Shown here: piece by piece, positions 1 through 48,815 of the stretch
Position numbering within the stretch: the stretch's first letter is position 1
Layout of the letters: each line of letters starts with the position of its first letter
Source: Candidatus Brevefilum sp.
Lineage (GTDB): Bacteria > Chloroflexota > Anaerolineae > Anaerolineales > Anaerolineaceae
Assembly: GCA_029210815.1 (NCBI GenBank)
Contig: JARGGB010000017.1
Location: forward strand, 1 to 48,815
Length of the DNA stretch: 48,815 nucleotides
Direction of reading: 5' to 3'
Program-made: the position numbers and the translations under genes
Notes under the pieces: generated by a model
Seen by the model: the letters and a program-made list of their open reading frames with translations, nothing else
The model's database searches: none
What the model was told of the DNA's origin: nothing

Positions 1-32
1 TGTCATATCAAATAAGAAACAGGAGCTTTTGG

Positions 33-413
33 ATGTCAGAAATTCACCGTTTCACAGGTAATCCGTCAGAAGATGTGTTTTCCTGGGAGAATGTTGAGAC
101 AAAAATTTTCAATACCGAAGACGTAAAAGGTGTGATCAAGAACGTGTTGGTTGGGCCGCAGGACGGCGCCCCAAACTTCATTATCCGCTTTTTCCAGGTG
201 CCGGTTGGCGAAAGTACCTTCAACCACGCCCATCCCCACGAGCACGGCATCGTCATCCTTAACGGAAAAGCCCGCGTCAACATTGAAGATAAAAGCTTCG
301 ATTTGAAGCCACATGATTCCGTGTTTATCACCGGGGGAGATCACCACCAGGTGAATAATACGGGCGATACCTCTTTAGGTTTCATCTGTGTGATCCCAGC
401 TGGGGCAGAATAA
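33..413 (+). CDS. Cupin-domain protein
   Basis: This 126-residue protein is a single small cupin barrel. The first cupin motif is visible around residues 64-75 (the stretch HAHPHEHGIVILNG, with the His-x-His and later His/Glu metal ligands). The second motif lies around residues 92-110, with a paired histidine (GGDHHQVNN). Such proteins bind a divalent metal and act as isomerases, dioxygenases or sugar-acid binding proteins; the exact substrate cannot be read from the sequence. The start is supported by AGGAG about 9 bases upstream. It is followed after 3 bases by an SMP-30 lactonase gene and then a sugar isomerase gene, so a role in sugar or sugar-acid breakdown is inferred. Confidence 0.85.
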   Translation: MSEIHRFTGNPSEDVFSWENVETKIFNTEDVKGVIKNVLVGPQDGAPNFIIRFFQVPVGESTFNHAHPHEHGIVILNGKARVNIEDKSFDLKPHDSVFITGGDHHQVNNTGDTSLGFICVIPAGAE

Positions 414-416
414 ACA

Positions 417-1292
417 ATGAAAACTTATCAGGCTGAACATTTATTCAGGGTATTAAATGCCCTTGGCGAAGGTCCCCTATGGCATCCAGTCGAAAACCGG
501 CTGTATTGGACGGACATTCTCACCGGTACCCTTTATCGCACCAATACTGACCTGACCATCCTTGAAAAAACATTTTTAGATATCCAGGTTGGTGCCTTTG
601 CCTTCCGAAAAAATGGCGGCTTGGTCCTGGCATCAGACCATGGCTTTATGGAATGGTCCTTTGAAGACCACCAAATTAATTACCTTTGGAATCCACTCAT
701 CGGTCAAATGGGTGTCCGCTTAAATGACGGAAAGGTTGACCCCGCAGGGCGATTTTGGGCTGGGAGCCTCGATATCCAGCATCAAAAAGCGAAACTCTAC
801 CGCCTCGACCCGGATGGCGGCCATCATACCATGCTTAAGGGAATCGGCATCTCCAACGGTATTGGTTGGAGCCCGGACAACAAGCGGATGTACTACACGG
901 ATTCCTACCAGTACACCATTTATGAATTTGATTACGATTTGGAATCAGGGGATATCACCAATCAGAAGCCCTTCGTTGTCCTGCCAAGAGATGAAAGGGA
1001 GATCGTTCCGGACGGATTATGCGTCGATGCTGAGGGCTATATTTGGAGCGCAAAGTGGAACGGTTGGGGAATCACTCGGTACAATCCTCAAGGTGAACCA
1101 GTGGCAAATGTCGAAGTGCCGGCACAGCGCGTCACATCCTGCTGCTTTGGCGGTAAAAATCTTGACCTCTTATTAATCACAACATCCCGGGCGGATCTCA
1201 GTGAAGAGGCATTATCAAACCAGCCTTATGCCGGGGATGTTTTTGTTTGCAAGGTCCCGGTACAGGGACGGGAAACAAATTTATTTGGATAA
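417..1292 (+). CDS. SMP-30/gluconolactonase family sugar lactonase
   Basis: The 291-residue protein has the six-bladed beta-propeller pattern of the SMP-30/gluconolactonase/LRE family. These enzymes hydrolyse sugar lactones to aldonic acids with a divalent metal. Expected metal-site elements are visible: the N-terminal Glu in ALGEGPLWHP (about residue 17), the Asn/Asp in VRLNDGKVDPAGRFWAG (about 101-115), the Asn in GISNGIGWSPD and the Asp in PDGLCVDAEGYIW. Its length is normal for the family. It sits 3 bases after the cupin gene and 12 before a TIM-barrel isomerase gene, so the four genes are probably one catabolic operon. The particular sugar is unknown. Confidence 0.88.
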   Translation: MKTYQAEHLFRVLNALGEGPLWHPVENRLYWTDILTGTLYRTNTDLTILEKTFLDIQVGAFAFRKNGGLVLASDHGFMEWSFEDHQINYLWNPLIGQMGVRLNDGKVDPAGRFWAGSLDIQHQKAKLYRLDPDGGHHTMLKGIGISNGIGWSPDNKRMYYTDSYQYTIYEFDYDLESGDITNQKPFVVLPRDEREIVPDGLCVDAEGYIWSAKWNGWGITRYNPQGEPVANVEVPAQRVTSCCFGGKNLDLLLITTSRADLSEEALSNQPYAGDVFVCKVPVQGRETNLFG

Positions 1293-1304
1293 AAAGGAGC
1301 AACA

Positions 1305-2267
1305 ATGCAAATAGGTGTATTAACCGTCTTATTCAGTCAAATGAAGTTCACAGATGTCCTTGATAAAGTCAAAGCCCTGGGCGTATCTGCTGTAGAGATC
1401 GGCACGGGCGGCTATCCCAGTGATGCTCACCTCAACCTCGATCAGCTCCTGGAAGATAAAGGTGTTAGGGAATCCTATTTACAAGAACTCAGCATGCGTG
1501 AGATGATCATCAGCGCCTTTAGCTGCCACGGCAACCCGATTCATCCTAACCCTGAAACAGCCCAAAAAGCAGACGATACTTTTCGCAAGACGGTACAGCT
1601 GGCACAGTTGATGAAGGTACCCGTTGTCAATACCTTCTCCGGTCTGCCGGCAGGCACCAAAGGGGACAAAATGCCCAACTGGGTCACCTGCCCCTGGCCG
1701 CCGCATTTCCTTGAGATCCTCAAATACCAATGGGATGATGTCGCCATACCCTATTGGAAAGATGCCAGCGCCTTTGCTGAGGATCACGGTGTGAAGATCG
1801 GCATCGAAATTCACCCAGGTATGCTGATCTACAATGTGGAAACCATGCTGCACATGCGCAGTGAAGCCGGGCCAGCTCTCGGCGCTAACTTTGATCCATC
1901 GCACCTGTTCTGGAATGGCGTCGATCCAATTGCAGCCATCCGTAAACTTGGCGATGCGATCCATCATGTGCACGGCAAAGATTGTTACGTTGATCCGCTG
2001 AACACCAGCATAAACGGCTGCAACGATCATACGCCTTATGACCAAATTCCAAAACGCTCCTGGACCTTCCGTACCATTGGCTACGGCCATGACCTCAAAT
2101 TCTGGAAGGATTTTGTCAGTGCGCTGCGCCTGGTCGGTTATGACCATGTCATCTCCATCGAACACGAGGATGCCATGATGTCCACAGAAGAAGGGTTACA
2201 AAAGGCGATCAGCGTGCTGAAGGAAGCAGTGATCTCAGAAAAACCCGGGGAGATGTACTGGGCATAA
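1305..2267 (+). CDS. Sugar phosphate isomerase/epimerase (xylose isomerase-like TIM barrel)
   Basis: The 320-residue protein belongs to the AP endonuclease 2/xylose isomerase-like TIM-barrel superfamily, often annotated sugar phosphate isomerase/epimerase. Metal ligands at the ends of successive strands are recognisable: Glu/His in GIEIHPGM (about residue 167), Asp and His in NFDPSHLFWNGVD (about 197-204), His in HHVHGKDC (about 224) and Glu/His in SIEHEDAMM (about 287). The start is preceded by AAAAGGAGCAACA. It is the third gene of the operon and is followed after one base by an HAD phosphatase gene. Isomerisation or epimerisation of a keto- or aldo-sugar is likely; the substrate is not determinable. 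Confidence 0.88.
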   Translation: MQIGVLTVLFSQMKFTDVLDKVKALGVSAVEIGTGGYPSDAHLNLDQLLEDKGVRESYLQELSMREMIISAFSCHGNPIHPNPETAQKADDTFRKTVQLAQLMKVPVVNTFSGLPAGTKGDKMPNWVTCPWPPHFLEILKYQWDDVAIPYWKDASAFAEDHGVKIGIEIHPGMLIYNVETMLHMRSEAGPALGANFDPSHLFWNGVDPIAAIRKLGDAIHHVHGKDCYVDPLNTSINGCNDHTPYDQIPKRSWTFRTIGYGHDLKFWKDFVSALRLVGYDHVISIEHEDAMMSTEEGLQKAISVLKEAVISEKPGEMYWA

Positions 2268-2268
2268 G

Positions 2269-3081
2269 ATGGGATCAAAAATAAAAGCCGTTCTTTGCCT
2301 GGATATCGATGGTACCCTGACCGATCATGATATGAAAATCCATCCCAAGGATATTGGGATCATCCAGGATTTTCCGGAGTCTGTTCTACCCATCCTGGCA
2401 ACGGGGAGGGACCTGATATCTGCAAAAAAGATCCTTGCGGAAAATCAAATCTATGAAAATGCCAGCCTTCCCCTGCCAGGTATTTTCATGAATGGCGGTG
2501 CTTCTTACCTGCCAGGTGAAAAACTGCTCATATCCCACAATTTTTCTCCTGAGACGCTCAAAACGTTGATAAACCTGGCGAAAGCTTATCCAGACTCAAC
2601 ATATGGCTTCTTTGGGACATCGTCGGTTTATTTTTTAAACCGCCTCCCAGAGATCCATAGGAATCCAAGGATCCAAATTCTGTCTCCCCAGGAACTCGAT
2701 GACAAGACTTTGCCAGAGACCATCGTAAAAATGATTGTGGTTGAAAAGGATAAAAGTAAGATAAAAGTGATCGAAAAGAGTGGACTTGAATTAGAGACTG
2801 AAATCGCGTACAGCCTGCCCTATATTCTTGAATTCACCCCCCCGGGGATCAACAAAGCTGTGGGATTGCCACCGCTCCTTCAGGAACTATCCCTGGAACA
2901 CGTCCCTGTATTCACAGCTGGTGACGGTCAAAATGATCTCGGTTTGTTCAATTACGCAGTGAAATCATTTGCGCCTTCTTATGCGCATCCAACCATCCTG
3001 GAACAGGCAGATCACATCATCGAGCGCGAAAAAGAAGGAATGCTGACGCCTATCCTGCAAGAGATAATCACTTCTGTTTGA
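2269..3081 (+). CDS. HAD-superfamily (Cof-like) phosphatase
   Basis: This 270-residue protein is an HAD hydrolase of the Cof/sucrose-phosphatase-like group with a C2 cap. Motif I is LDIDGTLTD (about residues 11-19), motif II the ATGRD loop (about 44-48), and motif IV is GDGQNDLGLF (about 223-232), with a conserved lysine upstream in INKAVGL. Enzymes of this group dephosphorylate sugar phosphates or similar small molecules through an aspartyl-phosphate intermediate. It begins one base after the isomerase stop, so it is translationally linked to the sugar-catabolic operon and probably acts on an intermediate or side product of that pathway. Confidence 0.87.
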   Translation: MGSKIKAVLCLDIDGTLTDHDMKIHPKDIGIIQDFPESVLPILATGRDLISAKKILAENQIYENASLPLPGIFMNGGASYLPGEKLLISHNFSPETLKTLINLAKAYPDSTYGFFGTSSVYFLNRLPEIHRNPRIQILSPQELDDKTLPETIVKMIVVEKDKSKIKVIEKSGLELETEIAYSLPYILEFTPPGINKAVGLPPLLQELSLEHVPVFTAGDGQNDLGLFNYAVKSFAPSYAHPTILEQADHIIEREKEGMLTPILQEIITSV

Positions 3082-3165
3082 AGCAGCAATCCTTCTCACA
3101 TGTAAATGATGAATTCACAATCATTATCTTATTGATTTCTGCATGATGCATTCAAGAGAAAAAGT

Positions 3166-3472
3166 GTGGACTCGGGAATGTCCTCATATCAAACAAGTGA
3201 ATCAAACACTAAAGACGTGATCTTATTGGGTTGCCAACCAGTTCATAAGGGTCCATAACACCTTTGCAACCATCGGCAATACAAAGACCAGCACTGGATA
3301 CATTAACAGCAATTTTCTCAATCAAGTCTTCTCGTATTCCCCTCTCTTTGAGGTTCATGATCAAGGAAGCATACATATCAGCCTGCTCTCGACCAACTTC
3401 AGCAGCGGTAATCTCAACCGTTCTGTACCTTCCCATTTTTTCCTCCTATCAAATAATTTTTCCCGAGTCCAC
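3166..3472. repeat. Perfect 13-bp inverted repeat flanking the small peptide gene
   Basis: GTGGACTCGGGAA at 3166-3178 is the exact reverse complement of TTCCCGAGTCCAC at 3460-3472. The right arm lies in the last codons of the radical SAM gene (V-D-S-G-K), and the left arm lies about 30 bases past the stop of the peptide gene, so the arms bracket that gene. They could be ends of a vanished small element or a long-range RNA stem; neither is proven. Confidence 0.6.
3209..3436 (-). CDS. Candidate RiPP precursor peptide (75 aa)
   Basis: I do not recognise the family. The 75-residue product begins 12 bases after the radical SAM/SPASM gene stop, and a strong AGGAGG sits in that gap, 5-6 bases before its ATG, so translation is well supported. 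Residues 1-45 are charged and predicted helical (GREQADMYASLIMNLKERG), as in a recognition leader. The C-terminal third is Gly/Ala/Cys-containing, with cysteines at 52 and 57 (LCIADGCKG) followed by a Pro/Tyr/Gly tail ending NPIRSRL. With its SPASM neighbour, the simplest reading is a precursor whose C-terminal part receives a radical-mediated crosslink, such as a Cys thioether. No protease or exporter gene is adjacent. It could instead be an unrelated small protein. Confidence 0.62.
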   Translation of the reverse strand: MGRYRTVEITAAEVGREQADMYASLIMNLKERGIREDLIEKIAVNVSSAGLCIADGCKGVMDPYELVGNPIRSRL

Positions 3473-4783
3473 TAACTGCTTAAATAATTTTTCACGCAAA
3501 AGACTGTTGACAATATCAGTTTTCGCAAAACATCGATGGGTTAATTCTTTTGGCCTGGACGATGACAAATACAACAAGCAGCCGCCCATGCATAGTGGAA
3601 GAACTTTGCAGGAGCTGCACTCATTATCTTTAAAAGGGCTCCAATGATCCCAAAGTGCCTGAATGCTGTTTTTATTGATTTCGATCGTTCCATCTGACAT
3701 TAATCGGCCGTAATATTCACTCTTATGCCCCAGATATTTTGTACATCGGTTGACAAGTCCATATGGATCAACCAAATAAGAATTGAATTGATAAGCATTA
3801 CAAAATGAGGTACATGGAATCGGATACCCTCTCATAACCTTGAATCCTAAATTGTCTGCTAATGACCCAAGTCTTTTCTCGACAGCCCAAAATTCATCTG
3901 GTGGCATGGTCCAAGTTTCAATCTGGTCAACACATTTTGGTGACATTGCTGCTGAAAATGATAGGAAAATGCCCTCACGGAACGGATAAAGGTAATTTTC
4001 CAGCAGCGAAGGTATTGATTTGACATTGCGTTTATCAATGTTGACCCTGATGGTTAGCCTATTAAATAAACCAATGGAGGTTCCGATATTTTCATAAATT
4101 TGATCAAAAGTAGAAAGTCCACCAACCAGGAAACGGCGTGAATCATGGACATCAGGCGGTCCATCTAAAGTGATTTGCACATCCGTCACCCGGCAGTCTT
4201 GAAGGATTTTTGCGACCCTTGGGCTTAGTAAGTATCCATTTGTTGAAATGCGAGCGCTGTAATTAACACCTTGATGATCCACGAGCTTAAATATTTGCTG
4301 TGTCATTGATTCTATACGGTCAATACATAGAAGCGGTTCGCCCCCAAACCATGCAATATGTAAATTTTCTAAACCATCTAAATTGCTTTTAATAAGCTTA
4401 ATAATCTGATCACTTACCCGATCATCCATCGATATGTTCACATGGTCTTCATAGCAATAAACACAGCGAAAATTACAGGCCAAGGTCAGGACGACCGCCA
4501 GTGCAAACGCTTTCTCACCTTTTCTCGCGTTCCAGTGGATTTCCTCCATCCATTTCATCTCATCAAAACTTTCACGAACAAGAAATCCGTTTTCGTTTAA
4601 AAATTGAAGGGATTTTTGGTCGAATTTCACATCAGGGCAATGAGATCTATTTGTTAAACAATCCTTTAATGACGCCAATGGTTCATTTGAAACATCCAAA
4701 ATAGCTGTTGTTCTGGTATTGATCAGATAATTTTCTCCCCCTTCTGTTTGCGTCAATAAGTTGAATTTTGATGGCTTATACAT
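3449..4783 (-). CDS. Radical SAM/SPASM peptide maturase
   Basis: The start is taken at 4783, where AAAGGAACTCCG precedes ATG; upstream in-frame codons lack such a site. The 444-residue protein has an N-terminal region (1-90) typical of peptide maturases (NYLINTRTTAILDV and then GFLV). The radical SAM cluster motif is C103-x3-C107-x2-C110, followed by GGEP at 147-150. A full SPASM domain follows: C328-x13-G-x4-C347, C389-x2-C392-x5-C398-x3-C402 and C418, enough for two auxiliary 4Fe-4S clusters. Family members cleave SAM to a 5'-deoxyadenosyl radical and modify a peptide or protein side chain. The adjacent 75-residue gene is the probable substrate. The gene appears more AT-rich than its neighbours, which fits acquisition by transfer. 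An anaerobic sulfatase-type maturase is less likely because no sulfatase is nearby. Confidence 0.9.
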   Translation of the reverse strand: MYKPSKFNLLTQTEGGENYLINTRTTAILDVSNEPLASLKDCLTNRSHCPDVKFDQKSLQFLNENGFLVRESFDEMKWMEEIHWNARKGEKAFALAVVLTLACNFRCVYCYEDHVNISMDDRVSDQIIKLIKSNLDGLENLHIAWFGGEPLLCIDRIESMTQQIFKLVDHQGVNYSARISTNGYLLSPRVAKILQDCRVTDVQITLDGPPDVHDSRRFLVGGLSTFDQIYENIGTSIGLFNRLTIRVNIDKRNVKSIPSLLENYLYPFREGIFLSFSAAMSPKCVDQIETWTMPPDEFWAVEKRLGSLADNLGFKVMRGYPIPCTSFCNAYQFNSYLVDPYGLVNRCTKYLGHKSEYYGRLMSDGTIEINKNSIQALWDHWSPFKDNECSSCKVLPLCMGGCLLYLSSSRPKELTHRCFAKTDIVNSLLREKLFKQLVDSGKII

Positions 4784-4953
4784 CGGAGTTCCTTTGGCGG
4801 ATCGAAATGGAAAAAATATCAGATTTGAACAAGACTCCAATATTTGGACTAATTTTTATAACGATCACCGGTTTCTGTGAAATGATTAACGAAAACTTCC
4901 TTGATGTATCTACGGCTTAGTTGGCTCCGTAATTATAAATATCCCTATCAACA

Positions 4954-4983
4954 ATTATATAATAAGTACAAATGAAAAATCAA
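4954..4983 (-). promoter_or_regulatory. Candidate promoter of the radical SAM/peptide locus
   Basis: On the minus strand TTGATT (4978-4983) is separated by 18 bases from TATAAT (4954-4959). Transcription would begin near 4947 and give a leader of roughly 165 bases before the maturase start. The 360-base stretch 4784-5143 holds no gene that I can support. A second TATAAT lies at 5052-5057 with a poorer -35. Confidence 0.5.
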
Positions 4984-5143
4984 CAATTTATGTTGCTAAA
5001 AAAAATTGCATTCAATCTCAAAATCCCCTCGAAATCTTTGGATTAGATGATATTATATGGTCTTCTTGATGATCCAAAAAAGAGAAATTACATCAACAAC
5101 TTGTGAGAAATCCCCACAAACCGATAATTTTTAAGAAAAATTC

Positions 5144-5941
5144 TTACCCAAACCTGCCGGAGATGTAATTTTCAGTCAATTTCTGATCCGGAAAGGTAAA
5201 TATTCGGGTCGTTTCCCCATATTCGACCAAGTAACCCGCCCGATCCTCATCCATATTGAAAAAAGCCGTAAAATCAGATGCTCGGGCGGCTTCCTGCATG
5301 TTATGGGTAACAATTACAATTGTGTAATCTTTCTTTAGTTCCTGTAGCAAATCTTCAATCTTGAGCGTGGCAATCGGATCCAGAGCAGAGGCAGGTTCAT
5401 CCATCAAAATTACGTTTGGCTTTACCGCTAACGCGCGCGCAATGCAAAGTCGCTGCTGCTGACCCCCTGACAAAGCCAATCCGCTTTGATCCAATACATC
5501 TTTTACTTCATCCCATAAGGCAGCCTGGCGAAGGGAGTGTTCCACAAGGTCATCCATATTGCCTGAGTACTTGGTCACCTTTCGAGCGCCCCAGGCAATG
5601 TTCTCATAAATACTCTTTGGAAATGGGTTTGGCTTTTGGAATACCATACCAATATGACGTCTGACTTCAACCGGGTCTATATCATCATCATAAATATTGA
5701 TGCCATTGAAAATCACTTCCCCGGTAGCATGGTATTCTGGTATCAGATCATTCATTCTATTCAAAGAACGTAAAACTGTGCTTTTTCCGCAACCGGATGG
5801 CCCAATGATCGCTGTGATCTTATTTCGTTCAATATTCATATTGACATCTTTTACCGCAAGGAAATCCCCATAAAACAAATTAAGGTCCTTGGCTTCAAAA
5901 ACATAACGGCCATTGCTTGTTTCTGGGTTCGAACTGGCCAT
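5144..5941 (-). CDS. pstB: Phosphate ABC transporter ATP-binding protein PstB
   Basis: This 265-residue ATPase powers high-affinity phosphate import. Walker A is GPSGCGKST (about residues 47-55), with the PstB-typical [15 protein letters not shown] just after it. The Q-loop is [19 protein letters not shown], the signature [16 protein letters not shown], Walker [14 protein letters not shown] and the switch histidine is in IVTHNMQEA. Length is normal. Its ATG directly abuts the pstA stop, with GGAGA inside the end of pstA as ribosome site, so the two are translationally coupled. It is the last pst gene; no phoU follows, which is unusual because phoU often ends such operons. Confidence 0.97.
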
Positions 5942-7216
5942 TTATAGTCTCCGTGAATATTTGTTTCGTAACAAGACTGCTATGGCATTCATAGACAGTA
6001 ATAGGATCAAAAGCACAATAATTGCTCCCGCAGCAATATTGCGAAATACATCTTGTGGACGTGCAGTCCATTGATAAATCTGGATAGGCAAGGTGGTAAA
6101 TTTTGAGAAGGGACCATCTGGGTCAAATGTAATGAAGGTAGACGCTCCAACAACCACCAAGGGAGCAGTTTCTCCGATAGCACGGGATATTGCCAAAATC
6201 GTCCCCGTGAGAATACCTGGGAGGGCACTGGGTAATACGTGGTTCCAAATTGTCTGCCATCGCGTAGCGCCCATACCGTAGCTTGCTTGTCGTAATGAAT
6301 TTGGTACTGCTTTGATCGCTTCCTGCGCGTTAATGATAATTAGAGGCAGAATTAACAATCCCAAAGTAAGCCCTGCGGACAATATCGTGCGGCCATTGGC
6401 TGTCATCGGGTCTGTATATCCGAAGACTGCACCACTTGTAATCAAATTAAGGGCACGCACAAATAAAGCTAACCCTAAAATACCATAAATAATGGACGGA
6501 ACACCGGCAAGATTATTAATATTGGTTTGAATGATTCGGTTTACAAAACTGTCTTTAGCATACTCCTGCAAATATACGGCAGCCCCAACACCGATCGGGA
6601 ATGAAAATACAATTGAGATAAAAATTATCCACAGAGAACCTAAAATTGCGGTTCTAACCCCTGCGTTGAGCGGATTGGAAGACTGTGGTAATGTAATAAA
6701 ACTGGGTGTGATCCAGCTTTTGAAGATCAAATTTGCTTCAGTGTACTTCTCTGTCATCTCCTGTTGGATTTCATTTACTTTAAACAAGGATTCATATAAA
6801 GTCCACTGCGCAACTGATTTTGGATCGACCACCCGTTCCAGTACAAGATTGTATACATTTTCTCGAGACCGTTCCTCCCAAGTCATTCCACTTTCAAAAC
6901 GGCGCATAAGACCTTTGGAAACATGGTCACCAAGGATTGTGACAAGGTTTTCCTTAGACATTTCCTCAATTGATACACCATCTATTGCCAATTCTTCTGG
7001 TTGAATACTATTCTCCAGAGCAATATAACCAAAAGCATTGTTAAATACGTTCAATAATAAAGCGGTTAATGCAACAATACCTACCAATGTTGATGCAGCA
7101 AATATAACATGCCAGATTTTACTGAGAGCATGCCTTTTGGATAATTTTTTTGTGTCGGCAAAATAATCATCTTCTGACATAGAAAGTCTGATTTCTTCAT
7201 CCTGTGTTGCATTCAT
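5942..7216 (-). CDS. pstA: Phosphate ABC transporter permease PstA
   Basis: The start is taken at ATG 7216, preceded by GGAAGG 7 bases away and overlapping the pstC stop by one base. The protein is 424 residues, far longer than E. coli PstA (296). After a hydrophilic cytoplasmic N-terminus and a first membrane segment (about 35-60) comes an extra region of about 125 residues (60-185), mostly acidic and helical, before the conserved permease core. The core shows the EAA-type loop (QEAIKAVPNSLRQASYGMGATRWQTI) and GETAPLVVVGA. With PstC it forms the membrane channel for phosphate. The large insert presumably lies outside the membrane next to PstS. Confidence 0.95.
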   Translation of the reverse strand: MNATQDEEIRLSMSEDDYFADTKKLSKRHALSKIWHVIFAASTLVGIVALTALLLNVFNNAFGYIALENSIQPEELAIDGVSIEEMSKENLVTILGDHVSKGLMRRFESGMTWEERSRENVYNLVLERVVDPKSVAQWTLYESLFKVNEIQQEMTEKYTEANLIFKSWITPSFITLPQSSNPLNAGVRTAILGSLWIIFISIVFSFPIGVGAAVYLQEYAKDSFVNRIIQTNINNLAGVPSIIYGILGLALFVRALNLITSGAVFGYTDPMTANGRTILSAGLTLGLLILPLIIINAQEAIKAVPNSLRQASYGMGATRWQTIWNHVLPSALPGILTGTILAISRAIGETAPLVVVGASTFITFDPDGPFSKFTTLPIQIYQWTARPQDVFRNIAAGAIIVLLILLLSMNAIAVLLRNKYSRRL

Positions 7217-8340
7217 CAATAAACCTTCCGAAATCTCTTAACAATCCAATGACTGAAAATGTTGAGGATAAGTGTCATGAAAAATAATAATAAACCTATC
7301 GCAAAAATGCTATTGTAATCCAGCGAATTATAACTAAGATCTCCCCCACTGATACGAACAATATGACCGGTCATCGTCTCAGCCGCTTTGAAGGGATTGA
7401 ATGTGAAATTGGGACCCGCTCCAGAAGCAATCGCCACTATCATCGTTTCACCTATTGCCCGAGATATGGCAACAATAAAGGCAGCCGCAATTCCAGAAAT
7501 AGCCGATGGTACCACTACTCGCAAAGAAGTTTCCAATTTGGTCGCTCCCAATCCATAGGATGCCTCCCGCAAGCCATTAGGTACCGCGCTGAGGGCATCC
7601 TCACTCATCGAACTGACCAGTGGGATAATCAAGATTCCGATCACAATTCCCGCAGAAGCAGTATTATAAATTTCAACCACATCTACGCCAAAAATATACC
7701 GTAATAACGGTGTCATAAAGGTCAGAGCAAAATATCCGTAAACCACTGTGGGAATTCCTGCTAAGACTTCCAGGATTGGCTTCAAGATGCTTCGAAATCG
7801 ATGGCTTGCATATTCACTCAGGTATATTGCCACGCTCAAACCAACAGGAAGTGCAACTGTAATTGCAATCAAGCTTGTCATTAATGTCGCATTTACCAAA
7901 GCCCAAATTCCAAACTTACCAATTTGTGGATTCCATTCCGTCTTGCCAAAGAATTCCAAGAATGTTACCTGTGTAGCTTTTTCTAATGTGGTACCCTCAT
8001 TGTGAAATACCGGTTCAGTATCCTCAGCACCCCGAACAACTTTCAATCGTTCGTCCTGAACATTAACAACTAACATTTCTTCACTTCGTAATCGAACCAA
8101 GTCACCTTCATTTATGGTTGCGCCAGATTCACTTACAATAAACTCTGTAAATCCTGGTTCCAAACTCTGGGTAATCACTTTGTTGGTATTTTCCCATTGT
8201 TTACGAGTGAAGAAAAGCATAGCTTCGGTTCCAAGTTCATAAACAATGCCAATCGTTACCAAAATTGATAATGCGGCAGCAAGGAATAAAAAACCTTGAA
8301 TAATTGATTCCCCGATACGTCTTTTCTTCTTTAGATCCAT
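7216..8340 (-). CDS. pstC: Phosphate ABC transporter permease PstC
   Basis: I place the start at ATG 8340 ([12 protein letters not shown]); a GTG four codons upstream is an alternative, and neither has a strong ribosome site. The 374-residue protein has a first membrane segment at about 15-38 and then an insert of about 60-70 residues before the conserved core. The core includes [33 protein letters not shown] and the EAA-like [26 protein letters not shown] loop. The insert carries an EEMLV...LKVVRG...EPVFHNEGT pattern resembling a small beta module common in phage structural proteins. With PstA it forms the phosphate channel. Confidence 0.95.
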
Positions 8341-8414
8341 AATTAATCTCACATCATGAATTTCATGAATAAAATTATTGCTAAAAAATACTATGCATTT
8401 CTAATTGCACAATA

Positions 8415-8446
8415 GATGACCAGCAAATAAAAACTTGCTGGTCATC
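8415..8446 (-). promoter_or_regulatory. Perfect 12-bp hairpin between pstS and pstC
   Basis: GATGACCAGCAA (8415-8426) and TTGCTGGTCATC (8435-8446) are perfectly complementary with an 8-base loop. It lies in the 176-base gap after pstS. There is no U-run after the stem on the minus strand, so a strong terminator is unlikely. An mRNA-stabilising or processing hairpin that keeps pstS message more abundant than pstCAB is the likeliest reading. Confidence 0.6.
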
Positions 8447-8516
8447 CATTTTAGTCAGGGCAAATCTTGCATCATTATATCCCAAGTATGGTTCCTTAGG
8501 TTTCCTCGAGAACAAC

Positions 8517-9536
8517 TTATTTCATTGCGTCCAGCCAAACCTGCCCGGCATTATCCAGTGCCTGTTCGTTAGCAGGAAAGTACCCGACATCTACAATTTC
8601 TTCATTGACATAGGTCAAAACAAAGTTCAAAAATCCAGCCACCTGCGGTTTATCCTGCATGATGGTTGCATCAGAATACATGAACAAAGGGCGAGACAGA
8701 GGATAAGTATTGTTATCAACATTTTCCTGTACGGCTTCCACGCTGTCAATCGCCAGAATTTTTAATGCGTCCTGGTTCTCAGCATAATAGGCATATCCAA
8801 AATAGCCAATCGCATATGGGCTGCCCAGGATACCCTGCACCAGCACATTGTCGTCTTCGCTCAACTGTGTGTTGCTAGCCTGCAAATGGGGTTCTTCATT
8901 TTCATCGAAGACTTCTTCAACGAAGAAGTCAAAAGTGCCGCTGTCTGTGCCAGGGATGTAGCGCAGAATCTCTTCTTCCGGCCATTCGGGATTCACATCA
9001 GCCCAGGTCTCGTAGCCTTCGCCGAAGATCATCGCCAGTTCTTCCATGGTAATATCGGTCAGGAAATCGTTCTCCTGACTGACAGTCACTGCGAGCGCAT
9101 CAGTGCCAACACGGAATTCAATCGGTGTACGCCCAATTGCTTCACAACTGGCTAATTCTTCCTCTTTGATTTGGCGGCTGGCGTTGGAAATATCGGTTTC
9201 TCCTACTTCGCAGAAGCGTTCAAAACCGCCTCCAGAGCCTATGCTGTCAATCGTGATATTGCCAGCAAATCCTTCGTCTTCAAAGCGTTCGGCCATTCGT
9301 TCAGCCAGTGGGAATACGGTGGAACTGCCAGCGATTACAATATCACCACTCAGTTCCAGGGGATTTACCTCAGGAAGCATTGTCCCGATTCCCTCTTCTT
9401 CATCCTGAGGTTCTTCAACTTCTGTTTCTTCAATTTCCGGCTCTTCCGTCGTCACATTCTGTTCTGGTGTGCAAGCAGCGAACAGGATTGACATCAATAG
9501 AACGAGGATTGATAAAACAAATACTTTACGACGCAT
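8517..9536 (-). CDS. pstS: Phosphate-binding lipoprotein PstS
   Basis: The start is ATG 9536, preceded by AAAAAGGAGAAAAA; the reading frame stays open upstream but without a better site. The 339-residue product has a signal peptide (MRRKVFVLSILVLLMSILFA) with lipobox FAAC, then an acidic linker rich in Glu. The binding domain shows the PBP pattern of PstS: IAGSSTVFPLAE (phosphate-binding TVFP-type loop), IGSGGGFERFCEVGETDISNASR, RVGTDALAVTV and GTDSGTFDFFVEEVF. It is membrane-anchored by lipid and hands phosphate to PstCA. It heads the pst operon and is followed by a stable hairpin. Confidence 0.96.
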   Translation of the reverse strand: MRRKVFVLSILVLLMSILFAACTPEQNVTTEEPEIEETEVEEPQDEEEGIGTMLPEVNPLELSGDIVIAGSSTVFPLAERMAERFEDEGFAGNITIDSIGSGGGFERFCEVGETDISNASRQIKEEELASCEAIGRTPIEFRVGTDALAVTVSQENDFLTDITMEELAMIFGEGYETWADVNPEWPEEEILRYIPGTDSGTFDFFVEEVFDENEEPHLQASNTQLSEDDNVLVQGILGSPYAIGYFGYAYYAENQDALKILAIDSVEAVQENVDNNTYPLSRPLFMYSDATIMQDKPQVAGFLNFVLTYVNEEIVDVGYFPANEQALDNAGQVWLDAMK

Positions 9537-9574
9537 TTTTTCTCCTTTTTGAGAAATAATAAAATTTATTGACA

Positions 9575-9647
9575 TTAAACATGATAACAAAGGGCGATTA
9601 ACAGAGAAAAAAGCAGTAATTAACGTCGTATGAAATACAAGTTAAAT
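9575..9647. promoter_or_regulatory. Possible phosphate-control sites upstream of pstS
   Basis: Hexamers TTAAAC (9575), TTAACA (9598), TTAACG (9620) and TTAAAT (9642) recur at 23, 22 and 22 bases on the plus strand, two helical turns apart. They resemble the TTAACA half-sites of Gram-positive PhoP boxes. The region is AT-rich, so chance is a real possibility. Confidence 0.3.
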
Positions 9648-9693
9648 TTCTTTACCAGTTCCATTGCTAGATGAAAATTATGTATTCTTGTTC

Positions 9694-9721
9694 TTGAATT
9701 TATTTAATTAAGAGTTATAAT
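9694..9721 (+). promoter_or_regulatory. Candidate promoter for the flavoprotein gene
   Basis: TTGAAT (9694-9699) is followed after 16 bases by TATAAT (9716-9721), placing transcription start about 45-50 bases before the ATG at 9776. A second AT-rich stretch (TATATTAT) follows. Confidence 0.5.
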
Positions 9722-9775
9722 ATGAGTTATATTATCTAAATTAGCGAATATGAAATTCAAAAAAAGGAATTACAA

Positions 9776-11191
9776 ATGAAGAAATATAAAGCAGTTATTA
9801 TTGGCGCTGGTCCAGCAGGGCACAGCTGCGCGGTTCGAATTGCCAAGATGGGCGGGAAAGTCGCCATCATCGAACGGGATTATATCGGCGGGATCTGCAC
9901 CAACTGGGGTTGTACACCCAGCAAAGCCATGATCGAATCCGCAAAAGTTGCACGAGAGGTAGAAAATTGCGCCCATTACGGGATCAATGTTCAAGATTTT
10001 TCAATTGATTTCCCCCTCGTTGCTGAGCGGCGAAATGCTGTCGTCCTCAATACTCGGGAATTTATCACAGATCTCTTAAACCATCACAATATCGATATTT
10101 ACCAGGGCGAGGCGTTTGTGGAAGCGCCTGATAAGGTTAAAGTTCGCTATGGCAAACTCGATGACGCAACCTACCAGATGATCTACTCTGGCGAAGAAGA
10201 GACCATTGAAACCGAAAATATCGTCCTCGCCACAGGTTCCAAACCCTTAATCCCCGGTTTTATTGACCAGGACGACCCAACAATTGTCAGCAGCCACCGC
10301 TTGATCACCATCAACGAACTGCCTGAAAAATTGACCATTGTTGGCGGCGGGGTGATTGGCCTGGAATTTGCAACCATCTTTTCAAACCTGGGCAGCCAGG
10401 TCACGATCGTGGAACTGCTGCCAAGGGTGCTGGCAATGATGGATGAGGATATTTCATTTGAAATCACCCGGATTATGGAAGAAAAAGGCGTCAAAATTCT
10501 TACCAATCATAAAGTCACAGAAGTCCAAAATGGTGTTCTGAAAGCCATCAACCAGGACACTGGCGAAACCGTTGAAATACACTCTGAAATGAATCTGATT
10601 GCTATCGGCAGGAGCGCTGTCCTCCAGGAAGAACTCTACGATCGACTGGGAATTGAATATACCCGTAAGGGTATCCAGGTCGACGACACCATGCAGACAT
10701 CAGTCAAAGGTGTATGGGCAGTTGGCGACGCAACAGGGAAATCCATCCTCGCACACTGCGGTATCCAACAAGGCGTGATCTGCGGAGAAAACATTATGCG
10801 GGGTGAGGACGCTGAACCCAGGCTGATGGATTACAATGTCATCCCTGCAATCGTTTACAGCCTTCCAGAAATCTTCAGCATTGGGCAGGTGCCACAAGAC
10901 CTGACGGATGTGAAAGTCGTCAAAGTTCCTTTTTCAGTTAACTTGCGCGCAAACATCGAAGATCACACCGAAGGCTTTGTCAAATTATGGCTTCATGATA
11001 ACAAGGTCATTGCAGCCCAGGCGATTGGCTTTATGGTCTCCGAAATCCAGCAAGAATTAGCCAACATGATTGCCCTGGGAACAGAAATTGACGATGTAAC
11101 AAAAATTGTTCATGTACATCCCAGTTATAACGAAATAATCCGAAGTGCACTGGAATATGCTGAAAACAAGGCAGTAGATTTTTACATCTAA
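9776..11191 (+). CDS. lpdA: Dihydrolipoyl dehydrogenase-type FAD/NAD disulfide oxidoreductase
   Basis: The 471-residue protein is a class I pyridine nucleotide-disulfide oxidoreductase. The FAD-binding GAGPAGHSCA motif is at 10-19, and the redox-active disulfide is C41-TNWG-C46 within GGICTNWGCTPSK. The NAD-binding GGGVIGLEFA lies near 190, the second FAD motif is VWAVGDATG, and the C-terminal catalytic HPSYNE (His-Pro...Glu) is near 450. Family members reoxidise lipoamide of 2-oxoacid or glycine complexes, and some use other disulfides. No E1/E2 or glycine-cleavage genes are adjacent, so the partner complex is unknown; mercuric reductase is less likely because no N-terminal metal-binding domain or C-terminal vicinal Cys is present. 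AAAGGAATTACAA precedes the ATG. Confidence 0.9.
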   Translation: MKKYKAVIIGAGPAGHSCAVRIAKMGGKVAIIERDYIGGICTNWGCTPSKAMIESAKVAREVENCAHYGINVQDFSIDFPLVAERRNAVVLNTREFITDLLNHHNIDIYQGEAFVEAPDKVKVRYGKLDDATYQMIYSGEEETIETENIVLATGSKPLIPGFIDQDDPTIVSSHRLITINELPEKLTIVGGGVIGLEFATIFSNLGSQVTIVELLPRVLAMMDEDISFEITRIMEEKGVKILTNHKVTEVQNGVLKAINQDTGETVEIHSEMNLIAIGRSAVLQEELYDRLGIEYTRKGIQVDDTMQTSVKGVWAVGDATGKSILAHCGIQQGVICGENIMRGEDAEPRLMDYNVIPAIVYSLPEIFSIGQVPQDLTDVKVVKVPFSVNLRANIEDHTEGFVKLWLHDNKVIAAQAIGFMVSEIQQELANMIALGTEIDDVTKIVHVHPSYNEIIRSALEYAENKAVDFYI

Positions 11192-11221
11192 ACAAAAACA
11201 GACAGCAAGACCACTTAAAAC

Positions 11222-11260
11222 AAAAATCCCGAGAAAAATTCTGACTCTCGGGATTTTTTT
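11222..11260. terminator. Bidirectional rho-independent terminator
   Basis: ATCCCGAGA (11226-11234) pairs with TCTCGGGAT (11246-11254), with a T-run to 11260 and an A-run (11222-11226) on the other side. It lies between the convergent flavoprotein gene and gnd and can serve both. Confidence 0.88.
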
Positions 11261-11277
11261 GATCTAAAAATTCTAAA

Positions 11278-12693
11278 TTACGCTTCCCACTCGGTGTGGA
11301 AAGAGCCTTCTTTATCCAAACGACGATAGGTGTGTGCGCCAAAATAGTCACGCTGTGCCTGGGTCAGGTTAGCTGGCAGTCTGGCTGTTCTGAAAGCATC
11401 AAAATAGCCCAAAGCAGCACTCAGGGCATACACCGGGATGCCCATGCCAACAGCCGTGATAATCACATACCGCATTGCTCCCTGCCGCCTGACAACTTGC
11501 TCACGGAAATAATCATCGAAAAGCAAATTTGTTAATCCTGGATCCCGGTCGTAGGCAGCCATAATATCATCCAGCAGTTCAGCCCGGATGATGCACCCAG
11601 CACGCCAGATCTTGGCAACAGACTTCAAGTTAAGATTATATTGATATTCATCCGAGGCAGCTTTGAGCAAGCCAAAGCCCTGTGCATAGGATATGATCTT
11701 ACACCCAAACAAGGCATGCTTCGCTGCTTCGATTAATTGGTCTCGCTTATCGGCTTTGAATGTGGGCAATGGTCCATTGAGCCATTGGCTGGCTTCCACG
11801 CGCTGATCCTTCATCCCTGAAATGATCCGACTGACAACAGCTGCATTGATCGTGTGCGTGGGCATTCCTAAATCGAGGGCATTTTGGCTTGTCCACCGCC
11901 CGGTCCCTTTTTGCTTTGCCTCATCAACAATGATGTCCAGAATGGGCTTTCCTGTTTCAGGGTCATCTGTCTTTAAAATATCTGCTGTAATTTCAATCAG
12001 ATAAGAAGACAAAAAATCCTGGTTCCATTCGTCAAATAAATCGCCTAATTCATGGTGTGTTAAACCCAAACCGCGGTGAAGCAGATCAAAAACCTCAGCA
12101 ATCAATTGCATGTCGCCGTATTCAATGCCATTGTGCACCATCTTTACATAATGACCCGAACCGCCAGGACCCATATAATCCACACAGGCTTCGCCATCAC
12201 TGGCTTTTGCCGCTGATGCTATCAAAATCTCTTTAACCGACTCCCAGGCTGAACGATCCCCTCCGGGCATGATGCTTGGTCCCTTCAATGCACCTTCTTC
12301 ACCACCCGAAACCCCTGCGCCAAGATACAACAAGCCGTCTTTATTTAAAGCCTTGCTGCGTCTTTCCGTATCTTCAAAGAATGAATTGCCGCCGTCAATC
12401 AGAATATCACCTTCATCAAGAAATGGCTTTAAATCCTCAATAACTGCATCAACAGCCGGTCCGGCTTTCACCATCACCAAAATCCTGCGCGGCCGCTCAA
12501 GAAGTTCAACAAAGGCATCGTAAGAATATGCACCGAGAACGGACCTGCCTTTCCCTTCTCCTTCTAACAATTCCTTCGTTTTCGACTCGGTTCGGTTGTA
12601 AACAGCAACAGTATAACCGCGGCTTTCAACATTTAGAGCCAGGTTGCGCCCCATAACGCCCAAACCAACAACCCCAAATTGTGCTTTTTTCAT
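11278..12693 (-). CDS. gnd: 6-phosphogluconate dehydrogenase (decarboxylating)
   Basis: The start is placed at ATG 12693 (MKKAQFGVVG), five bases after AAGGA; tandem upstream GTG and ATG codons are too close to that site. The 471-residue enzyme oxidises and decarboxylates 6-phosphogluconate to ribulose 5-phosphate, yielding NADPH in the pentose phosphate pathway. The Rossmann motif GLGVMGRNLALN is at about 9-20, with NRT at 34-36 favouring NADP. The substrate-binding GAGVSGGEEGA is near 127, and the catalytic region GGSGHYVKMVHNGIEYGDMQ near 180 holds the Lys and His-Asn. Full length is normal for the dimeric long form. Confidence 0.97.
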   Translation of the reverse strand: MKKAQFGVVGLGVMGRNLALNVESRGYTVAVYNRTESKTKELLEGEGKGRSVLGAYSYDAFVELLERPRRILVMVKAGPAVDAVIEDLKPFLDEGDILIDGGNSFFEDTERRSKALNKDGLLYLGAGVSGGEEGALKGPSIMPGGDRSAWESVKEILIASAAKASDGEACVDYMGPGGSGHYVKMVHNGIEYGDMQLIAEVFDLLHRGLGLTHHELGDLFDEWNQDFLSSYLIEITADILKTDDPETGKPILDIIVDEAKQKGTGRWTSQNALDLGMPTHTINAAVVSRIISGMKDQRVEASQWLNGPLPTFKADKRDQLIEAAKHALFGCKIISYAQGFGLLKAASDEYQYNLNLKSVAKIWRAGCIIRAELLDDIMAAYDRDPGLTNLLFDDYFREQVVRRQGAMRYVIITAVGMGIPVYALSAALGYFDAFRTARLPANLTQAQRDYFGAHTYRRLDKEGSFHTEWEA

Positions 12694-12848
12694 CATCACT
12701 CCTTATGACTTCTTTTTATTTATTGTACTCTATAGCATTCTGTAACAGAGCCTAAAACTCAAATTTTTGATTTTTAGTTGGAAAATATTCAATAATCTTT
12801 CGCCCGAGGTGCAAATTGCTGAATATTGCTAGCCTGATTACCCAACAA

Positions 12849-12875
12849 AAAACCCCTGAAATTGCCAGGGGTTTT
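12849..12875 (-). terminator. Rho-independent terminator after the glycogen-binding module gene
   Basis: AAAACCCCTG (12849-12858) pairs perfectly with CAGGGGTTTT (12866-12875) around a 7-base loop, and the A-run on the plus strand gives a U-run on the minus-strand transcript. It lies 20 bases past the stop at 12894. Confidence 0.85.
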
Positions 12876-12893
12876 GGTAGTCACAAATGATCA

Positions 12894-13193
12894 CTAAGAT
12901 AGCTTGATAACAGAATTTTCAGTACCGGATTCGTTCTTTATATAAGCATCTGCTTCCCAATCATTTTCCCATCTTTGTTTATCCAACAAATAGCGAAACT
13001 GATAATCACGTCCGGTTTCAAGAGTCAGCGCTGTGTAAAATGTGCCGTCCTTTTTTACCTTCATCGGATTTGCATTCTTATCCCAATCGTTAAAATCGCC
13101 AACCAGATGAACTGAATCAGCCTTTACTTCTGTAGGGAGATAAAACCAAACCCGACAATTATTGCCACCTTGATAAAATCGTTTCTTTAACAT
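12894..13193 (-). CDS. Stand-alone CBM48/isoamylase N-terminal (glycogen-binding) domain protein
   Basis: This 99-residue protein is essentially one early-set immunoglobulin-like domain of the isoamylase-N/CBM48/AMPK-beta type. The hallmark is VHLVGDFNDWDKNANPMK near residues 27-45, followed by a Phe-Tyr-rich strand (GTFYTALTL) and YQFRYLLDKQRWENDWEADAY, which carries the sugar-stacking aromatics. No catalytic domain, signal peptide or membrane segment is present. Such single-domain proteins are usually thought to bind glycogen or maltodextrin. The start is supported by AGAGG five bases upstream. It has its own terminator and lies between gnd and a nucleoside phosphorylase gene, without obvious glycogen genes. 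Confidence 0.85.
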   Translation of the reverse strand: MLKKRFYQGGNNCRVWFYLPTEVKADSVHLVGDFNDWDKNANPMKVKKDGTFYTALTLETGRDYQFRYLLDKQRWENDWEADAYIKNESGTENSVIKLS

Positions 13194-13311
13194 ATTTGCC
13201 TCTCTTTCCTGTAAAGTGGACGGAAAGATCCTACCATTAAGGCAAATGAATTATCAAATAAACGAAAATTGCTTTACAAATTGTTAATACAAACACCTGA
13301 AAAGATTAACA

Positions 13312-14616
13312 TCAATCAACAAGGCCGTAAAACAAGGGCAGCGGCGCAACTTCTTCCTTTACAATTTTTACTGCATTCTTCAGTTGCTGTTTTGCTTCTT
13401 CCACAGCATCATCGCTGCGAGCGTGAATCACAAATAATGGCTGCCCAATCTCAACAGCATCGCCGACCTTTACCATCACTGAAATGCCAACTGCAGGATC
13501 AATGGAATCACCTTTCTTCATGCGGCCTGCGCCCAAAACAACTGCGGTCTCGCCGACGGTTCGGGCATGAACTTCTGCAATCGTGCCGCTTTCCTGCGCT
13601 TCAATCACCGTCTTTACGGGTGCTTCCGGAAGCATCTCAGGATGATCAATGACACGCACATCACCATCCTGTGCCTGCACAAGTTTTTTGAGATACTCAA
13701 GACCGCTGCCTGAAGAGATGGCATCTTCAGCCAATCTTCTTGCTTCCGCTTTTGTTTCAGCGCGTTTCCCTAAAAGAAGCATGTGGCTGGCAATCTCCAG
13801 GCAATGCTCTTCAAAATCAGCAGGCCCTTCCCCTCTTAAGGTCTGAATTGCCTCTTTCGTTTCAATGGCATTTCCCACAGCAACACCCAACGGCTGGTTC
13901 ATATCCGAAAGCAAGGCAGCAACATCGCGCCCGCTCAATTCCCCAATCGAAACCATGAGATTAGCCAGCTCTCGAGCCTGGTCAAGATTCTCCATAAATG
14001 CACCGTTGCCAACCTTCACATCCAGAACGATAGCCTGTGCACCAGCAGCGATTTTCTTACTCATAATGGATGATGCAATCAAGGGTATCGACTGCACTGT
14101 GCCAGTCACATCCCGCAAGCCATAAAGTTTGCCGTCTGCAGGTGCCAGGTCCATGCTCTGGCCGGTCAACACCATGCCGAGGCTGCCTAATTGGGATAAA
14201 AATTCGTCTTTTGAAAGGTCCGTTCGGAATCCTGGGATGGCTTCCAGTTTATCAAGGGTGCCACCGCTGAAACCCAACCCTCGCCCGGACATCTTGCCAA
14301 CAGGCAAACCGCAGGCTCGAACCATTGGTACAACAGCAATAGAGGTCTTGTCACCGACACCGCCGGACGAATGTTTATCGACAGCGATATCCACTACACC
14401 GCTCAAATCCAGTCTGTCGCCGCTGTTTGCCATCGCCAGGGTCAAATAGGTTGTCTCCTCCGCCGTCATACCATTGAGCAGCACAGCCATTGCCCAGGCG
14501 GATGCCTGGTAATCCGGAATTTCATCGGTCGTGTAATTCTCAATAAAAAAATTTATTTCTTGTTCGGTTAAGACTTTTCCGTCTCTCTTTTTTATAATGA
14601 TATCGACTGCTCGCAT
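13312..14616 (-). CDS. pdp: Pyrimidine-nucleoside (thymidine) phosphorylase
   Basis: The 434-residue enzyme reversibly phosphorolyses thymidine, deoxyuridine or uridine to the base and (deoxy)ribose 1-phosphate. The family signature KHSSGGVGDKTS (about residues 81-92) binds phosphate. MSGRGLGFSGGTLDKLEAIPG (about 108-128) and the conserved SIMSKKIAAGA (about 187-197) form the substrate cleft. The C-terminal region (about 350-434) is the PYNP domain (AVVLGAGRMKKGDSIDPAVGISV). Its length matches pyrimidine-nucleoside phosphorylases (433-434 aa). GGAGGTGTGCT precedes the ATG. It probably feeds nucleoside sugar into the pentose pathway. Confidence 0.95.
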   Translation of the reverse strand: MRAVDIIIKKRDGKVLTEQEINFFIENYTTDEIPDYQASAWAMAVLLNGMTAEETTYLTLAMANSGDRLDLSGVVDIAVDKHSSGGVGDKTSIAVVPMVRACGLPVGKMSGRGLGFSGGTLDKLEAIPGFRTDLSKDEFLSQLGSLGMVLTGQSMDLAPADGKLYGLRDVTGTVQSIPLIASSIMSKKIAAGAQAIVLDVKVGNGAFMENLDQARELANLMVSIGELSGRDVAALLSDMNQPLGVAVGNAIETKEAIQTLRGEGPADFEEHCLEIASHMLLLGKRAETKAEARRLAEDAISSGSGLEYLKKLVQAQDGDVRVIDHPEMLPEAPVKTVIEAQESGTIAEVHARTVGETAVVLGAGRMKKGDSIDPAVGISVMVKVGDAVEIGQPLFVIHARSDDAVEEAKQQLKNAVKIVKEEVAPLPLFYGLVD

Positions 14617-14651
14617 AGCACACCTCCAAAATTAATTCTACCGTAAAAGAA

Positions 14652-14699
14652 AAACCGTAAGGTTTTAAGGCAAATCCAATCACCCATACCTTACGGTTT
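14652..14699 (-). terminator. Hairpin at the end of the rpmH-jag operon
   Basis: AAACCGTAAGG (14652-14662) is the exact complement of CCTTACGGTTT (14689-14699), separated by 26 bases. It lies 25 bases beyond the jag stop and before pdp. The loop is long and the trailing U-run short, so it may be a weak terminator or processing hairpin. Confidence 0.6.
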
Positions 14700-14723
14700 A
14701 ATTTCCATGCTTTATTAAAATAA

Positions 14724-15473
14724 TTACTTGGGTCTGATAGTCACCTTACGTTTCGGATCTTCCCCGACACTCTCTGTTTCAACCTTAGGATTATCTCGCA
14801 ATTCAATATGAACGATACGCCGTTCATTTGGCGGCATGGGCTCAAGTGCTTGCTTACGACCGGTGCTGACCACCTGGTCTGCAATCCTGCGAGCAAGTTT
14901 CCTCAATTCATCCTCACGCCGTTGTCGATAATGCTGAACATCGATCTGTAAGGGTACCCAACGTCCCAATTCTCGGCCGACAATTAAGCTGGTGACAAAC
15001 TGCAGCGCATTAATGGTTTCAGCTTTACGGCCAATCAAAAAGCTGAGGTCTTTGCCTTCAATGTCAATCAACACAGGTTGAACCCGATTGTTATCGCTTT
15101 CACCCAAACGGACAGAAACGTCAGCATTGATCCGCATCTTTTCGAGGATGATATTTATGGTTTCACGCGCGATGCTCACCTCTTCAGGTTCAGCACCCAT
15201 TTTCCGGCTCTCATCGACCTCTTCCGGAAGCGCTTGATGTGTTTCGATTAATGCTTGCTTCTTTTCGGCTTTTTCCTTCTTTTCAGAAGCGCCTTTGATC
15301 TTCAGGGCAATTCGTGCCTGGCGTGAGCCCAAGCCCAGCAGACCTTTCTTGCCTTCATCTAATACCTCAACATCAACATCATCTTCCGTTAAACCGAGTT
15401 CGCGTAAACCCTTTTCCACTGCCTCTTCAACTGAGGGGGCGATGATCTCAAGCTTTGTTCTTTCTTCTGACAT
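14724..15473 (-). CDS. jag: Jag/KhpB RNA-binding protein
   Basis: The 249-residue protein has the three-part Jag architecture. The Jag-N domain is at about 1-60 (EAVEKGLRELGLTEDDVDVEVLDEGKKGLLGLGSR). A charged linker (60-95) follows, then a KH domain at about 95-170, including IEGKDLSFLIGRKAETINALQFVTSLIVGR. An R3H domain runs at about 180-235 (RREDELRKLARRIADQV, then MPPNERRIVHIEL). It binds RNA and, in other bacteria, partners KhpA in controlling cell division and envelope synthesis. It follows yidC as in most bacteria. GAGGGATTT precedes the ATG. Confidence 0.94.
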   Translation of the reverse strand: MSEERTKLEIIAPSVEEAVEKGLRELGLTEDDVDVEVLDEGKKGLLGLGSRQARIALKIKGASEKKEKAEKKQALIETHQALPEEVDESRKMGAEPEEVSIARETINIILEKMRINADVSVRLGESDNNRVQPVLIDIEGKDLSFLIGRKAETINALQFVTSLIVGRELGRWVPLQIDVQHYRQRREDELRKLARRIADQVVSTGRKQALEPMPPNERRIVHIELRDNPKVETESVGEDPKRKVTIRPK

Positions 15474-15514
15474 AAATCCCTCGCTATAAATAACCGGTTA
15501 ATAATGAATAAATT

Positions 15515-16438
15515 CTATGAATTCTTCTTGCGTTTCGGACGCTTCCGTTTTGGCATCCGCAACTTCTCAGTGGATGAGCCATTTGTTTCATCATCAAAGT
15601 CTTCTTCTTCAGGCACATCCGCCGCTTCAACCTCAACAATAACTGGCTTTTGCTTATCAGGTGCGGTTTCCTTTTCTTCTTTCTTTTTCAAGAACGGCAA
15701 GATATTGGACCAGTTCGAGCGACCCAATAATGAATATTGGACAATACCGAAGATATTGCTCGCCAGGAAATAAAGCGCTAAGCCTGATGCCAGCGAATAG
15801 GACATATAACCCATCAATAAGGGCATGTAAATGCTCATCGATTTGGTCATCATTGCAGCCTGGTCATTTCCTCCATCTGAAGGCGGTGAAATCAACTTGG
15901 ATTGCAAGAATGTTGTGATGACAACCAGGATTGCTAACAATGGGATAGCGATCCCAAAGACATTAATCCGCTCAGGTTGACCCAAATCCATCCACAGGAA
16001 TTGATTTTCAAGGGGCAGCAGTTTCGCAGCATTGTTCAACCAGGGGTAAACAATGCGTTCCAAACGGAATAATTCATAAGGAGAAGCAGCCATCGCCCTG
16101 ATCACGCTTTGATAAAGACCAATGATCAACGGGAACTGAATTACGGTTGGCAAGCAAGAGCCCATAGGATTGACGCCGTGCTCTTTATAGAGCTTCATTT
16201 GCTCCTGGGCAAGGCGTTCCTTGTCGTTTTTATATTTTTCTTGCATCTTTTTGTAACGCGGGTCTTCCTGCAGCTTTTGCATCGACTTCGTTGCTTTAAA
16301 CTGCTGAACCGTCAGGGGATGCGTCAACAAACGGATGAGAATCGTGAAAAGAATAATTGAAACGCCAAAATTATGCACCAGCGAATTGATCAATAACAGT
16401 ACGTTCACAAAGGGTTGGATAACGATCGTAGTCCACAT
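15515..16438 (-). CDS. yidC: Membrane protein insertase YidC
   Basis: The 307-residue protein is a Gram-positive/short-type YidC/Oxa1 insertase without the large periplasmic domain of proteobacterial forms. Membrane segments lie near 5-40, 95-115, 165-185 and 205-240. The catalytic groove arginine is in FTILIRLLTHPLT (about residue 36). A coiled-coil cytoplasmic loop rich in Lys/Glu follows (KSMQKLQEDPRYKKMQEKYK). The C-terminal tail (250-307) is first acidic and then very basic (RMPKRKRPKRKKNS), suited to contact the ribosome. It has no lipobox. AAAGGAAACTGAT precedes the start. It inserts inner-membrane proteins with or without SecYEG. Confidence 0.95.
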   Translation of the reverse strand: MWTTIVIQPFVNVLLLINSLVHNFGVSIILFTILIRLLTHPLTVQQFKATKSMQKLQEDPRYKKMQEKYKNDKERLAQEQMKLYKEHGVNPMGSCLPTVIQFPLIIGLYQSVIRAMAASPYELFRLERIVYPWLNNAAKLLPLENQFLWMDLGQPERINVFGIAIPLLAILVVITTFLQSKLISPPSDGGNDQAAMMTKSMSIYMPLLMGYMSYSLASGLALYFLASNIFGIVQYSLLGRSNWSNILPFLKKKEEKETAPDKQKPVIVEVEAADVPEEEDFDDETNGSSTEKLRMPKRKRPKRKKNS

Positions 16439-16449
16439 ATCAGTTTCCT

Positions 16450-17508
16450 TTAATTCTCAGGGGTTGTTGACCAGCGCTGAACACCGGACAAATTGAACGC
16501 ATAAACCAGGTTTTCACCATTGATCGTTCCCACAACAATGTATTTGTCATTCATTACAGGTGCCTGGAAAATTTCACCCTCCAGGCTTGCTTCCCATAAT
16601 GAACCACCCTCAAAGTTGAAGGCTCGTAGACCGCCCTTTTCTGTGGCGAGCACAATGCCGTCATCTAAAACGGCAACACCCCCAACAGCAGCACCTTCAA
16701 ACTCTGATTTGAAGGAAAGTGCGCCGCTTGCAGGGTCCAAAGCGTATAAATTACCACCAGCGTCAGCAAAGTATAAAAGATCATTGGCAATTGCCGGGCT
16801 GCCCCAGATGCTGTCTTCTGATTCAAAGGACCAGAGCTGTTCACCGCTGTCTGTATCAATGGCAACCATGTCATTCCCGATTGAGCCAGCAAATAAGGTA
16901 CTTCCATCCTCGCTTAATACCGGGGGACCAACAACCGCACCTTCAAGCTCAAAAGACCAGATCTCTGAGCCCTCTTTTGAAAGGGCATAAACATTGTGGT
17001 CCATCGATCCTAAGTAGATTGCATCTTCAGCAACCACAGGTTGAGACCACAGGTAATGACCGGTTTTAAATGACCAGGCTAAGTTACCATTCTCGTCGAT
17101 TGCATAGAGATTACCGTCATCGGATGGGGCATAAACAACGCCATCACCTTCAGCCGCCTGGCCGACAAAATATCCTTTAGCTTCCGAAAAAGTCCATTCG
17201 GCATTCCCTGTCTCAATGTCAATTTTATGAAGCTTATTCGCCAGGTCACCGACATAGATGAAGTTTTCGGTAACAATGGGCTGGGAATAAAACATCACCT
17301 GATTGTTTGCTTCTTCTGGAAAATGCCAATCCACTGCGCCGGATTCGGCATTTAGGCGATAAACAAAGTTACGATAGGCTACAAAGACATGTTCATCCGA
17401 AATAGCAACACCCGGGCTTCCAGTCACTCTTGGGCCAGGTGCGCATGCACTCAGGATAAACATCAATCCTAAAAGGAGGGTAAGGATTATTAAATGGGAT
17501 TTCTTCAT
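16450..17508 (-). CDS. PQQ-like beta-propeller lipoprotein (BamB-like)
   Basis: The start is taken at ATG 17508, giving 352 residues. A signal peptide with lipobox LSAC (about residues 18-21) is followed by repeated blades of PQQ type. The repeats have the form GxxYAIDENGNLAWSF, VYALSKEGSEIWSFELEGAVVGPPVLSEDG, MVAIDTDSGEQLWSFESEDSIWGSPAIAND and LYALDPASGALSF. These repeats bind no PQQ in the BamB group but form a WD-like propeller. It sits between yidD and yidC with gaps of 21 and 11 bases, a position normally without a gene. A role in envelope protein folding or insertion beside YidC is an inference from position. Confidence 0.88.
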   Translation of the reverse strand: MKKSHLIILTLLLGLMFILSACAPGPRVTGSPGVAISDEHVFVAYRNFVYRLNAESGAVDWHFPEEANNQVMFYSQPIVTENFIYVGDLANKLHKIDIETGNAEWTFSEAKGYFVGQAAEGDGVVYAPSDDGNLYAIDENGNLAWSFKTGHYLWSQPVVAEDAIYLGSMDHNVYALSKEGSEIWSFELEGAVVGPPVLSEDGSTLFAGSIGNDMVAIDTDSGEQLWSFESEDSIWGSPAIANDLLYFADAGGNLYALDPASGALSFKSEFEGAAVGGVAVLDDGIVLATEKGGLRAFNFEGGSLWEASLEGEIFQAPVMNDKYIVVGTINGENLVYAFNLSGVQRWSTTPEN

Positions 17509-17529
17509 TTTTTCTCTTCTCAAGTTAAA

Positions 17530-17823
17530 TCAGGGTAATGGATCAAATCCACCTGGATTAAAAGGATTACACCGAAAGACCCGCTTTACTGCCATCCAAC
17601 CGCCTTTAAGGGCACCATATTTATAGATTGCCTGGTAACCATAATGGGAACAGCTTGGATGAAACCGGCAGGTATCTGCGGGCAGGATGGGTGAAATGAT
17701 CAATTGGTACAGTCGTATCAGAGCAAGTAAAATCCAACGAGGGAGCGTCATTAAACGGATCGGCAGATCCCTTAAATGTGGTTCACTATTCGGTTGATGA
17801 CAAGAATCGCAATTCACTGTCAA
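17530..17823 (-). CDS. yidD: Membrane protein insertion efficiency factor YidD
   Basis: The family core runs from about residue 30 to 97 and has the signature [63 protein letters not shown]. It includes the conserved cysteines and a short amphipathic helix. The upstream frame reaches a TTG that overlaps the rnpA stop by three bases, giving 97 residues with a 24-residue extension holding CDSC. An ATG at residue 25 (17751) would give a standard-length protein but has no ribosome site, so the true start is uncertain. YidD helps YidC-dependent membrane insertion. Confidence 0.9.
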
Positions 17824-18167
17824 TTCACTTTGTCTTTCATCAAGCCCGCCCTGTCAAGAAGTGATTGAAGCGCATTCACCAATGATTGATATTCAATTTC
17901 TAAAATGGGTTTTCTGGCGATAATGACAACATCAAAACCATTGTGCAAATTATCTTGAAAACCCTGGAAGGCAGATCTTATCCTTCTTTTAGCTAAATTT
18001 CGCTGGACAGCTCCCCCAACGGACCGCCCGGCAATGACTGCTATTCGATTTTTTTCTAAATTATTCGATAAAAAACCTACAACAATCGCTTTGTGTGCAC
18101 TGGAAAGACCATCTTGCCGCACACGTTTGATATCTTCACTGCGAGTTAATCGTGAACTTCGCTTCAA
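17820..18167 (-). CDS. rnpA: Ribonuclease P protein component
   Basis: The 115-residue protein is the protein subunit of RNase P, which matures tRNA 5' ends. The RNR signature is [30 protein letters not shown] (about residues 39-68). The start is TTG at 18167, supported by AGGA six bases upstream, and the gene follows rpmH by 57 bases as is nearly universal. The C-terminal helix is [14 protein letters not shown]. The stop overlaps the proposed yidD start. Its RNA partner (rnpB) was not seen in this window. Confidence 0.95.
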
Positions 18168-18224
18168 TCAACTTCCTGTTCAGCGGTACAACTAACTTCG
18201 TTGAATTTCATATGTCCTGGTATT

Positions 18225-18395
18225 CTACCAGCGGACCTTTTTCACGTGGTTATTCGCCGTTTTGGCCAGTTGATGTCGACCCTTTGCTCGGCGTCGTTTC
18301 AATACTTTTTGACCGCCCTTGCTTTTCATTCGCGCACGGAAACCGTGAACTCGAACGCGTCGTTTTCGCTTGGGCTGATATGTTCGCTTTGGCAT
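18225..18395 (-). CDS. rpmH: 50S ribosomal protein L34
   Basis: Translating the minus strand from ATG 18395 gives 56 residues beginning [20 protein letters not shown], continuing with [20 protein letters not shown] and ending in NNHVKKVRW. This is the standard L34 pattern (KRTYQP...HGFRARM...GRKVL..RRAKGR..L) with a slightly long C-terminus. It is a small basic protein of the large ribosomal subunit. AAAGGA lies about 12 bases before the start. It is the first gene of the rnpA-yidD-yidC-jag operon and has a strong promoter upstream. Confidence 0.97.
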
Positions 18396-18463
18396 TTTCA
18401 ATGAGTCCTTTCTTTAATGATTTTCTTTCTTTCCTAACACTCGCGCATTAAGGACAGCCACCA

Positions 18464-18493
18464 ATTATACCGTAAGCCCATATCATGGTCAAA
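18464..18493 (-). promoter_or_regulatory. Strong sigma-70 type promoter of the rpmH operon
   Basis: On the minus strand TTGACC (18488-18493) is followed after 18 bases by TATAAT (18464-18469). Transcription would begin about 60 bases before the rpmH start. Confidence 0.75.
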
Positions 18494-18623
18494 CAAAACA
18501 AGGCCGCTGTCAATGAACATGTTGATTTTAACAGATCACATCAAAAGGTCAAGCTACTCGATAATTCGCGAAGGGCGATCGCAAAGTCAAAATAGACAAT
18601 TTGCTTTGAATTTTAATCATAAA

Positions 18624-18725
18624 GGGCGGGTGGGGATAGAGCTCCACCCCTACAACACATTTATTAAATTTAAAAAATTCACAATCAAAATTCTCTGTAG
18701 GGGCTGCCCTCTGTGGCAGCCCGAG
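18624..18725. repeat. Pair of oppositely oriented palindromic dispersed-type repeats
   Basis: One unit ends in CCCCTACA (18647-18654) and the other starts with TGTAGGGG (18696-18703), an exact inverted match. Each unit has its own hairpin: GGGTGG/CCACCC at 628-649 of this kilobase, and GGGCTGCC (18701-18708) with GGCAGCCC (18715-18722). This is the look of the GTAGGGGC...GCCC intergenic repeats common in many genomes. The rest of 18494-18849 shows nothing I can name. Confidence 0.6.
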
Positions 18726-18849
18726 AAAGAACATTTGTTGTACTAATCCATCCTAATAAATCGAAAATTTGTTGATCGGGTTCTAATAATCAACTTTGCG
18801 GTCGCCCTGATATTTAGCGGAATTACAAATGGTCGTTAATACTCCACAA

Positions 18850-20142
18850 TTACTCGCTGAGGCTCGCAAGCCTTCCTATTAATGCACTTCGAGCCGGATG
18901 ATCGTCCTCAAGGACAACCGGTGTGATCCTGTTCCACAGGTTATCCTTTGCTACTGTGTAAACACGGATGTAATTGTCTGTCAATCCAGAGAGGTCCCAG
19001 CCTCCATCCTGATTTAACCGGCTGGACTCCCATAAGACCTTCTTATTTGTTCCGATGAACTGCCCCCGGTATTCACGTCCTGCGTCGGCAAAGATGCGGC
19101 GTAAAGCAGCATTACGCGCCTTTGCAGTCTGCATCGGGACACGGTCCTTCATTTTAAATGCAACGGTGCCCGGTCGAGGCGAATAGGTGAACACATGCCC
19201 GCCAGCAAAGCTGATCGATCGGATAAATGCTGCTGTTTGCTCAAAGTCCTCCCGAGTTTCACCGGGAAAACCCGCAATCACATCGGTTGTGATCGCAATG
19301 TCCGGGAGGGCATCACGGATCGCATTGATTAACTGCTGATACTCATCCGTGCTTATCGGCCTGCCCATGGCTTTTAATATACCATCATTTCCTGATTGCA
19401 GCGGAATGTGAAGGTGACGGCACAGTCGCTCATCCCTCCAAAAGGACAACAAAGCCGGGTCAAAATCCCAGGGTTCGATTGATGATAAACGCAACCTGGC
19501 GTACCCGCTGATGGACAGCACGCCCTCAAGCAAATCCGCCATACTTTTAACACCGGGCAAATCACCACCCCAGCCCCCCAACTGGACGCCGGTTAATACA
19601 ATTTCGTTGGCACCGCCATCAGTGGCAGCTCTGATATCTCTGGAAATTTCTGTTAGCTGTCGTGAGCGGGATCTTCCCCTGGCGATCCTCGTCAGGCAGT
19701 ATGTACAGTGGTTATCGCAGCCTTCCTGCACCTTGATAAAAGCCCGTGTACGTCCCCGATCACCAGGCAGCGGCTCTCGAACAAGGTCTAATTTACTGAT
19801 CACTTCTGGTGACAAACCCAGGATTTTTGAGACGAGATTCTCTTTTTCTTCGTTGTCAAGCACATCGGTGACCCCTTCAAGCCCAAGCGCTTTTTCCGGG
19901 TACAAGGTTGCCCAACAGCCTGTGGCGATCACCCGGGATGCGCTTTTACGCGCTGCACGCCGTAATTTCTTCCTCGAATCTGCTGCCGCCTTGACCGTCA
20001 CCGCGCAGGTGTTGACAATCGCCAGGTCAGCATCTTCCGGGTTCCCTACAATTTGATGGCCTAATGCTCGGAAGATATTCGCCAGGGATTCAACCTCGCT
20101 CTGGTTTAATCGACAACCAATAATGTCAAAAAATATTTTCAT
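18850..20142 (-). CDS. mtaB: tRNA t6A37 methylthiotransferase MtaB
   Basis: The 430-residue protein belongs to the MiaB/RimO/MtaB methylthiotransferases. The N-terminal UPF0004 domain has cluster cysteines C10 (in GCRLNQSE, the MtaB/RimO-like form), C46 (NTCAVT) and C76 (TGCWA). The radical SAM motif is C142-x3-C146-x2-C149 (EGCDNHCTYC), followed by ARGRSRSR and GVQLGGWG. A TRAM-like RNA-binding segment ends the protein (KKVLWESSRL to IRVYTV). MtaB adds a methylthio group to t6A37 of tRNAs reading ANN codons; the GCRLNQSE form and the GVQLG motif favour MtaB over MiaB. No Shine-Dalgarno is visible; it starts 9 bases after the lipoprotein stop. Confidence 0.9.
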   Translation of the reverse strand: MKIFFDIIGCRLNQSEVESLANIFRALGHQIVGNPEDADLAIVNTCAVTVKAAADSRKKLRRAARKSASRVIATGCWATLYPEKALGLEGVTDVLDNEEKENLVSKILGLSPEVISKLDLVREPLPGDRGRTRAFIKVQEGCDNHCTYCLTRIARGRSRSRQLTEISRDIRAATDGGANEIVLTGVQLGGWGGDLPGVKSMADLLEGVLSISGYARLRLSSIEPWDFDPALLSFWRDERLCRHLHIPLQSGNDGILKAMGRPISTDEYQQLINAIRDALPDIAITTDVIAGFPGETREDFEQTAAFIRSISFAGGHVFTYSPRPGTVAFKMKDRVPMQTAKARNAALRRIFADAGREYRGQFIGTNKKVLWESSRLNQDGGWDLSGLTDNYIRVYTVAKDNLWNRITPVVLEDDHPARSALIGRLASLSE

Positions 20143-20151
20143 AAAAGGAAA

Positions 20152-20829
20152 TCAGGGCTTAATAACAATAAAATCATCAAATAAAATATCCACGCCGGCT
20201 TCAGAGAAGTTGCCAACAATTAAGCCGACATCGCCATACTTAAAAGTCGCGTCTTCAGCCTGGATTAGCGGCGTGTCATTAACAACAAGAGCTAATTGAT
20301 TCCCCTTGCACAGGGCAATGATTTCATTTTCTTCGCCATCCCGATGAATGTTCTCACTAAAATCCATATGCGCTTGGGCGATCAAACTTTGCCGCCCTGC
20401 TGCCATCTTATAAATGCCATAATAGCCGTCCGAGCCAATCACCAATGCATAATAATTGGCAGAATCCTGGTAGCGGCACAGCACCCCAACCATGTTGTCA
20501 CTTGGACCGCCCAGCTGCCTGGCCTTTGTGTAAATCAGGGTGTCCGAAAAGTTCAAGCCAGGGGTGCTCCAGAATTGATATTGTGGCACATTTGCCCACA
20601 AACGAAAGCCGCCAGATTGATGCCCCGCAAAACTTATAGAATCTTCATAGGTACGCCAGCCGCCCGTTGTAAAAGAAAAATCATCTTTAAACAGGACGCT
20701 TTCATCCCCGACCCAGAGCAATTGATCAGCAGCAAGGGCACCAGCCTGGCATCCACCCAGGGCAAACGAAAGAATGATCATCATAAGAAAGATTATTCGT
20801 TTCATCTTTAAGATCCGGCTCATAATCAT
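20152..20829 (-). CDS. Lipoprotein with a laminin-G/concanavalin-like domain
   Basis: I place the start near ATG 20829, preceded by GAGGT about 12 bases away; ATG codons at 20823 and 20805 are alternatives, and the frame stays open further upstream. The roughly 225-residue product has a hydrophobic signal ending in lipobox LGGC. The mature part (from DDFSFTTGGWRTYED to VDILFDDFIVIKP) has the beta-sandwich pattern of domains related to DUF1080/LamG: FRLWANVP, ARQLGGPSDNMVGVLCRYQD, NYYALVIGSDGYYGIYK and GDVGLIVGNFS. Similar domains bind or cleave carbohydrate, but no catalytic residues are evident. It is probably exported and lipid-anchored, and cotranscribed with mtaB. Confidence 0.7.
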   Translation of the reverse strand: MIMSRILKMKRIIFLMMIILSFALGGCQAGALAADQLLWVGDESVLFKDDFSFTTGGWRTYEDSISFAGHQSGGFRLWANVPQYQFWSTPGLNFSDTLIYTKARQLGGPSDNMVGVLCRYQDSANYYALVIGSDGYYGIYKMAAGRQSLIAQAHMDFSENIHRDGEENEIIALCKGNQLALVVNDTPLIQAEDATFKYGDVGLIVGNFSEAGVDILFDDFIVIKP

Positions 20830-20924
20830 TATTGAAGCATACCTCAGTTGGCAGCGAATTGTTTCATCAGAAATTATAACCCACACGCAAGTTTGTTATA
20901 AGTTTTTACAATGCTTCTAATTGG

Positions 20925-21156
20925 AAACCCTCACCCTGCTTTCTGCCTTTGGCAAGAGAGAGGGTTTTTTATATGGACGTTTTCTAAAAGTTGAGCTGAA
21001 CTTCCTACGTTTTTCTATCATGTTCTTCCTCCAGTTTTTATTATAGTTCCCTTAATCTATTGTCTTGTTTAACTGGGGAAGTTCAAGGTGTAACCCATGT
21101 GCCCGAACGGTTGTTAACGCTGAACCCGGTTTTTCTCCTTCCCTTCAGGGAGGGAG
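20925..21156. repeat. Two degenerate palindromic intergenic repeats
   Basis: AAACCCTC (20925-20932) pairs with GAGGGTTT (20960-20967), with an inner TCTGCC/GGCAAGA pairing. CTCCTTCCC (21135-21143) pairs with GGGAGGGAG (21148-21156) around loop TTCA and is followed by GGGGGTAGGTGG. Both look like short dispersed repeats rather than terminators, as no plus-strand gene ends here. Between them I see nothing coding. Confidence 0.45.
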
Positions 21157-21255
21157 CAGGGGGTAGGTGGTCATTTGAATTATTAACCACATGAGTTAGA
21201 GGTATCATATCAGGATCAACCAATTAGCATCATTTATGCACGGTGTGCGACCTTA

Positions 21256-21281
21256 AATAAAAAACGCCCGTAATGGGTGTT
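21256..21281 (-). terminator. Terminator downstream of the 6S RNA
   Basis: On the minus strand AACACCC-ATTAC-GGGCGTT forms a short stem with one mismatch, followed by a T-rich run (TTTTTTATTT). It is about 20 bases past the 6S RNA end. Confidence 0.65.
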
Positions 21282-21302
21282 CACTCCAGCCGAAATTAAT
21301 TT

Positions 21303-21479
21303 ACAAAAAAATACCCCGCCGTGCCGTGTGGAGCTGAGTTTTGAACCTGCGTAAGCAGGTTTGTCGTACCCATCCGCTCTGCCTTGACATAAGTCTATCG
21401 CATTACGTGATGGAGTTCTGACGTTAGTAAAGGGTGTTGGCCCAAAACTGGTATGCTGCATCACGAACACAGCAGGGTA
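21303..21479 (-). ncRNA. ssrS: 6S RNA
   Basis: Read on the minus strand, TACCCTGCTGTG (21479-21468) and CACGGCGGGGTA (21323-21312) form a 12-pair closing stem with G-U wobbles, followed by a T-run. Just inside the 5' arm is GTTCGTGATGCAGC. On the 3' side is a perfect hairpin AACCTGC-TTAC-GCAGGTT (around 21343-21360) before the closing stem. This arrangement (closing stem, central bubble with a 3' hairpin, long terminal arm, about 177 bases) matches 6S RNA, including TGTTCG and GGTTCAA elements seen in E. coli 6S. 6S RNA mimics an open promoter and sequesters housekeeping RNA polymerase in slow growth. Exact ends are estimates. Confidence 0.72.
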
Positions 21480-21485
21480 AATTAC

Positions 21486-21516
21486 TTATACCATAAATCC
21501 AAATCATTGAAAAGAA
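21486..21516 (-). promoter_or_regulatory. Candidate promoter of the 6S RNA gene
   Basis: On the minus strand TTTTCA is followed after about 17 bases by TATAAG, which ends 6-7 bases before the start of the 6S closing stem. This places transcription start exactly at the RNA 5' end proposed from structure. Coordinates are approximate. Confidence 0.55.
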
Positions 21517-21625
21517 GCGAAATGTTAAGAATCTCAACACATGAGTACTCTATGATCATTTTTTTTCATTTGTAAAAAATTATGGTAATCTAAATGAGAA
21601 ACAGCATTATTCAGAGAGATTTCCC

Positions 21626-22201
21626 ATGAGAACATTCGTTGCAATCGATTTTTCTCCCCAAATCAGGGGAAAAATCGGCGAGATCATTAAATACTTTAAA
21701 ACACAAACCCCGGATTACGCGCTGAAGTGGGTGGAACCGCAGAACCTGCATATGACCATCAAGTTCCTCGGGGAAATATCTGAAGGGCACCTCCAAACCA
21801 TCAAGGACCTACTTTCAGACACCATTAAGGGGAGAAGCTCATTTGAAATTGAGGTGACTGGCATGGGCATGTACCCCAGTGCGCACAAACCCCGGGTGAT
21901 CTGGTTAGGCATTGAAGGCAGTGGCCCGTTGAAGGACATCCACAAAAGCCTTGACCAGGCTTTGCAAAAAGCGTCCATTCCACCGGATAAACGCGGGTTG
22001 AGCCCTCATCTGACCATTGCCCGGATTCGCAGTAATGTGGAAACGCTGATTGTACAGGATATTGGCAAAACACTCTCCCAATTCAAGATCGATTCTTTAG
22101 GAATATGTACCGTTTACAAAGTCGTTCTTTACAAAAGTACATTGACGCCGGGGGGTCCAATTTACGATCCCTTATTGTCCATCCCGCTGGATAAAGTATA
22201 A
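21626..22201 (+). CDS. thpR: RNA 2',3'-cyclic phosphodiesterase (2'-5' RNA ligase family)
   Basis: The 191-residue protein is a 2H phosphoesterase. The two catalytic H-x-T motifs are HMTIKFLG (about residues 42-49) and HLTIARI (about 130-136), with the N-terminal RTFVAIDFS strand typical of ThpR. Members hydrolyse 2',3'-cyclic phosphate RNA ends and can ligate tRNA halves in vitro. The length is normal. GAGAG lies about 9 bases before the ATG. It is followed by rsfS after 41 bases on the same strand. Confidence 0.93.
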   Translation: MRTFVAIDFSPQIRGKIGEIIKYFKTQTPDYALKWVEPQNLHMTIKFLGEISEGHLQTIKDLLSDTIKGRSSFEIEVTGMGMYPSAHKPRVIWLGIEGSGPLKDIHKSLDQALQKASIPPDKRGLSPHLTIARIRSNVETLIVQDIGKTLSQFKIDSLGICTVYKVVLYKSTLTPGGPIYDPLLSIPLDKV

Positions 22202-22242
22202 TTTGGTAGATCAGTGAATTCTATAATACAGAGAGGTGACAT

Positions 22243-22587
22243 CTGGAAGCAATAAATTTAGCAAGAAACATCGCGAATTACCTGGAACAAAAGAAGGGGG
22301 AAGACATCGTTGTCCTGGACATCAAAGGCATTGCATCGTTTACGGACTATTTTGTTATCGCCAGCGGCACAAGCAAACGCATGCTTCAAAGTCTGGCAAG
22401 CAGCCTGGGTAGAGAAGTAAAGTCAAATTATCGCCTGACCAACCAGCCGCAAGGCAACCCTGATTCTGGCTGGATTGTCCTGGATTACGGTGATGTGGTT
22501 GTGCATTTGTTCTCCCCCAAAGAAAGGGATTATTACCTGCTGGAAGACCTTTGGTCCGAGGGCAATGTGGTGCTGCGATTGATGTAA
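22243..22587 (+). CDS. rsfS: Ribosomal silencing factor RsfS, probable CTG start
   Basis: In frame with a known-looking C-terminal part, the sequence reads back to residues LEAINLARNIANYLEQKKGE and DIVVLDIKGIASFTDYFVIA, the full N-terminal half of RsfS. Downstream are SGTSKRMLQSLA, SGWIVLDYGDVVVHLFSPKERDYYLLEDLW, all family hallmarks. An in-frame TGA sits at 22237, and between it and the core there is no ATG, GTG or TTG. CTG at 22243, preceded by GAGAGGTGA, gives 114 residues, the normal family size. The first ATG (22381) would lose the conserved core. RsfS binds L14 and blocks subunit joining in starvation. A sequencing error in the start codon is the alternative. Confidence 0.9.
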   Translation: MEAINLARNIANYLEQKKGEDIVVLDIKGIASFTDYFVIASGTSKRMLQSLASSLGREVKSNYRLTNQPQGNPDSGWIVLDYGDVVVHLFSPKERDYYLLEDLWSEGNVVLRLM

Positions 22588-22647
22588 ATAGATTAACTAC
22601 TCTGGAATAATTTTCCCCAGACATCAGAAAAAAATACACAATACAAA

Positions 22648-22676
22648 AAGCGCTGCTTCAATTTGAGGCAGCGCTT
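22648..22676. terminator. Bidirectional terminator between rsfS and bcp
   Basis: AAGCGCTGC (22648-22656) pairs perfectly with GCAGCGCTT (22668-22676), with A-rich sequence on the left and T-rich on the right. It separates the convergent genes. Confidence 0.85.
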
Positions 22677-22699
22677 ATTTGATTTTTTACGAAAGTTAT

Positions 22700-23161
22700 T
22701 TACGCTGCAATAGCTTCTAAAACTTCCTGGCTGTGATCGGATGGTTTAACGTTTTCAAAGACACGTTTGATCTCGCCTTCAGGCCCAATAACATAGGTTG
22801 TTCGAAAAACGCCTTCATACTCCCTGCCAAAAGACTTTTTCAAGCCCCAAACACCAAAAGCATCACAGACCGCATGATCAGGATCGGCAAGTAATGTGAA
22901 GGGCAGTGCATATTTTTCTTTGAATTTCTTATGGGACTCAACCTTGTCCGGGCTGATGCCAATGATCGTCACACCTGCCTGTTTAAAATCCGCATAGGAA
23001 TCCCTGAACGAGCAGGCTTCCTTTGTACAGCCGGGGGTGTCATCCTTGGGATAAAAATAGACAACGATTGTTTCACCCGTGTAATCCGATAATTTATGGG
23101 GCTTTCCTTCACTGTCTAGCAATTCAAAACCTGGTGCTTTCACACCTTCAGATAAAACCAT
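22700..23161 (-). CDS. bcp: Thioredoxin-dependent peroxiredoxin (Bcp/PrxQ)
   Basis: The 153-residue protein reduces hydrogen peroxide and organic hydroperoxides using thioredoxin. The peroxidatic cysteine is C45 in DDTPGCTKEAC and the resolving cysteine is C50, the atypical 2-Cys spacing of the PrxQ/Bcp subfamily. FYPKDDTPG and the later RTTYVIGPEG are conserved. The length is normal and it has no signal peptide, so it acts in the cytosol. It is a single gene with a terminator downstream. Confidence 0.96.
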   Translation of the reverse strand: MVLSEGVKAPGFELLDSEGKPHKLSDYTGETIVVYFYPKDDTPGCTKEACSFRDSYADFKQAGVTIIGISPDKVESHKKFKEKYALPFTLLADPDHAVCDAFGVWGLKKSFGREYEGVFRTTYVIGPEGEIKRVFENVKPSDHSQEVLEAIAA

Positions 23162-23237
23162 TTCATTCCTCCTTTAATTTTTATTATTATTTATATGTTT
23201 AGTATAGGCTTAAGTCAAAACCAGTGCAATTTTTTGT

Positions 23238-24119
23238 CTAACGAATCCAAAAAGCAAAAGCCAGCAAATAAATCGGGATAAATAAAACGCAGGCGGTTGC
23301 AAATTGCATCAAGCCCCAAAGCGGTTTTTTGCCCCGACGCACCCCTTCCATCAACCAGATTTCAAACAAGCCGATTGGCAGAGTTAAGAAAACCGGCCAC
23401 AAAATGAACCATGGAAAACCAAGCAGGGCAATCAACGCAAGAATCAGGTAAGCCAGCAAGATCAGGGCGCTGTGAAAAACCATGGCTTTTTCCCAGCCCA
23501 CATGGGTTACAAAGGTCAGCTTCTCAGTGCGCAGGTCTTCATGGAAATTTTTCAAATCGGTCAGCAGACGGTACGCAAGGTAAACGGGAATCAAACCAGG
23601 TACAACCAGGGTCAATAAACGATGAGGTTCAGAGGATTGAGTGAAATATGCAATGGCAGGTGGAAAAACCACAAACAGCAGCGTTTCAATCAGAATTTTA
23701 TACGGTCGAAGAGCTTGTCTGACATCAGATAGGTAGTAGATGCCGCCTAAAACAACAAAACAAAGGATCAAAAAGGTCAATCCATCCCACAAGAAACGCC
23801 GCATCATCCAATCAACAAAGATTGTCATCGATGCCGTTAATAAGGTCGCGATCACCAGGGCAATCACCCACCGCAGCCGTTTGATTTCATTTAATTTGGC
23901 ATCTTTCGGCCAGTTTTTAATATTCCGCAGCTGCCCGAGAATTTTCAACAATTCTATGCTCAAGATCACAAATAACAGAAACAAGCCGCCCTGGATCAAA
24001 GCTCCCCAATCTTTCATGTGACGAACATATTGAACCAAACCTGCCCCCAAAGCATAAGTCGCAAGCATGCTCCCCAATCGAAAGGGTTTGATGGCTTTCA
24101 ACAGGTATTTAAAAATCAT
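23238..24119 (-). CDS. UbiA-like membrane protein with a degenerate first motif
   Basis: The 293-residue protein has about eight hydrophobic segments. The stretch LTDLKNFHEDLRTEKLTFVTHVGWEKA (about residues 188-214) matches the second aspartate-rich motif of UbiA prenyltransferases (D-x3-D... G-K-x-T-x2-x3-G). The region where the first NDxxDxxxD motif should be reads ELLKILGQLRNIKN (about 55-68), without the aspartates. UbiA enzymes attach prenyl chains to aromatic acceptors in the membrane. Loss of the first motif suggests an altered or inactive member, or a distant homologue. No quinone pathway gene is adjacent. Confidence 0.6.
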   Translation of the reverse strand: MIFKYLLKAIKPFRLGSMLATYALGAGLVQYVRHMKDWGALIQGGLFLLFVILSIELLKILGQLRNIKNWPKDAKLNEIKRLRWVIALVIATLLTASMTIFVDWMMRRFLWDGLTFLILCFVVLGGIYYLSDVRQALRPYKILIETLLFVVFPPAIAYFTQSSEPHRLLTLVVPGLIPVYLAYRLLTDLKNFHEDLRTEKLTFVTHVGWEKAMVFHSALILLAYLILALIALLGFPWFILWPVFLTLPIGLFEIWLMEGVRRGKKPLWGLMQFATACVLFIPIYLLAFAFWIR

Positions 24120-24188
24120 TGCTGGCTCCGATCGTGATGCTTAATCTGATTTGAAATCCTTATTCAATAAATAATTTTAGCTAAATGG

Positions 24189-24194
24189 TATAAT
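24189..24194 (+). promoter_or_regulatory. Candidate -10 element of the surface protein gene
   Basis: TATAAT at 24189-24194, about 30 bases before the ATG. No convincing -35 and no Shine-Dalgarno are visible. Confidence 0.4.
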
Positions 24195-24224
24195 GGTGGC
24201 AAGTCTCAATTATCGAGCATTACT

Positions 24225-26387
24225 ATGCGAAAACAATTTAAGCGCACAGCTTTTATTATCCTCCTGATTCCCATACTATTCTTCTCCGTCTTTTCAACAG
24301 TGGACCTTGAAGGAGATAATGAATTAATCCCGTCATTTCTTAATACTTTTAAAAACAGCGACGTCAACGCACAGACTCCACAAAGGGTGTATATTGCTTC
24401 GTCCCCCGCCGAATGTGGGAGTTTCACCCCCTGCTACACCAACACTGACGGGCTTGATGAACCAAACGGCACCGGCACCGGTCTGCGCGATGCCGTCAAC
24501 GCACTCAACCCGGGTGACGAGATTGCCATCCTGGGAAACTACCTGGTCAAAGACCACACCGTGTTGATTGACAAAAACCTGACAATCAAGGGACAGGACA
24601 ATTCTCTGATTACCTACAACGGGGTAAACTGCAGCGTCCCCATGCTCAACTTCACCGCCGGCGGGATCCTGAAGGACCTGACCATTGTCGGCGCAGATTG
24701 CAGCGGCGTCTCCCGTGACCTGGTCTCTGTCAACAGCCCGGTTGACCTGAGCATCGAGCACACGACGCTCACAAACGGCGGTCGCGCTGTCGATATCAAG
24801 AGCGGTGATGGCACGGTGACCCTTGCCTTCAACCACATCACGGGCAACCAGGATTATGCCCTCTACCAGGGGGAGGGACTCGGATCAGGGACCGTCAAAA
24901 TTTACGCCAACAACATCCATTCAAACCGCACCGGTGCCCAGGTCAATTGCAATAACCTGGGAAATGCCGACCATAACTTCTGGGGCGAGGGGGTATTAGC
25001 ATCAACCGGGGCGGAATTCTGCACCGTCAGCGAGGCAAAAACCCTCGGTGCGCCCATTCTACCCGAAACAAATGCACCCGGTGTACAGGCACTGATGCAA
25101 ACTGTGACCGACACCTACGCTGCTGCCTTCGATAATAATATTGCTGTCAAACGCAATTCTGGAAGCAATTATGATCTCTTCATCGTCAATCACGGCCAGG
25201 GGACATCGGAGAACATCCCCTTCCTCGGTGTGGGCACAACCCCGATCATTGCCTGTTCCAACTTCTATGATATTTTCCTGGCTGAAGGCGCAGTTGCATC
25301 CGACCTTGTACTGTCAATAAAATACGACCTGAACGCTGACTGCATCAGCACGATTGAATCCGTGGACTTTTGCGGAAGCAATGACAGCAGCAAAATCCCC
25401 TTGTGGTGGTACGCCCCCCTCAATAATCTGACGGACGGCTGGGACCGCACCGGGCAAATCCCGGCAGGCGACAACCCCCTCAACGAAAGTGGTCAATTGA
25501 CAGGCTGCAATACGGTTGAAGACAGTTTGCAGGTTGTGATCGACGCTTCCGGCCGCCCCGGGATCAACAAAGACCTGAATTTCACACCCTTCCTGGCTGG
25601 CTTGCCGGTTGGCAGCAGCGACATCAAGACCTTCGGGGCTGTTCTCGACCTTGACGAGGTCAATCTTTCATGGGAGACGGGCATAGAAAGCAGCATTTCT
25701 GGATACCATGTCCTCAGAGCCAGTTCAGAAATAGGACCTTACAGCCGCATCTCGCCTATTATCAACGCAATCGGCTCAAATGCCCACTACCAGTACACTG
25801 ATGTATTAAACACCAGCGACTTCAACAAGAATTTTTATTACAAAATTGAGATTATCAACAGCTATGGGGATACTATCCGAACCCATGGTCCGCAAAGCAT
25901 CCTGACATCAACCCCAACGCCAACCTTTACACCCACAAAGACCCCAACGCCGACACGCACCCTGTATCCCACCCGAACCCCCTACCCAACCAGCACACTG
26001 GGGCCAACCAGGACGGCGACGCTCTACTTCTACCGATCTCCCACCTCATACTACCGACCAGGAACCTCAACCCCCTTCAACACACCCACCCAGGTTCGTA
26101 CCGATCGAGCATTGGAAACAGAGGTTTCACCGACGATAACAGAAATATCTCCGTCAGAACAAACGCCTTCACCGGAATTCATCACAAGTACATCGACCAA
26201 AAGCACCACGCCTTTACCGACGAACACATTGCACCCAACAGCGACTCCAACACAGGTTACAACCCAGGAACCCGCTATCAATGACCAGGAACAAAATCCC
26301 TGGGTCTTTTTGCTGATTGGCAGTTTTTCAGGATTAGCTATTTTAGGTTTTGTTAGTGTCCTCTTGTCCAAAACCTATTTTTATTAA
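24225..26387 (+). CDS. Secreted beta-helix/FnIII surface protein with Thr-Pro stalk
   Basis: The 720-residue protein starts with a signal peptide (KRTAFIILLIPILFFSVFS). A right-handed parallel beta-helix (about 60-280) follows, resembling chlamydial-type or pectate-lyase-like repeats (IAILGNYLVKDHTVLIDKNLTIKG, LKDLTIVGADCSG, AVDIKSGDGTVTLAFNHITGN). Next is a region with paired cysteines (about 330-440), then one fibronectin type III-like domain (about 480-560, NLSWETGIESSISGYHVLRAS to FYYKIEIINSYG). A Thr/Pro/Ser stalk with PTPT-type repeats runs about 565-690, and a single C-terminal membrane segment with a short tail ends the protein. It is probably a surface protein projecting from the envelope. 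Its codons look more GC-rich than the flanks. Ligand and function are unknown. Confidence 0.75.
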   Translation: MRKQFKRTAFIILLIPILFFSVFSTVDLEGDNELIPSFLNTFKNSDVNAQTPQRVYIASSPAECGSFTPCYTNTDGLDEPNGTGTGLRDAVNALNPGDEIAILGNYLVKDHTVLIDKNLTIKGQDNSLITYNGVNCSVPMLNFTAGGILKDLTIVGADCSGVSRDLVSVNSPVDLSIEHTTLTNGGRAVDIKSGDGTVTLAFNHITGNQDYALYQGEGLGSGTVKIYANNIHSNRTGAQVNCNNLGNADHNFWGEGVLASTGAEFCTVSEAKTLGAPILPETNAPGVQALMQTVTDTYAAAFDNNIAVKRNSGSNYDLFIVNHGQGTSENIPFLGVGTTPIIACSNFYDIFLAEGAVASDLVLSIKYDLNADCISTIESVDFCGSNDSSKIPLWWYAPLNNLTDGWDRTGQIPAGDNPLNESGQLTGCNTVEDSLQVVIDASGRPGINKDLNFTPFLAGLPVGSSDIKTFGAVLDLDEVNLSWETGIESSISGYHVLRASSEIGPYSRISPIINAIGSNAHYQYTDVLNTSDFNKNFYYKIEIINSYGDTIRTHGPQSILTSTPTPTFTPTKTPTPTRTLYPTRTPYPTSTLGPTRTATLYFYRSPTSYYRPGTSTPFNTPTQVRTDRALETEVSPTITEISPSEQTPSPEFITSTSTKSTTPLPTNTLHPTATPTQVTTQEPAINDQEQNPWVFLLIGSFSGLAILGFVSVLLSKTYFY

Positions 26388-26644
26388 ATCTTTCAAACTG
26401 GAAAGACGAACTATCAATTAGCTATATATATTGTGTGGTATATATGCGAAAAATTGAATTGTATATTTACTAATTGATACTTGAATCTACGATATTTAAA
26501 AACAAAGATTTTCCCAAATTATGCTCACCACTTAATCAATCAAACCATAAAGAATTTAATTAGCAAGCTCTTTAGAATTTTTGACTTTTATCTTCATTTG
26601 TGCTATTCTTTGCAGAACTTTGGTGAACGATAAGGATCAATTTT

Positions 26645-27505
26645 ATGCAGCGTGAACGTGTATCTGATAATGTATACTGGTTCCAGAGCGACATGTATGC
26701 ACAGGTCTCAGCGGGGGTCGTTGCTGGGCCGCAATTTGCTGTTATCATTGACACTTTGATGCCGCAGGAAAGCCTTGAAATTCGTGACTTTGTTGAAAAC
26801 CGGCTCAATTTATCTATCAGATACGTGATCAACACCCACCACCATGCTGACCACAGCTGGGGAAATTGTTTCTTCCCGGGTGCGACCGTTATTGGGCACG
26901 AACGGTGCCGGCTCTTGCTCCTGGAACGCGGTCCCCAGGCGCTGGAAGAAGCAGGGCAGGATAATCCCTTCTACAATCAGCTCAAAATCATTCCCCCGCA
27001 TATTACATTCAGCCAGGGCAGCTTCAACATCCAGGTTGGAAAGAAAACACTTAGATTATTTTCAGCTCCAGGGCATTCTGAGGATGGCATTGCTGTCTTA
27101 ATCGAAGAAGATCGGATCCTGTTTTCCGGGGATGTATTTATGCCGCTGCCCTTTATTGTTGAGGGGAATATTGAACAAATGATCAAGACAATGCAAGGCT
27201 TTAATGATTTGGGGCTTGAAAATATAATCCAGGGACACGGCGATATTATTCTCAGGGGTGAAATCGACGAGAAGATCAGGGAAAACGTGACCTACCTCAA
27301 AGCTATCCAAAAGGCTGTCCTCACTGCGAATCGGCGGAAAAACCCCCTGGAAGTTTTAGACAGCATCGGCGTTGAAGCCTGCGGTAAAAGCCGCATATTG
27401 TTAGGCGGCCTGGCAAGCCAGCTGCACAAGCGAAACTTGCGTTACCTGTATCGTCAAAGCATCGACAATCAAGAACAAACCCAGGTAACTTCTGAATTGT
27501 TTTAA
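26645..27505 (+). CDS. MBL-fold metallo-hydrolase
   Basis: The 286-residue protein has the metallo-beta-lactamase fold. The zinc motif H65-x-H67-x-D69-H70 (INTHHHADHS) is intact, followed by GHERC, the APGHSEDGIAV histidine (about 139) and the GDV aspartate (FSGDVFMPL, about 160); a last His lies in QGHGDIIL. These ligands support a two-metal active site. Its resemblance is to the general MBL hydrolase group, including glyoxalase II-like and quorum-quenching lactonase types; the substrate cannot be decided. AAGGATC lies about 9 bases before the ATG. Its TAA overlaps the TAA of the opposite-strand gene, sharing a TTAA palindrome. Confidence 0.87.
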   Translation: MQRERVSDNVYWFQSDMYAQVSAGVVAGPQFAVIIDTLMPQESLEIRDFVENRLNLSIRYVINTHHHADHSWGNCFFPGATVIGHERCRLLLLERGPQALEEAGQDNPFYNQLKIIPPHITFSQGSFNIQVGKKTLRLFSAPGHSEDGIAVLIEEDRILFSGDVFMPLPFIVEGNIEQMIKTMQGFNDLGLENIIQGHGDIILRGEIDEKIRENVTYLKAIQKAVLTANRRKNPLEVLDSIGVEACGKSRILLGGLASQLHKRNLRYLYRQSIDNQEQTQVTSELF

Positions 27506-28323
27506 CGCCAAATCAGGCTGATAAAAATCATCAATATAAGCATCGCTGCAGGTTCACCCCATAGCCCCCACTTCTTTCGCGCTTCTTTGATACCTGTCAC
27601 AAGGCTGGTTAGACTGTAAGCTGTTCCCACCAGGATTAATCCCGATTGAATAGGTGAAAGCGGCAGGTAATGAAAACCAACTACGAGTTGGGATAATGCA
27701 AGACTGTTTATTAATGCCCAAAGTGGCAGCCAACGTCCTAATCTTAATTGAAGGGAACGAGAAATTGCCATCAAAGCCCCGATACCAAGAAGGGGAAGGC
27801 GAATAAATAAGCGCAAATTCGACGAGAAAACAGCCACCGATAAAAGGAAATAAAGGGCAAAAGACAAGCCTGTTAAACCAATAACCGCCAGGGGAAGTTT
27901 GTTCTCGTCAGGAGGGACCACATTGTATTCTGCAATAAAAACTGCAACCAGCAGAACGCTCCCCAGGCCGTAAATCACCCACCAGTATGCGCCACCCGCA
28001 AAGGAATTCAATACAACGCCGATCACAAAGGTTGTAAGAATCGGAACAACCCAATGACGCGAATAAGAAAGGAATAAAGCATCCTTTTCTTTTTCAGGAT
28101 GGGATTGGATCAGCCAATCCATCCCTGCTGCAGCTAATATTGCAGTAAAAATCGTTGTTATCGTGCTGAAATCTACAAGAATCGGAACCAGAATACCAAA
28201 GATCGTAAAAGAAATTCTTTGGGCAGGAAAAGAAACGATTTGTGTTAAAGCAAAAGCCAGCATGATCGCAGCAGACACGATCGACAGGCGGTTGATCTCT
28301 GGCAAGGACTGTCTATTTAACAT
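27502..28323 (-). CDS. Polytopic membrane protein of unknown function
   Basis: I do not recognise this family. The 273-residue protein is mostly hydrophobic, with roughly eight membrane segments (for example LSIVSAAIMLAFALTQIVSF, VDFSTITTIFTAILAAAGMDWL, WWVIYGLGSVLLVAVFIAEYN, LSFALYFLLSVAVFSS and a final LILMIFISLIWR). Polar loops are short, with no clear catalytic or ligand motif. It is transcribed away from another unknown membrane gene at 28470, with a 146-base region between that carries a 10-bp palindrome. Confidence 0.75.
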   Translation of the reverse strand: MLNRQSLPEINRLSIVSAAIMLAFALTQIVSFPAQRISFTIFGILVPILVDFSTITTIFTAILAAAGMDWLIQSHPEKEKDALFLSYSRHWVVPILTTFVIGVVLNSFAGGAYWWVIYGLGSVLLVAVFIAEYNVVPPDENKLPLAVIGLTGLSFALYFLLSVAVFSSNLRLFIRLPLLGIGALMAISRSLQLRLGRWLPLWALINSLALSQLVVGFHYLPLSPIQSGLILVGTAYSLTSLVTGIKEARKKWGLWGEPAAMLILMIFISLIWR

Positions 28324-28394
28324 GGCAATATTTTACCATGCACCAAAAAAATCAATTCTTTTACCCCGAAAAATCAGTCTGCAGCCGTAAATTT

Positions 28395-28435
28395 GGCTAT
28401 AAAAATCCACCTCCTCTCGGGTTCGTTTTATAGCC
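28395..28435. promoter_or_regulatory. 10-bp perfect palindrome in the divergent promoter region
   Basis: GGCTATAAAA (28395-28404) and TTTTATAGCC (28426-28435) are exact inverted copies 21 bases apart, with the 28323 and 28470 start codons on either side. This could be an operator for a divergent pair or an RNA hairpin. Spacer pairing is weak. Confidence 0.45.
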
Positions 28436-28469
28436 TTCGGGAGCCTGATGTGGTAAAATTACAGATTGT

Positions 28470-29480
28470 ATGAACACAAGTTCTGAAAATAAGATCAAAA
28501 GACCAAAAATCATTGACGCGCTTAAAGCGGGGTTTAACACCATCGCCAATAAGCCGTACCTGATGATCCCCCCCGTTCTGCTGGACCTATTTCTCTGGTT
28601 TGGCCCAGCCTGGCGCGTGGATTCATTTTTTCGTCCAATGATACAAAGTTTTTCTTCACTACCTGGGATAGACGATCCTGAGTATGCAAAATTATTTGAG
28701 AGTTTTCAATCTATTTGGACGGATATCTTTACGAGCTTAAACCTTGCAAGATCAATCCGCACAATACCAATCGGTGTGCCAAGCTTGATCATATCAAAGC
28801 CGCCTTTTTCAAACCCATTAGGCAGCCCTGTGGTTTTTAATCTCGACTCCAGCGGAAGCATTATCGGTCTCTGGTTGATCTTCCTTCTGGTTGGTTTCTT
28901 TTTAGGAAGCCTGTATTTTAACAATATTTCAAACCAAATTGTCGATATTCACAGCGACAAAGATCGCGGCATTAAGGGCTTATTCACCGCATATCTCCAG
29001 ATAATCCTGATGCCAATTTTAATCCTGGTTATTTTATTAATTGCCAGCATCCCGCTGGTATTGATCCTGGGAGCCATCTCATTGATCAGCCCTGCGGTCA
29101 GTCAATTTATTTTTTTGATGATGGGTTTTGTCTTATTGTGGATTATCCTCCCCCTGGTATTTACACCCCATGGTATTTTCCTTTACAAGCAAAACCTGAT
29201 TTCAGCCATGATGACCAGCATCAGCGTTGTGCGAACATCGATGAGCCAAACAACCTGGTTCATCTTTTCAGCCTTTGTTTTAATTGAAGGTCTGAATTAT
29301 CTCTGGTCATCTCCCGCAGTGGACAATTGGTTCTTGATTGTGGGCATCTTTGGACATGCCTTCATCGCCTCAGCGGTTATCGCAGCATCCTTTCATTACT
29401 TTCTTGATGCCACAGCATTTACACAGTCAGTAATGAACAAGAAAATGATGCCTGTAAAAGAAAGTATGAAAAAATCATAA
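28470..29480 (+). CDS. Polytopic membrane protein of unknown function
   Basis: I do not recognise this family. The 336-residue protein begins with a soluble, amphipathic start (IDALKAGFNTIANKPYLMIPPVLLDLFLWFGPAWRV). It then has about six membrane segments, among them SIIGLWLIFLLVGFFLGSLYF, IILMPILILVILLIASIPLVLIL, LIFLMMGFVLLWIILPLVF and a C-terminal helix near 290. The layout resembles YihY- or glycerophosphodiesterase-associated membrane proteins, but no motif confirms this. No Shine-Dalgarno is visible; a TAAAAT lies 11 bases before the ATG, so the mRNA may be leaderless. It precedes gyrB by 18 bases and is probably cotranscribed with it. Confidence 0.72.
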   Translation: MNTSSENKIKRPKIIDALKAGFNTIANKPYLMIPPVLLDLFLWFGPAWRVDSFFRPMIQSFSSLPGIDDPEYAKLFESFQSIWTDIFTSLNLARSIRTIPIGVPSLIISKPPFSNPLGSPVVFNLDSSGSIIGLWLIFLLVGFFLGSLYFNNISNQIVDIHSDKDRGIKGLFTAYLQIILMPILILVILLIASIPLVLILGAISLISPAVSQFIFLMMGFVLLWIILPLVFTPHGIFLYKQNLISAMMTSISVVRTSMSQTTWFIFSAFVLIEGLNYLWSSPAVDNWFLIVGIFGHAFIASAVIAASFHYFLDATAFTQSVMNKKMMPVKESMKKS

Positions 29481-31415
<1,935 letters not shown>

Positions 31416-31437
31416 TCTCATCTAAATGCAAAATTAT

Positions 31438-31474
31438 GAGGTTGTATCATATAAATGATGCAGCCTCTTTTTTT
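31438..31474 (+). terminator. Rho-independent terminator after gyrB
   Basis: GAGGTTGTATCAT (31438-31450) pairs with ATGATGCAGCCTC (31455-31467), with two G-U-type positions, a 4-base loop and a T7 run. Confidence 0.88.
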
Positions 31475-31480
31475 GTGATT

Positions 31481-31588
31481 GGGGAATAGTGAGTGTGAAT
31501 GGGGAATGGTGTGTCGTGTGTCGTCCTGAAATATGTTTACAGATTAAGTTTGGGATTAGGTATTGGGTATTAGGTATTTGGTATTAAG
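31481..31588. repeat. Short tandem repeats in intergenic region
   Basis: Two 20-base imperfect copies begin GGGGAAT (31481 and 31501). A separate heptamer array has GGTATT at 31559, 31566, 31573 and 31580, an exact 7-base period, with a variant GGGATTA at 31552. The region 31475-31791 holds no gene. A TATAAT near 31748 may serve the exporter operon. Confidence 0.7.
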
Positions 31589-31791
31589 AATCAGGTTTTT
31601 TGTATTTTTAGTATCCCAAATAATTTTTAGAATAAGGAAGAGATGTTAAATGTAAAAAAATTGAAGATCAAAAACGAAATTTAATTAAAATTTTCTTTTC
31701 CTTTCCAAATCAGTATAAAATGCTTAAAAACCAAGAACAACCCATGTTATAATCAACAATCCTGTTTGCAACACACAAAAAATTCAAGCCG

Positions 31792-32583
31792 ATGAATGCT
31801 TTTTTTGCCACAATTCATACATCCTTTCGAAGGCAGCTCACCTATCGCGCCGCCAACCTGTCAGGTCTGTTTACGAACCTGATGTTTGGATTTTTTCGCG
31901 CAGCGGTTTTGATTGCTTTATACCAGGAACAAACCAGTGTGAATGGTCTCTCTATTCGCGGCGCCATCACCTATGCTGGCTTAACTCAATCCCTGATTGG
32001 CGTCATGAGTTTTTTCCATTGGTACGATCTGATGCATACCGTGTACGACGGCCGGGTTGGCGCTGACCTTCTCAGACCCATCAATTACTTTTCATACTGG
32101 TTAGGGATTGACATTGGACGCGCATTTGGCTCTTTGATCATTCGTGGGCTTCCCTTGTTCCTGGTTTTCTCATTTTTCTATAACATCATTCTGCCGGAGT
32201 CGCTCATCCAATGGAGCCTCTTTGCTTTGTCCATCGTGTTTGCTTTATTGATTAGCTTCTCGTGGCGTTTTTTAGTCAATCTGGCTTCATTTTGGACACC
32301 AAATGCCCTTGGCATTGGGCGTTTTGCATTTGGTTTGAGCTGGATATTCTCAGGATTCTATTTTCCCTTAGCTTTATTCCCTGATTGGCTGGCAAATTTC
32401 TGCCGATTGACACCTTTTGGCGCAAGTCTTTATTTCCCCATCCAGGTTTTTATCGGAAATATCCGGGGGGCTGAACTTCTGCAAGGGTTCTTAATCCAGA
32501 TTTTCTGGATTGTCACCCTGGTCATCTTTGGGCACATTATCCTCGCCCAGGGTGTAAAAAAATTGGTGATCCAGGGCGGCTAA
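31792..32583 (+). CDS. ABC-2 type exporter permease 1
   Basis: The 263-residue protein has about six membrane segments and resembles ABC-2 permeases of the DUF990/PF06182 type (an N-terminal soluble helix, ANLSGLFTNLMFGFFRAAVLIALYQ, then TYAGLTQSLIGVMSFFHW). It is followed after one base by a second similar permease and then by an ATPase, so it is half of an exporter's membrane part. Two-permease sets of this kind are found widely in bacteria; no substrate is evident. No Shine-Dalgarno is visible before the ATG. Regulation was not seen. Confidence 0.85.
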   Translation: MNAFFATIHTSFRRQLTYRAANLSGLFTNLMFGFFRAAVLIALYQEQTSVNGLSIRGAITYAGLTQSLIGVMSFFHWYDLMHTVYDGRVGADLLRPINYFSYWLGIDIGRAFGSLIIRGLPLFLVFSFFYNIILPESLIQWSLFALSIVFALLISFSWRFLVNLASFWTPNALGIGRFAFGLSWIFSGFYFPLALFPDWLANFCRLTPFGASLYFPIQVFIGNIRGAELLQGFLIQIFWIVTLVIFGHIILAQGVKKLVIQGG

Positions 32584-32584
32584 G

Positions 32585-33394
32585 ATGCGTCGAAATTTAT
32601 CCTTGTTGTTCAGGTTATTAAGAATCCAGATCCGGTCACAATTGCAGTATCCAGCATCCTTTGTCATGGAGGTCCTCAGCCAGGCAATGATCCTGGGATT
32701 TTTCTTTGCAGCCTTTGCCCTGACATTAAGCCAATTTGGAGATATAGGTGGTTGGACTCTTGGCGAGGTGGCGCTCCTCTGGGGCTTGGCAGAATTCAGT
32801 TTTGGCATGATGGATATGGTCTTCAGCGGTTTTGATTATGATGCCTTTGGTCCCTTAGTTATCAAAGGTACTTTTGACCAACTGCTTTTAAGGCCTGTTA
32901 ATATCACTTTGCAGGTGTTGGGATCACGCTTTGTTTTACGCCGATTGGGAAAGATCATTGAGGGATTGATCATCTTTATCATCGGTCTGAGCCTGTCCAA
33001 TGTGGACTGGACACTGGGAAGGATCCTCTACATCCCGGTTCTGATCCTCTGCCAGGTTCTGTTTTTTGGGAGCCTGTTCATTTTTGGTGCCACCACAACA
33101 TTCTGGACAAAAGAACGCCTTGAAATTCTAAATGTATTTACTTATGGCGGCAGTGAAATTATGTCCTATCCCATGCATATTTTCCCCAGGGCAATCCGAC
33201 TGCTTTTCTCATTTGTCGTGCCGGCAATTTTTCTAAGTTACTTCCCTATGATTTACATACTAGACAAACCCAACCCGTTAAATATGCCGGTATTTACTTC
33301 ATTTTTAGCGCCATTCATTGCGATAAGCATGTTTTGGCTCTCATTAAAATTCTGGCGTTTTGGTATTAAGAACTATCAAAGCACAGGGAGTTAG
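32585..33394 (+). CDS. ABC-2 type exporter permease 2
   Basis: The 269-residue protein has about six membrane segments with the same overall plan as the upstream permease: a basic N-terminus (RRNLSLLFRLLRIQIRSQLQYP) and LGEVALLWGLAEFSFGMMDMVFSGFDYDAFGPLVIKGTFDQLLLRPVN, a pattern (GxxD..LLRP) shared with the DUF990 group and with the first permease (GADLLRP). It begins one base after that gene's stop and overlaps nothing downstream; the ATPase starts four bases later. It probably forms a heterodimeric channel. Confidence 0.86.
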   Translation: MRRNLSLLFRLLRIQIRSQLQYPASFVMEVLSQAMILGFFFAAFALTLSQFGDIGGWTLGEVALLWGLAEFSFGMMDMVFSGFDYDAFGPLVIKGTFDQLLLRPVNITLQVLGSRFVLRRLGKIIEGLIIFIIGLSLSNVDWTLGRILYIPVLILCQVLFFGSLFIFGATTTFWTKERLEILNVFTYGGSEIMSYPMHIFPRAIRLLFSFVVPAIFLSYFPMIYILDKPNPLNMPVFTSFLAPFIAISMFWLSLKFWRFGIKNYQSTGS

Positions 33395-33397
33395 ATT

Positions 33398-34390
33398 ATG
33401 GAAGCAATCATTAAGGCTGACCGTTTATCTAAAGATTATAAAATCTATAAGGACCACAAGGGTTATCTCGGGGCTTTACGAAACTTATTTGACCGCCGTT
33501 TCACTTTGGTCCACGCTGTCAATGATGTCAGCTTCAAAATTTACCCGGGTGAATTGATAGGGTATATCGGCCCAAATGGTGCAGGAAAATCAACAACCAT
33601 TAAAATGCTGACAGGATTGCTGGTGCCAACTTCAGGCGAGGTTCAGGTCAACGGTTTCGTCCCCTGGAAAGACCGCAAGGACTACGTCAAACACATTGGG
33701 GCTGTTTTTGGACAGCGAACCACATTATGGTGGGATTTGCCTGTTCGGGACTCTCTTGATCTGTTGAAACACATCTACGAGATACCCTCGGACCGATTCA
33801 AGCAAAATTTAAATTCCTTTCGTGAAATCCTTGAGCTGGATTCCTTCATGGATACCCCCGTCCGCTCTCTTTCTTTAGGCCAGAGAATGCGCGCAGACCT
33901 TTGTGCGGCATTACTGCATGATCCCAAATTGATCTTTTTAGATGAACCCACCATCGGTTTGGATGTCGTCGCAAAACAAAGGGTGCGGGAATTTATTCAA
34001 TTTATTAATGCCAAAAGGGGAACAACCATCCTGTTAACAACCCACGACACCGCGGATATTGCTAAACTTTGCAAACGCGTTATGATCATTGATCATGGGA
34101 AAATTCTGTATGACGGTGAATTCGATGAATTGATCAAATACTATGGAGGTAGCAGGGTTCTGAGTGTGGAATTCGCCGAGTTTTATCAATACCCAACGAT
34201 AGATCAGGCAAAAATTGTCCAGAGAGATGGGGTGAATGTGATCTATTCCTTTAAGAGGGAAAACATATCAGCATCAAAACTCATTCATCAACTCTCGGAG
34301 AAATATCGCATTCGTGACCTTGAAGTGCAGGACCAGGCGATTGAAGACGTCATTCGGGATATCTACGAAAATCAATTGCTATATAATTAA
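33398..34390 (+). CDS. ABC exporter ATP-binding protein
   Basis: The 330-residue ATPase has Walker A GPNGAGKST (about residues 58-66), a Q-loop region GAVFGQRTTLWWDLPVRDSLDLLKHIY, the signature LSLGQRMRADL, Walker B LIFLDEPTIGLD and the H-loop TTHDTADI. An extra C-terminal domain (about 230-330) is typical of drug-type (DrrA/NatA-like) ATPases. GGGAG precedes the ATG. With the two upstream permeases it would form a complete ABC-2 exporter. Daunorubicin-like annotation reflects the family, not a demonstrated substrate. Confidence 0.93.
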   Translation: MEAIIKADRLSKDYKIYKDHKGYLGALRNLFDRRFTLVHAVNDVSFKIYPGELIGYIGPNGAGKSTTIKMLTGLLVPTSGEVQVNGFVPWKDRKDYVKHIGAVFGQRTTLWWDLPVRDSLDLLKHIYEIPSDRFKQNLNSFREILELDSFMDTPVRSLSLGQRMRADLCAALLHDPKLIFLDEPTIGLDVVAKQRVREFIQFINAKRGTTILLTTHDTADIAKLCKRVMIIDHGKILYDGEFDELIKYYGGSRVLSVEFAEFYQYPTIDQAKIVQRDGVNVIYSFKRENISASKLIHQLSEKYRIRDLEVQDQAIEDVIRDIYENQLLYN

Positions 34391-34394
34391 TCTT

Positions 34395-35600
34395 ATGAAC
34401 CGGAAAATCCTGCATCTTGATTTAGATGCCTTCTTCTGTGCTGTGGAAGAATTACACGATCCCTCTCTAAAAAGTAAAGCTTTTGCTGTAGGCGGGAGAG
34501 CAGACCAGCGTGGCGTGGTTGCCTCCTGTTCCTACGCTGCCCGAATGTTCGGTGTCCGTTCTGCTATGCCAATGAGCCGGGCGAAACAACTTTGCCCTGA
34601 CTTGATCGTCGTTTCCTCACGACACGGTAATTACAGCGAAGTTTCAAAAAAGGTGATGAAAGCCATTGAGATCACCCCATTTATTGAGAAAATCTCCATT
34701 GATGAAGCCTTCGTCGATGTGACCGGAATAGGGGAGCCCATTGAAAAAGTCGCCCAGGATTTACAGCACAAGGTCAACACACAATGCCAACTTCCAATCT
34801 CAATTGGCGGGGCGACCAACAAACTCGTCGCAAAAATTGCCAACGATTGGGGGAAATCTCAAAAACGCAGCGCTGAACCACCCAACACCATCACCATTAT
34901 CCCCCCCGGCGATGAAGCCAAATTCCTTGCACCGCTTCCTGTTCAATCACTCTGGGGAATCGGACCGAAAACGGCAGAAAAACTCGCTGCCATCGGCATT
35001 ACAACGATTGGCGGCCTGGCTGAAACCTCACCAGCAAGCCTCGAAGCACTCTTAGGACGTTTTGGGCCTGAGTTAATCGATCGTGCAAAGGGGATTGATA
35101 GCCGCCCTATCGAAATGGAGCACGAAACCAAATCGACCAGCAATGAGGTCACCTTTGCAAAAGATGTCAGTGATGAAGCGTATCTCCTGAACACACTCCG
35201 AGCCCTCTCTGAAAAGGTTGGTGGACGGCTTAGAAAAGAATCATTGGCAGGGTCAACCATTCAAATTAAAATGCGTTGGGCAGATTTTTCAACCATCACT
35301 CGGCAGACGACACTCCTTTCGGTAACAAATTTAGACCAGGAAATATATTCTGCAGCAAGCATGCTTTTCTATGAAAATTGGCCGAAAGGCAAACCGGTCA
35401 GGTTAATTGGTGTGGGTGTCAGCAACCTCGGTCCGCCTGTGTACCAGTTAAACCTGTGGGATGATGATCACCAAAAGGAAGAAAAATTATTACATGCCGT
35501 CGACGAATTAAGGGAAAGATTTGGCAGGGATATCATCAAACGCGCAGGGCAGGTTATCCGAAAAGAAAAATTTGATAAGCCCGAAGAATCCGGGGAATAA
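34395..35600 (+). CDS. dinB: DNA polymerase IV (Y family)
   Basis: The start is placed at ATG 34395 (MNRKILHLDLDAFF); an upstream in-frame start would read into the ATPase gene. The 401-residue protein has the palm motif LDLDAFFCAVEE (Asp at 9 and 11) and SIDEAFVDVTG with the catalytic Asp-Glu. The helix-hairpin-helix WGIGPKTAEKLAAIGITTIGGLA is at about 195-217, with a C-terminal little-finger domain. It performs translesion synthesis. TATAAT lies about 8 bases before the ATG, so the transcript may be leaderless. Confidence 0.95.
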   Translation: MNRKILHLDLDAFFCAVEELHDPSLKSKAFAVGGRADQRGVVASCSYAARMFGVRSAMPMSRAKQLCPDLIVVSSRHGNYSEVSKKVMKAIEITPFIEKISIDEAFVDVTGIGEPIEKVAQDLQHKVNTQCQLPISIGGATNKLVAKIANDWGKSQKRSAEPPNTITIIPPGDEAKFLAPLPVQSLWGIGPKTAEKLAAIGITTIGGLAETSPASLEALLGRFGPELIDRAKGIDSRPIEMEHETKSTSNEVTFAKDVSDEAYLLNTLRALSEKVGGRLRKESLAGSTIQIKMRWADFSTITRQTTLLSVTNLDQEIYSAASMLFYENWPKGKPVRLIGVGVSNLGPPVYQLNLWDDDHQKEEKLLHAVDELRERFGRDIIKRAGQVIRKEKFDKPEESGE

Positions 35601-35634
35601 ATTTCTTTAAAAAGAAAAATTAGCCAGGATTGTT

Positions 35635-36882
35635 TTATTTTGAAACAGGTATCAGGTCTTGATAAACGCCGAGCACCTGCCTGGTAATCTCCTCCCAGCA
35701 AAAACCCTGTGCATAATCGGCAGCGCGTGCACCGATCTGATCTCGTAATTCATGGTTCACAAAAATCAGACGCAATTTTTCAGCCAGGGCTTCGGCGTCC
35801 TGCGCCGGTACAAAAAATCCAGTTTCACCATCCCTGATCAAATGCGCCAGGCCTCCAACTCTTGATGCAATCACAGGTGTGCCGCATGCCATCGCCTCCA
35901 GGGCAACCATCCCAAAACTCTCATAGTGAGATGGCATCACAACCACTTCTGCAGCAGAGTAATAATAAGGCAGGGTGTCCTGTCCTCGTTTCCCAAGAAA
36001 AACGACCATCTCATCCAGGTCAAGTGCCTTGCATAATTTCTGCAGCCTTTCCATCTCTGCGGAAAGCTCCTCTGTTTTACCTTCAGGATCGCCGCCAATG
36101 ATGATCAGGTAGTGGGGACAAATAAATGAATGGCAGTTCTTTTTTACGATCGACATCGCCTTTATCAGGGTGTCCACACCCTTTAAGGGTTCAATTCTAC
36201 CCACGAATAAAGCCATCCGATCTTTGGGTGATATTCCAATTGCTTCCTTAGCTTCATCTGGAGGGATAGGATAAAAATGATGTGTGTTGACCCCTGGTGG
36301 GATCACTGTAATCTTTTGGGGGTCAACACCATACAGATCCTGCAATTGCGATTTTTCTGCGTCTGTTGCTGCAACAATCCGCTCCGCAGCGTCCATCACA
36401 TTACTTTCACCATCAATCCGGTACTGACCTTCTCGTTCTTCAGGCGTCCTGCCTATGCGTTGTTTCATCTTCCCCAGGGTATGAAACATTTGCAGCATCG
36501 GTACTTGCCAGGCTTCCTTCAACAAATTCCCTGCCATCCCCGATAACCAGTAATGAGAATGCACGAGATCATACTGGATTTGTTTTTGTCTGGCAAAATC
36601 AAGAATGCCGTTAGCAAAAGTCTCGGTATAATCTGCCAGAACCTCTTTGGGCAGAAAAATTTCAGGTCCAGCCGGGATATGCACAACCCTGTTGAAATAG
36701 CCAAGGTCATGTGAAACCGATGGGACATGTTCATTTTCAGACCGGGTGAAAACATCCACATGCACACCCTCCCGTCCTAAAAATCGCGTCAATTCTCTGA
36801 CGTAAACATTCATGCCGCCGGTGTTTTTCCCACCCAGTATTGCCAGGGGGCAGGTGTGATAAGAAAGCATGGCAATATTCAT
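35635..36882 (-). CDS. GT4-family glycosyltransferase (MshA/sucrose-phosphate-synthase-like)
   Basis: The 415-residue protein is a GT-B fold glycosyltransferase of family 4. The N-terminal HTCPLAILGGKNTGGMNVYVRELTRFLG (about residues 8-35) is the acceptor-side Gly-rich loop shared by MshA and sucrose-phosphate synthases. VIPPGVNTHHF (about 196-206), FVGRIEPLKGVDTLIKA (about 225-241) and the nucleotide-binding PSHYESFGMVALEAMACGTPVIAS (about 315-338, E-x7-E) are intact. It uses an NDP-sugar donor; the acceptor is unknown. Mycothiol synthesis is not supported by neighbours. GGAGATTTGA precedes the ATG. A UDP-glucose dehydrogenase gene lies nearby on the other strand. Confidence 0.88.
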   Translation of the reverse strand: MNIAMLSYHTCPLAILGGKNTGGMNVYVRELTRFLGREGVHVDVFTRSENEHVPSVSHDLGYFNRVVHIPAGPEIFLPKEVLADYTETFANGILDFARQKQIQYDLVHSHYWLSGMAGNLLKEAWQVPMLQMFHTLGKMKQRIGRTPEEREGQYRIDGESNVMDAAERIVAATDAEKSQLQDLYGVDPQKITVIPPGVNTHHFYPIPPDEAKEAIGISPKDRMALFVGRIEPLKGVDTLIKAMSIVKKNCHSFICPHYLIIIGGDPEGKTEELSAEMERLQKLCKALDLDEMVVFLGKRGQDTLPYYYSAAEVVVMPSHYESFGMVALEAMACGTPVIASRVGGLAHLIRDGETGFFVPAQDAEALAEKLRLIFVNHELRDQIGARAADYAQGFCWEEITRQVLGVYQDLIPVSK

Positions 36883-36904
36883 TCAAATCTCCATCAAAAA
36901 ATTC

Positions 36905-36934
36905 TTGTAAAATCCATTTGCTTACTGGTATAAT
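36905..36934 (+). promoter_or_regulatory. Promoter of tRNA-Thr
   Basis: TTGTAA (36905-36910) is followed after 18 bases by TATAAT (36929-36934), nine bases before the mature tRNA 5' end. Confidence 0.6.
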
Positions 36935-36943
36935 GTTCTGCAC

Positions 36944-37016
36944 GCCAACGTAGCTCAGCTGGTAGAGCAGACGCTTCGTAAGCGCCAGGTCGAGGGTTCA
37001 AATCCCTCCGTTGGCT
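36944..37016 (+). tRNA. tRNA-Thr (anticodon CGU)
   Basis: The 73-base gene folds as a standard cloverleaf. The acceptor is GCCAACG/CGTTGGC, the D arm GCTC/GAGC, the anticodon loop TTCGTAA (anticodon CGT, reading ACG) and the T arm GAGGG-TTCAAAT-CCCTC. The discriminator is T and no CCA is encoded. The anticodon stem GACGC/GCGCC has one A-C mismatch at position 28:42. Confidence 0.96.
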
Positions 37017-37148
37017 CAATTAGTTGCAAACAAAACAGCTCACCAGGCTGTTTTAATTTTAACAGATAAACCAGATTTTTTCTTTGTGGTTATAATAGGG
37101 ATGGTAAATCTGCTGAATAACAAACAATAAAAATGTGGAGGCAATTGA

Positions 37149-38459
37149 ATGGCAAAAATTTGCGTGATTGGGACAGGCTACGTTGGTTTGGTCACAGGGA
37201 CGTGTTTTTCAGATATGGGACACAGGGTGACATGCCTGGATATCAATGAAAAAAGGATCGAAAAGCTAAATAATGGAATTATGCCCATTTATGAACCCGG
37301 GTTAAAGCAAATTGTCGATCAAAATGTTGACGCAGGTCGACTGAATTTCACAACAAGCTACCAGGAAGCCCTGAAAGATGCCGAATTCGCTTTTATTGCT
37401 GTTGGTACACCATCCAGCGTGGATGGCGATGCGGATATGCAATATGTCAAAATGGCTGCAGAAACGATTGCATCCCACCTCGACCACCCTATCATCATCG
37501 TCAATAAATCCACGGTACCAGTTGGCACAGGCGACTGGGTTTCTGAAATCATAAAAGATATGAACGGCGGCACAACACCTCCCTTCTGCGTCGTTTCTAA
37601 CCCCGAATTCTTGCGAGAAGGCTCGGCAGTAAATGACTTCATGGAGCCGGACCGGGTAGTTCTTGGGTCAACAAATCGTGAGGCGGCTGAGAAAGTTGCC
37701 GATCTCTACGAAGCACTGCGCGCACCAATTATGATCACAGACCTCAGAACAGCGGAAATGATCAAATATGCCTCAAACGCATTTTTAGCTACACGAATTT
37801 CCTTTATCAATGAAATCGCAAATATATGCGAATCCCTGGGTGCGGACGTCAAAGAGGTTGCACGGGGTATGGGGATGGACAAACGTATTGGACCGTCCTT
37901 CCTTGATGCAGGTCTGGGCTGGGGCGGCAGTTGTTTCCCGAAGGATGTCAAAGCCCTGGCACACATGGCTGAAACCAGGGGCTCCCACCCACAATTGCTC
38001 CAGGCTGTGATGGATATCAATCAAAACCAACGGAAGCGCGCCGTTCAAAAGGTGGAAAAAGCTTTGGGAGGTTTGAAGGGAAAAACCATTGGTTTATTAG
38101 GGCTGAGTTTCAAACCCAACACCGACGACACACGAGATGCACCGGCGCTTGATATCGCCCGGATGCTCCTCGAGTCTGGCGCTGTTGTCCAGGCATTTGA
38201 CCCACAAGCAATGGAGGTCAGCAAAAAAGAAATTCCTCAACTGCAATTGCGAAAGAATCCTTACGAAACTGCTGAAGCTGTGGACGCACTCATTCTGGCA
38301 ACCGAATGGAACGAATTCAAATCACTGGATTTCGAGCGGATCAAAGCAAATATGAAGGGAAATGTAATTTTAGACGGCCGCAATATTTGGGACGGCACTG
38401 AGCTGTACGAAATGGGATTCACCTATTTTGGGATGGGTGTCCCGCAGCCCGGGGAATAG
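37149..38459 (+). CDS. ugd: UDP-glucose 6-dehydrogenase
   Basis: The 436-residue enzyme oxidises UDP-glucose twice with NAD to UDP-glucuronate, a precursor of surface polysaccharides. The NAD-binding motif is [10 protein letters not shown] (about residues 7-16), with LDIN at 32. The catalytic Lys lies in [22 protein letters not shown], and the catalytic Cys in GGSCFPKD (about 258-265). [18 protein letters not shown] marks the C-terminal domain. GTGGAGGCAATTGA precedes the ATG. Length is normal. It is followed by a terminator. Confidence 0.96.
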
Positions 38460-38479
38460 AAAATAAACCATAAAGACAA

Positions 38480-38514
38480 AAAGACCCCATCGCTTATTTT
38501 GATGGGGTCTTTTT
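38480..38514. terminator. Bidirectional terminator after ugd
   Basis: AAAGACCCCATC (38480-38491) pairs exactly with GATGGGGTCTTT (38501-38512), flanked by A- and T-runs. It separates ugd from the convergent gene at 38535. Confidence 0.92.
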
Positions 38515-38534
38515 ATTTGCTTAAATTCCTTGAG

Positions 38535-39338
38535 TTACGGAGTGTTTCCAGCATCCTCTTTTGTTCTCACGGATTTAGTAATGTCAATATCAAAACCATG
38601 CAATCGATAAATGATCACCAGGTTAACAAACATCATAAGCACACCCAATAAGATCACCCAACCATAATGCAAACTTGCTTCAGACAAGCCAACAACCAGC
38701 CCGGTGATAAGTATTTCCAGACCAACCGCAGCACCCAACCAGACTGGCTGGTTTCGTTTATATACCTGGAAGACCAACAAGGTTACGCTGATATGCATCA
38801 CAAATGCTGTAATTCTCTCGAGTGCTGTTGCTAAGGGAATGAAAAATTCAAGCGCCCAAAGTTCTTCTATCTGGGCAATCATTTCCGGCTCTAAAGCGCT
38901 AGTTTGGGGATCTATGTTGATATTGCTCAACATTGTGATAAAGGTCATCAACAAGGGCAGCCCAACAAGCATGATGCTTTCTGCACCGCCGTAACCTACA
39001 CCAAAGCCGTAAGCATTTTCAAGATTCTCTAATTTCAAGAACTTCATTCCAACCCAACGTATCAAAACGCCTATGATCACACCGAGAAAAACATTGGTGA
39101 GAATTTGAGATAGGCGAAATGTTTCACCCGCTGCTGCCTCATCCCATGTTGGAATGACAGATGTCAAACCGCTGAAAATGAGGGAAACCAAGACCTGAAC
39201 GATAAAATAACCCAGAACACCAAAGGTGATTGTTCGCCATGAAACGCTCAGCTTATCCTTCAGCCAATACCCTGCAGCAACTGGCAATCCTATGATCACC
39301 AATAATGCAATAACAATTGATATGCTTAATAAAATCAT
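38535..39338 (-). CDS. YhfC-family putative intramembrane metalloprotease
   Basis: The 267-residue protein has about seven membrane segments. The YhfC/PF10086 pattern is visible: FGVGYGGAESIMLVGLPLL (about residues 112-130) with a conserved Glu, and a second site ALERITAFVMHISVTLLVF (about 170-188) with Glu-Arg and His. These residues are thought to form the active site of a CPBP-like glutamic-type intramembrane protease. Substrate and role are unknown. It is preceded by the acyl-CoA synthetase gene on the same strand after 12 bases. Confidence 0.75.
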   Translation of the reverse strand: MILLSISIVIALLVIIGLPVAAGYWLKDKLSVSWRTITFGVLGYFIVQVLVSLIFSGLTSVIPTWDEAAAGETFRLSQILTNVFLGVIIGVLIRWVGMKFLKLENLENAYGFGVGYGGAESIMLVGLPLLMTFITMLSNINIDPQTSALEPEMIAQIEELWALEFFIPLATALERITAFVMHISVTLLVFQVYKRNQPVWLGAAVGLEILITGLVVGLSEASLHYGWVILLGVLMMFVNLVIIYRLHGFDIDITKSVRTKEDAGNTP

Positions 39339-39350
39339 TGGCAGCTCACT

Positions 39351-41450
39351 TTACTTATCCGCTAATATCATCCGGGCATCCAATACGAATGCGCCTTCAC
39401 CTTCTGGCAAGACCAGCAAGGGGTTAATTTCAATTTCTGAAACCTGGGGGAAGTCCAGAGATAACTGGCTTAACCTGCCGATTACATCAACGACCGCATC
39501 CAGATCATAAACGGGTCCCCCTCTGAATCCCTGTAAAAGCCTGCCTGCCTTGGTAGAGAAGATCATCTCTTTTGCGTACTCAGGTGAAAGAGGCGCAACA
39601 CCAAACCCAACATCCTTGAACAACTCAACATAGACACCCCCCAAGCCAAACATCATCAATGGTCCAAAAGTCGGGTCACGACGCATCCCAACGATGACCT
39701 CAAGACCTTTAGGTGCCATTTTTTCCACCAGGTACCCATCAATTGCTGCATCCTTTGCTGCAGCTGCAATTTTCTCTTTTATTGATTTGATGGCGTTTTT
39801 CAGCGCGCTGTCAGAATCAATATTGAGTGCAATCCCACCCAAATCAGATTTGTGCAGTATTTGTTCAGACACCACCTTTAAGGCGACAGGGTAACCGATA
39901 TCCTCAGCGATTGCAGCGGCTTGGGCAAAATCCTTTGCAAATCCACCAGGGACAAGCGTCATGCCGTATGCCTCCAATATCGGGCGTGTATCCGCTTCGC
40001 CAAGCGCTGTCTTATTGATCCAGGACAAAGCCCTTGCAACTTCAGAACAGTTAATGTCGCTAAAGGAAAATGCCTTTGATTTCAGTTTATCTTTCCAGGT
40101 CTTATACTTTGCCATTGCTCCCAGAACCTGCCCTGGAACTTCCGGGAAAATCGTCATTGGCACATTATTCTTATGCAGCACCATCCGGGCTTCATCCAGG
40201 CTTTTTTCACCAACCATGCAGGCAAGCACGGTTTTCTGTGTCTTGTTTGCATTTTCAACAATTGCCCGGGCAACGTCCCCAGGATCAACCAGGGCTTGCG
40301 GGACCAAAATCGGTAAAAAAGCATCCACACCTGGGTCATCCAGCAGTGTTGATAAACAATGAGAGAATTCCGCAGGCTCTGCACCGCCCAGCATATCCAC
40401 AGGGTTGGAAACCTGCGCGCTCGGATTGAGTTTTTCAGCCAGCTGTTTCTGCTTTTCCTCGCCAATATTTGCCAGGGTAAAGCCGTTCGCAGCCAGCGAA
40501 TCTGAAGCCAGTGCAGCAGGGCCGCCAGCATTGGTAAAAATTGCCACGCGATTCCCCTCAGGCAGTGACTGACAGCTCAAAGCCCAGGCAACATCAAACA
40601 ACGAAGCCAAATCCGGCACCTCGATCACACCCGCTTGCTTGAAGGCAGCCTGGTAAGCTGTGTAGGCACCTGCCAGAGACCCTGTATGAGAGGAAACCGC
40701 ACGGGCACCAGCATCTGACCTGCCGGCTTTTAGCAGGACGATCGGCTTTTCTTTTGACACCTGGCTGGCAACTTCCAAAAACTTTTGCCCGTCCTGGATA
40801 CCTTCAACATAAGCAGCAATCACCTTCACCTGGGGATGCTCGCCAAAATATGCGATCATGTCGGTTTCATCAACATCCAGTTCATTTCCCAAACTGGCAA
40901 AATGAGAAAAACCGATGTGTTTATTGGCAATGTAATCCACCACGCCGCCGCACACCGCCCCGGACTGTGAAAGGAACCCAATCGAACCTTTATCGGGGAC
41001 ACCTTCAATGAAGGTTGTGTTCAAGCCAGTGTGCAAATCCATCGTACCGACGCAATTGGGGCCAATCAACCGCATGCCGTATTCAGACGCGATCTGGCTG
41101 CATTCCTGCTCCAATTGCAGGCCTTTATCACCAATCTCACGGAAACCGCCTGAGATGATTATCACGGCTTTGATCCCCCGATCACCGCAATCACGCAATA
41201 CTTTGGGTGTCATCGGTGCCGGTAAAACAACCACTGCAAGGTCAACCGGGTCAGGCACAAGCGCCACTTCGGGATAACTTTTTAATCCCAGGATCTGATC
41301 TGCACCAGGGTTAACAGGATAAATCCCGCCTTCAAACCCGTATAAACTCAAATTTTTTAAAATGCCATGACTTAACTTCCGGGGATTTGTGGAAGCGCCA
41401 ATGATTGCTACCCCTTTTGGTGAGAAAAAAGGTGCCAGGTCATTTGTCAT
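39351..41450 (-). CDS. Acetate--CoA ligase (ADP-forming), fused subunits
   Basis: The start is taken at ATG 41450 (MTNDLAPFFSPKGVAIIGAS), with AAAGGAAACGAACG upstream, giving 699 residues. The alpha half (about 1-450) has the CoA-binding Rossmann region and the phosphorylated-His region (VSSHTGSLAGAYTAYQAAF, about 252-270). The beta half (about 470-699) is an ATP-grasp domain (GYPVALKVVSEQILHKSDLGGIALNI, IVGMRRDPTFGPLMMFGLGGVYVEL). This class makes ATP by converting acyl-CoA to the acid. That fits an anaerobic fermentative life, saving one ATP per acetate. Confidence 0.93.
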   Translation of the reverse strand: MTNDLAPFFSPKGVAIIGASTNPRKLSHGILKNLSLYGFEGGIYPVNPGADQILGLKSYPEVALVPDPVDLAVVVLPAPMTPKVLRDCGDRGIKAVIIISGGFREIGDKGLQLEQECSQIASEYGMRLIGPNCVGTMDLHTGLNTTFIEGVPDKGSIGFLSQSGAVCGGVVDYIANKHIGFSHFASLGNELDVDETDMIAYFGEHPQVKVIAAYVEGIQDGQKFLEVASQVSKEKPIVLLKAGRSDAGARAVSSHTGSLAGAYTAYQAAFKQAGVIEVPDLASLFDVAWALSCQSLPEGNRVAIFTNAGGPAALASDSLAANGFTLANIGEEKQKQLAEKLNPSAQVSNPVDMLGGAEPAEFSHCLSTLLDDPGVDAFLPILVPQALVDPGDVARAIVENANKTQKTVLACMVGEKSLDEARMVLHKNNVPMTIFPEVPGQVLGAMAKYKTWKDKLKSKAFSFSDINCSEVARALSWINKTALGEADTRPILEAYGMTLVPGGFAKDFAQAAAIAEDIGYPVALKVVSEQILHKSDLGGIALNIDSDSALKNAIKSIKEKIAAAAKDAAIDGYLVEKMAPKGLEVIVGMRRDPTFGPLMMFGLGGVYVELFKDVGFGVAPLSPEYAKEMIFSTKAGRLLQGFRGGPVYDLDAVVDVIGRLSQLSLDFPQVSEIEINPLLVLPEGEGAFVLDARMILADK

Positions 41451-41536
41451 TCGTTCGTTTCCTTTCAATTTCAGTCAGATTATCACGTTTGGATATTATA
41501 CCCGAGATGCCTTCTTCGAAATTCATTCTTTTCGGC

Positions 41537-41542
41537 TATAAT
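41537..41542 (+). promoter_or_regulatory. Candidate -10 element of the recombination operon
   Basis: TATAAT lies six bases before the ATG at 41549, so transcription would start at or next to the start codon. There is no Shine-Dalgarno, fitting a leaderless mRNA. Confidence 0.45.
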
Positions 41543-41548
41543 TCAACC

Positions 41549-43672
41549 ATGCCCTTAACAGCTGACCAGGAAAAGCTCATAAAACAGGATATAAAATCAA
41601 AGGTTTTCTTACAAGGCCCAGCGGGTTCCGGGAAGACAACAGCAGGGATCCATTGGCTTACAAAATTAATCAAGGCGGGTATTCCCCCTCATCAGATATT
41701 GATATTCACCCCGCAGCGAACTTTATCCTTACCGTATCAAAACACCCTGTATCAAGAAGAGGTGCAAGCCCATGGACCTGTCAATTCTCTCACCCTGGGT
41801 GGTTTGGCACGTCGCATGGTGGACTTATTCTGGCCACTTGTTGGAATTGATGCCGGCTTTGGTACGCCAAACAAAGCACCCAACTTCCTGACCCTCGAGA
41901 CCGCCCAGTATTACATGGCACACCTGGTGCGACCCTTGATCGAAGAAAAAGGCTTGTTTGACAGCCTGACAATTAACCGAAACCGCATCTATGCCCAGAT
42001 CCTGGACAACCTGAACAAAGCCGCTGTGGTCGGTTTCCCTTACGAGGAAATTGGTGGGCGTTTAAAATCTGCATGGGTAGGCGATATTGAGCAGCTGCAC
42101 ATTTATGATGATGTCCAATTTTGTGCGGATCAATTCAGGTCTTTTTGCCTGGAAAACAATTTACTCGACTTTTCTCTTCAGGTAGAGGTCTTTTTGAAAC
42201 ACCTGTGGACATCCCCTATGTGCCGATCTTATCTTTCACAATTTTATCGACACCTGATCGTGGATAACATAGAGGAAGATACCCCCGTCACTCATGACAT
42301 CTTAAAAGAATGGCTGCCTGATTTTGAATCAGCCCTGATCATCTTTGATCAGGAAGCGGGTTATCGATCCTTCCTTGGGGCGGATGTTGAAAGTGCTCAA
42401 TCCCTTAAAGATTCCTGTGATAAAATCATCAATTTTGAAAAAAACCTTGTCTCCGAAGATGGTATCAGACAGGTCTCCCTTGGGATCAATAACGCCATCG
42501 CCCGATTAAAAGGCACCCCCCAGTCAAATCCAGAACCTTCATTTGAAGCAGTGCGTGCTGCTATTGTCTCGCCTGCAGAAAATCCTAAATATTTTCCCGG
42601 GATGGTTGCCTGGGTCGCCGACCAAATCGCCAATCTAATAAATGACGGCGTGTCCCCCGGTGAAATTGTTGTCCTGGCACCCTTTATGCCCGATGTGCTC
42701 CGTTTCACCCTCACCAACCGGCTGGACGAATTGGGCATTCCTAACCAGTCACACCGTCCATCGCGATCACTGAGGGATGAACCTGCAACCCAAACCATGT
42801 TAACCCTGGGGCGGATCGCCTTCCATTCCTGGGAGATGCTCCCGGAGCGCATCAACCTCGCCTATGCACTTGTGCAGGCGATCGATGGGCTCGACCTGGT
42901 ACGTGCACAGCTTCTCACAGCCTATGCTTATAAAAAATCGGGGTCTGATTTCCCGCTGCATCCCTTTGAAGCAATCCCTCCCCATGTGCGTGACCGGGTC
43001 ACCTTCAGAGTGGGAGAACGCTATGACCGCTTGCGAAACTGGCTGGAAAACATCAATACACAGGCAGAACTTCCCCTTGATTTCTTTCTCAACAAGCTTT
43101 TTGGTGAGGTTCTCAGCCAACCCGGGTACGGCTTTCATGATAAATTAGACAGCGGCAATACCGTTGCCATACTGATTGAGTCCATTCAAAAATTTCGCTG
43201 GGCAATTGGCGAACAGCTGGTTTCAGATGAAATTTCTATTGGGAAAGAATACATCCAGATGGTCAATGAAGGAGTTATCGCCGCTCAATATGTCCAGAGC
43301 TGGGAAACAGGGGATGAAGATGCCGTTTTGCTCTCACCAGCTTATACTTTCTTGATCAGCAACCGCCCCGTCGATGTTCAATTTTGGCTGGATATTGGCA
43401 GCCCAAGCTGGTACCAGCGTTTGGATCAACCCCTGACCCACCCCTATGTCCTCAGCAGAGCCTGGGAACATGGTGAGTTGTGGGATGCTGAAGATGAACT
43501 TGCAGCTTCTTACCAAAGCCTCCAGCGTCTCTCAGTAGGACTGCTCAACCGGTGCCGGAAAAAAGTCTACCTCGGTATGAGCGACCTGGATGTGCGCGGC
43601 TATGAAAACCGTGGATTGTTGATCCGTATCATCCAGAATATTTTACAGCACGCCAGGCGGGAAACATCATGA
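41549..43672 (+). CDS. AddB-like degenerate SF1 helicase subunit
   Basis: The start is placed at ATG 41549 (MPLTADQEKLIKQD), giving 707 residues. Walker A GPAGSGKT is at 23-30. A motif II-like VDNIEED (238-244) lacks the normal DExQ order. FDQEAGYRSFLGAD (266-279) corresponds to motif III of UvrD-like enzymes. The C-terminal LSVGLLNRCRKKVYLGMS is a worn motif VI, and no clear motif V is present. This resembles the N-terminal helicase-like half of AddB, whose nuclease half is here encoded separately two genes later. It overlaps the next gene by ATGA. A role in double-strand break end processing is inferred from neighbours. Confidence 0.75.
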   Translation: MPLTADQEKLIKQDIKSKVFLQGPAGSGKTTAGIHWLTKLIKAGIPPHQILIFTPQRTLSLPYQNTLYQEEVQAHGPVNSLTLGGLARRMVDLFWPLVGIDAGFGTPNKAPNFLTLETAQYYMAHLVRPLIEEKGLFDSLTINRNRIYAQILDNLNKAAVVGFPYEEIGGRLKSAWVGDIEQLHIYDDVQFCADQFRSFCLENNLLDFSLQVEVFLKHLWTSPMCRSYLSQFYRHLIVDNIEEDTPVTHDILKEWLPDFESALIIFDQEAGYRSFLGADVESAQSLKDSCDKIINFEKNLVSEDGIRQVSLGINNAIARLKGTPQSNPEPSFEAVRAAIVSPAENPKYFPGMVAWVADQIANLINDGVSPGEIVVLAPFMPDVLRFTLTNRLDELGIPNQSHRPSRSLRDEPATQTMLTLGRIAFHSWEMLPERINLAYALVQAIDGLDLVRAQLLTAYAYKKSGSDFPLHPFEAIPPHVRDRVTFRVGERYDRLRNWLENINTQAELPLDFFLNKLFGEVLSQPGYGFHDKLDSGNTVAILIESIQKFRWAIGEQLVSDEISIGKEYIQMVNEGVIAAQYVQSWETGDEDAVLLSPAYTFLISNRPVDVQFWLDIGSPSWYQRLDQPLTHPYVLSRAWEHGELWDAEDELAASYQSLQRLSVGLLNRCRKKVYLGMSDLDVRGYENRGLLIRIIQNILQHARRETS

Positions 43673-45915
43673 CACCAGCAGTGACCATCCTCAGACCCGG
43701 GCAGGAAAAAATCCTCAAATATCATTCCGGGAGAATGGGCATCAGTGCTGTCCCTGGCAGCGGAAAAACTTGGACCCTTTCCTACCTGGCTGCAAAATTA
43801 ATTCGTGAGAGCGCAATTGATATCAACCAGGAAATCCTGATTGTCACATTGGTCAACGCTGCTGTTGACAATTTTTCCATCCGGATTTCGCACCAATTAC
43901 TGGCTGAAGACCTGCTGCCAGGCTTTGGATACCGCATCCGCACCCTTCATGGGCTCGCCAACGACATTGTTCGTGAAAGACCCGACCTGGCAGGATTGGG
44001 CACAGGCTATCAAATCATCGATGAGGTCGAAGCAAATCGGATCAAGCAAAGCATCGCCAGGGACTGGTTGAATGCTCACATTGATTTTTTCGAACCCTAT
44101 TTGCAGTACGAAGACTATCAAAGAGATCAGCTTTACGAAAATAAGAACAACCTGCCATATTTAGTCGAATCTATCGCAAGTGCCTTCATTCGCCTCTCAA
44201 AGGATCGGCAGCTTACACCCAAAGCCCTGCGTGAAAAGCTTGATCAAAGCCAGATTTCACTGCCCCTGGTTGAAATGGGCATAGAAATCTACAGCGATTA
44301 CCAGGATGCCCTCAACTATCGCGGCAGCGTTGACTTTGATGATCTGATCCGCCTTGCCTTGCGCTGCCTCAAGTCCGACCCTTCCCTTGTTGATATTCTG
44401 CAGCAGCGATGGCCTTATATTTTAGAAGACGAAGCTCAGGATTCAAGTTTGCTGCAGCAGGAAATCCTTTCGCTCCTTGCGGGTGAAAACGGCAACTGGG
44501 TGCGTGTTGGCGACCCCAACCAGGCAATTTATGAGACCTTTACCACAGCCAGCCCGCAGTATCTGCTCGACTTCCTCAAAAGAGAGGACGTTGAAGAACG
44601 CTCCCTGCCAGAAAGCGGCCGCTCAACATTGAGCATTATCGATTTAGCCAATCACCTGATAAAATGGACGCAGAACGACCATCCCAACCCCGAAGCAAGA
44701 ATAGCTCTCAACCCACCTTTTATCAAGCCTACCCCACCGGGTGACCCGCAGCCCAACCCTGGGGATTGCCCATCCTGCATCAAATTAATTGAAAGAGCAC
44801 TCAGCCCGGAGCAGGAAATCCGCTTTGTAGCAGACGCTGTTGAATCATTTTTGCAGGACCATCCCGACAAGACAGTTGCCATTCTTTCGCCAAGAAATAC
44901 ACGCGGCTTTAAGTTCGTGGATGAGCTCGAAAAACGGAAGATTCCTACGGTGGACAGCTTGCTGCAATCAACAAGTGCAACTCGCCTGTCAACCGGTGCG
45001 ATCGCTAATATCCTGCACTACCTGGGCGATCCCGAATCCAGCCAAAAGCTGTCACTGGCATATAAAGTTTGGCGGCGCGCTGAACGATCAGATGAGGAAA
45101 ACTGGACTTTTTACAAAGGAAACATCAGCCTGATCAGAGGGATTGACCACGTGGAAGACTACTTGTGGCCGGGGATTGCCGGGGATTGGCTTGATTCTCT
45201 ACAACAAGAGGAAAAAGATCCACAAATCATTGGAGAACTGGAATCCTTCAGAGAAGTGGTCAGACGCTGGCAAAACGCTGTCTTTTTGCCCATTGACCAG
45301 TTGATCCTGACGATTTCACAAGACCTTTTCCTGGATCCATCTGAATTAGCCCTGGCACACAAGCTTTCCTCATTACTGCGCCAGTTAGGCGACGCTCACC
45401 CGGATTGGCGATTGCCAGAATTTACAGAGGAACTTGCAAATATCGCTAAAAATGAACGCAAATTCCTTGGTTTCTCCCAGGAGGATGAGGCTTTTAACCC
45501 CGATCTCTACCCGGGTCAAGTGGTTGTTGCCACGATGCACAAAGCAAAAGGCTTGGAATGGGACTGCGTTTTCTTAACTGCCGTCAATAATTACAATTAC
45601 CCTTCTGGTGCAGAATTTGACAACTTCCAATCCGAAAAATGGTTTGTCAAAGACCATCTCAATATGGAAGCCGAGATCATCAACCAGCTTAAGACCCTGA
45701 TCGAGGCTGATCCCTTTGACTGGTACCAACCCGGGCGTGCATCCATGGACGCACGGGATGAATTCATTCGTGAAAGGCTAAGGCTGCTCTTTGTTGGCAT
45801 CACCCGGGCACGAAAATGGCTGACTATCACCTGGAATACCGGACGGGTCTCAAACCGCAACTTCCCTGCGCTGGCATTGCTGGAATTGATCAATGCTGTG
45901 GAGAAAAAGCAATGA
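43669..45915 (+). CDS. UvrD/AddA-type ATP-dependent DNA helicase
   Basis: The 748-residue protein is a superfamily 1A 3'-5' helicase. Motifs seen are Walker A AVPGSGKT (27-34), motif Ia around LVNAAVDNFSIR, motif II LEDEAQDSS (252-260), motif III GDPNQAIYET (281-290), motif V TMHKAKGLEWD (about 626) and motif VI RLLFVGITRARKWL (about 700). Unlike AddA it has no C-terminal nuclease domain. It overlaps both neighbours by four bases (ATGA), so the three are translationally coupled and likely produced in fixed ratio. It is probably the active motor of the complex, with the AddB-like protein and the nuclease. Confidence 0.9.
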   Translation: MTPAVTILRPGQEKILKYHSGRMGISAVPGSGKTWTLSYLAAKLIRESAIDINQEILIVTLVNAAVDNFSIRISHQLLAEDLLPGFGYRIRTLHGLANDIVRERPDLAGLGTGYQIIDEVEANRIKQSIARDWLNAHIDFFEPYLQYEDYQRDQLYENKNNLPYLVESIASAFIRLSKDRQLTPKALREKLDQSQISLPLVEMGIEIYSDYQDALNYRGSVDFDDLIRLALRCLKSDPSLVDILQQRWPYILEDEAQDSSLLQQEILSLLAGENGNWVRVGDPNQAIYETFTTASPQYLLDFLKREDVEERSLPESGRSTLSIIDLANHLIKWTQNDHPNPEARIALNPPFIKPTPPGDPQPNPGDCPSCIKLIERALSPEQEIRFVADAVESFLQDHPDKTVAILSPRNTRGFKFVDELEKRKIPTVDSLLQSTSATRLSTGAIANILHYLGDPESSQKLSLAYKVWRRAERSDEENWTFYKGNISLIRGIDHVEDYLWPGIAGDWLDSLQQEEKDPQIIGELESFREVVRRWQNAVFLPIDQLILTISQDLFLDPSELALAHKLSSLLRQLGDAHPDWRLPEFTEELANIAKNERKFLGFSQEDEAFNPDLYPGQVVVATMHKAKGLEWDCVFLTAVNNYNYPSGAEFDNFQSEKWFVKDHLNMEAEIINQLKTLIEADPFDWYQPGRASMDARDEFIRERLRLLFVGITRARKWLTITWNTGRVSNRNFPALALLELINAVEKKQ

Positions 45916-46751
45916 AACTACCCGAAGGTTTTGATTTCACCCAGAGCAATCTCAAAGATTACCTGGATTGTCCCTACCGGTTTTACTTGAAATATGTTTT
46001 GCATACAAAATGGCCGGCGCTGCTGGTTGATGATGCTCTTGCGTTTGAGGAACGGGGCAAAGCAGGTGCCCGCTTCCACCGTTTGATACAACAGTATTTG
46101 CTCGGTATCCCCCAATCCCGCCTGGATGCCATCGCCCAATCCGATCCAAACCCGGAAATTACCAGATGGTGGGAGAATTTCCTTGAGAATGTTCCCCATT
46201 TGCTTGAAGGGCAGCGATATGTGGAGGCAAGCCTGAGTACACCGATGCTCAACCAACGGCTGGTCGCAAAATATGACCTGGTTTTAGTGCAGGATGAGTC
46301 ACAATTAGTCATTTTTGATTGGAAGACATCGGGCAAGCGCCCACGAAAAGAATGGCTGCTCGACCGGGTCCAAACCCGCCTTTATCGCTACATCCTCACA
46401 AAAGCCGGGGGCAGCCTGACCGGTACGGATGAAATCAGCCCGGAGCAAATCACCATGAATTACTGGTTTGCCCCGCATCCAGAGGCACCAATATCCTTAC
46501 CCTACAACCAAAAAGCCTTTCAAGCGGACCAAACCTATTTTGAAAATTGCATCCAAGAAATTCTGGATCGAAAAGAGGAAAATTTCTTCCGCACCGATGA
46601 CGAAAGAAAGTGCCGTTACTGCCTCTACCGCTCCCATTGTGATCGCGGTGTCAATGCGGGAGACTTGCAAGGTTTTGATGCTTTCGAGTTGGATGAAGAA
46701 AATTTCGAATTCGACCTTGATTTTGACGAAATACAGGAAATTGAATTTTAA
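45912..46751 (+). CDS. Iron-sulfur PD-(D/E)XK nuclease (RecB/AddB C-terminal type)
   Basis: The start is ATG 45912, overlapping the helicase stop by ATGA, giving 279 residues. Nuclease residues are H56 (GARFHRLIQ), D122 (KYDLVLV), and D136-W-K138 (IFDWKTS), the PD-(D/E)XK core. A 4Fe-4S cluster is predicted from C20 (DYLDCPYRFY) and C234-x2-C237-x5-C243 (CRYCLYRSHC), the arrangement known from AddB and Cas4. A very acidic tail follows (residues 253-279). The protein is the free-standing equivalent of the AddB nuclease domain. It overlaps recJ by one base. A Cas4 identity is less likely, as no cas genes are near. Confidence 0.88.
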   Translation: MKLPEGFDFTQSNLKDYLDCPYRFYLKYVLHTKWPALLVDDALAFEERGKAGARFHRLIQQYLLGIPQSRLDAIAQSDPNPEITRWWENFLENVPHLLEGQRYVEASLSTPMLNQRLVAKYDLVLVQDESQLVIFDWKTSGKRPRKEWLLDRVQTRLYRYILTKAGGSLTGTDEISPEQITMNYWFAPHPEAPISLPYNQKAFQADQTYFENCIQEILDRKEENFFRTDDERKCRYCLYRSHCDRGVNAGDLQGFDAFELDEENFEFDLDFDEIQEIEF

Positions 46752-48815
46752 TGCCCCCCCAAAAAAGCTGGAAATTCAGAAAAAAGCTGACCATACCTGG
46801 GGACTTTCAAAAAGCGATTGGCGGTCATCCCCTGGTTGCCCAAACCCTTTACAGGCGCGGCTGTTTTACAATTGAAGAAGCACAAGCATTTCTTCATCCT
46901 GAGAATGTCACCACCACCCCGCCAGAGCAGCTTCCTGATATTGACATTGCCATCCCTTTATTAATTGATGCCGTCAATAAACAAAAACACATCCTGGTTT
47001 GGGGTGATTTCGATGTCGATGGGCAGACAGCCACAACTATCCTGGTTGAGGGGTTACGTGAACTCGGCGGTTTTGTCAGCTATCATATCCCGGTCAGGGG
47101 AGAAGAATCCCATGGGATCAGCCGAATAGTCCTTGAGCAATATCTCGGAAAGGGTTTTGATCTTTTGCTAACCTGCGACACGGGCATATCCGAGCATGAA
47201 AACATTCAATTAGCTCGCAACGCGGGGAAAACCGTGATCGTCACCGACCATCACAGCCTGGGAGAAAGCCTGCCGCCAGCCAACGCAGTGGTCAACCCCC
47301 AGCGGCTGCCCGAAGACCATCCCCTGGCGACCTTACCTGGTGTGGGTGTCGCATATAAGTTAATAGAAGCCCTCTTCAAGGCTAAAAACAAGGAATTTGA
47401 GGAAGGCAGATATCAGGAATTGGCAGCCCTGGGAATCGTGTCTGACGTCGCGCGCCTGAAAGGCGACACACGATACATCCTCCAAAAAGGGCTGGAACAT
47501 TTACGCAGCACAGGGCGAATGGGATTGCAGACCCTGTTTCGAGCAGCGGACCTGAACCCACAACACCTGACTGAAACCCACATCGGTTTCCAGATCGCGC
47601 CGAGGATGAACGCTGTCGGTCGGTTGGGTGACGCTAATATGATGGTTGAATTTCTGACCTCAGAGGACAGTGCACGGGCGCGGGTACTGGGGATGCGGAT
47701 TGAAGCCCTGAATGCCAAACGACGTTCTGCCACCCGCCAGGTGGATCAGGCGGCTGAAGCGATGCTGCGAATGTCGCCGAACGACCGCCGTGCGGCTGTA
47801 ATCGTGCTGCATTATCCCGATTGGCCTGGAGGTGTGGTGGGGATCGTCGCCAGCCGCCTGGTAGAACGCTACGGGAAGCCTGTGCTCTTATTGACGGGTA
47901 ATGACCCCATCCATGGCTCTGCACGCTCAATTGAAGGATTGAATATCACCGGGGCGATTGCTTCGCAATCAGATCTGCTCAATGCTTATGGCGGGCACCC
48001 TATGGCTGCCGGGCTCTCCATGGCACCTGAGAATTATCCGGCGTTCAAACACCGGTTTATCAGCACCGTTGGCGAATTACTCAAAGATTATGAAATTATC
48101 CCCGAATTGTTGATCGATGATGTGATCAGTCCTGACCAGATCACCCTGGACTTTGTTGAACAGATCGACCGTCTGGCACCCTTCGGGCCGGACAACCTAC
48201 CCCTGAATTTCATGATAGCCAAGCTCGACCTGGTCACAACAAAGGCAGTCGGTGCTTATGATGAACACCGCCAGGTTACAGCAATGGACCAGGATCAGAA
48301 CAAAGCCAGTTTTATCTGGTGGAACGGTGGGGATGAGCTGCCCCCTGAAGCCCAGTTTGATCTCGTCTGCCGGCTTTCGCGGACGGATTACAAAGGCGCT
48401 CCCCAAGTGAGTGCGGAATGGGTCGACTACCGCATTTCTGAAGTGGGTAAAGAAGAAATTAAAACTCGCCATTTTGAGATTATCGATCGCCGTACGTCTC
48501 TGAACCCATTACAGGAAGTCTTGGGTTTCATCCAGGAAAATCCGGATACGCTGGTGTGGGCGGAAGGGAGCTATCCCGATAGCCTACCGGGCAAAGGGCG
48601 TCACGAGTTATGGGGTACAAAAAATCTGGTCATCTGGACAAGCCCACCCTCACAAACTGTCCTTCAAACGGTGATTCGACAGACGAAACCAGAGAAGATC
48701 TATGTTTATGCGCAAAGCCCAGGTTTGACTACTGACAAAGCATTTCTGCAGAGGCTGGGCGGATTGATCAAGTACACAATTAATCACAAAAATGGCGAGA
48801 CCACACTGAATGACC
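46751..48815 (+). CDS. recJ: Single-stranded-DNA exonuclease RecJ (3' end cut by window)
   Basis: From ATG 46751 the frame stays open to the window end, 688 codons without a stop. The start overlaps the preceding TAA by one base. The DHH phosphoesterase motif is GDFDVDG (85-91, usually DYDADG) and VTDHHSLGE (164-172). PRMNAVGRLGDA lies in the middle. DHHA1 features include GGHPMAAGLS (near 415), with an OB-like C-terminal part. RecJ degrades 5'-ended single strands in recombination and repair. The C-terminal part appears longer than E. coli RecJ (577 aa), suggesting extra domains. It is the fourth gene of the recombination operon. Confidence 0.93.
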   Translation, partial: MPPQKSWKFRKKLTIPGDFQKAIGGHPLVAQTLYRRGCFTIEEAQAFLHPENVTTTPPEQLPDIDIAIPLLIDAVNKQKHILVWGDFDVDGQTATTILVEGLRELGGFVSYHIPVRGEESHGISRIVLEQYLGKGFDLLLTCDTGISEHENIQLARNAGKTVIVTDHHSLGESLPPANAVVNPQRLPEDHPLATLPGVGVAYKLIEALFKAKNKEFEEGRYQELAALGIVSDVARLKGDTRYILQKGLEHLRSTGRMGLQTLFRAADLNPQHLTETHIGFQIAPRMNAVGRLGDANMMVEFLTSEDSARARVLGMRIEALNAKRRSATRQVDQAAEAMLRMSPNDRRAAVIVLHYPDWPGGVVGIVASRLVERYGKPVLLLTGNDPIHGSARSIEGLNITGAIASQSDLLNAYGGHPMAAGLSMAPENYPAFKHRFISTVGELLKDYEIIPELLIDDVISPDQITLDFVEQIDRLAPFGPDNLPLNFMIAKLDLVTTKAVGAYDEHRQVTAMDQDQNKASFIWWNGGDELPPEAQFDLVCRLSRTDYKGAPQVSAEWVDYRISEVGKEEIKTRHFEIIDRRTSLNPLQEVLGFIQENPDTLVWAEGSYPDSLPGKGRHELWGTKNLVIWTSPPSQTVLQTVIRQTKPEKIYVYAQSPGLTTDKAFLQRLGGLIKYTINHKNGETTLND

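Follow-up and report, generated by a model that had tools for sequence, protein, structure and literature searches.

The described systems closest to the locus reported here pair a SPASM radical SAM maturase with a cysteine-containing precursor. In the CefA/CefB (Cys-every-fifth, NF038107) system, the SPASM maturase adjoins a precursor carrying the C-x-[AG]-D-[AG]-C unit, an arrangement that the present pair resembles. The four CefA-type precursors read here are 187–679 aa in length and contain many such units, whereas the peptide described here has 75 aa and one unit, with no similarity found elsewhere along its length. A likeness to the Clo7bot group (TIGR04334; ctpM of Paraclostridium) lies in the start of the enzyme, whose first eight residues, MYKPSKFN, are also found in a Lachnospiraceae relative (locus L020). 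The Clo7bot locus L113 is unlike the present pair, as it encodes a tandem series of nine short peptides (41–53 aa, 4–8 Cys) and has a gene for an ABC transporter nearby. The ranthipeptide system PapB/PapA shares the use of a SPASM maturase and by analogy suggests a Cys–Asp thioether for the present pair. PMC9413430 describes PapB as linking Cys to either Asp or Glu and as tolerating Cys-Xn-Asp for n = 0–6; its substrate PapA carries C-x3-D motifs and six links, whereas the present peptide offers C-x2-D and C-x4-D. An RRE is described for CteB, a ranthisynthase, and for SkfB, a sactisynthase, and the donor cysteine may be bound by the SPASM or twitch clusters of these enzymes (PMC8326336). No paper describing the present locus was found among the open-licence papers searched, nor any that combined two of radical SAM, TIGR04463, Clo7bot, OhkG and FlmE, and the term 'Cys-every-fifth' did not occur in the open-licence papers found on CefA and radical SAM. 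Specialists expect such orphan pairs.

The locus lies in a 48,815-nt stretch of Candidatus Brevefilum sp. (contig JARGGB010000017.1), hereafter the window, whose gene content would fit Chloroflexota, and is composed of two genes on the minus strand. The first gene encodes a radical SAM/SPASM maturase of 444 aa (3449–4783). The second (3209–3436; 75 codons) encodes a putative precursor peptide of 75 aa, in which cysteines 52 and 57 are the only cysteines and are both read in the translation where the sequence-only reading had placed them. The two genes are separated by 12 nt (3437–3448), and direct reading of this gap reveals the Shine-Dalgarno sequence AGGAGG (3447–3442, minus strand) followed by five A residues and the ATG, so the perfect AGGAGG claimed earlier is present. 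In the scanned stretches beside the enzyme gene, three ORFs of at least 15 aa have an SD-like sequence upstream: the peptide gene, an 18-aa frame within it and the 3′-terminal part of pstB. The pair appears to be flanked by a gene for a HAD phosphatase and by a phosphate operon of the Pst type. No exporter or protease gene was seen adjoining the pair when the ORF list of the window was read by eye, in keeping with the earlier description of the locus as isolated.

Both genes show a codon usage that is unusual for the window. For the peptide gene the codon score is 0.128, compared to a mean of 0.283 for in-frame stretches (n = 294, from 23 window genes), 5% of which score lower. Its score is reached by 2.4% of out-of-frame stretches (n = 1470), and the peptide frame thus beats 97.6% of them. 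The radical SAM gene scores 0.070, and the lowest score among the 23 whole window genes is 0.181. The GC3 of the two genes is 0.36 and 0.37; as pstA and pstC likewise have a GC3 of 0.36, this value alone is no sign of foreign origin.

The pair occupies an island of approximately 2 kb (3058–5132, no strand assigned) between the HAD-like gene and pstB, and these are the only two genes seen within it. The bounds of the island are the limits of DNA similarity to the congener G012, and the 24 bases at its start belong to the end of the HAD-like gene, which has diverged there. Judged by the HAD-like protein, G012 is the nearest congener, and the four genes upstream of the island are 90–95% identical to it at the protein level. 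In blastn, positions 1–3057 of the window align with G012 (L061) at 90% and positions 5133–5523 at 77%, with 26 bp lying between the two segments in G012. Neither the enzyme nor the peptide matches the junction region of this congener. The pair is also missing from G004, in which the ends of the HAD-like gene and pstB are 8 bp apart, and from G006, in which a different gene adjoins pstB. The earlier description can be extended: the pair is an insertion missing from the corresponding junction in three congeners. These alignments are most simply read as an insertion gained between two convergent genes, loss in the congeners being less probable. No transposase-like gene was seen by eye among the ORFs of the island. 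The adjacent Pst operon (5144–9590) also differs from that of the sister G012, in which the best matches to pstB, pstA, pstC and pstS are 67, 41, 36 and 32% (L061); Pst operons of the window's type are found in G004 and G006 at 79–87%.

The enzyme contains a Pfam radical SAM domain (4.6E-15). When the enzyme is aligned with 26 relatives, all 27 sequences have the CxxxCxxC cysteines (103, 107 and 110) and the seven SPASM cysteines (328, 347, 389, 392, 398, 402 and 418). The enzyme thus has the CxxxCxxC motif and the seven-Cys SPASM domain that define a SPASM radical SAM peptide maturase in the broad sense, and the claim of a full SPASM radical SAM gene holds, with an intact ORF and all ten cluster-ligand cysteines kept. 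The best NCBIfam model is TIGR04463 (rSAM_vs_C_rich; 1.8E-73, residues 11–403), yet the score of 247.8 bits falls short of the cut-off of 525. The second-best model, the Clo7bot maturase TIGR04334, gives 220.6 bits (2.9E-65, cut-off 600), followed by CefB (NF038107; 184.7 bits, 2.5E-54, cut-off 600), the geopeptide maturase model (167.1 bits, 6.2E-49), the FlmE/OhkG model (146.9 bits) and PapB (NF047865; 121.6 bits, 4.2E-35, cut-off 340), all under their cut-offs. Weaker matches are exhibited to DynA (2.4E-24), QhpD (1.4E-23), YhhB (1.5E-18) and the anaerobic sulfatase maturase (8.4E-18). A PADLOC viperin match (3.4E-11) and a match to PHROG 1802 (1.9E-33) stem from the common radical SAM core and were not used as evidence.

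Using phmmer, residues 8–230 of the enzyme align with residues 16–238 of the protein data bank entry 5wgg, which we take to be CteB. With a 15-row profile of the enzyme, the N-terminus aligns only with 8vpo (5–426), and the alignment with 5wgg begins only at 92. The N-terminus gave no RRE-type match in Pfam; DUF3879 was found at 0.055, under the cut-off. The fold model of the enzyme has a pLDDT of 38 and is unusable.

Relatives of the enzyme are few and distant. In the tree of the 27 enzymes it forms the longest end branch (2.37) with no supported sister group, the bootstrap not having settled, and its best full-length identity among these sequences is 31%. The top identity in any search is 35%, over residues 62–403. 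The genome samples searched overlap. Among 400 genomes of the phylum, the single match at E ≤ 1E-40 is the enzyme's own genome; five of 147 family genomes match at E ≤ 1E-25, its own included and the others at no more than 34% identity, and the 15 other genomes of the genus give no match at this threshold. The TIGR04463 model detects 4/400 genomes at E ≤ 1E-50, including the enzyme's own, and none above its cut-off. In the phylum of the Lachnospiraceae relative, 11 of 348 genomes contain a total of 14 matches to the enzyme at 30–35% identity (E ≤ 1E-40). One further relative among genome contigs is 28% identical, and 43 plasmid records match at E ≤ 1E-15, with identities of up to 32.7% among the matches listed. 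Judged by its sequence, the enzyme is best regarded as an intact yet outlying member of the SPASM peptide-maturase group.

The 75-aa peptide does not match any family in Pfam, NCBIfam, PHROGs or PADLOC, and no convincing homologue was found in 101 relatives, 396 class genomes, plasmids, phages, viral contigs or PDB sequences. Matches at E ≤ 1 were present in 17 of the 101 relatives, its own genome included (best other 0.058), and matches at E ≤ 0.1 in nine of the 396 class genomes, again with its own (best other 0.013). These weak matches were taken as chance. No similar short gene was seen at the loci inspected, namely five of the 17 other places in the relatives (L003, L005, L007, L008 and L010 of L002–L018) and six of the eight other loci in the class genomes (L095, L096, L097, L098, L101 and L003, leaving out L099 and L100). 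Two PDB matches (E 0.004 and 0.006, BURRH) were also judged to be chance. When the peptide was compared by blastp and phmmer with 1898 short ORFs from 29 maturase loci, the best E value was 5.6, but the resulting list drew attention to the CxADGC units. Recurrent adjacency of peptide homologues to SPASM enzymes, named in the sequence-only reading as the support to look for, was thus not observed, since no convincing homologue was found either with or without a radical SAM gene. Single-sequence folding predicts helices at residues 11–31 and 36–50 and a disordered tail bearing the cysteines, with low confidence (pLDDT 51.5). Helices followed by a disordered tail would fit a leader plus core but prove nothing; in this putative layout, the N-terminal helices form the leader and the C-terminal region the core.

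The candidate core contains the motif C52-I-A-D55-G-C57 (C-x2-D-x-C; 3266–3283, minus strand), which was assessed by motif comparison and a CefA-unit profile. The sequence-only reading knew of no precursor family with the LCIADGCKG region; this has to be amended, since CefA-type precursors do contain CxADGC units (CPADGC in L029, CAADGC in L041). Residues 52–59 show a 75% match within the CefA-like protein of L041, at an E value of 5.7. The motif comparison is post hoc, having been made after CxADGC caught attention. It included four CefA-type precursors, one annotated as CefA (Methylomagnum plasmid NZ_AP019784.1) and three read from L024, L029 and L041; at these three loci, of which L024 and L029 belong to the window's own family, CefA-like Cys-every-fifth precursors of 187–259 aa lie beside SPASM maturases. 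In the four precursors, 36 of 84 Cys are followed by Asp at +3, and no other offset from 1 to 7 has more than two Asp. At L043/L123, several short peptides with C-x2-D-x-C repeats such as CDNDRC and CGSDVC are encoded in series beside one SPASM maturase, and in the five L043 peptides Asp is found at +3 after 20 of 40 Cys, the next highest count being 9, at +5.

Overall, C-x2-D-x-C was present in 9/28 other candidate precursors, comprising 4/4 of the CefA-type, 4/5 of the L043 peptides, 1/9 of those at the Clo7bot locus L113 and 0/10 of the others. All 28 carry at least three Cys, compared to two in the 75-aa peptide. A wider set of 31 peptides from 13 regions (147 Cys), picked by Cys count and SD and in many cases probably not genes, contained the motif in three peptides, all of the L043 set already counted. 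The background consisted of 333 mechanical ORFs (minimum length 250 aa) with 1551 Cys, antisense frames included; ORFs with at least six C-x4-C had been removed beforehand, which excludes CefA-like proteins. In this background C-x2-D-x-C was found 0 times and C-x4-C 34 times. A general rule of C-x2-[DENQ]-x-C for the precursors of this clade was rejected. On the CefA-unit profile, the first unit of the peptide (CIADG) scores 4.24, against a CefA mean of 7.82, and the second (CKGVM) scores −5.93. The value of 4.24 is reached by 0/158 Cys 5-mers of window ORFs and by 8 of 20,000 shuffles of the peptide, 525 of which contain any C-x4-C.

The pair can be filed under none of the named families, since the enzyme is under their cut-offs and the peptide falls outside the definitions of CefA, Clo7bot and PapA precursors. 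CefA is defined by Cys recurring at every fifth residue, and the peptide has a single C-x4-C unit; against Clo7bot stand the enzyme's 220.6 bits and a peptide with two Cys and no NCBIfam match, and against PapB the 121.6 of 340 bits and the lack of a CX3D motif. The proposal of a candidate undescribed RiPP system is partly upheld, in that SPASM-maturase models score best, the peptide is precursor-like and no named family scores above cut-off, and it falls short on recurrence. In its mode of action the pair would resemble a SPASM RiPP pair, with a small-scale CefA/CefB as the nearest parallel.

The reading that we prefer, with a probability of roughly 0.5, is that of a minimal, horizontally gained RiPP pair whose maturase modifies the core of the peptide, most likely through a non-alpha thioether between Cys52 and Asp55, as in ranthipeptides. 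The pairing itself is likely, and we infer that the 75-aa peptide is the substrate of the enzyme. The enzyme would bind the helical N-terminal part of the peptide, and the 5′-deoxyadenosyl radical together with two auxiliary clusters would modify the C-terminal core. The Cys52–Asp55 (C-x2-D) thioether would be the most likely product and is proposed by analogy with PapB, whose model the enzyme also matches; a second thioether between Cys57 and Asp62 (C-x4-D) may perhaps be formed. The two genes are spaced by 12 nt with AGGAGG, share atypical codon usage and stand alone in one insertion, all of which speaks for this reading, as do the enzyme's matches to peptide-maturase models and its ten kept ligand cysteines. 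The C-x2-D-x-C unit common to the peptide and to the CefA-type and L043 precursors points to Cys–Asp chemistry. Against this reading stand the lack of a convincing peptide homologue, an enzyme under all cut-offs with an unsupported tree position, a motif that is post hoc and not general, the presence of two Cys only, a first unit scoring well under the CefA mean, the misfit of the second unit and the absence of an adjoining leader protease or exporter.

The strongest alternative keeps the peptide as substrate and changes the chemistry, to a sactipeptide linkage (S to alpha-carbon), a Cys-free C–C or C–O crosslink or epimerisation, with the cysteines perhaps in a disulfide. The enzyme is divergent and weakly matches makers of other linkages, DynA and YhhB among them, which makes such a product a serious if less probable possibility. 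The best models are maturases of Cys-rich peptides, however, PapB scores above DynA and YhhB, and Cys and Asp are also indicated by the shared C-x2-D-x-C unit. It is rather unlikely that the peptide is an accessory or regulatory small protein with the substrate encoded elsewhere in the genome: no homologue with conserved cysteines was found and its two Cys are fewer than in any other candidate, but it carries the C-x2-D-x-C unit, and as only two genes are seen in the island, any partner would be a chance resident of the genome. Maturation of the QhpD or sulfatase-maturase kind, in which thioether bonds would stabilise the peptide as a small protein subunit, is improbable; the enzyme weakly matches both models and 75 aa is longer than most short candidate precursors, but no oxidoreductase or sulfatase gene was seen by eye in the island and the Cys-bearing end is predicted, at low confidence, to be disordered. 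A decaying or inactive island without function, as the missing transporter and protease, the lack of close relatives and the atypical codon bias might suggest, is very improbable given two intact frames, a perfect ribosome-binding site before the peptide gene and the retention of all ligand cysteines.

More tentatively, we suggest that the locus may represent a new RiPP family of just two mobile genes, one for an outlying SPASM maturase and one for the 75-aa peptide with its single C-x2-D-x-C unit, the product of which would stay and act inside the cell or be exported by borrowed machinery. The peptide would then be the smallest natural substrate of a Cys-x2-Asp crosslinking rule covering the repeats of CefA type, the peptides of L043 type and the present peptide; this suggestion as a whole is more doubtful than the preferred reading. 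The value of the pair lies in a very small testable substrate and a clean two-gene insertion. If the preferred reading is true, a two-gene system with a single candidate motif would open the bond chemistry of the CefB/TIGR04463 maturases to direct testing, with simpler MS/MS reading than for a CefA-type protein of many units, and would indicate that a maturase and its precursor can move as a bare pair.

Two inverted repeats are present at the locus. A perfect 13-nt repeat flanks the peptide gene, with one arm at 3166–3178 (plus strand) and the other at 3460–3472 (minus strand) within the 3′ end of the radical SAM gene; no further perfect copy of it is present in the genome. Its statistics are weak, as such repeats occur in 67 of 1000 resampled sequences and in 17 of 94 real stretches. 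The RNA fold across the repeat has a z-score of −2.21, with 2 of 100 shuffles equally good, and in the mRNA, pairing of the arms would enclose the entire peptide frame. An imperfect 19-nt repeat (79%; 3093–3111 and 5091–5109) lies near both ends of the island, with no other copy in the genome having fewer than two mismatches. An invertible cassette or mobile element was considered and rejected, repeats like the first being frequent by chance, and neither repeat is claimed as a mechanism. Elsewhere in the window, three genes at 31792–34390 resemble by eye two ABC-2 type permeases and an ATPase, approximately 27 kb from the pair and with no link to it. A 6S RNA (Rfam, 66.6 bits) is encoded at 21309–21481 on the minus strand, and a tRNA-Thr is located at 36944–37017.
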